Shown here piece after piece: positions 1 through 44,035 of a stretch of DNA of 44,035 nt. The notes under the pieces were generated by a model that made no database searches, was not told where the DNA came from, and saw only the letters and a list, made by a program, of their open reading frames with translations. Location: the NCBI GenBank assembly GCA_949282255.1, contig CASDPA010000017.1, positions 1 through 44,035 of the forward strand, written 5' to 3'. Made by a program: the position numbers and the translations under genes. Source of the stretch: an uncultured Spirochaetales bacterium (GTDB taxonomy: Bacteria > Spirochaetota > Spirochaetia > Sphaerochaetales > Sphaerochaetaceae). The stretch's first letter is position 1; the number at the start of each line of letters is the position of its first letter.

Positions 1-123
1 CCTTTTGCATGCGGTAAGGCACGCCTGTTTTTGTTCTTAGACCATGGTATTGCTGAATCCACGATCCTGCAAATGTGAGGTCACTTCATATTGTTTAATC
101 AGAATTTGTTTTATAAGATTGTC

Positions 124-942
124 ATGAATCATAAGTTTCTGTACGGCAACAGGATCGTAATCACCGGAGCAAGCAGCGGGATAGGAAAATCCTGCGCCAA
201 GCTTTTTGCACAAAACGGATATGAGGTTTTTGCATTGAGCCGGAGCATAGAAGAAAAAACAGAGAAGCTTGGCATGGGTAAAATAGAAGGAATAAGGTGC
301 GATGTGACGGATGCCCCTTCAATAAAAAAAGCATTCGCCAAGATAGGAGATTTTGGTATATTGATACATTCTGCAGGATTTGGGATTGCAGGAGCCGCAG
401 AAGACACACCTATTGAAATGGTAAGAAAACAGTTTGAGACAAATTATTTCGGGGTACTTGCTGTTAACAGTATTGCCATGCCGATTCTGAGAAAAAGAGG
501 GAAAGGTCTTGTTATCGCAATAAGCTCCATTGCAGGCAGGGTTTCCATTCCTTTTCAAAGCCATTACAGCTCTTCAAAATATGCACTGGAAGCTTACATG
601 GAAGCATTGAGGATGGAAGCAGGTTCTTTTGGAATAAGGGCTGTGCTGCTGGAACCAGGGGATACAAAAACAGCCTTCACAGCAAAAAGAGAGACGGATA
701 TCTTAGAAAACAGTGTATATAAAAAGAAAGCAGAAGCAGCCATTTGGCAGATGGAAAAGGATGAAAAGGAAGGAAAAGATCCCAAAACAGTTGCAAAAAC
801 GGCGTTGAAGATATCAAATAAGAAAAACCCTCCTATACGTATTGCAATTGGAACATCCTACAAAATGCTGATGGTATTACGCAGGATTCTGCCGGATAGG
901 ACGGTTCTTTTCCTTTTAAGGAAAATATACCATCAACAATAA
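124..942 (+). CDS. SDR-family NAD(P)-dependent oxidoreductase
   Basis: A classical short-chain dehydrogenase/reductase of 272 residues, cytosolic, substrate unknown. Seen directly: the cofactor glycine motif TGASSGIG at residues 14-21, an HSAG motif in place of the usual NNAG near 82-85, and the catalytic set Ser135, Tyr148 and Lys152 (YxxxK). The length and the hydrophobic C-terminal tail resemble the SDRs annotated as ketoreductases or 3-ketosphinganine-type enzymes, but the substrate cannot be read from sequence. I chose the ATG at 124; an in-frame TTG at 91 would add 11 residues not needed for the fold, and neither start has a clear ribosome site. The next gene begins 11 nt downstream, so the two are probably cotranscribed. 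Confidence 0.85.
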   Translation: MNHKFLYGNRIVITGASSGIGKSCAKLFAQNGYEVFALSRSIEEKTEKLGMGKIEGIRCDVTDAPSIKKAFAKIGDFGILIHSAGFGIAGAAEDTPIEMVRKQFETNYFGVLAVNSIAMPILRKRGKGLVIAISSIAGRVSIPFQSHYSSSKYALEAYMEALRMEAGSFGIRAVLLEPGDTKTAFTAKRETDILENSVYKKKAEAAIWQMEKDEKEGKDPKTVAKTALKISNKKNPPIRIAIGTSYKMLMVLRRILPDRTVLFLLRKIYHQQ

Positions 943-953
943 GGGACGAGAAT

Positions 954-1865
954 ATGGGAGACATATTAATCCGGGCACTCTTTTTCTTCTTGATGATCGC
1001 CCTGGCATATGCACTTAAAAAAGCAGGTGTATTAAAGAAAGAGGATTCATCAGCCTTGTCAAGGTTGATTTTGAACGTAACGCTGCCTTGCGCAATATTA
1101 GCGTCATTCAGAACTTTCGTATTTGATTACAGATTGATGATGATTCCTCTCATCGGATTTTTATCAAACTGCCTGATGCTTTATCTCGGATACATCATAA
1201 GCCGGAAAAAAGAGCGCGATGACAAGATTTTTTATATGCTCAATCTTCCGGCATACAATATCGGGAATTTCACCCTGCCGTTCGTATCGGGGCTCTTGGG
1301 AGCATCTGGAGTGATATCCGCATGTCTTTTTGATATGGGAAATGCCGTAATGTGCGTTGGAGCAAATGTGATCATAACTTCAATGGTGGTAAATGGAGTG
1401 CAAGAGGGAACAAGCATTCCTAAGGCATTATTGAAGGTTTTTACAAAACCGGCTTTTACCGTATATTTCATCATGCTGGTCTTCTCTGCTATCGGACTGA
1501 GAATCCCCGATTTCGTCTTTGATTTTGCCTCTTCAATAAGCCCTGCAAACGGAATCATCGCGATGTTCATGCTTGGGCTGATGATGGAATTCAGGTTCAC
1601 AAAAGAATTGTTCAAGGAAGTCATCTCAGTAAACATATTGAGATTGATTCTGGCTTTTGTGATTGCGATGCTCTTTTATAAATTTGCACCGTTCGATCTT
1701 GAAACAAGAAAAGCTGTGGCCATAACCGCATTTGCCCCGATAAGCAGTGCTGCCCCGGCCTTTACTGAAGAATTGAAAGGTAATATAGAATTGGCAGGTT
1801 TCGCCGGTAGTGTCTCAATAGTTATCGCACTCGTGCTTATTCCGCTTCTGGTAATCCTGTTGTAA
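954..1865 (+). CDS. AEC (auxin efflux carrier) family permease
   Basis: An integral inner-membrane transporter of 303 residues made of about ten hydrophobic segments, with the two-bundle layout typical of the AEC family (bacterial relatives move organic acids such as malate, or are of unknown substrate). Visible family signs are the N-terminal helix followed by KKAGVLKKED, the Asn/Pro-containing segment LNVTLPCAI near residues 40-48, and APISSAAPAFTEE near residue 265. A GGGACGAG sequence just upstream of the ATG serves as ribosome site, and the gene follows the SDR gene by 11 nt. The substrate cannot be assigned; the SDR partner may act on the same metabolite, which is only inference. Confidence 0.85.
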   Translation: MGDILIRALFFFLMIALAYALKKAGVLKKEDSSALSRLILNVTLPCAILASFRTFVFDYRLMMIPLIGFLSNCLMLYLGYIISRKKERDDKIFYMLNLPAYNIGNFTLPFVSGLLGASGVISACLFDMGNAVMCVGANVIITSMVVNGVQEGTSIPKALLKVFTKPAFTVYFIMLVFSAIGLRIPDFVFDFASSISPANGIIAMFMLGLMMEFRFTKELFKEVISVNILRLILAFVIAMLFYKFAPFDLETRKAVAITAFAPISSAAPAFTEELKGNIELAGFAGSVSIVIALVLIPLLVILL

Positions 1866-1894
1866 AGGCTATTCTTTTCCTGGTTTATAGTTAC

Positions 1895-1922
1895 TCAAGG
1901 AGATGCTCTATCCAGCTGAGAT
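1895..1922 (-). other. tRNA-derived fragment (D-arm remnant)
   Basis: Read on the minus strand, this stretch matches a bacterial tRNA D-arm and the start of an anticodon stem (CTCAGCTGGATAGAGCATC), closely resembling the D-arm of the tRNA-Arg gene 200 bp away. No acceptor stem, T-arm or paired anticodon stem is present, so it is not a working tRNA. It lies just outside the promoter of the tRNA operon and in the opposite orientation to it. Confidence 0.5.
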
Positions 1923-1958
1923 AAAAAGAAGAAAAACAAATTTTTTTGCGAAAAGATG

Positions 1959-1987
1959 TTGACATGAAAGCCAGTTTTTGGCATAGT
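1959..1987 (+). promoter_or_regulatory. sigma-70 promoter of the tRNA operon
   Basis: A perfect -35 TTGACA (1959-1964), a 17-bp spacer and a -10 CATAGT (1982-1987) place the transcription start near 1994, about 40 nt before the first tRNA. A poly-A/poly-T rich stretch (1921-1948) just upstream could act as an UP element. No other promoter is evident within the cluster, so the five tRNAs are probably one transcript. Confidence 0.65.
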
Positions 1988-2034
1988 ACTGCATGTTGAA
2001 ATTGTACTGGTACACGCCATGAGATTTCCATAAT

Positions 2035-2107
2035 GGTGGAAGTAGTTCAGTGGTAGAGCGCCAGATTGTGGATCTGGTTGTCGAGGGTTCGAATCCCTTC
2101 TTCCACC
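2035..2107 (+). tRNA. tRNA-His (GTG)
   Basis: Cloverleaf with anticodon GTG, acceptor stem GTGGAAG/CTTCCAC, T-loop GTTCGAAT. The extra G at 2035 pairs with C at 2107, giving the G-1:C73 pair characteristic of tRNA-His. The CCA end is not encoded. Confidence 0.95.
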
Positions 2108-2112
2108 CGAAA

Positions 2113-2186
2113 GCGCTCTTAGCTCAGCTGGATAGAGTATCGGACTTCGAATCCGCAGGTCGTAGGTTCGAGTCCTACAGGGCGCG
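2113..2186 (+). tRNA. tRNA-Arg (TCG)
   Basis: Cloverleaf with anticodon TCG in loop CTTCGAA, acceptor stem GCGCTCT/AGGGCGC (one T-G wobble) and discriminator G. The outermost anticodon-stem pair is T-C, a mismatch. Only 5 nt separate it from tRNA-His. No encoded CCA. Confidence 0.93.
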
Positions 2187-2200
2187 AGAATACAATTCAT

Positions 2201-2273
2201 GGGCCGCTAGCTCAGCTGGTAGAGCAGCAGACTCTTAATCTGCGGGTCAAAGGTTCGATCCCTTTGCGGCTCA
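2201..2273 (+). tRNA. tRNA-Lys (CTT)
   Basis: Cloverleaf with anticodon CTT in loop CTCTTAA, anticodon stem GCAGA/TCTGC, acceptor GGGCCGC/GCGGCTC with one G-T wobble, discriminator A. No encoded CCA. A second isoacceptor with TTT must lie elsewhere in the genome. Confidence 0.95.
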
Positions 2274-2290
2274 CGACTTATATACCAATC

Positions 2291-2328
2291 ACTGCGAAAG
2301 TGGTGAAAAACTGCGAGAGTGGTGGAAT
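2291..2328 (+). repeat. tandem near-duplicate of the tRNA-Leu 5' end
   Basis: Two adjacent 19-nt units (2291-2309 and 2310-2328) agree at 16 of 19 positions. The second unit contains the acceptor and early D-arm of tRNA-Leu; the first has no downstream cloverleaf. It looks like a partial tRNA duplication or a slipped recombination product. Confidence 0.55.
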
Positions 2329-2392
2329 TGGTATACACGCTAGTCTTAGGAACTAGTGCTTCGGCTTAAGGGTTCGAGTCCCTTCTCTCGCA
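2313..2392 (+). tRNA. tRNA-Leu (TAG)
   Basis: Class II tRNA with anticodon TAG in loop CTTAGGA, acceptor GCGAGAG/CTCTCGC and a short variable arm around TGCTTCGGCTTA. Discriminator A, no encoded CCA. A near copy of its 5' end precedes it (see the repeat at 2291-2328). Confidence 0.94.
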
Positions 2393-2403
2393 AGAGTCAA
2401 AAT

Positions 2404-2475
2404 GCGAAAGTAGCTCAGTGGTAGAGCTCCACCTTGCCAAGGTGGATGTCGCGGGTTCAAGTCCCGTCTTTCGCT
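2404..2475 (+). tRNA. tRNA-Gly (GCC)
   Basis: Cloverleaf with anticodon GCC in loop TTGCCAA, anticodon stem CCACC/GGTGG, acceptor GCGAAAG/CTTTCGC, discriminator T. Last gene of the cluster, followed 8 nt later by a terminator hairpin. No encoded CCA. Confidence 0.95.
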
Positions 2476-2483
2476 TCAAAAAT

Positions 2484-2511
2484 CTCCTTACTGCTAGTAA
2501 GGAGTTTTTAT
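2484..2511 (+). terminator. Rho-independent terminator of the tRNA operon
   Basis: A perfect 9-bp stem CTCCTTACT/AGTAAGGAG with a 3-nt loop, followed directly by a T-run. From here to 2674 I see nothing further. Confidence 0.85.
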
Positions 2512-2674
2512 TTGCGCAAGACATTTGAATATGAAAACTGGAATACTGTGATAAAGATAAGACTATTATCGATGCAGAGGAATGGTTCGATACATGATTA
2601 AGTGATTACATAGAATACCTATTTTTCTTTTTGACCTGAAAATACAAAGAAAGAGAATAAAGTGTTATAAACAC

Positions 2675-2701
2675 GCAAAAAGGCCGCATCTACGGCCTTT
2701 T
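2675..2701 (-). terminator. terminator of the small beta-barrel gene
   Basis: Stem AAAAGGCCG/CGGCCTTTT with loop CATCTA, 19 nt past the stop codon of the minus-strand gene. Read on the minus strand, the hairpin runs into TTTTTGCG. The symmetric A/T arms mean it could also stop plus-strand transcription. Confidence 0.8.
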
Positions 2702-2719
2702 GCAATATAATGCCTCTCC

Positions 2720-3307
2720 TCAGAATTTATATTGGATTCCAGCTTTTGCGGCCCAGACAAACAGCAAGTTTTCGCTCTTACTGCTCCCGCTTATTATCGA
2801 AGATGAAAAAACAGTCTCTCTCAAAACTTCATACCCGACCTGCCCTTCTGCGAAAAGACCGATATTGTCGGTTATATCCGCCTGCAACCTCAAAGCAGCC
2901 AGCAAAGCAAGATTATGTTGAGATAATTTCGCTCCATCATCTCCATCGGATCTGAACTGGTAATCTGCTCCTCCGCCAATTAGAAGCGATGCAGATTTAC
3001 CCATGTTCAACCTGTAGTAGACGAAAGCCTCAGCAAGCAATAAGGCGTATGGATCCGTAATATCGGAAGAAGGAATATAGATATCAGCTCCGAGACCTAA
3101 TGAAAGAGCGATGCTATCACCAAAATAGAAAAGCGCATCAGCATTCACAGGAACATAATCGGAAGTCAAATTAGTGTGTTCTCCAAAATCAATCCTCTGG
3201 GAATATCCGGAACCAAGGCCGATGTAGATATCTGTTTTGGATTTTGCAGCAAAAATGCTGGTACATAGAACCAAAACCAATAGGAATACAAAAATCTTTT
3301 TCACCAT
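2720..3307 (-). CDS. small outer-membrane beta-barrel protein
   Basis: A secreted protein of 195 residues. Residues 1-20 form a Sec signal peptide (MVKKIF, a leucine/valine-rich core, then FAAK). The remainder has alternating hydrophobic/polar strands with many Gly and aromatic residues and ends in QYKF; the terminal Phe is the usual signal for insertion of outer-membrane barrels. About eight strands would fit the length. The ATG at 3307 is preceded by AAGGAGA at correct spacing; an ATG six codons upstream overlaps that ribosome site and is unlikely. It is a single-gene unit, divergent from nrdA and closed by a terminator. I do not recognise a specific family; OmpX/OmpA-like is only a structural guess. 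Confidence 0.75.
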   Translation of the reverse strand: MVKKIFVFLLVLVLCTSIFAAKSKTDIYIGLGSGYSQRIDFGEHTNLTSDYVPVNADALFYFGDSIALSLGLGADIYIPSSDITDPYALLLAEAFVYYRLNMGKSASLLIGGGADYQFRSDGDDGAKLSQHNLALLAALRLQADITDNIGLFAEGQVGYEVLRETVFSSSIISGSSKSENLLFVWAAKAGIQYKF

Positions 3308-3391
3308 AAAAAATTCTCCTTTCATTTTGCAGCTGGCTTTTTCAGCTATCCTACTCCATTAAAAACACAAAAATAAAATAAAGTTACCTTA

Positions 3392-3421
3392 TTGATATTA
3401 ATTATTATTATTTTGTATTAT
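3392..3421 (+). promoter_or_regulatory. nrdAB promoter, predicted leaderless
   Basis: TTGATA (3392-3397), 18-bp spacer, TATTAT (3416-3421). The -10 box ends 8 nt before the nrdA ATG, so transcription should begin at or within 1-3 nt of the start codon. No Shine-Dalgarno sequence precedes the ATG. I see no convincing NrdR box in the 123-bp divergent region. Confidence 0.5.
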
Positions 3422-3429
3422 TACTACTT

Positions 3430-5949
3430 ATGAAAATTACAAAACGCACAGGTGAAAAAGAAACGTTTGATGAAAAGAAAATCTTGCAAGCATTGGAAAA
3501 AGCGTTCTCTGCAAGCAGAGAAATCATAAATGACGAGGACTTGTCCACTCTTCTTGTCATGATAACAGCTGAAACAAGGCAAAAGGATGGCATAAGCGTC
3601 GAGGAGATACAGGATATAGTTGAGAACAAGCTGATGGAAAAAGGCTTTTTCAAAACGGCAAAAGCCTATATTCTTTTCCGGCAGGAAAGAGCCAAGCTCA
3701 GGGAAGAAAGAAACAATATCAAAACCTTTTTCCCCGAATATCCTGCAATCAAAGATATCTTGTCAAAGATACAGCAAAACTTTCCAGATTCCCAATATTC
3801 TCTTTCGATTCTTGAAAGAAAATTCTTATCTTTTTTAAAGGATGGAATGGAAGCAAAGGAGAGGTTGGATGCACTCATCAAGGCTTCGGTGGAACTTACA
3901 AAGCCGGAAGCTCCTTCTTGGGAAATGATTGCCGCCCGATTTCTTTACTTTGGTTTCAATGTGAGACTTGCCGATGATGTAAAAAAAAGGAATATCGGTT
4001 CTTTTTATGATAAATTGGCTTATCTTACTGAAGAGGGCTTATATGGCCGTTACATACTCACCGGTTATCCAAAAGAAGAAATAGAAGCCTCTTTCTCTTT
4101 CATCAAAGAGGAAAGAAACGACCTGTTCACCTACTCCGGGTTAGATCTGGTCTTGAAAAGGTATCTCATAAAAACCCATGACGGGACTGTACTGGAAACT
4201 CCGCAGGAAATGTTTCTAGGAATCGCATTGCATCTTGCATTGAATGAAAAAACGGACAGGATGGTCTGGGTCAAAAAGTTTTATGACATGCTCTCAAAGC
4301 TGGAAGTTACGATGGCGACCCCAACCCTTGCCAATGCGAGAAAGCCGTTCCACCAGCTCTCATCCTGTTTCATCGATACGGTTCCTGACAGCCTCAACGG
4401 AATCTACCGCAGCCTGGATAATTTTGCAAAGGTAAGCAAATTCGGTGGTGGAATGGGACTTTACTTCGGAAAGGTCCGGGCAAACGGTTCCTCCATCCGC
4501 GGCTTTGAGGGTGCGGCAGGTGGTGTGATACGATGGATCAAGCTTGTAAACGATACGGCAGTCGCTGTCGACCAGCTTGGTGTGAGGAGCGGTGCGGTTG
4601 CAGTATATCTCGATGTATGGCATCGTGATCTGCCCGAATTCCTTAATCTCCGCACGAATAATGGAGATGACAGGATGAAAGCACATGACGTTTTTCCCGC
4701 CGTATGCTACCCCGACTACTTCTGGCATCTTGCAGAACACGATATCGATGCGGCCTGGTACATGATGTGCCCACATGAAATATACTCAATAAAGGGATAC
4801 AATCTTGAGGATTACTTTGGAAAGGAATGGGAAAAGAAGTATCTTGACTGTGTCAATGATGCAAGAATCAGGAAAAGGGTGATGAGTGTAAAGGACATCA
4901 TAAGGCTTATCCTGAAATCTGCAGTCGAAACTGGAACGCCTTTTGTATTCAACAGGGATACTGTCAACAGGGCCAACCCCAACGGCCATAAAGGCATCAT
5001 CTATTGCTCCAACCTATGTACGGAAATAGCCCAAAACATGTCCCCGATTGAAGAGTTATCCATCGATATGGAAACGAGTGACGGGGATCCGATAGTTGTC
5101 ACAAAGACAAAACCGGGGAATTTTGTTGTGTGTAACCTTGCTTCCCTCTCGCTTGGCAACCTGCCTGTTGAGAATCGTGAGTATTTGAGAGAAACGGTTC
5201 GCAATGCAGTCAGGGCTTTGGATAATGTGATAGACCTCAATTTCTACCCTGTTGAATATGCAAAGCATACAAATAAGATCTACAGGGCGATCGGGCTTGG
5301 AGTCTCCGGATACCACCATATGCTTGCAAAACATAAGATAAGATGGGAAAGCCATGAGCATCTCGATTTTGCCGACAAGCTTTTTGAGGACATCTGCTAC
5401 TATGCGATAGAAGCATCATGTGACATAGCATCTGAAAAAGGAAGCTACAGCCTTTTCGATGGATCCGACTGGCAAAACGGAGCATTCTTCGACAAAAGAG
5501 GATACTCTTCGCCGCGCTGGTCAAAGCTGAAGAAAAAGGTTGCAGATACGGGTATGAGAAACAGCTATCTTCTGGCTATAGCCCCCACAAGCAGCACAAG
5601 CATAATAGCAGGGACCTCGGCAGGAGTTGATCCTGTAATGAAAAAATTCTTCTATGAGGAGAAGAAAGGGTCGATGCTGCCTCGTCTTGCACCAGAGCTT
5701 TCCCCTGAGACATGGTGGTACTATAAAAATGCACATGAAACAGACCAGATGTGGTCAATCAGGGCAGCAGGAACCAGGCAGAGGCACATAGACCAATCAC
5801 AGTCGGTCAACCTTTACATAACCAATGATTTTACGATGAGACAGATTTTGAATCTCTATCTTGAGGCTTGGAAATCAGGAGTAAAGACACTTTATTATGT
5901 CAGAAGCAAGGCCCTCGAGGTGGAGGAATGCGAATCCTGTTCATCCTAA
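3430..5949 (+). CDS. nrdA: class I ribonucleoside-diphosphate reductase, large (alpha) subunit
   Basis: Reduces ribonucleoside diphosphates to deoxyribonucleotides together with the R2 protein encoded next to it. The 839-residue protein begins with an ATP-cone allosteric domain (about 1-90), so activity control by ATP/dATP is likely. Active-site residues are visible: Cys313 (in SSCFID) and Cys568 (in VVCNL) as the redox pair, and Asn528, Cys530 and Glu532 (NLCTE) as the radical-site triad. The phosphate-binding stretch PTSSTSIIAGTSAG and the C-terminal shuttle cysteines Cys834 and Cys837 are also present. It overlaps the ribosome site of nrdB by its stop codon. The start is fixed by the ATP cone even though no ribosome site is visible. 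Confidence 0.97.
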   Translation: MKITKRTGEKETFDEKKILQALEKAFSASREIINDEDLSTLLVMITAETRQKDGISVEEIQDIVENKLMEKGFFKTAKAYILFRQERAKLREERNNIKTFFPEYPAIKDILSKIQQNFPDSQYSLSILERKFLSFLKDGMEAKERLDALIKASVELTKPEAPSWEMIAARFLYFGFNVRLADDVKKRNIGSFYDKLAYLTEEGLYGRYILTGYPKEEIEASFSFIKEERNDLFTYSGLDLVLKRYLIKTHDGTVLETPQEMFLGIALHLALNEKTDRMVWVKKFYDMLSKLEVTMATPTLANARKPFHQLSSCFIDTVPDSLNGIYRSLDNFAKVSKFGGGMGLYFGKVRANGSSIRGFEGAAGGVIRWIKLVNDTAVAVDQLGVRSGAVAVYLDVWHRDLPEFLNLRTNNGDDRMKAHDVFPAVCYPDYFWHLAEHDIDAAWYMMCPHEIYSIKGYNLEDYFGKEWEKKYLDCVNDARIRKRVMSVKDIIRLILKSAVETGTPFVFNRDTVNRANPNGHKGIIYCSNLCTEIAQNMSPIEELSIDMETSDGDPIVVTKTKPGNFVVCNLASLSLGNLPVENREYLRETVRNAVRALDNVIDLNFYPVEYAKHTNKIYRAIGLGVSGYHHMLAKHKIRWESHEHLDFADKLFEDICYYAIEASCDIASEKGSYSLFDGSDWQNGAFFDKRGYSSPRWSKLKKKVADTGMRNSYLLAIAPTSSTSIIAGTSAGVDPVMKKFFYEEKKGSMLPRLAPELSPETWWYYKNAHETDQMWSIRAAGTRQRHIDQSQSVNLYITNDFTMRQILNLYLEAWKSGVKTLYYVRSKALEVEECESCSS

Positions 5950-5960
5950 GGAGAAAAAAC

Positions 5961-7007
5961 ATGCAAGAAAAACTTAGCGCAAAACCACTTTTCAACCCAT
6001 TTGGAGATACCGAAACCACAAAAAGAAGGATGATCGGTGGAAATACGACAAATCTTAACGATTTCAACAACCTGAAATATCCATGGACAAGCGATTGGTA
6101 CAGACAGGCCATGAACAATTTCTGGATTCCGGAAGAAATCAATCTCAGCCAGGATCTCAAGGACTACCGACTGCTGTCTGATGCGGAAAGAAAGGCTTAT
6201 GACAAGATACTTTCCTTCCTGGTTTTTTTGGATTCATTGCAGACTGCAAACCTTCCCAACATAAGCGAATACATCACCGCAAACGAGGTCTCCCTCTGTC
6301 TGCATATACAAACTTTCCAGGAATGCATACACTCGCAAAGCTACTCCTATATGCTTGACACGATCTGTTCTCCGGAAGAAAGGAATGATATACTTTTCCA
6401 ATGGAAAAACGATTCCCACCTGCTTGAAAGAAACACCTTCATAGGAGGGATTTACAATAACTTCCTTGAACACAGGGACCGCTTTTCATTGATGAAAGTG
6501 CTTGTTGCAAACTACATTCTTGAAGGAATCTATTTTTATTCCGGCTTCATGTTCTTCTACAATCTCTCCAGAAACGGGAAAATGCCGGGATCGGCACAAG
6601 AGATCAGGTATATAAACCGTGACGAAAACACCCATCTCTGGCTGTTCAGAAATATCATACTCGAATTGAAAAAGGAGGAACCGGAACTTTTTCAAAAAGA
6701 TATGATAGAGACATATAAGGCCATGTTGGAGGAAGGAGTGGAGCAGGAAATAAAATGGGGCTCCTACGTCATCGGAGATGAAATCCCGGGATTGACCAAA
6801 AGGATGCTTGCCGATTATATCCGGTATCTTGGCAACCAAAGATGGACATCTCTCGGCTTTGCTCCCCTTTATGAAAATAATCAGATGGAACCGGAGGATA
6901 TGGCCTGGGTATCGCAATATGCGAATGCAAACATGGTGAAAACCGATTTCTTCGAAGCCAGAAGCACGGCTTATGCAAAAAGCACCGCACTTGTGGATGA
7001 CTTATGA
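5961..7007 (+). CDS. nrdB: class I ribonucleoside-diphosphate reductase, small (beta/R2) subunit
   Basis: The radical-generating partner of NrdA, 348 residues, ferritin-like helical fold. The dimetal ligands are all readable: Asp91, Glu121, His124, Glu188, Glu222 and His225. The radical tyrosine is present as Tyr128 (in HSQSYSYM), so this is a conventional Tyr-radical R2 and not the Phe type of Chlamydia. The ATG at 5961 is preceded by AAGGAG at 5948-5953, which shares bases with the nrdA stop codon, so translation of the two is tightly coupled. Upstream in-frame start codons lie inside nrdA and are not needed. Confidence 0.97.
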   Translation: MQEKLSAKPLFNPFGDTETTKRRMIGGNTTNLNDFNNLKYPWTSDWYRQAMNNFWIPEEINLSQDLKDYRLLSDAERKAYDKILSFLVFLDSLQTANLPNISEYITANEVSLCLHIQTFQECIHSQSYSYMLDTICSPEERNDILFQWKNDSHLLERNTFIGGIYNNFLEHRDRFSLMKVLVANYILEGIYFYSGFMFFYNLSRNGKMPGSAQEIRYINRDENTHLWLFRNIILELKKEEPELFQKDMIETYKAMLEEGVEQEIKWGSYVIGDEIPGLTKRMLADYIRYLGNQRWTSLGFAPLYENNQMEPEDMAWVSQYANANMVKTDFFEARSTAYAKSTALVDDL

Positions 7008-7009
7008 TC

Positions 7010-7038
7010 GGGAGAGGGGGGGCACCCCTTCCCCTTTT
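7010..7038 (+). terminator. possible nrdAB terminator
   Basis: A G-rich arm (7010-7020) faces a C-rich arm (7025-7034) followed by TTTT. Pairing is imperfect (about 8 of 10). It lies in the 30-bp gap between the convergent nrdB and guanine deaminase genes. Confidence 0.4.
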
Positions 7039-8300
7039 CAGATTATCTTTTGTCCTTTGACAAACTTTGCCACTGGTTTTTTATCGGCAAGGCGGTAGGC
7101 ATAGAATTCAAGGCGGTCCCTGATTTCCATACGTGGACGGAGGACCGATCTGGCACTGCTTTCATCCAGTACAAGAATATCGGCATCATAGCCAGGCTCG
7201 AATGCACCAACCTTGCCAAAGAAGGCCCCGCCTGAACGTGTTGCAAGGTAAAAAGCCTCATCGAAATTGAGCATCCCGTATTTTTCATCCATTAAACGCC
7301 ACCTCAGCTTGCTTACCTGTATCGCATCGGTGATCATCCGGAACAAAGACAAGCTGGATCCGCCTGCCACATCCGTGGCAAGACCGCAGTTGATTCCTTC
7401 TGCAAGAAACCGGCGTATAGGGGCTATTCCCGAGGCGAGATTGGTATTGGAAGACGGGGAATGGGCTACGAAAACGCCGGACCTCTTCAACAATCCGATC
7501 TCATCTTCCGTTGGCCATACAACATGGGCCATCACAGTCCTCACCTTGCCCATCATGCCGAATCTGTCGTAGGCATCTGCATAGCTTGTGCTCCATGGAC
7601 AAAGCTCCCTAACCCACTCAATCTCCCCCTTATTCTCATCCAAATGGCTCTGGACCGGTATGTTATATTCATACGCGATTCGTCCAAGCACTTCCATCAG
7701 CCCATCGGTGCAGGAAGGGATGAATCTCGGGGTTATGATGGGTTTTGTTCTGAAAAATCCTCTTGATTTGCGGAGGAAATCCAAAGTCTCTTTTATCGAC
7801 TCGTCCGTCTCCTCCCTCAATATATCCGGACTGTTACGGTCCATGTTGACCTTACCCACATAACTGATGAGCCCGGAAGACTCCAGCATATCCATCAAAA
7901 GCAGAGTGGAATCCTTATGGATCGTAGCAAAAACGACAGCCCTGGTAGTACAGCTGTTTTTCAAATCATCGACAAATATCCCATATGCTTCTCTTGCATA
8001 TTCCAGATTTCCATACTCCGCTTCTTCAGGAAATGTGTGCTTCTCCAGCCATTTGAGAAGCTCCTCATCCATATAGAGTCCAGCAAACTGATATTGCGGC
8101 GCATGCAAATGCAGATCACACATTCCGGGAATGATCAAATGCCCGCTATAGTCATAAAATGTGCAATCCTCTTGCGGAAGCTGCTCATACACTCCGCAGA
8201 TCACGCCGTTTTCAACCAGAATATAGGAATCCTTTTTGCAAATCAGTGTGCGGTCGCTGCCGCTCCAGGCCAAATCCCCTTTAATAAAAAACTTATCCAT
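7038..8300 (-). CDS. guaD: guanine deaminase
   Basis: Hydrolyses guanine to xanthine and ammonia in the cytosol, for purine salvage or use of guanine as a nitrogen source. The 420-residue amidohydrolase carries the family pattern closely: HLH (His64, His66) in HLHAPQYQFAG, WLEKHTFPEE, FATIHKDS, VGKVNMDRNSPD and PRFIPSCTD. It also has SHLDEN with His219 and Glu222, His259 in MAHV, and Asp310 in TDVAGG. The spacing of Arg192, His219, Glu222, His259 and Asp310 parallels that of the well-studied vertebrate enzyme, so a single zinc site is expected. The ATG at 8300 has GGAGG four nt upstream. The gene sits alone behind a purine-riboswitch-like leader, which supports the substrate assignment independently. 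Confidence 0.93.
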   Translation of the reverse strand: MDKFFIKGDLAWSGSDRTLICKKDSYILVENGVICGVYEQLPQEDCTFYDYSGHLIIPGMCDLHLHAPQYQFAGLYMDEELLKWLEKHTFPEEAEYGNLEYAREAYGIFVDDLKNSCTTRAVVFATIHKDSTLLLMDMLESSGLISYVGKVNMDRNSPDILREETDESIKETLDFLRKSRGFFRTKPIITPRFIPSCTDGLMEVLGRIAYEYNIPVQSHLDENKGEIEWVRELCPWSTSYADAYDRFGMMGKVRTVMAHVVWPTEDEIGLLKRSGVFVAHSPSSNTNLASGIAPIRRFLAEGINCGLATDVAGGSSLSLFRMITDAIQVSKLRWRLMDEKYGMLNFDEAFYLATRSGGAFFGKVGAFEPGYDADILVLDESSARSVLRPRMEIRDRLEFYAYRLADKKPVAKFVKGQKII

Positions 8301-8335
8301 CCTGCCTCCATCGGCTTACAGCCTCATATGATGGA
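8301..8335 (-). promoter_or_regulatory. riboswitch expression platform with sequestered ribosome site
   Basis: TCCATC (8330-8335) pairs perfectly with GATGGA (8307-8312), enclosing a smaller GGCT/AGCC hairpin. The helix covers three of five bases of the GGAGG ribosome site (8305-8309). Because two bases of TCCATC belong to the P1 3' strand, a stable ligand-bound P1 should open the ribosome site. No T-run follows, so control looks translational. An ON response to guanine fits a catabolic enzyme; this is inference. Confidence 0.5.
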
Positions 8336-8399
8336 CCGTAGCAAGACTATTTCAGGTAGCCTGTAGAAACGCCCGACCTTATTTCGGGCTTATACGATC
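8334..8399 (-). ncRNA. purine (guanine-type) riboswitch aptamer
   Basis: On the minus strand the leader folds as a three-way junction matching the purine riboswitch. P1 is GATCGTA/TACGGTC (7 bp, one wobble). J1/2 is TAA. P2 is GCCCGA/TCGGGC with a 7-nt loop ending in GG. J2/3 is GTTTCTAC. P3 is AGGCTA/TAGTCT with loop CCTGAAA. The two loops keep the G-G and C-C needed for the loop-loop contact. The nucleotide just before the P1 3' strand is C, as in guanine binders (U in adenine binders). J3/1 reads TGC where the common form is AC, one nucleotide longer, which is unusual. Downstream, TCCATC (8330-8335) can pair with GATGGA (8307-8312) over the Shine-Dalgarno site and shares two bases with P1. 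Confidence 0.85.
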
Positions 8400-8455
8400 G
8401 GAAGAATCCTTCCACCATAATTTTTATCCAAAATAATACTTTTTGCAAGAAAAAC

Positions 8456-8476
8456 AAAAACCTGGCATCAGCCAGG
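8456..8476 (-). terminator. terminator of the sigma-factor gene
   Basis: Stem CCTGGC/GCCAGG with 4-nt loop, flanked by A-runs on both sides. On the minus strand it is followed by TTTTTG, 55 nt past the stop codon at 8532. Confidence 0.75.
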
Positions 8477-8531
8477 CTAAAAAAACTATCGAAGAATAAC
8501 TATGCCAATACAGTCTACCACAAAAAAAAAT

Positions 8532-9284
8532 TCATGCAACAGAGAATTGCATCCTTAATCTGGAAAGCATGCTGTTATACCTTTTTCTTATTGTGGATAC
8601 CGAAACCCCAAGCTCGGAGGAAAGCTGTTTCAACGTACGTTTATCCTCACCAAATGCTCCGGTTAGAGCTTTTAGTATGTATCCATCGCCTTTTCCCTTC
8701 TCCATCAGATACTCACCCATATCTGCAATCAGACAGGACTGTTCATAGGAGGAAGTGAAATCCTCACAGCCCACAAGATTTGAGAAAGCAAAAGCCTCGT
8801 CATCATTCATCCTCTGATCCAGACTGAAACATTTCTGACTGTTCTTTATCTCAAAAAGCTCCTTGATGGCATTTAGGGACAACCCTGTTTTTTCGGATAT
8901 TTCGCAAATGTCCACACCATTTTTATCGTTTGCGTATAGAAACTTATCCAGCCTGCTCATCCTCTCTATCTGATACTTCGGAATTCTTATCGGACGGGAA
9001 TATGAGGACAGGTATTTTCTTATCGCCATCTTCATTCCGTTTTCAATATAAGAATTGAAAGCGTGTCCTTTGCTTGGATCATAAGTCTCCAAAGCAGAAA
9101 GAAAACCGTAATTAGCCTCCGAGAGCAGATCGTCAAAGGTTATGCACGGATTATCGCCCGCAATGGAAAAAAAATAGGATGCTGTCTTTTTGGCCAAGGG
9201 CTGGTACATGCAAACAAGCTCGGCTTTTGCCCGGCTATCACCTGATAACGTTTTTTCTAAAAGTTCCTGTTGCTTAAAATACAT
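8532..9284 (-). CDS. sigma-70-family RNA polymerase sigma factor
   Basis: A 250-residue alternative sigma factor. Region 2 is clear (DLLSEANYGFLSALETYDPS, then SYIENGMKMAIRKYL), followed by a region-3-like stretch beginning RIPKYQIERMSRL and a C-terminal region 4 helix-turn-helix (TLKQLSSELGVSVSTIRKRYN). It lacks the long N-terminal region of the housekeeping factor. The start at 9284 follows AGAGGAA at good spacing; upstream in-frame starts would add an unlikely 65-residue extension reaching across the divergent promoter region. No anti-sigma gene is adjacent. It diverges from the MATE-iadA-lysR operon with a palindrome in between. Which genes it serves cannot be told from here. Confidence 0.8.
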   Translation of the reverse strand: MYFKQQELLEKTLSGDSRAKAELVCMYQPLAKKTASYFFSIAGDNPCITFDDLLSEANYGFLSALETYDPSKGHAFNSYIENGMKMAIRKYLSSYSRPIRIPKYQIERMSRLDKFLYANDKNGVDICEISEKTGLSLNAIKELFEIKNSQKCFSLDQRMNDDEAFAFSNLVGCEDFTSSYEQSCLIADMGEYLMEKGKGDGYILKALTGAFGEDKRTLKQLSSELGVSVSTIRKRYNSMLSRLRMQFSVA

Positions 9285-9322
9285 TCGTTCCTCTCTTGTA
9301 AAAGAAATATAAGCAGGCAACA

Positions 9323-9339
9323 TGGACATATGATGTCCA
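9323..9339. promoter_or_regulatory. 17-bp palindrome between sigma factor and MATE genes
   Basis: A perfect inverted repeat TGGACAT-ATG-ATGTCCA (7-bp arms) lies immediately before a consensus TATAAT (9341-9346, plus strand) in the 145-bp divergent spacer. It has the size and symmetry of an operator for a dimeric regulator. The LysR protein encoded at the end of the plus-strand operon is one candidate. Confidence 0.5.
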
Positions 9340-9429
9340 CTATAATAACTTATCCAATCGATGAAAAGAATTTGCTGTATCTTATTGTTAATAATCGACG
9401 GGGATGATATAAAAAACCAAGGAGGAGAG

Positions 9430-10782
9430 ATGGGAAAAAATCTTGATTTCACCGAAGGGCCCATAAAAAGCAAACTCATTAAATTTGCAATCCCGCTTTT
9501 CCTTGGAAACCTTTTCCAACAGCTTTATAATGCAGCCGATTCCCTGATTGTAGGCAATTTTCTCGGACCGCAAGCCCTTGCTGCAGTCTCATCCTCCAGT
9601 CCCCTGATCTTCATGATGGTAGGCTTCTTCAACGGCGTTGCAATAGGGGCCGGTGTAGTCATTTCAAAAAGTTTCGGGGCTAGAAACTGGCCATCCCTTG
9701 AAAAAGCGGTTCACACAGATCTTGCCTTCGGGCTTGCAAGCGGAATCTTTTTGACAGTGTTTGGAATAATTTTCACTCCGCACATCCTCAGTCTGATGAA
9801 GACACCGGAAGATATAATGCCGAACAGCATCATCTATTTCCGGATATACTCAATGGGAATCCTGTTTTCTGTGATGTATAACATATGCATGGGAATCATG
9901 AATGCGGTCGGTGACAGCCGCCACCCCCTATACTATCTCATAATCTCTTCCGTAATAAATGTAATCTGTGACATACTTTTTGTGGGTGTATTCGGCTTTG
10001 GAGTCGGATCTGCCGCTTTTGCAACCATCCTGAGCCAAGCGGTCAGCACCATATTATGCATAGCAAAACTCACACGTACTGAGGCTTCCTACAGGGTATC
10101 CCTGAAGAAGATAAGATTCGATCTTCCTATTTTGAAACAGATAATCCGATATGGCCTTCCTGCGGGCATACAGAATTCGGTCATAGGATTTGCTAACACC
10201 GTTGTACAGACAAACATAAATACTTTCTCGTCCGTCGCGGTCGCAGGCAGCGGAGCATACAGCAAGATCGAGGGATTTGCATTTTTACCTGTGACCTGCT
10301 TTTCTTTGGGACTGACAACCTTCATAGGGCAGAACCTTGGAGCAGGGAAATACGACAGGGCAAAAACAGGCGCCCGTTTTGCCATCCTATGCTCGATGAG
10401 CCTGGCTGAATTGATCGGGATAGCTTTTTTCGTATCCGCCCCGCTTCTCATAGCCCTCTTCAACGACGATCCTCAGGTGATTGCATATGGAACGCGCCAA
10501 GCACATATAGAATCGCTTTTCTATTGTTTTTTAGCGCTTTCCCATTGTATAGCAGGAATATTGCGAGGTGCGGGAAAAGCTTCCATACCGATGCTGATAA
10601 TGTTCAGCTCATGGTGTGCATTGCGTGTAACTTATATCACCGCAGCGCTTTCTTTTATTCATGAGATAGAGATAATATACTCGGCGTATCCTCTTACATG
10701 GTCCGTATCGAGCATCCTTTTCATCATATATCTGAAAAAAGCCGACTGGCTCCATTCTCTGGATACGAAGGAGGGAAAATAA
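9430..10782 (+). CDS. MATE-family multidrug/metabolite efflux transporter
   Basis: An inner-membrane antiporter of 450 residues with about twelve membrane segments. Family marks are the N-terminal block starting LIKFAIPLFLGNLFQQLYN, ADSLIVGNFLGPQALAAV directly after it, and the pseudo-repeat in the second half (YGLPAGIQNSVIGFANTVVQ). This type resembles the NorM/DinF-like branch common in anaerobes. The ATG at 9430 has AAGGAGGAG upstream; an in-frame ATG at 9361 would add a hydrophobic extension and is rejected. The gene abuts the isoaspartyl dipeptidase gene with no spacer, suggesting cotranscription, but a shared substrate is speculative. Confidence 0.92.
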   Translation: MGKNLDFTEGPIKSKLIKFAIPLFLGNLFQQLYNAADSLIVGNFLGPQALAAVSSSSPLIFMMVGFFNGVAIGAGVVISKSFGARNWPSLEKAVHTDLAFGLASGIFLTVFGIIFTPHILSLMKTPEDIMPNSIIYFRIYSMGILFSVMYNICMGIMNAVGDSRHPLYYLIISSVINVICDILFVGVFGFGVGSAAFATILSQAVSTILCIAKLTRTEASYRVSLKKIRFDLPILKQIIRYGLPAGIQNSVIGFANTVVQTNINTFSSVAVAGSGAYSKIEGFAFLPVTCFSLGLTTFIGQNLGAGKYDRAKTGARFAILCSMSLAELIGIAFFVSAPLLIALFNDDPQVIAYGTRQAHIESLFYCFLALSHCIAGILRGAGKASIPMLIMFSSWCALRVTYITAALSFIHEIEIIYSAYPLTWSVSSILFIIYLKKADWLHSLDTKEGK

Positions 10783-11898
10783 ATGGATATGACATTGATC
10801 AAAAATGCAGACATATTGTCTTCAGAAAAAAAAGGAATAAATGACATCCTCATTGCAGGAGGAAAGATACAGAAGATCGGAAGGCATCTTGAAAGCTATG
10901 AAGGATGTGTTGTGATTGACGCGGATGGAAGGCTCACCGTACCAGGCCTTGTTGATGGTCATGTACATCTTATAGGCGGGGGCGGAGAGGATGGATGCCT
11001 TTCACGTGTTCCTCCATTGAGCGAGAGGAAAATAGTTGAAGCGGGAGTCACAAGCGTCGTCGGCCTGCTTGGAACGGACGGCTATACCAGAACGGTTCGC
11101 GATCTCGTTGCAAAGACAAAAGCCGTCAAGGAATACGGCCTTTCCGCATGGTGTCTCACAGGCAGCTACCAACTCCCCTCTCCAACCATCACGGGAAGCA
11201 TCGGTGACGATGTGATGTTCATAGATGAAATAATAGGCGTAAAGGTTGCAATCGGGGACCACAGATGTTCCATGCCTGAGAAAAACGAGCTTTTGCGCAT
11301 GGCCGCAAATGTGCGCATGGCAAGCTTGATGAGCAAAAAATGTGGAATAACCCATATCCATGTCGGTACAGATGAAAGGGCATTGGAAACACTCTTTGAA
11401 ATAGCAAGCACCACGACTTTCCCGATAAGGCATTTTTATCCGACCCATATGGGCTCGCATCCGGAAATCTCTAAAAAATGGTTGGAAATGGGAGGCCATA
11501 TCGACCTTACCTGTCAGAAAGGAAAAGAGGACCAGATAATCAATCTCCTGGGCCTGAAAGATGAGCAGATAAGCTTGAGTACGGACAGCAACGGCTCGTT
11601 TCCGATATGGAATGAAAAAAGAGAGATAATCGGAATGAAAGCGGGATCGATCAAGAACCTGTTGGAAACAGTCTTTGCCCTGATAGACCTAGGAGTGGAA
11701 AAAGAGACGGCTTTCTCACTTGCAACCAAGAATCCTGCAAAAGCATTGATGCTTAAAGGAAAAGGAGAGCTGAAGGAAGGATACGATGCGGATATACTCA
11801 TTCTGGATGGCAGGAATGTGGATATCCTCATCGCCACTGGGGTTTTGATGAAAAACGGCCCATATGTGAAACATGGCATGTATGAAGATTGCCTATAG
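10783..11898 (+). CDS. iadA: beta-aspartyl (isoaspartyl) dipeptidase
   Basis: Cleaves beta-aspartyl dipeptides released from damaged proteins; cytosolic binuclear zinc amidohydrolase, 371 residues. The metal ligands align with the E. coli enzyme: His60 and His62 (HVH), the carboxylated lysine Lys154 (IIGVK), His193, His222 (THMG) and Asp268 (STDSNGS). The family-specific stretch DGHVHLIGGGGEDG is intact. The ATG directly follows the stop codon of the MATE gene, and GAAGGAGGG within the end of that gene serves as ribosome site. The stop is in turn followed at once by the LysR gene, so the three are a translationally coupled operon. Confidence 0.93.
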   Translation: MDMTLIKNADILSSEKKGINDILIAGGKIQKIGRHLESYEGCVVIDADGRLTVPGLVDGHVHLIGGGGEDGCLSRVPPLSERKIVEAGVTSVVGLLGTDGYTRTVRDLVAKTKAVKEYGLSAWCLTGSYQLPSPTITGSIGDDVMFIDEIIGVKVAIGDHRCSMPEKNELLRMAANVRMASLMSKKCGITHIHVGTDERALETLFEIASTTTFPIRHFYPTHMGSHPEISKKWLEMGGHIDLTCQKGKEDQIINLLGLKDEQISLSTDSNGSFPIWNEKREIIGMKAGSIKNLLETVFALIDLGVEKETAFSLATKNPAKALMLKGKGELKEGYDADILILDGRNVDILIATGVLMKNGPYVKHGMYEDCL

Positions 11899-12816
11899 GT
11901 GCAAAAAATGTACGATAAGAATCTTGATGGCTTTATCGCCCTAGCCGAGAGGCTGAATCAAAAAGTTGCATGCGATGAGCTTGGTATAAGCCAAAATGCT
12001 TTGAATAAGATGATTTTGCAGCTTGAGGAAACGCTTCAGGTCAAGCTGTTCGACAAGACAAGAAAAGAACTTTCCCTGACAAGGGCTGGCAAGGTGCTCT
12101 TGGAGGATGCGAAATTCATGGTCCGGTATGCGAACGACGTGATGGCCAAAATCAGGGAAGCGGAAGAGGAAAGCCGCAACACAATATATGTGGGAGTATC
12201 CGCAATGAGCCCCTTCAAGCCTTTCAAGGCATTTTTGGCAAAACATGCGAAGAAAATCCCTGAGGAGCTTGGATTTGAACAGGTCGCATTCATCAACTCC
12301 AAAATAGGAAACGATGAGATTTTCTCAAGCCTTGGAAACGGAATCGATATCATACCGTGCTGCTACGATGAAATGATGTTGAAAAGATACCAGGCCGACG
12401 TGGTCGGCATCTGCTCATATCCGCTCACTGTCCTGTTGAGCCCGGGCCATCCCTTGGCGGAAAAGGATGCGCTTGACATCGAGGACATGTACGGAGAAGA
12501 CCTCCTGATACCTGAAAAAGGGTTCAACAGATGCTTCGATATGCTTCAAGAAGATCTGAAAGCCTTCCATAAAAAAATTAATCTTCTTGACATCACGTTC
12601 TATGACAAGCAAGCCTTCGACAGAGCGAAGGAAGGTGCGTTGCTTGCATCCTGTCCTCTTTGGGAGGACTTCACTTCAGGTCTCGTACAAAAGAAAGTCC
12701 TTTGGAATTACAGCATAAAATATGGCATCGTCTACTCGAAACAGAAGTCTGAAAAGGCGGAGAAATTCATAAAATCGGTAACTCCAGCCCCTAAGAAAAA
12801 AGCAAAATCAGTCTGA
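11899..12816 (+). CDS. LysR-family transcriptional regulator
   Basis: A 305-residue DNA-binding regulator: N-terminal winged helix-turn-helix (about 5-65, with ACDELGISQNALNKMILQLE and LFDKTRKELSLTRAG) and a C-terminal substrate-binding domain (from about 95) that would sense a small ligand. The start is either the GTG at 11899, abutting the iadA stop, or the ATG at 11908; neither has a strong ribosome site, consistent with coupling to iadA. It probably controls its own operon, and the palindrome at 9323-9339 is a candidate site. Its end overlaps the convergent Crp-family gene by 9 bp. Confidence 0.88.
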   Translation: MQKMYDKNLDGFIALAERLNQKVACDELGISQNALNKMILQLEETLQVKLFDKTRKELSLTRAGKVLLEDAKFMVRYANDVMAKIREAEEESRNTIYVGVSAMSPFKPFKAFLAKHAKKIPEELGFEQVAFINSKIGNDEIFSSLGNGIDIIPCCYDEMMLKRYQADVVGICSYPLTVLLSPGHPLAEKDALDIEDMYGEDLLIPEKGFNRCFDMLQEDLKAFHKKINLLDITFYDKQAFDRAKEGALLASCPLWEDFTSGLVQKKVLWNYSIKYGIVYSKQKSEKAEKFIKSVTPAPKKKAKSV

Positions 12817-13473
12817 AAAGAATCCTGAATCAAGTATCCTGATCTTGCGTCTGGAAAGGGATACTGCACCTATGTCCTTATAGTAGGATAGGATACGGCT
12901 GACAACCTCCCTTCTCGTACCCAGATCACGGCTTACGCTCTCATGGCTTAAAAGAAGCGTATCAGAGCCGTAAGCCTCCATCTGCGTCCTCAAATAGATT
13001 CTCAATCTTTCCTCCAAGGGTGAAAAAGCCACGAGTTCCATTACGGAAACTATCCTTTCCAGCCTCATAGCCAGAAGCCTGTCCACCTGTTCGAACAAGG
13101 CTGGATATTTTTTTTCAAATGAATGGAACTGGTCTTGGGGCACGAGAATCACAGTGCAGTCGCTTACAGCTCGAAATACGAAATCCATCTTAACGTTTTC
13201 CAAAAGCTTTGGAGCGGCAAAAACGCATCCGGAGCCTTCCTTGACAAAGAAAAGCAGAAGATCCCCCTTCCATTTTACTGTTGTATAGACATTTACAAGA
13301 CCTTTTTGCACAAAAATGATGCTGTCCAAAGAGCTTTCCTTACTATGCATCACGGTCCCCTGAGAATATTTTCTGATTTCCGATTTTTCCTCCAGGGCCC
13401 TCCTATCCTCCACGCTCAACTCCGACAATGGTGGAAAAGCTTTTTCCATCTCTTCAAAATGTCCATGTTCCAT
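12808..13473 (-). CDS. Crp/Fnr-family transcriptional regulator (first of a divergent pair)
   Basis: A 221-residue regulator with an N-terminal cyclic-nucleotide-binding-like beta-roll (about 15-130), a dimerisation helix, and a C-terminal winged helix (SHESVSRDLGTRREVVSRILSYYKDIGAV). The helix-turn-helix type matches the Crp/Fnr family. The effector pocket lacks an obvious cAMP phosphate-binding arginine signature, and there are few cysteines, so the ligand is unknown. I prefer the ATG at 13473; the upstream extension to 13587 would run through the neighbouring gene's start. It diverges from a second Crp/Fnr gene with only 38 bp between starts, so the two may regulate each other. Confidence 0.85.
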   Translation of the reverse strand: MEHGHFEEMEKAFPPLSELSVEDRRALEEKSEIRKYSQGTVMHSKESSLDSIIFVQKGLVNVYTTVKWKGDLLLFFVKEGSGCVFAAPKLLENVKMDFVFRAVSDCTVILVPQDQFHSFEKKYPALFEQVDRLLAMRLERIVSVMELVAFSPLEERLRIYLRTQMEAYGSDTLLLSHESVSRDLGTRREVVSRILSYYKDIGAVSLSRRKIRILDSGFFSD

Positions 13474-13496
13474 GACTTTATACTCTATACCATTTC

Positions 13497-13505
13497 TGTT
13501 ATATT
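13497..13505 (+). promoter_or_regulatory. extended -10 promoter, predicted leaderless
   Basis: TGT followed by TATATT (13500-13505) forms an extended -10 element, with TTTATA at 13477-13482 as a weak -35 at 17-bp spacing. The box ends 6 nt before the ATG at 13512, and no ribosome site is present. Confidence 0.5.
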
Positions 13506-13511
13506 GCAAGC

Positions 13512-14174
13512 ATGTTCCAAGAACAGCTCGATCAGGCATTCCCCTTTTTTTCAAGTTTGTCACCGGAAGACCAACAAAGGCTATCATTCATATCATATAC
13601 CCAGGAATTCAAAAAGAATGAGATAATCACAGATGGTAAGTGCGGATGCTGTTCAAACATCATAATAGTGCTATCAGGAAGGATCAAGGCGCTGAACATG
13701 AACGAATCAGGAAAAACCGTAACCCTGTATTACCTGTTCGAAAATGACATATGTGTGCTCTCGGCGGCGGAAACACTTTATGAAAAGACGATCGCAGTCT
13801 CATTGATTGCAGATACAGACGTGAAAATACTCAAGACTCCAGCGGAGGGGTACAAGGAAATACAAAAGAGATATCCGGCCATGCAGGATTTCATAAGAAG
13901 ACTTTTCACCGACCGTTTCTCCGATATTCTTTTTGCATTGAGGGAAAAGGCGTTCTCTTCTCCAAAGACGATGGTCGCCCTGCTGCTTACTGAAAAAAGC
14001 AGCCAGGAGGGAAGCTCATGCCTCAAGATTACGCAAACGGAAATCGCCAACGATCTTGCAATCGCAAGAAGTCTCGTATCTCAAATCCTCTCTGCTTTTG
14101 AAAAAGATGGGCTTATACGTACCGGACGCGGAAAAATAGAAATACTTGATTTCAAAGGTCTCATTACTGTTTAG
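13512..14174 (+). CDS. Crp/Fnr-family regulator with a Cys-x-Cys-Cys cluster
   Basis: A 220-residue Crp/Fnr regulator: sensor beta-roll (about 10-125), dimerisation helix and C-terminal winged helix (ITQTEIANDLAIARSLVSQILSAF). Unlike its divergent neighbour, it carries three closely spaced cysteines, Cys44, Cys46 and Cys47 (DGKCGCCSN), in the loop where some family members sense oxygen, metals or redox state. It is not the classical Fnr four-cysteine iron-sulfur pattern. It stands 100 bp upstream of, and in the same direction as, the sulfur operon, and a perfect inverted repeat lies between them, so it is the best candidate regulator of that operon. Confidence 0.86.
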   Translation: MFQEQLDQAFPFFSSLSPEDQQRLSFISYTQEFKKNEIITDGKCGCCSNIIIVLSGRIKALNMNESGKTVTLYYLFENDICVLSAAETLYEKTIAVSLIADTDVKILKTPAEGYKEIQKRYPAMQDFIRRLFTDRFSDILFALREKAFSSPKTMVALLLTEKSSQEGSSCLKITQTEIANDLAIARSLVSQILSAFEKDGLIRTGRGKIEILDFKGLITV

Positions 14175-14182
14175 AAATGTCA

Positions 14183-14212
14183 TTTTGTCACAAAAGTGCT
14201 CCTTTGACAAAA
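14183..14212. promoter_or_regulatory. inverted repeat over the sulfur-operon -35 region
   Basis: A perfect 8-bp inverted repeat, TTTTGTCA (14183-14190) and TGACAAAA (14205-14212), separated by 14 bp. The half-site centres are 22 bp apart, about two helical turns. The right arm overlaps a consensus -35 TTGACA (14204-14209); a good -10 is not obvious, with GATATA 18 bp downstream the best fit. The position suggests repression, or activation with a weak core promoter. Confidence 0.55.
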
Positions 14213-14274
14213 AAATAAAAGTAATAAGATATAGATAATTTTTTACTTAATTATTTTTTGCTAGGAGGATGAAC

Positions 14275-14499
14275 ATGGCAGAAAAATATCTTGATTGCCT
14301 CGGTGAGGCATGCCCGGTACCATTGGTAAAGACACAGAACGCGCTTGCGGAAATGAAAGCAGGAGATGTACTCGTTGTAGGCATTGACCATACCTGCGCA
14401 ATGAAAAACGTTCCGGATTGGGCCCGCTCACAGGGATATAACGTTGAAATCGAAGAAGTCGGCGATGGCGAATGGGAAGTAGTCATCGAAAAGAACTGA
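14275..14499 (+). CDS. TusA/TsuB-like sulfur carrier protein
   Basis: A 74-residue cytosolic persulfide carrier of the TusA (SirA/YeeD) fold, with the CPxP motif at residues 13-16 (CLGEACPVPLVKT); Cys13 would carry the sulfane sulfur. The gene lies directly before a YeeE/TsuA-type permease; in the known TsuA-TsuB pairing, the TusA-family partner aids thiosulfate uptake, so this is the likely TsuB. The ATG at 14275 has AGGAGG six nt upstream; the ATG at 14269 overlaps that site. It contains further cysteines at 8 and in HTCAMKNV. Confidence 0.9.
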   Translation: MAEKYLDCLGEACPVPLVKTQNALAEMKAGDVLVVGIDHTCAMKNVPDWARSQGYNVEIEEVGDGEWEVVIEKN

Positions 14500-14516
14500 G
14501 CCGAACGGTGGTGGAT

Positions 14517-15734
14517 ATGGATCAGAACAATTTGACAGAAGTCCAGCCGACCCTTTATGAGAGGTTGCTGAAAAAAGAATGGTCTTATTACGCCGGTGCG
14601 GTGATGATCAGCTTCATCGCAATGACGCTTCTCGTACTAACAGGCGGAACCTGGGGTGCTTCCGGCCCTCTGGCTACATGGGGTGCGAAATTCTTCTCAC
14701 TCTTTTTTGGAACCGATGCGAACGGAGCATTCCTTGGCACAAAGGTTGCAAGCTATAAGTTTTTTGGCGACAAAGTGTCCGTTCTCGATATTTCCATCGC
14801 CTTCGGAGCTTTGATCTCTTGTCTTCTTGCCGCACAGTGGAAGATAAGGAAGATCAAGCATTGGAAGCAGGTGGCCGCAGGCCTTCTCGGAGGTTTCTTG
14901 ATGGGAATCGGGGCCAAGCTTGCAAGCGGATGTAATATCGGTGGACTTTTCAGCCAGCTTCCTCAGATGGCTGCAAACGGATGGATTTATCTTATAATGG
15001 TGTTCCTCGGAGCAACCGTTGGCGGAAAGCTCCTCAAATTCTTCATGCCTCCTGTAAGCAACAAGAGACCGAATAGAAAGAGGCTGACAGCAGAACAGAA
15101 GAAAAAGAACCAGAGAATGCAGATTATAGCAGGATGCATCATCATCGCCATTCTTGCAATTGTTGCTTTGGTTGTTGCACCTTCGTATCAGTGGTCTCCT
15201 TACTGGATGGTGATCGGTCTTGGTTTTGGGTATGTGATGCAGAGATCCAGGTTCTGCTTCACTGCAGCCTACCGCGATCCGATGCTTACAGGCGAAACAA
15301 AGCTCACAAAGGCCGTAATAGTCGCTTTTGCCTGTTGCACGATCTTCTTCTTCGGCTATCACGTCTCCAAATATGGTTTCGATCTTGCCTCAGCAGAAAA
15401 TCTTCCAGGCAATCCGATCAATCTAAACCTCTTCATCGGTGCATTCATCTTCGGAATCGGAGCGGTTCTTGCAGGCGGATGTGCTTCCGGCACTTTCGTC
15501 AGAATGGGTGAAGGTTATGTGCAGAACTACCTTGCGTTCGTAGGCTTTGCAATCGGCGGTATGTTGGGAACCCCGCTTGTTGCAGCAACCAAGGGTACGG
15601 TTTTCGCAGCAGGTCCGAAACTATACCTGCCTTCAATATTCGGCTATATTCCTGCCCTCATAATCCAACTGCTCGCCCTTCTTGGACTCTGGATCCTTGC
15701 CGACTGGTGGGAAAAGAAGAAAAGGGTGAAATAG
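14517..15734 (+). CDS. YeeE/YedE-family permease, probable thiosulfate transporter (TsuA-like)
   Basis: An inner-membrane protein of 405 residues with about a dozen hydrophobic segments in two pseudo-repeats. The three cysteines known to relay thiosulfate in TsuA have equivalents: Cys139 (ASGCNIGG), Cys247 (RSRFCFTAA) and Cys322 (AGGCASGT). It lacks the NPGNMG signature I associate with the selenium-linked YedE branch, so sulfur is the better guess. A central basic loop (SNKRPNRKRLTAEQKKKNQR) separates the halves. I chose the ATG at 14517, with GGTGG close upstream; GTG codons just before it are alternatives. It begins 17 nt after the TusA-like gene and ends 1 nt before the reductase gene. 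Confidence 0.85.
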   Translation: MDQNNLTEVQPTLYERLLKKEWSYYAGAVMISFIAMTLLVLTGGTWGASGPLATWGAKFFSLFFGTDANGAFLGTKVASYKFFGDKVSVLDISIAFGALISCLLAAQWKIRKIKHWKQVAAGLLGGFLMGIGAKLASGCNIGGLFSQLPQMAANGWIYLIMVFLGATVGGKLLKFFMPPVSNKRPNRKRLTAEQKKKNQRMQIIAGCIIIAILAIVALVVAPSYQWSPYWMVIGLGFGYVMQRSRFCFTAAYRDPMLTGETKLTKAVIVAFACCTIFFFGYHVSKYGFDLASAENLPGNPINLNLFIGAFIFGIGAVLAGGCASGTFVRMGEGYVQNYLAFVGFAIGGMLGTPLVAATKGTVFAAGPKLYLPSIFGYIPALIIQLLALLGLWILADWWEKKKRVK

Positions 15735-15735
15735 T

Positions 15736-16950
15736 ATGGAAAAAAAGATTGAAAACTATGACGTTGTAGTCGTCGGAGGAGGAGCCGCGGGAATGACTGC
15801 GGCACTCTATGCCGGCAGGGCAAGATTGAAAACACTACTCATTGAAAAGAGTCTGATCGGCGGACTTGCCACATACACAAGTGAAGTGGAGAACTACCCC
15901 GGATTCCCGGAAGGGGTTGATGGTACCGAGCTTATGAAGCTTTTCGACAAGCAGTTCAGGAAGTTCGGTGTGAATGTGAAGCTTACGGATGTCAAATCTA
16001 TTGAAAGGCTTGAAAGCCTTTGGAACATCTCGACCTTCCGTACCGACTATCATGCAAAAGCAGTTATCCTTGCCACAGGCGGAAGGCCCCGTCTTACCGG
16101 AGCCACGGGTGAAGATAAGTATTGTGACAAGGGAATCAGCTTCTGCGCCACATGCGATGCCGCACGCTACACAGGAAAGAAGGTAATGGTCATCGGAAGC
16201 GGCGATGCCGCAATAGAAGAAGGGATATTCCTCACCCGCTTCTGTTCTGAAGTTGTCGTTTCCGTGGTCCACGATGAAGGCATCATGGATGCAAATGAGG
16301 TGGCAAGGGAAAAGGCACTCAGCAACAGCAAGATGCGCTTCATCTGGAATACCGGAGTCGATTCCTTCGAAGGAGGAGATCTGCTTGAACGTGTCAACCT
16401 CAAGAATCTGAAAACGAGGGAGATCATAACCGAAGAAGTTGATGGATGCTTCCTTTTCATCGGATATCTTCCAAACACCAAGCTGGTCGAGAACCTGGTC
16501 AAGCTCAACGAAAGGGGGTACATCGTTACAAATGAGGATATGGAGACAAGCCAGCCGGGAATCTTTGCAGCCGGAGATGTAAGGGCAAAGACCTTGCGCC
16601 AGGTTGCCACTGCAGTCGGAGATGGTGCGGTTGCAGGATATATGGCTGAGCGCTATATCGGAGAATTGGAAACGATTGAGAACAGTATCCTGAAAAAGGA
16701 CAAGGTGCTTGCATACTTCTACAACGCATGCGATGAGAGTGACAGAGCAATGCTCAAAGCATTGGAGGACTTTGCGGAAAAGAATAATCTGGAGACCGCT
16801 GAAATAGACACTTACAAAAGCGACAGGATCCAGAAAATTCTTGGAGCTCCCTCCTGCCCGTCTGCAATCCTGTTCAAAAACGGGAAGGCTGTACAAAAGG
16901 CCAGCGTATGCAGGGAATGCGGATTCGATTCATTCCTACCCTATTTATAA
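15736..16950 (+). CDS. thioredoxin-reductase-like flavoprotein fused to an atypical thioredoxin-like domain
   Basis: Residues 1-310 are a low-molecular-weight thioredoxin reductase: FAD motif GGGAAG (14-19), redox pair Cys137 and Cys140 (CATC), NAD(P)H motif GSGDAA near 154-159, and GIFAAGDVR near 275. Residues 320-404 look like a thioredoxin fold (VLAYFYN strand, a helix, then APSCPSAILFKNG with the cis-proline). The CGPC site is replaced by ACDES with a single Cys332. Three other cysteines are present: Cys374 beside the cis-proline, and Cys392/Cys395 in a CxxC six residues from the C-terminal segment. As third gene of the sulfur operon, it could reduce thiosulfate-derived persulfide on the carrier. 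That role is inference. Confidence 0.88.
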   Translation: MEKKIENYDVVVVGGGAAGMTAALYAGRARLKTLLIEKSLIGGLATYTSEVENYPGFPEGVDGTELMKLFDKQFRKFGVNVKLTDVKSIERLESLWNISTFRTDYHAKAVILATGGRPRLTGATGEDKYCDKGISFCATCDAARYTGKKVMVIGSGDAAIEEGIFLTRFCSEVVVSVVHDEGIMDANEVAREKALSNSKMRFIWNTGVDSFEGGDLLERVNLKNLKTREIITEEVDGCFLFIGYLPNTKLVENLVKLNERGYIVTNEDMETSQPGIFAAGDVRAKTLRQVATAVGDGAVAGYMAERYIGELETIENSILKKDKVLAYFYNACDESDRAMLKALEDFAEKNNLETAEIDTYKSDRIQKILGAPSCPSAILFKNGKAVQKASVCRECGFDSFLPYL

Positions 16951-16957
16951 TCTGGAA

Positions 16958-16988
16958 AACGGCCGTCCTTCAGGGATGGCCGTTTTTT
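16958..16988 (+). terminator. terminator of the sulfur operon
   Basis: An 11-bp stem AACGGCCGTCC/GGATGGCCGTT with one G-T wobble and a 5-nt loop, followed by T6, starting 8 nt past the stop codon. Confidence 0.9.
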
Positions 16989-17014
16989 CCATAAAGCCCT
17001 ATGGAAATTAGCTG

Positions 17015-17043
17015 ATGACAGAAATTGATAAATTTATTATATT
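17015..17043 (+). promoter_or_regulatory. promoter of the tig-clpP-clpX operon
   Basis: ATGACA (17015-17020), 17-bp spacer, TATATT (17038-17043); five of six matches in each box. Transcription would start near 17050, leaving a 45-nt leader before tig. No heat-shock CIRCE element is visible. Confidence 0.55.
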
Positions 17044-17095
17044 TAGAGGGCTTACTCGGAAACTATAAGAAAAAAGATATATAAGGAAGGACAAT

Positions 17096-18427
17096 ATGGT
17101 CGTCGAAAAGAGTATCAAAGGCCTTGCAAATTCCCAGCTCGCCCTTACTGTCACTGTTGACGCAGCCTCTGTGGAAGATGCCTATCAGGCTAAATTGAAA
17201 AAGTATCAGGCAAATTTGCAGCTTGATGGATTCAGAAAGGGCAAGGCTCCCGTTTCCATCGTGGAAAGGAAGTACGGGGATGCCATCAGGGAAGAAAGCA
17301 CGTTCGAATGTCTTGAGGAAAACCTCAAGCAGGCCATAGACACGCTCGAAGACAAGGACAAGCCGCTTGCTTATTCCACTCCGGTTCTTCAGGATGAGGA
17401 AAAGCTTATTCCTTTCAAAAAAGGTGAAGGAATCACATTCACAGTGCACTACGACGTATACCCTGCAATCGAAGTTAAGGATTACAAGGCAAGAGAAGTT
17501 GAAGTTACTGAAGTGCAGATCGCCGATTCTGATGTGGATGCCGAGATTGAGAAGCTCAGGGATCAGAATGCAATCGTCAAGACCAAGGATGGAGCCATTG
17601 AGAAAGGCGATATCGTAACTCTTGATTATGTCGAATTGGATGAAGAGGGGAATCCTGTTGCCGATACTGAAAGAAAGAATTTCACGTTCACACTTGGTAC
17701 CGGTTACAATTATTACAGGATAGATGACGACCTTGTAGGACTCAAGAAAGGCGATGAGAAGGTTATCGAGAAGAAGTATGCCGATGACGATGTGACATTC
17801 CATGGAGAAAAGAAAAACCTAAAGGTAAAGGTTGACGAGGTCAAATTCCGCGAGCTTCCAGAAGTGGATGCCGATTTCTGCCAGGATGTCAAAGAGGAAT
17901 ACAAAAGTGTCGACGACCTCAAGAAGGGCTTGAGGGAAAAACTTGAAAAAGAAGTCGAGGACGCTCTCAAGAATGATAAGATCAATGCACTTCTCGCACT
18001 TCTTGTGGAAGAAACGAAATTCGATGTGCCTGCATCCATGGTTGATGTGGAACTCGATCACAGCTGGAGGAATTTCGTACAGCAGAGCGGACTCGAGGAA
18101 AACAAGCTCCTCCAGTTCTTCAGCATGCAGAACCAGACGAAGGAAGGCATAATGGCCGAATGGAGGCCGTCTGCGGAAAAGAATCTCCGTGAACAGCTGA
18201 TCCTCGAGGAGATCAAGAAGAAAGAGGACTTCAAGGTCGATGAGGAAGAATACAAGAAGACCTGCGACGAGCAGCTCAAGAACATCACCGACGAGAAGAC
18301 CAAGGAATATTACGAAAACATGATCAAGGACGACATGCAGTTCAAGATGGTGGTTCCGTTCCTTCTTGAAAACAACACATTCAAGACAAAGGAAACCAAG
18401 AGCTACAAGGAATTCATGAACAAGTAG
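17096..18427 (+). CDS. tig: trigger factor (ribosome-associated chaperone / prolyl isomerase)
   Basis: A 443-residue chaperone. The N-terminal ribosome-binding domain has the signature GFRKGKAP (residues 43-50). The middle FKBP-type isomerase domain includes GDIVTLDYVELDEEGNPV and FTLGTGYNYYRIDDDLVGLKKGD. The C-terminal helical domain is rich in Glu and Lys. AAGGAAGGA stands upstream of the ATG. It is followed by clpP and clpX in the order common to many bacteria, linking folding of nascent chains to degradation. Confidence 0.96.
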   Translation: MVVEKSIKGLANSQLALTVTVDAASVEDAYQAKLKKYQANLQLDGFRKGKAPVSIVERKYGDAIREESTFECLEENLKQAIDTLEDKDKPLAYSTPVLQDEEKLIPFKKGEGITFTVHYDVYPAIEVKDYKAREVEVTEVQIADSDVDAEIEKLRDQNAIVKTKDGAIEKGDIVTLDYVELDEEGNPVADTERKNFTFTLGTGYNYYRIDDDLVGLKKGDEKVIEKKYADDDVTFHGEKKNLKVKVDEVKFRELPEVDADFCQDVKEEYKSVDDLKKGLREKLEKEVEDALKNDKINALLALLVEETKFDVPASMVDVELDHSWRNFVQQSGLEENKLLQFFSMQNQTKEGIMAEWRPSAEKNLREQLILEEIKKKEDFKVDEEEYKKTCDEQLKNITDEKTKEYYENMIKDDMQFKMVVPFLLENNTFKTKETKSYKEFMNK

Positions 18428-18445
18428 GTCCTTTAGGAGAAGCAT

Positions 18446-19048
18446 TTGAAAAATGTGAAAATGAACTCCCTGGTGCCCTATGTCATAGAGCAGTCAGGAA
18501 ACGGGGAAAGGCAGTTTGATATCTTCAGCCGTCTGCTAAAGGATAGGATAATCTTTGTGGATGGCGAAATAAATGATGCGACGGCGGATTTGGTCGTCGC
18601 TCAATTATTGTTTTTAGAGGGCGAAAATCCGGAAAAGGAAGTGAATTTGTACATCAACAGCCCGGGAGGTTCCGTAACTGCAGGACTGGCCATCTATGAT
18701 ACCATGCAGTACATCTCCTGTCCGGTTAGGACCACCTGCATAGGACAGGCATGCTCGATGGCCGCATTGCTTCTTGCAGGAGGGGGAAAAGGCATGAGGA
18801 CCATGCTCCCGAATGCACGTGTGATGATCCACCAGCCATACGGCGGTGCAGAAGGACAGGCTACTGACATAATAGTTGCGAACAAGGAGCTTCAACGGAT
18901 AAAGAATGTGACAAGCAGGATTCTCGCAAAGCACACCGGCAAAACAATTGAGGAAATCTTTTCTGCAATTGAACGCGATTGTTACATGGATGCCGGCGAG
19001 GCTATGGATTTCGGACTGATCGATACCGTTTGGAATGAGAAAGCATGA
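18446..19048 (+). CDS. clpP: ATP-dependent Clp protease proteolytic subunit
   Basis: The tetradecameric serine protease that degrades substrates unfolded by ClpX. The 200-residue protein has the triad Ser104 (QACSMAA), His129 (MIHQP) and Asp178, with spacing identical to the E. coli enzyme (25 and 49 residues). The most likely start is the TTG at 18446, because AGGAGA lies 5 nt upstream; an ATG at 18461 would lose five residues and sit too far from the ribosome site. The stop codon overlaps the clpX ATG. Confidence 0.96.
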
Positions 19049-20307
19049 TGGGAAGAGTTAAATATTGTTCATTCTGCGGCAGGAGCGCCGAGGAAGCCGG
19101 ACAGCTTATCACAAGCAGCGGTGTCGGTATCTGCAAGGATTGCGCTAAAACCTGCATGGATATGTTCAAGGGACAGGGTGTGGAAACAGCGGATGAGGAT
19201 TTTCTCACCGGGGACATCCCTACCCCTAAGGAAATAAAAGAATACCTTGATGAATACGTAATCGGACAGGACCAGGCAAAAAGAGTCCTTTCCGTTGCAG
19301 TATACAACCACTACAAAAAAGTTGTTCACCAGCATGAGATACAAGAAGAGGGTGTGGAACTGGACAAATCGAACATCCTTCTCATTGGTCCTACAGGAAC
19401 AGGAAAGACGCTTCTGGCCAGAACACTTGCACGTAAGCTCAAGGTACCTTTTGCAATAGCGGATGCAACGACACTTACAGAAGCCGGTTACGTTGGAGAG
19501 GATGTTGAGAACATACTTCTCAAGCTTATCGATGCAGCGGATTATGATATTGCAAAGGCGCAGAAAGGAATCATATTCATAGACGAAATCGATAAGATTG
19601 CCAAAAAAGGCGAGAACGTATCGATAACCAGGGACGTCTCCGGAGAGGGTGTGCAACAGGCTCTTTTAAAGATAATCGAAGGAACCGTTGCAAGCGTTCC
19701 TCCACAGGGTGGCCGCAAGCATCCAAATCAGGAAATGATAAAGATCGACACAAAGGATATACTTTTCATATGTGGTGGTGCGTTTGTCGGGCTTGACAAG
19801 GTAATAGAGAGAAGGACGGCCACCTCATCCTTCGGATTCGGCTCCACCGTTGCAAAAAAGAGCAGTAAGGAACTGCGTGAGATATACGGGGAACTGCATC
19901 CGGACGATCTTGTAAAATTCGGTCTTATTCCAGAATTCATCGGAAGGCTTCCAATCCATGTCACACTCGACGACCTCAAGCTGGAGGATCTCAAGAGGAT
20001 AATTGCAGAACCTAAGAACTCAATCATCAAGCAGTACATGGCCTCGATGAAATTGGATGGAATCGATTTGGTGTTCACGGATGAGGCGATCGGTGCTATT
20101 GCCGAAAAGGCTTTCACCCAAAAGACCGGAGCCAGAGGCTTGAGAAGCATCGTTGAGAACCTCATGCTCGACATCTCCTACGATCTGCCATCTTTGAAAG
20201 GGGTGACTAAAGTCATTATAGACAGGGAGAACGTAGAAAAGGACATTCTTCCCAAGGTGGTCATAAATGGAAAGGAACAAAAGCTTATTCCCCAGGATTT
20301 CTCCTGA
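19045..20307 (+). CDS. clpX: ATP-dependent Clp protease ATP-binding subunit ClpX
   Basis: The AAA+ unfoldase that recognises and threads substrates into ClpP. Of 420 residues, the N-terminal zinc-binding domain has Cys8, Cys11, Cys30 and Cys33. It is followed by the Walker A GPTGTGKT, Walker [10 protein letters not shown], and the sensor/substrate-loop regions, including the [13 protein letters not shown] stretch. The ATGA overlap with clpP couples their translation. Its 3' end overlaps the start of the DHH phosphoesterase gene by 41 bp. Confidence 0.97.
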
Positions 20308-21256
20308 ACTTCTTAACCTTATCAGGGCAGAAAAACATTTTGCCCTGATGAGTCATAAAAATCCGGACGGTGATGCGGTATGCTCAGTGCTTGCGTTGCA
20401 ACTTGTCCTGGAAAAGATGGGAAAAGATGTGATGGCTTTCTCCGATGGCCCTTTTGCACGCCGTGAGATTAAAAAATATGAAAGCCGTTTTTTGAGCGTT
20501 GTTCCAGAAAGTTTCAAAAAAAAGAATCCTGTAGTGATTATTCTCGACTGTTCCACCGAAGACAGGCCTGGAGAAGTATATCGGATGCTCAAGGACAACA
20601 CAACAGTAGTTGTTGACCATCACTCCTCCGGCATCCCTTTTTATCGTCAGGAACTTTCCTACATTATTCCGGAAAGCCCCTCCACCACCCTTCTTGTCGA
20701 TGAGATAAGAAAGGAACTTGGAGTTTCTTTGGATAGGAATATGGCGGAGCTGATGATGATCGGTTTCCTTACGGATACCGGGTTCTTCCATTTCCTGAAC
20801 GAACATCAGGCGCCTGATTCGTTTGAAAAGATCATGAATTTCACAAAAACCGGGATTTCACCTTATGAAATATATGATGATCTAAATGATGGACGCAAGC
20901 TCGAGGATTTGAAGATAATCGCTGACATAATAAAAGAAAGCACTACATATTTTTCAGGATCTCTTATAATCGCCGTGGAAAAAAAGAATCTTAACATCAC
21001 TGAAAAACCTGGCGACACGATCTATCGCAGCCTTCTCGAGGTTGAAAATGTCAAAGCGATTGCTCTCATCAAAGAAACAGACGATGGAGTCGAGATAGGT
21101 TTTCGGGCTAAAAACAAGGCGGAAATCGATGTCGGAAAAATTGCGCAGGTATTAGGTGGAGGAGGACACAGGCTTGCAAGCGGAGCGTCCATTGAAGGAA
21201 TCGACATTCAGCAAGCAAAAGAGATAGTACTTTCCAAATTCGGACCATTTTTTTGA
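20267..21256 (+). CDS. DHH/DHHA1-family phosphoesterase (NrnA-like)
   Basis: A 329-residue phosphoesterase, probably acting on short oligoribonucleotides, pAp or cyclic dinucleotides as NrnA/GdpP relatives do. Motifs: [11 protein letters not shown] (His30, Asp34, Asp36) for the first metal site, ILDCS, the DHHSSG motif near 117, and the C-terminal DHHA1 motif [10 protein letters not shown] near 297. The start at 20267 lies within clpX; this 41-bp overlap and the weak ribosome site suggest translational coupling. RNase-type substrate preference cannot be read directly. Confidence 0.87.
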
Positions 21257-21261
21257 TTTTT

Positions 21262-21297
21262 TTGCCACTTTTTTTATTGCAAGTGGCAATTTTTTTT
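21262..21297 (+). terminator. terminator after the clp operon
   Basis: TTGCCACTT (21262-21270) pairs perfectly with AAGTGGCAA (21281-21289) across a 10-nt loop, followed by eight T. It is built from the first two units of the 21-bp repeat tract. Confidence 0.75.
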
Positions 21298-21368
21298 ATA
21301 GTTTGGCCACTTTTTTACCCATTTCAGCCACTTTTCTCATTTCTTTTGTTCTTTTTATCCATTTTTTT
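21264..21368 (+). repeat. degenerate 21-bp tandem repeat, about five units
   Basis: Units begin at 21264, 21285, 21306, 21327 and 21348. Three start with GCCACTTTT and the others decay (GGCAATTTT, GTTCTTTTT); each has a T-run at positions 6-11 and often ATTT near 13-18. The 21-bp period equals two helical turns, so T-tracts recur on one face of the DNA. It fills half of the 250-bp gap before the HTH gene; the rest (21369-21500) is AT-rich with no other clear signal. Confidence 0.6.
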
Positions 21369-21507
21369 CTGATATATTCAAACAAAAAAAACATAACAAT
21401 TTTTTTATATTATTATATCAAAACAATTTACATCCAAATTAAATATTCAGCTTGGACACTTGGCCCGTTTTTTTCATTAATAGTTTCCCGTACCAAAGGA
21501 GGTAAAA

Positions 21508-22521
21508 ATGGTGAAGAAACTTTTATCCAGGGAAGAAAATGTCCAGCTTACATTTTCCGTATTGCAATACAACAGCATGCGCAATGGAAAGATGAAGTCG
21601 GAATTGGAGAAACGGCTTAGGGAGAAGACGGAGCTTCTGATCTACTATCTGCCCTTGTCGAACGGATATCTGAATTTGGAAGAAGCTTCGGAATTCTTTA
21701 TTGAACAGAAAAAGAACGCACTCAGCCTGTTGCGCGCTTATACGATCAGCAAGCTCAATTACCATGAGTTTCTGACGCAGGTGCTCAGAAAGAGGTGTAT
21801 CACTTTCAGGATCAGAAAAAAAACAGAAGAAAGCGAGGCGGCGAGGCTTCATTATGAGGAAGGAAGAATACTGATTGAAGAGACAATCGCAAAAGAGCAC
21901 TATCCTCTTTATGAATTCAGTCACAGGACCAGAATCGACACGTCGGATATGGATATAAGGGATCTTGCGGAATTCATGGTAAAAAACAGGCAGGAGATAA
22001 CAGGAGAGGTTTTAGATGAGGCGGAAGCCTATCTGCAGAAGAAACTCAGAAAGGAGAATATAAGAAGGTATTTCATTACTCTGCTTTTATACATCCCCCA
22101 TGTGGAAAACGATTATTTCTGCCTAAAACTGGCCTGCATATTCGAGCTGGAAAGATCGGTATTTGATAAGCTTTTCGAACTCAAGGAAATATATAAGCAC
22201 CAGGATAAAGAAAAAAGGAACCGGCAGAAAGAGATTGCAAACCGTCATTTCAGGGTATTGCTGAGACTTGAAAGCGCATACAACATAACGGGAAACGAAA
22301 ATGAGAAGAAAAGGATTCTTGAAGCGATCGAAAAGGTGCGCCGGGCCATGGAAAGGAGGCAGATGGAAATAAGAAGAACCAACTCAGGCCTTTCGCAAAG
22401 GGAAATCGCCGCATGCTTGGGAATATCGAGATCCCTCGTATGCCTGAATATACAAAAAGCCAAGGATATTTTGCAGGAAGCAAAGAAAATGAACTTGAAA
22501 TGCCACGGTCCGGGGCACTAA
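21508..22521 (+). CDS. unknown protein with C-terminal sigma-region-4-like helix-turn-helix
   Basis: A 337-residue charged, alpha-helical protein I do not recognise. The C-terminal segment (about 293-325) has the form GLSQREIAACLGISRSLVCL, a helix-turn-helix like sigma region 4 or LuxR types. The central part has long Lys/Glu/Arg-rich helices likely to form coiled coils, and the N-terminus has no known fold that I can name. It has an excellent ribosome site (AAAGGAGGT) and no signal peptide. A lipoprotein gene starts 9 nt after its stop. It may be a DNA-binding regulator acting on the repeat tract upstream of it, but this is only suggested by position. Confidence 0.6.
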   Translation: MVKKLLSREENVQLTFSVLQYNSMRNGKMKSELEKRLREKTELLIYYLPLSNGYLNLEEASEFFIEQKKNALSLLRAYTISKLNYHEFLTQVLRKRCITFRIRKKTEESEAARLHYEEGRILIEETIAKEHYPLYEFSHRTRIDTSDMDIRDLAEFMVKNRQEITGEVLDEAEAYLQKKLRKENIRRYFITLLLYIPHVENDYFCLKLACIFELERSVFDKLFELKEIYKHQDKEKRNRQKEIANRHFRVLLRLESAYNITGNENEKKRILEAIEKVRRAMERRQMEIRRTNSGLSQREIAACLGISRSLVCLNIQKAKDILQEAKKMNLKCHGPGH

Positions 22522-22530
22522 ACTCAAGGC

Positions 22531-22905
22531 ATGCAAAGAGTTTCTTGTTTGCTTATTGTAATCATACTGCTGCTTTCCTCCTGCCAAAGCGGGAGGAAAG
22601 ATTATTTTTACAATGCTCCATTACAGAAGCAATGCGATATTATTTCTTTTTTAGTGGAAGAAAAGTATATTGCAGAGCTCTCGTGCGGTGAAATTCCAAC
22701 CTTACTTATCCCGGAACTCGGCATAATCGATCTGGAGATGAAGGAATATCAAACAGACGCTGATATAAGGATATTTACCCAGACTGCGCAAAGGATAAAC
22801 ATAATCCTTTACCAGGATCATCTGGTATTGATGATGAAAGACGGTTATGAACAGATATCTTGGAGCAGAAAGGGAATGTTGTACGATTTTTATGAAAAAA
22901 CCTGA
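22531..22905 (+). CDS. small putative lipoprotein
   Basis: A 124-residue protein with a lipoprotein signal peptide: short basic N-terminus, hydrophobic core and lipobox LLSSC with the lipid-carrying Cys18. The mature part is short and has no recognised domain. It is 9 nt downstream of the HTH gene, so probably cotranscribed. Function unknown; inner or outer membrane sorting cannot be told. Confidence 0.65.
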   Translation: MQRVSCLLIVIILLLSSCQSGRKDYFYNAPLQKQCDIISFLVEEKYIAELSCGEIPTLLIPELGIIDLEMKEYQTDADIRIFTQTAQRINIILYQDHLVLMMKDGYEQISWSRKGMLYDFYEKT

Positions 22906-22911
22906 TGATTC

Positions 22912-22920
22912 TGTTATATT
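22912..22920 (+). promoter_or_regulatory. extended -10 promoter before rdgB, predicted leaderless
   Basis: TGT plus TATATT (22915-22920), 6 nt before the rdgB ATG. The 10-nt TTCTGTTATATT-like core is nearly the same as that before the Crp/Fnr gene at 13512. There is no ribosome site. Confidence 0.5.
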
Positions 22921-22926
22921 CGAAAT

Positions 22927-23532
22927 ATGAAACTATATTTTGCATCAGGAAACGAACATAAAAAGATCGAGATGGAAAAGCTGCTTGAGGGCTATACCCT
23001 GATCCTCCCAAAGGAGGAAGGCTTTGAATTCGATCCCATCGAGGATGGCAGCTCTTTCATTGAAAACACCATAATCAAGGCGGAAGCCCTTTTCCACATC
23101 GTGAAGGCACCATGTCTTGCAGACGATTCCGGGCTGTGCGTCGACGCATTCAACGGGAAACCCGGAATCCATACAGCCAGATACGGTGAGGATGTCTTCA
23201 AAAGAAAGCTTGATGATAGGGAAAAATACATGTTCCTCCTGAAAAATATGGAGAACATCGAAAACCGCAAGGCTACATTCGTCTGCGCCATCTGCCTGAT
23301 ATTGGACGAAAACAGAAGATACATAATCCAAGAAAGCGTAAATGGGCATATCGCCGAAAAACCGGAAGGGACGACCGGATTCGGCTATGATCCGGTTTTT
23401 TACAACGATGATGCAGGCATGATCTCCGCATGTCTGGCAGAAGGGGAAAAAAACAGGTTCTCACACCGCGGAAAAGCCGCAAGGATAATCAAGAACCTTC
23501 TTGACAAGGAGTTTGGAAATGGAAAGGAATGA
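22927..23532 (+). CDS. rdgB: RdgB/HAM1-family non-canonical purine NTP pyrophosphatase
   Basis: Removes dITP, ITP and XTP by hydrolysis to the monophosphate, preventing their use in DNA and RNA. The 201-residue protein has the family motifs FASGNEHKKIE, ADDSGLCVDAFNG, GIHTARYG, EGTTGFGYDPVF and FSHRGKA. It starts with a probably leaderless ATG, and its last 14 bp overlap the pepF start. Confidence 0.94.
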   Translation: MKLYFASGNEHKKIEMEKLLEGYTLILPKEEGFEFDPIEDGSSFIENTIIKAEALFHIVKAPCLADDSGLCVDAFNGKPGIHTARYGEDVFKRKLDDREKYMFLLKNMENIENRKATFVCAICLILDENRRYIIQESVNGHIAEKPEGTTGFGYDPVFYNDDAGMISACLAEGEKNRFSHRGKAARIIKNLLDKEFGNGKE

Positions 23533-25291
23533 ACAGAAGATCGACGACACATGGGATTTGTCCAGCCTGTCGAAAAACACGTCAGAATGGGAAAGGGATT
23601 TAAGGAAGCTGGAAAAAAGCATCAAAGGGATCAAGAAACTGAAAGGCACAATGGCCGCAAGCGGGGACAGTTTTCACAATGTGCTTGCAACCATGCAAAG
23701 CGTCCTTATGGATGCTGAAAGGCTCGGTTCTTATTGTTTTTTGCAATATAACGCAGACAGCACGGATGCGGATGTCATGTCAAGAGCCGGCTTGTTCGAG
23801 GCGGTAGAAGCAGAGCTTTCGAAAGCTATTGCGTTCTTCGATCCCGAACTTATGGCCATGGACGAGGAAATTCTCAAGACTTATCTTGCGGAAAAAAGGA
23901 ACAAGGAATTCAGGGTTTTCATCAAGAAGGCACTAAGATATAAAAAGCATGTGCTCGATGAGAAAGGCGAATATCTTCTGAGTCTGCATGCCCCATTATC
24001 AGGGGCTTTCTCCGACGCTTTCCAGGATCTTGACAATGCGGATCTGGAATTCGGTTCCATCGGAGGTGATCCCCTCACCCATTCCACATATGCAAAGTTC
24101 ATCAGAAGCGCGGATGAAATGATAAGAAAGGAAGCTTACGAAAAGCTGTATACCGGCTATGAGAAACACCAGCACGTGATTGCAAGACTTTATTCTGGAA
24201 GCGTAAAGAACGACATCTTCGTTTCTCGCGCCAGGGGTTATAAAAGCTGTCTGGAGAAGGCACTTTTTCCGGACAGGGTTCCGGAAAAGGTCTACAGGAA
24301 CCTCACCAGCACAATTCATGAGGCTTTCCCCCTCCTATACAGGTTCTACTCGATAAAGGCAAAACATCTGAAAAAGGACAAGCTCAACCATTATGACGTG
24401 TATATGGGACTTGCCGATGATGTCAAGGTCAGCTACAGCTACGATGAGGCGGTGGAGATAATCAAAAACGCAGTAATGCCACTCGGCAAAGAATACTCGG
24501 ACATACTTATAAATGGGCTGACAAGCGAAAGATGGGTGGACAGGTATGAAAACAGGGGAAAGCGCAGCGGTGCATTCAGTGCAGGCGGATACATCGGGAA
24601 ACCTTACATCCTCACCAATTTTGAAAGCGAGGTGCTGGATTCCGTATTCACTCTCATACACGAAGGCGGGCACAGCATGCATTCATGGTATTCTGTAAGG
24701 AACAATCCATTCATGAGCTACAGCTATACGATCTTTGAGGCCGAGGTCGCATCAACATTCAATGAGCAGCTTCTGACTGCATATCTCATGGAAAACACGA
24801 GCGACAAGGAAATCAGAAAGTATCTTATAGGAAAGAATCTTGACGACATGGTGGCTACACTCTTCCGGCAGACCATGTTTGCCGAATATGAGCTCATAAT
24901 GCATGAGGATGCGGAAAAAGGACTTCCGCTCACGGTGGACCACTTGAGAAAATCATATAGGAGGCTTTTAGAGCAATATTTCGGACCTGATGTGCTTTTT
25001 ACAGAGCAAAGCGATCTTGAAGGACTGAGGATCCCACATTTTTACAGAGCGTTCTACACATATAAATACGCTACAGGTATTTCTGCAAGCATCGCGCTTT
25101 GCAAAAAAGTCCTCAGCGGAGGAGAAAAGGAAAGAGAGGACTATCTTTCATTCCTGAAATCCGGAGGATCGTCCTATCCGATTGAAGCTCTCAAGAAGGC
25201 GGGGGTGGACATGAGCTCCCCAGAACCGACAAGAATGGCAGTCTCCAGGTTCAAAGAGCTTCTTGACATGTATGAAGAGATATCCGGCTAA
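23519..25291 (+). CDS. pepF: oligoendopeptidase F (M3 metallopeptidase)
   Basis: A cytosolic zinc peptidase of 590 residues that cuts short peptides. The zinc motif HEGGH is at 381-385, followed by the third ligand region FEAEVASTFNE. The C-terminal helix YKYATGISASIAL is typical of family M3B. The ATG at 23519 has AAGGAG at 23506-23511; the upstream GTG/TTG starts lack one. It overlaps rdgB by 14 bp and, tail to tail, the next minus-strand gene by 4 bp. Confidence 0.95.
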   Translation: MERNEQKIDDTWDLSSLSKNTSEWERDLRKLEKSIKGIKKLKGTMAASGDSFHNVLATMQSVLMDAERLGSYCFLQYNADSTDADVMSRAGLFEAVEAELSKAIAFFDPELMAMDEEILKTYLAEKRNKEFRVFIKKALRYKKHVLDEKGEYLLSLHAPLSGAFSDAFQDLDNADLEFGSIGGDPLTHSTYAKFIRSADEMIRKEAYEKLYTGYEKHQHVIARLYSGSVKNDIFVSRARGYKSCLEKALFPDRVPEKVYRNLTSTIHEAFPLLYRFYSIKAKHLKKDKLNHYDVYMGLADDVKVSYSYDEAVEIIKNAVMPLGKEYSDILINGLTSERWVDRYENRGKRSGAFSAGGYIGKPYILTNFESEVLDSVFTLIHEGGHSMHSWYSVRNNPFMSYSYTIFEAEVASTFNEQLLTAYLMENTSDKEIRKYLIGKNLDDMVATLFRQTMFAEYELIMHEDAEKGLPLTVDHLRKSYRRLLEQYFGPDVLFTEQSDLEGLRIPHFYRAFYTYKYATGISASIALCKKVLSGGEKEREDYLSFLKSGGSSYPIEALKKAGVDMSSPEPTRMAVSRFKELLDMYEEISG

Positions 25292-25641
25292 AAGGATATT
25301 GAATTGATAAGCCCTTCTGAGAAGGTGAATGTGATTACGGCGCCATCAGTCAGATCCAAAAGGCTCACGGCGCCGTCTTTTTGTACTGAGCATACAGGAT
25401 TTTCAAAAGGAAGGACAGCAGAAAGAGGGACATAAAAGGTTTCAACCAAGACCTTCTCGTTCGTGGTGAATTTTTCAAACCAAGTTACGGATATTTCCTC
25501 TCCGACCGCCTCAAGCGCCTTTTTTTCAATCCCTTCAGGATCCAATGAAACATATCCGATTTTTGCATTATACGCAGCAGCTGCCGAAACAGGACATAGC
25601 AGAAGAAAAATCAAGACTATTGAAAAAATAAGACGCCTCAT
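25288..25641 (-). CDS. small secreted protein of unknown function
   Basis: A 117-residue protein with a Sec signal peptide (hydrophobic run ending in VSAAAA) and no lipobox cysteine at the cleavage site. The mature part is beta-rich with no domain I recognise. It is convergent with pepF, sharing 4 bp. No clear ribosome site precedes the ATG at 25641; a TAATAT eight nt upstream could make it leaderless. Confidence 0.6.
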   Translation of the reverse strand: MRRLIFSIVLIFLLLCPVSAAAAYNAKIGYVSLDPEGIEKKALEAVGEEISVTWFEKFTTNEKVLVETFYVPLSAVLPFENPVCSVQKDGAVSLLDLTDGAVITFTFSEGLINSISF

Positions 25642-25719
25642 AATCAGAGATATTACCCTTCATGGAATAAAAAAGCAAATAATGGCGGACAATCACGGAT
25701 ATGTGCTAATTTAATAGAT

Positions 25720-27006
25720 ATGAAAAGATCTGAAATGATGGAAATATTGAATGCTGGCTTCATACATTCTGTAAAGGATGTGCTTTGGGGAAATATCCCG
25801 TTTACGCGGGAGATGAAAGATCTTTTGGAGATCGGACCGGTACAAAAACTTGCCAGGATAAAACAGAACGGGCCTACGTATCATATCTATCCGGGAAGCG
25901 TCCATACCAGGCTCAACCATTCAATCGGCGTATATCACCTTTCAAGAGAGATACTCTTATCGATGGCAAGAAAGAACGACAATCTTCCACTTACAAAAGA
26001 AGGCATGATGAGTTTCTTGTGTGCATCATTGCTTCATGATATCGGACACTTCCCCTATGCCCACTCGCTCAAGGAACTTGCAGTAAAAGACCACGAGCAG
26101 ATCGCCGCAGAGCTGATTATCGGAAATGATGAGCTGAAACATGCAGTGGAAAAGACGGGGGCAAATCCAGAGATGACGGCAAGCATAATAAACAAGGATG
26201 AGCCCTGCAATAAAAAGGAAACCGGATTCTATAGGAGCATCCTCTCAGGAACGCTCGATCCGGACAAGCTCGACTACCTTTCCAGGGATGCTTATTTTTC
26301 CGGGGTTCCATATGGCACACAAAATACGGATTACATCATATCCTCGATGGATTTCAGATCCTGGCAGCCGGTACTGGAGGAGGATGCAATGGTATCCATA
26401 GAGCACGTGCTCTTTTCAAAGTATCTGATGTACAGGACTATCTATTGGCACAAAGGTACACGGAGCGCAACAGCCATGATAAAAAAAGCGCTGCTTGCAG
26501 GAATCAAGGCAAATGTCATAAGTTATGAGGATTTGTATCTGAAGGATGATGATGAGTTCAGCAGTTTGGGAAAGGATTGCTCTTTTGGGCCTTTTTCTCT
26601 CATACGCGATGTTGAACATAACCGGTTATTGGAGAAAAGATACGAGGCCGATCTGGGCTCAGGCTCAAGATTCGAGCAGCTTGCACTTAATCTGGAAACC
26701 AGGGATAAGGCGGAGGACGCGGTTTTCAGAAAGCTTAAGAAAACCTATCCATCCCTGAAAGAATATCAAGTGGTGATAGACATTCCGGAACCGGTCAATT
26801 TTGAGACGGATATAAAAATCCTGTGCCATGACGGAAGCATCGTGGACAGCGGGGATGAGTGGACCGTGTTCAGCAAGGATGTTGGCAGGCGATTTTCCTC
26901 ACGCTTGAGAAAGCTGTCGCTTTTTGTTCCTGATTATGTTACATTTGCCTCAGCAGAAAAAGCGGTTGCGGAGGCGAACTTTGCAGGAGAACAAGAAAAG
27001 CTATAA
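25720..27006 (+). CDS. HD-domain phosphohydrolase
   Basis: A 428-residue metal-dependent phosphohydrolase of the HD superfamily, related to dNTP triphosphohydrolases and the YwfO group. Metal motifs: RLNHSIGVYHL near 65-75, then HDIGHFPYAHSLK near 106-118, and a later Asp in DPDKLDYLSRD. Substrate unknown; a dNTPase role is possible. The start lacks a ribosome site; TGC-TAATTT seven nt upstream is a weak leaderless promoter candidate. It overlaps the ttcA start by 26 bp. Confidence 0.85.
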   Translation: MKRSEMMEILNAGFIHSVKDVLWGNIPFTREMKDLLEIGPVQKLARIKQNGPTYHIYPGSVHTRLNHSIGVYHLSREILLSMARKNDNLPLTKEGMMSFLCASLLHDIGHFPYAHSLKELAVKDHEQIAAELIIGNDELKHAVEKTGANPEMTASIINKDEPCNKKETGFYRSILSGTLDPDKLDYLSRDAYFSGVPYGTQNTDYIISSMDFRSWQPVLEEDAMVSIEHVLFSKYLMYRTIYWHKGTRSATAMIKKALLAGIKANVISYEDLYLKDDDEFSSLGKDCSFGPFSLIRDVEHNRLLEKRYEADLGSGSRFEQLALNLETRDKAEDAVFRKLKKTYPSLKEYQVVIDIPEPVNFETDIKILCHDGSIVDSGDEWTVFSKDVGRRFSSRLRKLSLFVPDYVTFASAEKAVAEANFAGEQEKL

Positions 27007-27784
27007 GGACCTGATAAACGGAGACATCCCTCCTTGGGTGATGCGCTTCATAAAACAGACGGGCAAAGGCATAAACGATTTCAATATGATCAAGGATGGG
27101 GACAGGGTGCTTATCGCGGCATCAGGTGGGAAGGACAGCCTGGCATTGTCCCTTGCATTGTCCATACGAAGGAAATGGCTTCCTATCCATTATGATCTTA
27201 AAGCGCTGATGATCAATTGGATCGAGCATCCGATACCGGATATCTGGAAAGAAAAACTGAAGCAGTACTATGACGATCTTGGTATAGATTTTGAAATCGT
27301 GGATGAAAATCAGTTCCCCTGCTCTTTCAAAGGAGAATTCAATTGCTATCTATGCTCGCGCAACAGACGCAGGATCCTTTTTGAGTATGCGGGAAAAAAT
27401 GAAATAAGGCTCATTGCCATGGGGCATCATTTGGATGATCTTGTGGAAACAAGCCTGATGAATATTTTTTTCCGAGCCAGTTTCTCCACCATGCAGGCGG
27501 TCCAAGATTTTTTCAATGGAAAACTTTACATAATCAGACCGATGATAGAAGTCCATGAATCGGTCACAAAACGTCTTGCCGAATGCTACGACATACCTTG
27601 TATCAAGCCCGTATGCCCATACGATCAAACAAATGTGAGGGCAAAACTGAAGCCGATAGTCGGAGAATTGGTACACATCGACAAGCTTGCAAGAGAGCAT
27701 GTTTTTGCCGCCCATAAGCTTGACAACCCGTTTTCAGAAGGTGGAAATACACCTTTATTGGAACAAGTGGAAAAAAATAGTTAA
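26981..27784 (+). CDS. ttcA: TtcA-family tRNA 2-thiolation enzyme
   Basis: An ATP-dependent, iron-sulfur tRNA thiolase; TtcA makes 2-thiocytidine at position 32. The 267-residue protein has the PP-loop SGGKDS (48-53) and three cysteines, Cys122, Cys125 (NCYLC) and Cys212 (KPVCPYD), expected to hold a [4Fe-4S] cluster. Also present are the GHHLDDLVET motif and the YDQTN-type C-terminal motif. I chose the TTG at 26981, which has GGAGG six nt upstream; it overlaps the HD gene by 26 bp. The N-terminus is shorter than in E. coli TtcA. Confidence 0.87.
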   Translation: MQENKKSYKDLINGDIPPWVMRFIKQTGKGINDFNMIKDGDRVLIAASGGKDSLALSLALSIRRKWLPIHYDLKALMINWIEHPIPDIWKEKLKQYYDDLGIDFEIVDENQFPCSFKGEFNCYLCSRNRRRILFEYAGKNEIRLIAMGHHLDDLVETSLMNIFFRASFSTMQAVQDFFNGKLYIIRPMIEVHESVTKRLAECYDIPCIKPVCPYDQTNVRAKLKPIVGELVHIDKLAREHVFAAHKLDNPFSEGGNTPLLEQVEKNS

Positions 27785-27851
27785 TATTTTTCGTAAACAT
27801 TCTTGTGGAACAGTGTTCTATATATGTGATAAACTTACATAAGAGGTTCGT

Positions 27852-28916
27852 ATGAAGAAGAGTTTGATATTTCTGCTGTCACTGGTATTGATATCATCCC
27901 TAACTGCAGCCGTACAGCTACCGCTGACCGGGGTGGAGGGGGATTTCAATCTTTATGACAGGTACGGCAATAAAATCGATGTGATGGACGCCGGTCCATA
28001 CGCAGAGGAAGGTTATATCATCCTTACAGCAAAAGGTGCATCCTTCACATGCCCATATGGAGAGATACATCTGGGGGCGGATACACTCTTCACAATCCTG
28101 TCTTTGGACGAGACCGCTCCAGTGTTGTATCTTGTCGACGGCAAAGCGAATTTCATCAGCTATGATGATTTTTACATTGAGATCTATACGCCGGTAAGCC
28201 TCGTCGCCTTTGATAAGAAAGGAGAGTACGTTGTTGAAACGACGACGGATACAGAAAACATCTACAATCTTTCAAAAGGCAAGATGATGGTGCTCAACGG
28301 ATTGTCAGGAAACAGCAGCGTGCTTGAAAATCTGACCTACATAGAGATGCTCGAGGGAGGACTCATACTTCCAGTCTCTTATGACTTATATGAAAGTATC
28401 TCCATTCTTCATGACAATGCTCCTGCAAAGGTTCCTTCCATGCCCTCAGTCAAGATTGATGAAAAACTGGTCGATGTTGAAGAAATGCCTGCAGAGCCGG
28501 CTGTAGAGGAAGAAGCTGCTGTTACAGTTCCTCAGAAGGCTGAGATTATTGCTTACACGGATCTCAAGAAGACGGAGCCGGAAAAACCGGTTTTGTCCGT
28601 TTCTGCAGAGCTTATCGACATACCGGAGCCTGCTGTTCCAAGCGCACCGATTCTGAATGTCGATTATACAAGGCCCTCAAAACCTGAATTGGCTGTGCAA
28701 ATACAGACAATGATCGTACCAGAGGTTCCAAGCCAGCCGGTTGTATCGGCATCATTCCAATCGCTGAACAGCACAATCCCCTCTGCGCCTGTTTTTCTTG
28801 AGCCGGAAAGCATATTCGTAAACAAGTTGCAGGCCCCATCTGTAACGATTATGGATACGGTACCTTCTGCTCCAAGTGTGACGTCCAATATCGGAATTGA
28901 AAAAAAAACAATCTAG
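27852..28916 (+). CDS. secreted protein with Pro-rich C-terminal repeats; 5' part of a probable frameshifted envelope gene
   Basis: A 354-residue ORF. Residues 1-20 are a Sec signal peptide. Residues about 25-175 form a beta-rich domain with loose similarity to FecR-type ligand/cell-wall-facing domains (uncertain). From about 195 on there is a Pro/Val-rich linker with recurring V/I-P-S-x-P units spaced 15-27 residues (VPSMPSV, VPSAPIL, VPSQPVV, IPSAPVF, VPSAPSV). AAGAGG precedes the ATG. The ORF stops at a TAG eight nt past an A9 tract (28900-28908). The -1 frame from that tract is open straight into the beta-barrel ORF, so the two probably make one protein of about 1150 residues. Confidence 0.7.
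   Translation: MKKSLIFLLSLVLISSLTAAVQLPLTGVEGDFNLYDRYGNKIDVMDAGPYAEEGYIILTAKGASFTCPYGEIHLGADTLFTILSLDETAPVLYLVDGKANFISYDDFYIEIYTPVSLVAFDKKGEYVVETTTDTENIYNLSKGKMMVLNGLSGNSSVLENLTYIEMLEGGLILPVSYDLYESISILHDNAPAKVPSMPSVKIDEKLVDVEEMPAEPAVEEEAAVTVPQKAEIIAYTDLKKTEPEKPVLSVSAELIDIPEPAVPSAPILNVDYTRPSKPELAVQIQTMIVPEVPSQPVVSASFQSLNSTIPSAPVFLEPESIFVNKLQAPSVTIMDTVPSAPSVTSNIGIEKKTI
28900..28908 (+). other. A9 slippery tract joining two ORFs
   Basis: Nine consecutive A contain the heptamer A AAA AAA in the zero frame of the upstream ORF. After a -1 shift, or with one extra A, translation continues through AAC AAT CTA GTT without a stop into the barrel ORF. A small GAGC/GCTC hairpin (28928-28939) lies 20 nt downstream and is a weak stimulator at best. 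Confidence 0.6.
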
Positions 28917-29002
28917 TTTTTGACACCGAGCTCAAGCTCAGGGCCTATTCCGACAGCGCTACAGGAGAGACAAATATAACAACCGCCGTCATACCATCTT
29001 TT

Positions 29003-31318
29003 GTGTACGGCGGTTTAAATTTGTCCTTTTCCATAGATTTGAACAGAATACTCAACCAAACTGGAAGGAAGGACTCAAGCCTCCCTTTTTGGCTTAGCTA
29101 CGGTTTATCCTTCATAGACAGATTCGAATACCACTCTTCTGATGAAGGATTTACCGTAGCATTAAATCGTACTGACCCTTTGATCGGAGATGCATTGGGA
29201 CTGTTTCCTGGAGTTGTACACGAATGGGACGGGGTGGATGAAAAGCTGAGTCTGAACAGCATTCTTAAAAGCAGCAAGATATCATTCCGTATTTTTGCAG
29301 AGGATCTTTCTTTCTCAAATTATGATGAAACCGATCCGAGAATGATTTTGGGATCAGGAATAAGCTTCACCCCATTTTCGGTATGGCCCTTCTCCCTCAG
29401 TTTTTCACTTATAAGCGATTATGCCTATAAAATGCCGGAAAACACACGGCTTTTTCCTTCCGTGCATGCGGATATTCCAATCCTTAACACCTCTTCCTTT
29501 CTGCTTTCTTTCCGCTTAGGCTATATCCAGGCCATAACGGACTATGAAAACTGGAAGACGAATTTTCATGATAATGCTTACTATGCAGGCCTTCCATTTT
29601 CGTTTGGAAACACTGTGATAAGCGTTGGGGCCATGCTGCAAGGAAAGAGCATACGCTACAACATGTTCAATCCCCAATTTGACATGCAGACTGAAGCTAG
29701 GCCGATTGCGCTTTTCATCGACGGGGACATGACAACAAGATATTTCGATCTTGCATTGAATGTTTTTTTCAATTATGACCAGCAGGCCGATCTCATAATC
29801 TGGCAGGATTCATATTTCGATATCAGCCTTGGATTCAAGCTTGGAAATATAGATTTTCTTGTAGGAGCAAGAAGACAGGGAGAGATAACAAAGGGCTTTT
29901 TCGAATCCAGCGACTACTTTTTGGGAATAGAGACCCAAACAGGAAGCTTGAAATCAAAACTGCAATTCCGTGTATTGGATGGTAAGCCACAGTTGGGCTT
30001 CACCTCCTCCTTTGCCCTGATAGATCTTGAAAACTTGGATATGGAGAAAAAAGGCGAAAGGTTCTTCGATCTGAAATTTGATCTTGGCTTTGACAAGCTG
30101 ATGGGAAAACGCGCGTATTTTATCCTCACTCCGATACTGTTTTTGGGAAACGACGATTATAACATCGCATTCAGATTTCCCTTTTACCTGCAAGTCGAGG
30201 ATTCGCGTTTTGTCATGATCTCTGTCAAAGCGGACGAATGGTGGGATGTGTTCAAGCCCATTTCAAGTGTCTACGATTTTTTCGATTCCATAACCGATGT
30301 ATTCCAGCTTGTGGAACAAATAAGCCTGGGGACAGACAAATCTTTCATCCACCTGAAAGCAAACAGGTATTCAACAAGGAACGACATATTCTTCGACAAT
30401 TACAGATCCTTTGATGCGCTCAGTCTTGAAGCGGAGTTCAATTTCCACAACATGAAGATCGGGGCTTACATAGACGATCTGGAAGCACCAAGAATAATGG
30501 ACATATCCCTGGGTATATACCCATTCGATTCCGAAGGCTGGGGACTGCTTGTTAACACCCCTACAGAGATAAAGGCAAAGAACAGGAATGATTATGACAT
30601 AACCACATTCATCGGGGCATCCCTTTACATACCTTTTTTCAATAACAAGCTCGATTTTTCATTTTATGTTTACAGCGAGATATCTGCAAAATATATTGAT
30701 GGAATCCCTGAGGACATTAGGATAGTATATGATTTTGAGAACAACAGGTTCTTCGGATATCTAATAGGAGCTGCTGTCAACTGGACGAACAGGAACCTGT
30801 CCGTCGGGCTTTCAGGAGGAATCAATTCAGGAAAACTCAATCCAAACACCTACAATGCATTCACAAGCCTGAACCCGGACAAGGAAAAACCCAATACAGA
30901 TGTGGAAGGGATTTCGGCATATATTGTGGCGGATTTCAGGCTTGAATTCGATTTCATAAGCCTCGTAGTCAAATACACCATGCCGAACATAGTCTCAATT
31001 TTCAAGGATTTCAACAACTATTCGGGAGACATGTTCACAATCAAATTCAATTATATGATCCCAAACGGGGTTGGACTCAGCTTCCAGATATCAAGGACCG
31101 ATTTCATATCAACCTTGAACACCATCTTTGATTACAATAACTACTTCAATAGTCCGAGCACGATTTATGCCGTATCTCTTTTGAAAGAATTTGACAACAT
31201 GGCTCTTGAAGCCACCTTCGGAACAGGTGCAATATATGAACGTGGAGAATACATGAATTCATACAATCTTGTGGAAGTCGCCCCGATGCTAAGAATCAAG
31301 ACAAGAATCGGTTTTTGA
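29003..31318 (+). CDS. large outer-membrane beta-barrel protein; 3' part of the probable fused gene
   Basis: A 771-residue beta-barrel with many alternating strands, aromatic belts and a C-terminal RIGF ending in Phe, as expected for an outer-membrane protein. It has no signal peptide. The GTG at 29003 has no ribosome site, and the same frame is open upstream to 28901 and reads as more barrel-like sequence (VFDTELKLRAYSDSATGE). Secretion therefore requires fusion to the preceding ORF through the A9 tract. The gene ends 38 bp before mutL. Transport substrate or surface role unknown. Confidence 0.7.
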   Translation: MYGGLNLSFSIDLNRILNQTGRKDSSLPFWLSYGLSFIDRFEYHSSDEGFTVALNRTDPLIGDALGLFPGVVHEWDGVDEKLSLNSILKSSKISFRIFAEDLSFSNYDETDPRMILGSGISFTPFSVWPFSLSFSLISDYAYKMPENTRLFPSVHADIPILNTSSFLLSFRLGYIQAITDYENWKTNFHDNAYYAGLPFSFGNTVISVGAMLQGKSIRYNMFNPQFDMQTEARPIALFIDGDMTTRYFDLALNVFFNYDQQADLIIWQDSYFDISLGFKLGNIDFLVGARRQGEITKGFFESSDYFLGIETQTGSLKSKLQFRVLDGKPQLGFTSSFALIDLENLDMEKKGERFFDLKFDLGFDKLMGKRAYFILTPILFLGNDDYNIAFRFPFYLQVEDSRFVMISVKADEWWDVFKPISSVYDFFDSITDVFQLVEQISLGTDKSFIHLKANRYSTRNDIFFDNYRSFDALSLEAEFNFHNMKIGAYIDDLEAPRIMDISLGIYPFDSEGWGLLVNTPTEIKAKNRNDYDITTFIGASLYIPFFNNKLDFSFYVYSEISAKYIDGIPEDIRIVYDFENNRFFGYLIGAAVNWTNRNLSVGLSGGINSGKLNPNTYNAFTSLNPDKEKPNTDVEGISAYIVADFRLEFDFISLVVKYTMPNIVSIFKDFNNYSGDMFTIKFNYMIPNGVGLSFQISRTDFISTLNTIFDYNNYFNSPSTIYAVSLLKEFDNMALEATFGTGAIYERGEYMNSYNLVEVAPMLRIKTRIGF

Positions 31319-31356
31319 AGATTATAAAAGGAGGCAACCGCAACGCGGAGGACAAT

Positions 31357-33165
31357 ATGAATAAGATAAATCTTTTATCCCCCCTGCTCTCTTCCAGGAT
31401 AGCCGCAGGAGAAGTCATAGAACGCCCTGAATCCGTTTTGAGGGAATTTCTGGATAATGCCATAGATGCAGGAAGCAGCGAAATAACCATCAGTATCGAA
31501 GGCGGAGGAATTGATTCTATCAGCGTAAGCGACAACGGTGGAGGCATATTCAAGGAGGATCTTGAGATAATTGCAAGCCGGCATGCCACGAGCAAGATAA
31601 AGGAAGATGACGACCTATATAGGATAAAGACTCTAGGATTCAGGGGAGAAGCCCTGTATTCAATTGCAAGTGTCAGCGAGCTGACAATAAAAAGCCTGGA
31701 TTCAAATACGGGAAGGACCAACAGTGTGACAATAGATAACGGGATCAGAAAGGAGATGGTCACATCCTCACCGATAAAGGGAACGACTGTGACTGCAAGA
31801 AACCTTTTTGGTGAAATTCCCGCCAGAAGATCGTTTTTGAAGAGGCCGCAGACTGAGGCGCAGATGTGCCGCAACCTCGTAATCTCAAAAGCCCTTGCCT
31901 ATCCGGATATCAGTTTCAAATTCTACAGCGACGGGGCTCTGAAGCTCAATTACGAAAAAGCGTCCTCATTAAAAGAAAGGGTCATGATGCTTTATCGTCC
32001 CATGGGAATCCAAGATGCTGATGTGCTTCATCTTTTGGGACACGGCGAAGAATACAGCATCGATATAATCTGCACATCGGGTGCGGCAAAAAGAAGCGAC
32101 AGGAAGGAAATAAGAATATATGTCAACGGCAGAGCCGTAGAGGAATACTCTCTCGTGCAAGCCGTCACTTTCGGCTACGGGGAGCTTCTTCCAGGAGGTT
32201 CTTTTCCATATGCCTCGGTATTCATAAAAGATAATCCGGAGCTTGTGGATTTCAATATACACCCTGCAAAAAAGGAGGTGAAGCTCCGTAACCATGCACA
32301 GATCCATCATGCCATTGTCCTTTTGATCCAGAACGGTGTTGCCCGCAGGATTCCTGAGATCAAGGCTGTGCAGAACGAATTTGAATTCACACAAGATGCT
32401 GATAAAGCGGACCAAGAGCGTTTTTTCAAGACTTTTTCCAGCACTCATGACAGTTTTGCCTGTAAGGATCCGGTCCAGAGGCTTTCTTCGGCAAAGACAG
32501 CATACAGCTTCAATACGGAAACCAGACCGGCAGACGATTCCTGGATCCTCAAGGCAAAGGAATTGAGCAGGCTCAAGGAAGAGGAAAAGAAAGAGGCTTT
32601 TTCTGAGGAGAAAGAGGAAGAGGACAAGGATTGGAAGTATATCGGACAGGCCTTCAACCTTTTTTTGATAGTGCAGAAAGGGGAAGATCTGTATTTCATA
32701 GACCAGCATGCGGCTCATGAAAGAATGATATATGATGAGCTTCTCAGCCAAACCACGGTTCAAAAGCTCCTAATTCCGATAAGATTGGAAGTGGAAAAGG
32801 ATATCGATGAGTTTCTTACCTCATACTCATACATATACACAAAGCTGGGGATAATGATAGCCAAGACAGCAGACGGGTATTGGGAGATATCGGCACTGCC
32901 CGCTGTAGCCAGGCAGATAGAGGCGCAGGTGGTAAACTATATTTCAACCAATGCAGGAGATGAGAAAGAACTTGAGACCGGCCTTTTTGCGATAATCGCC
33001 TGCAAGGCCGCAATCAAGGCAGGAGACGAGATTGACCGCTACAGTGCAGAGGCTCTGATAAAAAAGGTTTTTGAGATGGAGCAGCCCGCTTGTCCACATG
33101 GCAGGACATTCCTCATAAAACTGAATGAAAAGGAGCTCAGGGGGATGGTGGGTAGGACAAAGTGA
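31357..33165 (+). CDS. mutL: DNA mismatch repair protein MutL
   Basis: The 602-residue mismatch-repair coordinator. The N-terminal GHKL ATPase has Glu30 and Asn34 (REFLDNAIDAG), Asp59 (SDNGGG), RHATSK and GFRGEAL. An acidic, charged linker (about 340-430) precedes the C-terminal dimerisation/endonuclease domain. The metal motif begins DQHA at 449-452 and continues AHERMIYD, with Asp where the consensus DQHA(X)2E(X)4E has its last Glu. ACKAAI and CPHGRT are present. This marks the nicking type of MutL. The ATG at 31357 has GGAGG five nt upstream. The end overlaps the next minus-strand gene by 29 bp. Confidence 0.95.
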   Translation: MNKINLLSPLLSSRIAAGEVIERPESVLREFLDNAIDAGSSEITISIEGGGIDSISVSDNGGGIFKEDLEIIASRHATSKIKEDDDLYRIKTLGFRGEALYSIASVSELTIKSLDSNTGRTNSVTIDNGIRKEMVTSSPIKGTTVTARNLFGEIPARRSFLKRPQTEAQMCRNLVISKALAYPDISFKFYSDGALKLNYEKASSLKERVMMLYRPMGIQDADVLHLLGHGEEYSIDIICTSGAAKRSDRKEIRIYVNGRAVEEYSLVQAVTFGYGELLPGGSFPYASVFIKDNPELVDFNIHPAKKEVKLRNHAQIHHAIVLLIQNGVARRIPEIKAVQNEFEFTQDADKADQERFFKTFSSTHDSFACKDPVQRLSSAKTAYSFNTETRPADDSWILKAKELSRLKEEEKKEAFSEEKEEEDKDWKYIGQAFNLFLIVQKGEDLYFIDQHAAHERMIYDELLSQTTVQKLLIPIRLEVEKDIDEFLTSYSYIYTKLGIMIAKTADGYWEISALPAVARQIEAQVVNYISTNAGDEKELETGLFAIIACKAAIKAGDEIDRYSAEALIKKVFEMEQPACPHGRTFLIKLNEKELRGMVGRTK

Positions 33166-33679
33166 AATAAAAGCGGTTGCCGCTTCCATCCTGGAGGAAT
33201 GCGTAATCGGCATCTGAAGCTGCAGCTCCGTCAAAAAGCTCCTTTTCCTCACCATCGGAAAAAGTTACGGCAACAACTCTTCCTCCGGTGCGCAACAGGC
33301 CTTCATCATCGATGAAAACATCCACATCCTCATAATCCAAAACGATTTGGGTATCCAAGCCCGTTCCTTCGCAAGAGACTATCGAAACATTATATATCCC
33401 CTTCTCAAACCGTGCACCAGGGGTTATATCAAGCTTTGCCCGGAAAAAATCCTCCCCATCCTTAGTCAATGCGGCATCCCAAGACAAAAGGCCTGAGGGA
33501 GAAGAGACGGAAGCGGTATAATCTGCAGATGGGTCGCTTAGAGCCAAAACAAGCTCCAATTGGGAAGCATCATCCCTTTTGGTCAATACAAGATCCTCAT
33601 ACAGGATTGAAAACTCCTTCCTATTGCAGGATGCAAGAAGAAGGAGCAGAAAAAGGATGGGCAATGCTTTTTTTACCAT
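33137..33679 (-). CDS. putative lipoprotein
   Basis: A 180-residue exported protein with a lipobox LLASC near residue 18 after a leucine-rich core. The mature part is beta-rich and acidic with no recognised domain; it repeats forms such as FSDGEEKE and ends YPPSP. The ATG at 33679 shares its A with the stop codon of the acyltransferase gene, so translation is coupled. The 3' end overlaps mutL by 29 bp. Function unknown. Confidence 0.7.
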   Translation of the reverse strand: MVKKALPILFLLLLLASCNRKEFSILYEDLVLTKRDDASQLELVLALSDPSADYTASVSSPSGLLSWDAALTKDGEDFFRAKLDITPGARFEKGIYNVSIVSCEGTGLDTQIVLDYEDVDVFIDDEGLLRTGGRVVAVTFSDGEEKELFDGAAASDADYAFLQDGSGNRFYFTLSYPPSP

Positions 33680-34800
33680 CAGCAAGAAGCCTCGAGAAAT
33701 TTGCGAACAGGATTGGCATAGCTTTCCAGGACAAAACTCCTCACACTGCTTGAAAGATGGGAAAGCCTTGAAATGAACGCATTCCCATCAAAACCTTCAT
33801 AACGGTCTTTGAAAGCAGAAGAGCCCTGTAGATAGTCGTATGCATAGTAATTTGTATCCCAGAGTCTGTAATTGAGATGGATCTGGCGGTCGATCTCGCA
33901 TGCAACCTCCTCAGGCTTTTCATAATTGCCAGAAAGAGGAGTGCCGAAAGCGACATGGGTGCGTCCCTTATAGCCCTTGATGCCTTTCATCATGGAAACT
34001 ACATCCTCATATTTTTTCTTGCTGTAGGACCCCTTCTCGCTTATCGCAACCTCCTCCCGGCTCATGTTTATATCATTGGGATTGTATTCATATGATATTG
34101 CAAGAGGAACGATGCGTAGCTTTTTGATCAGATCAGAAAATGCAACCCCCTTCCCTTTCTGGGAAAGATAGAGCATCTTGATTATCGCAGGGTGCGTCAT
34201 GTCTATGCCGTCTTTGCTCCTTCCGCTCTTCTGGGCAATCCAAACGGAGGTGTTGTCTTCGGTTACTGTATAGACGAAATACTCGCTGAGCCTTATGGAC
34301 TCAAGATACTTCTCCCTCATCGGCAGATCCCTTTTAACGATTATCCCGCCATTGAGGCGCAGCAGATCTCCCACAAACTGGCTTGTGATGAGATTATCCC
34401 CAAAGGCCATCTGACAAAGAGGCTTTCCGTTGAGCATCAGGGCATAATCCGTAAGCGCGCAATCCAGGACAATATCCCTATGGGTTGAAACAAACAGATA
34501 TGAAAGATCCGGATCAAGATTCTCTGTACCACTTGTACTGAATTCCGAGATGGTGGATTTGACTATGGTCGGAATCAGGACCCCCGCCGTGATTATCCGC
34601 TGGAAATCATCATAGCATTTGATCTTTTGTGCAGATGTGGATATGAAATCCACCAGAAGAGCCTTTCTCGGATCATCATTTCCCAAAAGATTGGAAACAA
34701 AACCCTGAAGCTTGTCTGCCGATGCGACCAGCCGGGAAAGGGCAACCATGAAATCCTCGCCCTTGTAAGGGGCTATATCCTTATACTTTTCGTTATCCAT
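33679..34800 (-). CDS. PlsC/PlsB-like acyltransferase family protein
   Basis: A 373-residue protein resembling glycerol-phosphate acyltransferases. The key stretch is FVSTHRDIVLD (His107), an HRD-type variant of the catalytic box with Asp six rather than five residues after His. It is followed by RLNGGIIVKRD and WIAQKSGRSKDG, comparable with the substrate-binding motifs of the family, and VPLAISYEYNP. It has no long membrane anchor. Probably transfers an acyl chain in membrane lipid synthesis. The start at 34800 is preferred to 34845, which overlaps the upstream gene; the ribosome site is weak. Second gene of a three-gene unit. Confidence 0.78.
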   Translation of the reverse strand: MDNEKYKDIAPYKGEDFMVALSRLVASADKLQGFVSNLLGNDDPRKALLVDFISTSAQKIKCYDDFQRIITAGVLIPTIVKSTISEFSTSGTENLDPDLSYLFVSTHRDIVLDCALTDYALMLNGKPLCQMAFGDNLITSQFVGDLLRLNGGIIVKRDLPMREKYLESIRLSEYFVYTVTEDNTSVWIAQKSGRSKDGIDMTHPAIIKMLYLSQKGKGVAFSDLIKKLRIVPLAISYEYNPNDINMSREEVAISEKGSYSKKKYEDVVSMMKGIKGYKGRTHVAFGTPLSGNYEKPEEVACEIDRQIHLNYRLWDTNYYAYDYLQGSSAFKDRYEGFDGNAFISRLSHLSSSVRSFVLESYANPVRKFLEASC

Positions 34801-34808
34801 ACCACCAC

Positions 34809-35786
34809 TCACTTTATCGTCTTTAAAAACTGGACCCTCTCCCATGCGTCACCGTCGGCGCGGTTCTCCTGGGCCAGCAAACCTGTGAATCCTGCAATAT
34901 CCGAATAACCTTTCTTCTCCATGAATGCCTTGATGCCTTCATTCATTGCGGTAATTTCCTCAAAGCCCTTCTTGATCACAACGGAACAGATCTCCACAGC
35001 CTTGGCCCCGGCAAGAAGCATCTTCACAGCGGTATCGGCGTCATGGATGCCGGTATTGGCCGCAATATCAAGCCCAACTTCGGCACTCATCAAGGCTGTC
35101 CAGCGCAGCGTCTCCGCATATTCATCCTTGGATGAAAGCGGATTGGAATTTGTGAAACTCAAATTCTCAAGATCGATATCGGGACGGAAAGCCCTATTAA
35201 AAAGCACCAGCCCGTTGATACCCGTCTCATCAAGTTTCTTTATAACATTTGAAAGGGATGAATAGCGGGAGCAGATCTTTATGGAAAGAGGACAAGGAAT
35301 CCTTTTGCGTGCCGTCTTGGCAAACTCGAAAAGGTTCTTATCCACCTTCTCTCCCGGCACTGCGCTTTCCGAGGCTATCGGGTAATAATTGAGTTCGACA
35401 GCATCCGCCCCGCAATTGATGAAGCGGTCTGCATAATCGAGCCAAGTGTTGATGCTGTTGCAGTTTATTGAAGCGATAACCGGAATCGAAAGCTTTTTCT
35501 TAGCTTCGATAAGAAGTTCCATATATTTGTCTATGTAATAATCCTTGGCCATCGACTGGAAATACAGATCGCTGTCTGAATGTGTAAGATATTCTGATGC
35601 CTCAGCATGCTCCCTGGTGGCTTCCTTCTCCACCTGCTCCTCGAAAATGCTTTTGAGCACCACCGCCCCTGCTCCAGCTTTCTCGCATTTTTCAAGATTC
35701 TCAATATTGCTGGTAAGCGGAGATGACGCTATGATTATCGGGCTCGACAACCTTATTCCCATGTACATCGTATCTAATGAAGCCAT
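34809..35786 (-). CDS. dihydroorotate-dehydrogenase-like flavoprotein
   Basis: A 325-residue TIM-barrel protein of the DHODH-like family with FMN-site features: SPIIIASSPLT near the N-terminus, GAGAVVLKSIFEEQ, the IASINCNS strand, VELNYYP, LSIKICSRYSS, and ANTGIHDADTAVKMLLAGAKAVEIC for phosphate binding. It differs from true PyrD, which has a catalytic Cys or Ser loop and orotate-binding Asn set, so the substrate is uncertain. AGGAGG precedes the ATG. First gene of a unit with the acyltransferase and lipoprotein genes. Confidence 0.8.
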   Translation of the reverse strand: MASLDTMYMGIRLSSPIIIASSPLTSNIENLEKCEKAGAGAVVLKSIFEEQVEKEATREHAEASEYLTHSDSDLYFQSMAKDYYIDKYMELLIEAKKKLSIPVIASINCNSINTWLDYADRFINCGADAVELNYYPIASESAVPGEKVDKNLFEFAKTARKRIPCPLSIKICSRYSSLSNVIKKLDETGINGLVLFNRAFRPDIDLENLSFTNSNPLSSKDEYAETLRWTALMSAEVGLDIAANTGIHDADTAVKMLLAGAKAVEICSVVIKKGFEEITAMNEGIKAFMEKKGYSDIAGFTGLLAQENRADGDAWERVQFLKTIK

Positions 35787-35809
35787 TTCTTCCTCCTGGA
35801 TTGTAACAG

Positions 35810-35818
35810 ATTATATCA
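35810..35818 (-). promoter_or_regulatory. extended -10 promoter of the DHOD-like gene
   Basis: On the minus strand, TGA followed by consensus TATAAT (35815-35810) makes an extended -10; the -35 region is weak. The start would be near 35803, leaving a 16-nt leader with AGGAGG. Confidence 0.6.
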
Positions 35819-35861
35819 TGACGGATATATTTTTTCACTTGTTTTGGTGATATGGCAAAAT

Positions 35862-35888
35862 AAAAAACGACGCCCCAAGAGAGGGGCG
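35862..35888 (-). terminator. terminator of the serA-serC-lrp operon
   Basis: Stem CGCCCC/GGGGCG with a 6-nt loop, 18 nt past the lrp stop. On the minus strand it is followed by TCG and then T6. Confidence 0.85.
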
Positions 35889-35906
35889 GACAAGTTGGTG
35901 AACATT

Positions 35907-36368
35907 TCAGATTATGTACGGAACCATCAGGTTATGGGATTGATAGACGACAAAGGTTTCAACCTCCAATATGTCGTCTATCTTTACGAGTTCATGCTTG
36001 AAGAAATCCAACAGCGACAAATTCTCATCCTCGCAGATTATGAGCTGGACAATCAGATCGTATCTTCCGGTCACGACTGCAGCGCTTATTACCCCGCGGA
36101 GGGAGGAAAACTCCTCGGCTTTCCTCTCCAAATCAAGCGTCTTGAGCTTAACCCCCATCATGACCACCTGCAATCCCGGAATCTCCTCAGGATTGACCAG
36201 TCCGGTGATCTTCAATATCTTCTCATCGATCATCTTGTTCACTCTGCTGCGCACAGTGTTTTCCGTGATCATGAGCTCATCTGCAATGGCGGAAAAAGCC
36301 TTGCGGCCATCGCATAACTGCTTTATTATCGCCTTGTTGGTATCATCAATCCTCTTAATCATAATCAC
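35907..36368 (-). CDS. Lrp/AsnC-family transcriptional regulator
   Basis: A 153-residue regulator with an N-terminal helix-turn-helix (AFSAIADELMITENTVRSRVNKM) and a C-terminal RAM ligand/oligomerisation domain (GVISAAVVTGRYDLIVQLI). These proteins usually sense amino acids. The GTG at 36368 overlaps the serC stop (GTGA), with AAGGAAG upstream. Its place at the end of the serA-serC operon suggests it senses serine or a related amino acid and controls the operon. Confidence 0.9.
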   Translation of the reverse strand: MIMIKRIDDTNKAIIKQLCDGRKAFSAIADELMITENTVRSRVNKMIDEKILKITGLVNPEEIPGLQVVMMGVKLKTLDLERKAEEFSSLRGVISAAVVTGRYDLIVQLIICEDENLSLLDFFKHELVKIDDILEVETFVVYQSHNLMVPYII

Positions 36369-37444
36369 CCGTTCTTCCGTTCAAATTCCTTCATGAAATC
36401 CCTGAGGGCGATGACATCCTCAAGTGGGAGTGCATTATAGACGCTGGCCCTGAGGCCTCCCACGCTCCTGTGCCCCTTGAGGCCGAGCATACCTGCCTTT
36501 GTACTCTCTGAAACAAACTGCTTTTCGAGCTCCTCGCTGGGCAGGCGGAAAACAATGTTCATCTTCGACCTGTAGCGCGGATCGACAGGAGAACGGAAGA
36601 AATCAGAAGAATCGATCACATCGTAGATGAGCCTGCTCTTTTCCTCCGCTCTCTTCTGCATTCCCTCGGCTCCGCCGTTCCTCTTTATCCATTCAAGAAC
36701 GAGCTTGACAGCCCAGATACTGAATACAGGAGGAGTGTTGTAAAGCCCCTTGTCCTTCGCATGGAGACCATAATCCATATAAGCGGTAAGCCCTTCATTC
36801 CTTCTTTCAAGCATATCGCGACGCATTATTATGAAAGTTGCGCCCGCAGGACCAAGATTCTTCTGAACACCTCCATAAATCATAGCAAACCTGCAAACAT
36901 CCACTGGACGGGAAAGGATGTCGGAAGACATATCGCAAATCAAAGGTACATCTCCAGTATCAGGGAATTCCTGCCATTCTATTCCTCCGATCGTCTCATT
37001 TGCACATATATACATATAGCATGCACCATCAGAGGGCTTGAGAGTCTTTGCATCAGGCAATGTTGTATAATTTCCTGCCTTATCGTCAAAAACAACATTG
37101 ACAGATCCGAGTTTCATCGCATCAGAGCAGGCCTTGTTGCTCCAGGTACCTGTCTTCACATAATCGGCATGCCTGTCCTTGATAAGGAAGTTCATCGGAA
37201 TCATCGTGAACTGGAGAGTGGCGCCTCCTCCAAGAAAATAAACATCATAATCATCAGGAATACCCAAAAGCTCCCTGAAAAGGGCCAGACATCCGTCATA
37301 CATTTCCTCAAACATGCCGCCGCGATGGGAAGCTTCTATCATGGAAAGCCCCTGCCCTTCGTAATCGACAATCTGATCTCTGAGCTGCTCCAGAACCTCC
37401 ATAGGAAGTACGGACGGCCCTGCAAAGAAATTCTTTTTCCTCAT
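36365..37444 (-). CDS. serC: phosphoserine aminotransferase
   Basis: A PLP enzyme of 359 residues that converts 3-phosphohydroxypyruvate and glutamate to phosphoserine. The cofactor lysine is Lys195 in GGVQKNLGPAG. Other family marks are FFAGPSVLP, ASHRGG, LGGGATLQF, TGTWSNKA and GHRSVGGLRAS. The ATG overlaps the serA stop by four bases (ATGA), with AAGGAGG upstream. No serB is in the window. Confidence 0.96.
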   Translation of the reverse strand: MRKKNFFAGPSVLPMEVLEQLRDQIVDYEGQGLSMIEASHRGGMFEEMYDGCLALFRELLGIPDDYDVYFLGGGATLQFTMIPMNFLIKDRHADYVKTGTWSNKACSDAMKLGSVNVVFDDKAGNYTTLPDAKTLKPSDGACYMYICANETIGGIEWQEFPDTGDVPLICDMSSDILSRPVDVCRFAMIYGGVQKNLGPAGATFIIMRRDMLERRNEGLTAYMDYGLHAKDKGLYNTPPVFSIWAVKLVLEWIKRNGGAEGMQKRAEEKSRLIYDVIDSSDFFRSPVDPRYRSKMNIVFRLPSEELEKQFVSESTKAGMLGLKGHRSVGGLRASVYNALPLEDVIALRDFMKEFERKNG

Positions 37445-38328
37445 TTCAGCTTTCCCTCCTTGATAAGGCTGTCTATCGTATCATAAACCTCTTGCCCGAT
37501 GCGAAGAAGATTCTCAACGCTGTTTGCTCCGACATGAGGGGTGAACGTAACATTTGAGCAACTGAAAAGCGGATTTTCATCAGTTGGCGGCTCAGAAGAA
37601 TAAACATCGGTACAGAACCAGGAAACCTTTCCATCCTTGAGCGCCTGGGCCACATCACTTTCATCAACACATTTGCCACGTCCTGTATTTATGATGACCG
37701 GCTTCTTTTCCATCTTATCTATGAGCCTGGAACAGATGATGTTCTCCGTCTCCTCCGTCAGGGGAAGATGGAGTGAAATATAATCGGCATTCTTGACCGC
37801 ATCCTCTACTGTGGGCACCATGGCGGCAACCGGAGAAGATGAGACATACTTGTCATACGCAACCACATCCATTCCAAACGCCCTTGCCCGTTCGGCAACC
37901 TTTGTCGCTATATTGCCGATTCCAAGGAGAGCAAGCGTCTTTCCATACAACTCACTTCTTTTCGTCTTCTTGTTCCACTCGCCTTTCTTCATTGTCAAAT
38001 CATAATAGACGAGATTGTTTGGAACGCTGAGCATGAGGGCAAAGGTAAGCTCCGCAACCGCAATCGCGCTTGACTTGGGAGTGTTGACCGCCAGGATTCC
38101 CTTTTCTGCACAATACTTTTTATCGATATTGTCCATCCCGACCCCACCGCGGATGATGAGTTTCAGGTTCTTTGCCTGATCAATGTAATCCTTGGTACAT
38201 TTTGTCTTGCTTCTTACGAGCACGACATCGGCCTCTGCGAGGCGCGAGCTATCATCTGTCACTTCTCCAAAAACCTTCAGTTTATCGGGAAGACTCTTAT
38301 CAAATGCATCAGAAATCAGAATCAACAT
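37441..38328 (-). CDS. serA: D-3-phosphoglycerate dehydrogenase, short form without ACT domain
   Basis: First step of serine synthesis, oxidising 3-phosphoglycerate to 3-phosphohydroxypyruvate with NAD. The 295-residue protein has only the catalytic and NAD-binding domains: IIRGGVGMDNID (catalytic Arg), the dinucleotide motif GIGNIA (last Gly replaced by Ala), NTGRGKCVDE and the catalytic TPHVGANS. The ACT domain that gives serine feedback in long forms is missing. AAGGAGA lies seven nt before the ATG. Adjacent serC makes this assignment much firmer than the D-2-hydroxyacid dehydrogenase family alone would. Confidence 0.9.
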   Translation of the reverse strand: MLILISDAFDKSLPDKLKVFGEVTDDSSRLAEADVVLVRSKTKCTKDYIDQAKNLKLIIRGGVGMDNIDKKYCAEKGILAVNTPKSSAIAVAELTFALMLSVPNNLVYYDLTMKKGEWNKKTKRSELYGKTLALLGIGNIATKVAERARAFGMDVVAYDKYVSSSPVAAMVPTVEDAVKNADYISLHLPLTEETENIICSRLIDKMEKKPVIINTGRGKCVDESDVAQALKDGKVSWFCTDVYSSEPPTDENPLFSCSNVTFTPHVGANSVENLLRIGQEVYDTIDSLIKEGKLK

Positions 38329-38357
38329 GGTTGGTCTCCTTATTATTTCCTACGAAA

Positions 38358-38386
38358 AGTATCTCATATTGTTACGTATATGTCAA
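38358..38386 (-). promoter_or_regulatory. promoter of the serA-serC-lrp operon
   Basis: On the minus strand, TTGACA (38386-38381), 17-bp spacer, GATACT (38363-38358) preceded by TGA as an extended -10. The leader is short (about 25 nt) with AAGGAGA; no T-box or riboswitch structure is seen. Upstream 38390-38460 is very AT-rich. Confidence 0.7.
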
Positions 38387-38461
38387 ATTTTTAATAAAGA
38401 ATTAATAAATAATGCAAAATTAAGAAATAATAATTGAAAAAATAAGAAAATAATTGGAAAC

Positions 38462-38483
38462 AAAAAAGCACCCCGGAGGGTGC
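38462..38483 (-). terminator. rpsU terminator
   Basis: Stem GCACCC/GGGTGC with a 4-nt loop, five nt past the rpsU stop and followed on the minus strand by T6. Confidence 0.9.
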
Positions 38484-38488
38484 ATTGA

Positions 38489-38698
38489 TCAATATGCCTT
38501 GGAAGCGTGCATCTTCCTGACCTTCTTCATCTGCTTTCTTGCAAGAGCCTTGTTCTTGCGGTTCTTGATGGTGGAGGGCTTTTCATAGAATTCACGCTTT
38601 TTCCATTCGCGGATGATACCTTCCTTCTCGACCATCCTCTTGAAGCGCTTGATCGATTTTTCCAAAGGTTCATTGTCATCTACTCTTACGTATGCCAT
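38489..38698 (-). CDS. rpsU: 30S ribosomal protein bS21
   Basis: A small basic ribosomal protein of 69 residues that lies near the 16S 3' end and the mRNA Shine-Dalgarno helix. The start [20 protein letters not shown] and the Arg/Lys-rich C-terminus are typical. Its own ribosome site, AAGGAGGTGA, is a ten-base match to the anti-Shine-Dalgarno, stronger than others in the window, though 10 nt from the ATG. It has its own promoter and terminator. Confidence 0.96.
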
Positions 38699-38742
38699 AA
38701 TCCATTCACCTCCTTGCCATCCAAGTCTGGTTAAGCTCCAGT

Positions 38743-38772
38743 ATTATGAAGCCAACAGGCAGGTTTTGTCAA
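38743..38772 (-). promoter_or_regulatory. rpsU promoter, overlapping the recJ stop codon
   Basis: On the minus strand, TTGACA (38772-38767), 18-bp spacer, CATAAT (38748-38743). The -35 box contains the TGA stop of recJ, so rpsU can be expressed independently of recO-recJ. Confidence 0.65.
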
Positions 38773-40886
38773 CCCAGTTTATCCATTGCTGAAATCATAA
38801 GCTGCTTCTTTTCTATCCCCTTCCAGAAATTGACATCGGGAGAAAAAACCATCTCAACCCTGTCGCCAGCCTTGAAATACCCTTCCTCTTTGTCGTTATC
38901 CCACCATAGCGCAGGATAGATCTCATCTCCGATTTTCACAGAACACCGTAAAAAAGACCCCCCATTACGATTCTGGAAAACTTCATAGATCTCTGCGGCG
39001 GCAGTATAGAACTTAAGCGTTTCGTTTTCCTGTCCAAACGGCTCGAAGGCTTCCTTGAGCTTCCATAGCCGCGAATCAAAATACTGCCTGCTTATCTCGG
39101 CATCCACCAGGATATCCTCTTCAGGACCTGTCAGGTCTGCATCACCGGCAAGCACAAATGACGACAGTTCGGCTTTGAACCTCTCCAGATTGGAGACATC
39201 CATTGAAAATCCTGCAGCACAGCTATGTCCACCGAAATCCTGGAACAGATGTGAAAAGTTATCCAAGAAAGCCCTTGCATCAAAGCCCTTTGCCGTACGC
39301 ATGCTGGCGCTTATCCTACCATCATCCATTCCAGCAAGCACAAGAACCGGTTTTTTGAATTCAGAAAGGAATCGGGAAGCAATCGAGCCTGTAAGCCCGC
39401 GTGGAACACCACCCTCGATCATTATCATCCTATCCATGAAGAAGGATAGGGAGGAAATGGCATCATCCCTCACCTTCTCCAAAGCCTCCTCGGTGTTTTT
39501 CTGCCTCCTTCTGTTCATATCCAAAAGCATCTCACCAAGATCTGCAATGCGACGGGAATCATTAGAGAGGAAAAATTCAAGGGCCACATCCGGACGGCCC
39601 AGCCTCCCGGATGAATTGATGACGGGCGCTAAAGTATAAGATATATCCCTCGCAGTAAGCTTCCTGCCCGAAAGCTCAAGCCTGGAAAGAAGGTATCGCA
39701 AACCATCGGAAGGATTTCTTTCCATCCTTCTCAATCCCATTTTGACAAAAAGCCTGTTTTCATCCCTCAAGGGCATGAGATCCGCAACGGTTCCAAGCGC
39801 AGCAAGGCTTATCAGCTCGTCAATCCCTTCAAACAGCTCCTTCTGCCTATAAATTGAAAAGCTTCTGAAAAGTGATACCAGGGTTTCCATCTCCTTATCA
39901 CCCGATTCGTACAAAGGCGCCTTGGAAATGAGGGAGAGGTCGAACAAAGTACGGCCCCGGACGGCAGGCATCACCTTTTCCATCTCTTTGCGCAAATCCA
40001 TCAATGAGACATCGACAGAATTGGAAAACGCTTTATTGAGCATCTTAAGCTCAACGGAGGCATCAAGCACAAATATAGGCTGGTTGCAATCCAAGAACTT
40101 CAATATCCTGCTTTTTCCAGCGTCGAACAGACCTATCGTAACCTCCTCGGTCATCCTGTCGATCTCGATGAGATTCTCAAGCTTGACCGCATTGATCCTA
40201 ACAGTATCGTTTCCAAGCGTGGCATGCAGAAGGATGCAACGGCTCTGATAAAGCGGAGTTCTCGAAAAACGGAGGGCATAACAGGCCTTGAAGGCCACCA
40301 TGCATCCGGCAAGGCCGGAAAACGGATATCCGGAACCTTCGATCTTCGGATCCAGTATGGCCAGAGCCGGAGGAAATTCATCGCCTGCGATATGGTGGTC
40401 CAGAACAATCACATCAACCCCCATCTCCTCAAGCTTCCCAATTTCCTTAATCGCACTGATTCCGTTGTCCACTGTGATCAGAAGCGTATGGCCTTTTGCT
40501 ATGATCTCATCCACCAGATCCATAGTAAGGCCATAGGGCTCATCATCCATCGGAAGCCGGTACGACACATGTACAGCCCCCATGCGCTCAAGCTCCTTCA
40601 CCATTATCGCGGTTGCGGTGATCCCATCCGTGTCCCTGTCACCGAAAACAAGAATGCTCTCATCCTCTTCTATAGCCGAATTGATCCTCTCAACAACAGT
40701 AAACGAATCCTCGAAGAGAAACGGGGAGTGCTGATACACGATGTCCTGCTCAAAAAAATACTTAAGATCCTCCCTTGTCCTGAACCCTCTGCGCTCCAAA
40801 ACCGTAGCTGTAAGAAGATCGAGGGAGAAATCCCCAGCGATACGGCGTACCATTGCGGCATCCGTAGGCCTCAATTGATGTTTCAT
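38769..40886 (-). CDS. recJ: single-stranded-DNA-specific exonuclease RecJ
   Basis: A 5'-3' single-strand exonuclease of 705 residues used in recombination and repair. Metal motifs: FGDRDTDGITAT near 82 (the usual DxDxDG form), VIVLDHHIAG near 155, and the DHHA1 motif GGHSCAAGFS near 550, followed by the OB-fold region with AFEPFGQENE. The segment between motifs (about 240-330) is longer than in some orthologues. It begins 15 bp after the recO stop, so the two repair genes form one unit. Confidence 0.93.
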   Translation of the reverse strand: MKHQLRPTDAAMVRRIAGDFSLDLLTATVLERRGFRTREDLKYFFEQDIVYQHSPFLFEDSFTVVERINSAIEEDESILVFGDRDTDGITATAIMVKELERMGAVHVSYRLPMDDEPYGLTMDLVDEIIAKGHTLLITVDNGISAIKEIGKLEEMGVDVIVLDHHIAGDEFPPALAILDPKIEGSGYPFSGLAGCMVAFKACYALRFSRTPLYQSRCILLHATLGNDTVRINAVKLENLIEIDRMTEEVTIGLFDAGKSRILKFLDCNQPIFVLDASVELKMLNKAFSNSVDVSLMDLRKEMEKVMPAVRGRTLFDLSLISKAPLYESGDKEMETLVSLFRSFSIYRQKELFEGIDELISLAALGTVADLMPLRDENRLFVKMGLRRMERNPSDGLRYLLSRLELSGRKLTARDISYTLAPVINSSGRLGRPDVALEFFLSNDSRRIADLGEMLLDMNRRRQKNTEEALEKVRDDAISSLSFFMDRMIMIEGGVPRGLTGSIASRFLSEFKKPVLVLAGMDDGRISASMRTAKGFDARAFLDNFSHLFQDFGGHSCAAGFSMDVSNLERFKAELSSFVLAGDADLTGPEEDILVDAEISRQYFDSRLWKLKEAFEPFGQENETLKFYTAAAEIYEVFQNRNGGSFLRCSVKIGDEIYPALWWDNDKEEGYFKAGDRVEMVFSPDVNFWKGIEKKQLMISAMDKLG

Positions 40887-40901
40887 CTATATCGTTCCTT
40901 T

Positions 40902-41642
40902 CTATACCGTATTCCAAAGCCCCGTCTCAAGGGTCCTTATCCTTGAAGGAAAAACAATCTTCAGCAGACGGAGCACATAACTGAAAATCCTGTCGGTTTG
41001 GGCAGAGCTGATATTCAGCAGCAAAGAATCATGAAAAGGAAGATCCAATGTCCTGGCCAGGAATTTTCTCGCATTCGGAGGAAGTATCATGGTCTGGGAA
41101 AAATCATCACAAGCCAGGCAGCAGACAACACCCTCTGCGACATTATATCCCAGAATCTCATCCTCGTGGTAGCCCCTCTGGCATACCGGACAGAAATCAA
41201 AACCTCCGAGAATGCCAAAAAGGTTTAAAAAATGGATTATGAATGCGATGACGACACGCTTGTATCCATGAAAGAGGCAAAGTGCGTCCAAGGCATCAAC
41301 ATAAAGCCTGTAAAGCTCTGCATCCGGAGATTTTGAAAGCATAACCAGCTCAGAAAGGAGCGAAGAGGACATCATGAGATCCATATCTTCCAAAAGCACG
41401 TGCCTGTCGGCGATTATATCGGCATCCTTGAGCGAATACCTGTTATGCTCCGGCATATGGTAAACAGAGAAGTTACCCTCGCAATAAAGAGGTATTTGCA
41501 ATGCCTTTGAACTCTTCTGCGCTCCATATACAATTACAGGGAAAAGTCCCATGGAAGGGGAAAAAAGCGTCAAAAGCCTATCCCGCTCCCCTTTCTTCTC
41601 GCTTTTTATCACCGATGCAAGACTTTTAACATCCCTTTCCAT
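40902..41642 (-). CDS. recO: DNA repair protein RecO
   Basis: A 246-residue recombination mediator that helps load RecA with RecR. The N-terminal OB fold (SVIKSEKKGERDRLLTLFSP) is followed by a helical domain and a zinc site with CPVC (Cys151, Cys154) and CLAC (Cys175, Cys178). The ATG at 41642 has no ribosome site, but a good promoter places transcription at the start codon. recJ follows. Confidence 0.9.
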   Translation of the reverse strand: MERDVKSLASVIKSEKKGERDRLLTLFSPSMGLFPVIVYGAQKSSKALQIPLYCEGNFSVYHMPEHNRYSLKDADIIADRHVLLEDMDLMMSSSLLSELVMLSKSPDAELYRLYVDALDALCLFHGYKRVVIAFIIHFLNLFGILGGFDFCPVCQRGYHEDEILGYNVAEGVVCCLACDDFSQTMILPPNARKFLARTLDLPFHDSLLLNISSAQTDRIFSYVLRLLKIVFPSRIRTLETGLWNTV

Positions 41643-41649
41643 GACTTTT

Positions 41650-41679
41650 AAGATACAAAGGCATGCCTTACGGTGTCAA
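41650..41679 (-). promoter_or_regulatory. recO promoter, predicted leaderless
   Basis: On the minus strand, consensus TTGACA (41679-41674), 18-bp spacer, TATCTT (41655-41650), then 7 nt to the recO ATG. Transcription should begin at or beside the start codon. Confidence 0.6.
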
Positions 41680-41716
41680 TAAACAGACCATAGTGGAAAT
41701 TCAACGTCCAAAGATA

Positions 41717-41722
41717 TATATT
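41717..41722 (+). promoter_or_regulatory. -10 box before the Lnb-like gene, predicted leaderless
   Basis: TATATT ends 6 nt before the ATG at 41729; no ribosome site is present and the -35 (TGGAAA) is weak. It shares the 86-bp spacer with the recO promoter. Confidence 0.45.
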
Positions 41723-41728
41723 TAGCCT

Positions 41729-42997
41729 ATGAAGAAAATCCTCTTCCTTCTTGTATCGATATTTTTCCTGCAGGCTGTTTTTGCCGCATCTTTTTCCCCT
41801 GTGTCGCTCGACAACCCATTTCCTTCTGAGGAAAACCTGCTGAAATTCGATTTTGTAAACGGCAGCAAGGATCTGGAGGGATACAAGATAAACCTTATCA
41901 CGATTGATACGGGAGACGAGGTCTACACCTATTTCGGCCATACCAGTCTGGAAGTCGTCACTACCGATGGAAACGATGTCTTCTTCGACTACGGCTTTTT
42001 CTCATTCGACGACGGGTTTTATCTGGATTTCGCTTTCGGGCGGCTTTATTATATGGTTGCCGCATCCCCTTCCTTTTTGAGAATGGCAGGATTCAACAAT
42101 GAAAAAAGAACAGTCAGAACGGTTGAGCTGAAGCTGGATGATGCCCAAAAAGAAGGGGTTATCGACTTTTTGAATTACAGTATCCAGCAGGAGAACCAAA
42201 CATATCTATACCACTATTACAACGACAACTGTGCAACCAGGGTGCGGGATATCATAAACGCAGCCAGCGGCGGTGAGTTCAAGGCATGGGCGGAAAGCAT
42301 ACAAACAGGAATTACAAAAAGGGATGCGGCTGCAAAATATCTCGATAAAGATCTCTTCTTTTCTTTTGTAATAAATTATCTTGAAGGCCCCTATGTGGAC
42401 GAGCCGATGGATCTTTATCAGGCGATGTATCTTCCGGAAATACTGGAAAAAGCGGTCAATGAATACCAGCATTCTGAAAGCCTTGTGCTCATGAGTGACA
42501 ATGCGCGGACAAAATACGCACAAATCCCCTTCGGCCTGGAAATGTCCATCCTCTCAATAATTGGACTCTTTCTCTCCTACTCCTCCGCTTTTTCAAAAAA
42601 CAGGGTATTCAGACGAATTGCAAATATGGTGCTCGCACTGTTTTTTCTCTTTCTGGCAATCCTTTCTGCTGTGCTCGTTTTCATGATGCTATTTACGAAC
42701 CATGATGTGACCTATCTGAATGCGAACATACTCTTCATCAATCCAGCGCTGATCGTATTTTTTGCAGAATCTCTTGCTGGAAGGAAATGTAAAAAAAGAG
42801 GAAGGCTGTCCCTCCTCTTTCTTTCGATCATGGCTTGCACGCTCATTCTCAAAGGCCTGTTTCCGATGGTGTTCATCCAAGAGAACCTCGCCTTCTACAT
42901 GCTCATGGCTTCAATATATATTCCGTATGCTGTCAAAGAGTCACTCTCGTACCATCGGAACCATAAAGGGATGAGTAGAGATGTTCAGGATCTGTAA
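41729..42997 (+). CDS. Lnb-domain (DUF4105-like) membrane protein
   Basis: A 422-residue protein: Sec signal peptide (1-20), an extracytoplasmic domain (about 40-260), then about five membrane segments (265-410). The soluble domain has YFGHTSLEV with His71 and YYNDNCATRVRD with Cys168, the conserved His and Asn-Cys of the Lnb/DUF4105 family, a permuted papain-like fold. A cell-envelope hydrolase or acyltransferase role is possible; the substrate is unknown. The last 65 bp overlap the arcC gene on the other strand. This family is common in Bacteroidetes and spirochaetes but poorly studied. Confidence 0.75.
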   Translation: MKKILFLLVSIFFLQAVFAASFSPVSLDNPFPSEENLLKFDFVNGSKDLEGYKINLITIDTGDEVYTYFGHTSLEVVTTDGNDVFFDYGFFSFDDGFYLDFAFGRLYYMVAASPSFLRMAGFNNEKRTVRTVELKLDDAQKEGVIDFLNYSIQQENQTYLYHYYNDNCATRVRDIINAASGGEFKAWAESIQTGITKRDAAAKYLDKDLFFSFVINYLEGPYVDEPMDLYQAMYLPEILEKAVNEYQHSESLVLMSDNARTKYAQIPFGLEMSILSIIGLFLSYSSAFSKNRVFRRIANMVLALFFLFLAILSAVLVFMMLFTNHDVTYLNANILFINPALIVFFAESLAGRKCKKRGRLSLLFLSIMACTLILKGLFPMVFIQENLAFYMLMASIYIPYAVKESLSYHRNHKGMSRDVQDL

Positions 42998-43877
42998 TCA
43001 AGCCTTCGCATCCGGTACTCTTTACAAAATCCACTATTGCCTGGATTTTGGGAAGCATTGAACCAGGGGCGAAATGGCCTTCTGAAATATATTGCTCAGC
43101 CTCTTTCACACTCATGCTGTCGATGTCCTTCTGATTGCTCTTGTTATAGTGGAGACATACCTTGCTGACCGCTGTGGAAATCACGAACAGATCGGCTTTG
43201 AGACTTTTTGCCAATATGGCTGCCGCAAGATCCTTGTCGATAACAGCCTCTCTTCCCTGAAGCATGCCGTCCTCATCGTAGACAACAGGAATACCGCCTC
43301 CACCTGCGGCAATCACAATGACACCTGCTTCCAGAAGTCTCTTGATTGTCTCAAGCTCGACTATCGATTTCGGCTTGGGGGAAGCAACAACCCTTCTCCA
43401 GCCACGTCCAGAATCCTCGACCACGGACCATCCATCGTTCTCGGCATGGTATTTCGCATCCTCCTCGCTCATGAAAGATCCTATCGGTTTTGTAGGATTT
43501 GAAAAGGAAGGATCCGAATCGGACACCTCGACCTGCGTCACAACAGTTGCAACAGGCTGGTCCAGTCCGGCCTTTTTGAATTCATTATCCAGAGCGCGCT
43601 GAAGCTGGTAACCAATAGCTCCCTGCGTATCTGCGACGCAGGAATCCAAAGGAACCGTATGAAGTATCTTCCTCGCATACTCGCTCCTTAAAAGTATGTA
43701 TCCCACCTGAGGTCCGTTTCCGTGGGCTATGACAACCTTGTGTCCCGCCTCCACGAGTTTCGCAATATGGGCCGCAGTCTTCCTCGCCGCGTCATACTGT
43801 GCCGAGACCGTCACATGCTTGCTGTCCTCTATAAGAGAATTTCCACCAATTGCGATAACGATAAGTTTGCTATCCAT
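42933..43877 (-). CDS. arcC: carbamate kinase
   Basis: Interconverts carbamoyl phosphate plus ADP with carbamate plus ATP, usually the ATP-yielding last step of arginine deiminase, agmatine or purine/allantoin breakdown. The 314-residue protein has the amino-acid-kinase motifs AIGGNSL, IAHGNGPQVG, DTQGAIGYQLQ, AAGGGGIPV and VIDKDLAAAILA. The ATG at 43877 has GAGGAG six nt upstream; the GTG at 43880 is too close. No arcA, arcB or agmatine gene is adjacent. Guanine deaminase elsewhere in the window hints at purine catabolism, which is speculative. Confidence 0.94.
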   Translation of the reverse strand: MDSKLIVIAIGGNSLIEDSKHVTVSAQYDAARKTAAHIAKLVEAGHKVVIAHGNGPQVGYILLRSEYARKILHTVPLDSCVADTQGAIGYQLQRALDNEFKKAGLDQPVATVVTQVEVSDSDPSFSNPTKPIGSFMSEEDAKYHAENDGWSVVEDSGRGWRRVVASPKPKSIVELETIKRLLEAGVIVIAAGGGGIPVVYDEDGMLQGREAVIDKDLAAAILAKSLKADLFVISTAVSKVCLHYNKSNQKDIDSMSVKEAEQYISEGHFAPGSMLPKIQAIVDFVKSTGCEGLITDPEHLYSSLYGSDGTRVTL

Positions 43878-43897
43878 CACTTTCTCCTCGCTGATAG

Positions 43898-43926
43898 ATT
43901 ATCACACATGCAACAAAATGCAACAA
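43898..43926 (-). promoter_or_regulatory. arcC promoter
   Basis: On the minus strand, TTGTTG (43926-43921), 17-bp spacer, GATAAT (43903-43898) with TG two bases upstream. A direct repeat of GCAACAAAAT (plus strand, about 43910-43929) spans the -35 region. The rest of the window, to 44035, shows no gene. Confidence 0.55.
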
Positions 43927-44035
43927 AATTCTTGGCATTTTTGAGAAAATTATTTCCTTATGCTGTAAGGATTCCTTTTTATACAAATTATCTGTTTCAC
44001 GTCAAAAACATGCTGTTTTTACCCTAAAATGGGCC

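Follow-up and report, generated by a model that had tools for sequence, protein, structure and literature searches.

In the dnaX gene of Thermus thermophilus, which encodes the tau and gamma forms of a DNA polymerase subunit, a coding run of nine adenines (A9) leads by polymerase slippage to two products with a common N-terminus, and Escherichia coli reaches the same end by ribosomal frameshifting; the conserved length of nine A among homologues is regarded as an argument for purposeful slippage (PMC1088944). A9 frameshift cassettes in E. coli shift at about 40%, with an efficiency that tracks the length of the run, and in the orfA/orfB genes of IS elements and in Mg-chelatase a poly-A run joins two ORFs in a -1 relation, fused homologues being present as well (PMC3711429). 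In Shigella spa13, polymerase slippage adds a C-terminal part of about 112 residues to a fraction of the product (PMC5009743).

We describe here a locus of an uncultured Spirochaetales bacterium that can be compared to each of these systems. It lies on contig C17 of a draft genome (51 contigs, 2.35 Mb, 96.75% complete), in a stretch of 44,035 nucleotides that was analysed as a whole and is called the window below. Similar to dnaX, a coding A9 would give two products sharing their N-terminus, but the protein is an exported one, and the frames have exchanged roles: in dnaX the long form is read from the template frame and the short one arises by slippage, whereas here, with the exception of one species (G031), the template frame is that of the short form. 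As in IS elements and Mg-chelatase, the run connects two ORFs in a -1 relation and has fused homologues, but the output is apparently an exported domain that either carries a membrane barrel or lacks it, and a conserved peak in mRNA structure is located about 30-140 nt downstream, not near the slip site. Compared to spa13, the extension would be of about 800 residues, and the protein and its context are unrelated (PMC5009743). The kind of mechanism is already known; the gene family appears to be undescribed, and no earlier account of it or of such an output was found in the open-licence literature.

Gene layout and the junction

The first frame, ORF1 (27852..28916, + strand), encodes a short product of 354 aa in which, from an orthologue alignment with limits judged by eye, we distinguish a signal peptide (residues about 1-20), an N-terminal domain (about 21-185) and a Pro-rich linker (about 190-349). 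Upstream it is neighboured by a TtcA-like PP-loop ATPase (26990..27784, +), and downstream of the locus lies MutL (31357..33165, +); since mutL also comes next after the gene in the relatives inspected, the locus is orthologous in them. ORF1 ends with ...GGA ATT GAA AAA AAA ACA ATC TAG, which gives the short form a C-terminus ...IEKKTI and a zero-frame stop TAG at 28914-28916 (+). The A9 tract itself (28900..28908, +) has G on its 5' side and C on its 3' side, and contains the in-frame heptamer A_AAA_AAA (28901..28907, +), a candidate site for ribosomal -1 slippage. The second, barrel-like frame (28901..31318, +; 805 codons, C-terminal ...IKTRIGF) lies at -1 relative to ORF1; immediately upstream it is closed by a TGA (28898..28900, +) that overlaps the first A of the tract. 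Since the two frames have just 16 nt in common, any switch between them is confined to this overlap.

The original prediction had described an upstream ORF with a signal peptide that stops just past nine A containing A AAA AAA, and a barrel ORF open back to 28901 with neither a signal peptide nor a ribosome site, and this description holds: the earliest possible start in the barrel frame is a GTG at 29003, where no obvious ribosome site and no signal peptide were found. A -1 shift on A_AAA_AAA yields a joined product of 1155 aa, in agreement with the secreted protein of about 1150 residues predicted earlier; it reads ...EKKNNLVF... across the junction, with the junction peptide ...IEKKNNLVFDTELK.... 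Inspection of the 34 other A9 runs of the source genome revealed none at a comparable frame break. L091 had the look of such a site, but proved to be non-coding or antisense.

Fused and short-only relatives

Relatives outside the A9 groups have both parts fused in a single ORF of about 740-1600 aa with no A run at the junction, a few of them being cut by contig ends, and other genera among the genomes examined are mostly fused. The fused orthologues show that ORF1 and the barrel are parts of one protein. The reverse pattern, in which orthologues are always separate genes with signal peptides of their own, was looked for and not seen.

One could argue, in view of frames that overlap or adjoin as those of coupled genes do, that two proteins are made and that translation of the barrel begins internally, through coupled re-initiation close to the ORF1 stop. 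We consider this very unlikely, because the barrel frame does not extend upstream past the A9, offers neither export signal nor obvious ribosome site, and corresponds to a part of a single protein in relatives.

In the genus of the window, seven species (G014, G001, G022, G013, G005, G060 and G030; loci L071, L073, L075-L079) have only an ORF1-like gene in the slot before mutL, and the barrel was not found in their genomes; the short form is therefore able to exist alone. In a distant relative in G103 (L147, about 2255-3607 of the reverse complement), which was set aside, two frames overlap in +1 relation; the barrel is shorter, and the N-terminal part is a different one that, judged by eye, looks like a 5'-nucleotidase/metallophosphatase.

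Conservation of the A9 tract

The barrel frame, used as a query against 60 related genomes, gave orthologues in which the open frame likewise stopped close to this position, and the junctions were then read individually. Eleven species of the window's genus have a junction of A9 followed by C with the barrel frame at -1, down to a barrel identity of 34%: G000, G003 (92%), G034 (66%), G010, G002, G017, G071, G063 and G067 (about 40%), and G020 and G021 (34%). The zero frame reads the tract as [G/C]AA AAA AAA AC in all 11 and meets a stop 2-8 codons past it, at a codon position that varies; the overlap of the frames is 16-37 nt in eight of them. A twelfth species, G031 (L006; 41% barrel identity, tract at 1500 of the reverse complement), retains the A9 as AGA AAA AAA AAC with flanks that make ORF1 and barrel one frame of 1223 codons. 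Stops are close by in both alternative frames, and slippage would thus yield the short form. The default product of G031 appears to be inverted, being the long form. A tree of joined proteins places the 12 A9 genes of this genus in a single clade (100/100) that comprises four deep lineages.

Ten further members, from a sister genus, g26, came from a profile search across the order; all of them are located upstream of mutL and split in a -1 relation. Half of them possess A9 followed by C in another codon phase, for example CTA AAA AAA AAC TAG, and in the barrel tree these A9 members are scattered over deep lineages. The other five (G086, G079, G081, G082 and G080; L136, L137, L138, L140 and L141) are free of an A run and carry CCCCTTTC in its place, with a zero-frame [C/G]CC CCT TTC [A/C]TG GTG inside the overlap that includes the heptamer C_CCU_UUC, absent from the corresponding position of the overlap in the five A9 species of g26. 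We infer that C_CCU_UUC serves as the slip site in these five genes, and it is possible that in g26 one slip site was exchanged for another; the zero-frame sequence past CCCUUUC also looks conserved, which makes the exact slip point there uncertain.

According to run lengths taken from consensus assemblies, mostly of uncultured organisms, the tract is exactly nine A long, with C always next, in 17 of 17 genomes of the two genera (12 and 5), the frame is broken in 16, and no run of 8, 10 or 11 A occurs at the junction in any of them. Two earlier suggestions have to be weighed against this constancy. A homopolymer in a gene for a putative surface protein is a classic contingency locus, and replication slippage altering the A run could leave the barrel on in some cells and off in others. 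Random switching, however, would be expected to give some runs of 8, 10 or 11, and the sole in-frame case, G031, owes its frame to the flanks and not to the length of the run; phase variation is accordingly unsupported, and we hold it to be highly improbable. Even less probability can be given to an error in sequencing or assembly, or to a pseudogene undergoing decay. Homopolymers are prone to errors and the assembly is a draft, but the same A9 is found in 17 assemblies and the same break in 16 from different species, including the 92%-identical orthologue, which came from a second collection, and this excludes an assembly error for practical purposes; the long open frames on both sides and the conserved key residues also speak against this reading.

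The tract also stands out from its surroundings. Lysine outside it is encoded in the 17 A9 genes by AAA in 224 of 598 codons (37%; 0 of 11 in G073) and mostly by AAG, and as AAA is a minority among the Lys codons the A9 is kept against codon preference. Elsewhere these genes have hardly any run of at least six A. Each of nine relatives has just 3-14 copies of the string [CGT]A9C in its genome; given this rarity and the lack of a comparable break at other A9 runs, a junction shared by 17 genomes is beyond chance. Nine A's kept across phases, and no other length, are in keeping with purposeful slippage rather than with phase variation.

Protein parts

Searches with ORF1 and the barrel in Pfam, NCBIfam and solved structures gave nothing above noise; for the barrel, no Pfam match was obtained and one member alone gave a weak match to an NCBIfam OMP entry at 0.017. 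The ORF1 domain looks FecR-like by eye, although the Pfam FecR profile matched none of 11 members. The Pro-rich linker of G020 (L010) contains near-identical tandem repeats (PEVPTAPEMTATVEE) whose copy number differs between G020 and G021. Most members end in the C-terminal aromatic of the barrel signal (...GF/..SF/..F), and together with the strand pattern and export by a signal peptide this leads us to infer that the long form is a putative outer-membrane barrel. Structure models of the two parts reached pLDDT values of 31 (barrel, strand-rich) and 28 and were unusable, as the alignments comprised two or three sequences only.

mRNA structure

The stability of mRNA structure was expressed as z-scores against synonymous-codon shuffles. 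For each of the 12 A9 genes in the genus, the best hairpin within about +19 to +127 past the A9 has a z of -1.9 to -4.2; in 14 fused homologues the equivalent protein position gives -1.35 to +1.6. A scan of the whole gene shows a single strong peak about +30 to +140 after the A9, and its hairpin is the strongest local one in about 3.3 kb in eight of 12 A9 genes (one tie) and in none of the 14 controls, counts which overstate the evidence because related species are not independent, although the pattern spans four deep lineages and a second genus, g26, where a similar peak lies downstream of the slip site. In the window the hairpin (28966..29027, +; +58 to +119 from the A9) is the strongest local structure across the entire gene. 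A strong hairpin is present at the matching place in 21 related loci and exceeds coding expectation in most; its sequence is lineage-specific, and both sequence and position vary among lineages.

Within the window's genus, no enrichment was seen at the distance of a classical stimulator (mean z of 0.11 in the 60 nt from +6), and there was no signal of a nascent-RNA hairpin just upstream of the A9; reading of the junctions by eye gave no consistent Shine-Dalgarno-like motif upstream of the slip site. A simple intrinsic terminator was rejected, since a consensus scan placed no site at the hairpin and most hairpins have no U tract, and a fixed spacing of the hairpin to the slip site or the stop codon is unsupported (Spearman 0.09, gaps of -2 to 89 nt). 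As a guess, the hairpin could be a 3'-end protector or a translation-coupled attenuator of a short mRNA.

Discussion

Of the readings offered at first, programmed frameshifting or transcript slippage receives strong support from the exact A9 and -1 relation over deep divergence and from the fused orthologues, which the suggested comparison did bring to light outside the A9 groups. From the sequences compared, it is very probable that the locus undergoes programmed recoding, at the level of the polymerase or of the ribosome. In standard expression ORF1 would be read to the stop 2-8 codons past the A9, giving a short exported protein made of a signal peptide, a beta-rich domain and a Pro-rich tail; in a fraction of events a net -1 shift on the A9 would lead the full-length protein on into an outer-membrane barrel of about 800 residues.

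Between the two levels we favour the polymerase as the more likely one, by a modest margin. RNA polymerase slipping on the A9 would produce a mixed pool of mRNA, A9 messages giving the short form and A10 messages the long one, to which ribosomes slipping on A_AAA_AAA possibly contribute. A length of nine that is constant in differing phases suits polymerase slippage, as a heptamer requires just 7 nt, and the retention of the A9 in G031 is best explained by it. The features expected of such slippage, a homopolymer of about nine or more A/T with its length conserved among homologues, and conserved sequence in both short and long products together with fused homologues, were found, the former in 17 genomes. 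Slippage on A cannot explain the five g26 species that are split in the absence of an A run, nor can the conserved RNA structure, sitting downstream, act on a polymerase at the A9.

Ribosomal frameshifting alone, on A_AAA_AAA in the window's genus and on A_AAA_AAC or C_CCU_UUC in g26, would give the same two products, and we regard it as a serious, though less probable, competitor. In-frame X_XXY_YYZ heptamers are correct in every A9 lineage, C_CCU_UUC occurs in the overlap of all five non-A9 split genes and in none of the five A9 species of g26, and mRNA structure is enriched downstream. However, a stimulatory structure would be expected close to the slip site (about 5-9 nt), whereas the peak is found at +30 to +140 with a variable spacing; no Shine-Dalgarno-like element recurs upstream by eye; nine A's are conserved though seven suffice; and the conservation in the zero frame beyond CCCUUUC leaves the slip point uncertain. 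Ribosomal slippage would account for the heptamers and for the five split genes that have no A9. Besides polymerase slippage, which we prefer for the A9 genes, it may also be used within the family, by analogy to dnaX.

A more speculative reading, which we think unlikely but worth stating, is a two-part device: the A9 or C_CCU_UUC would set the ratio of soluble to barrel-bound product, and the fast-changing hairpin at +30-140 nt would couple this choice to the fate of the mRNA. The hairpin would fold only behind ribosomes that terminate in the short frame and would protect or end the short transcript, ribosomes on the long frame would melt it, and lineages would exchange the slip site, the phase of the tract and the default frame with both products retained. 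A structure peak so far from the slip site is the remaining puzzle.

To our knowledge, few conserved programmed frame changes exist in ordinary bacterial chromosomal genes. Annotation pipelines would call such a locus two genes or a pseudogene, and the signal-less barrel would be lost. Fused, split, in-frame-A9, non-A9 and short-only versions make up a natural experiment in one family, across which slip site, phase and codons change and the products persist. If our reading is true, recoding would decide whether the exported domain is made in free form or attached to a large outer-membrane barrel.
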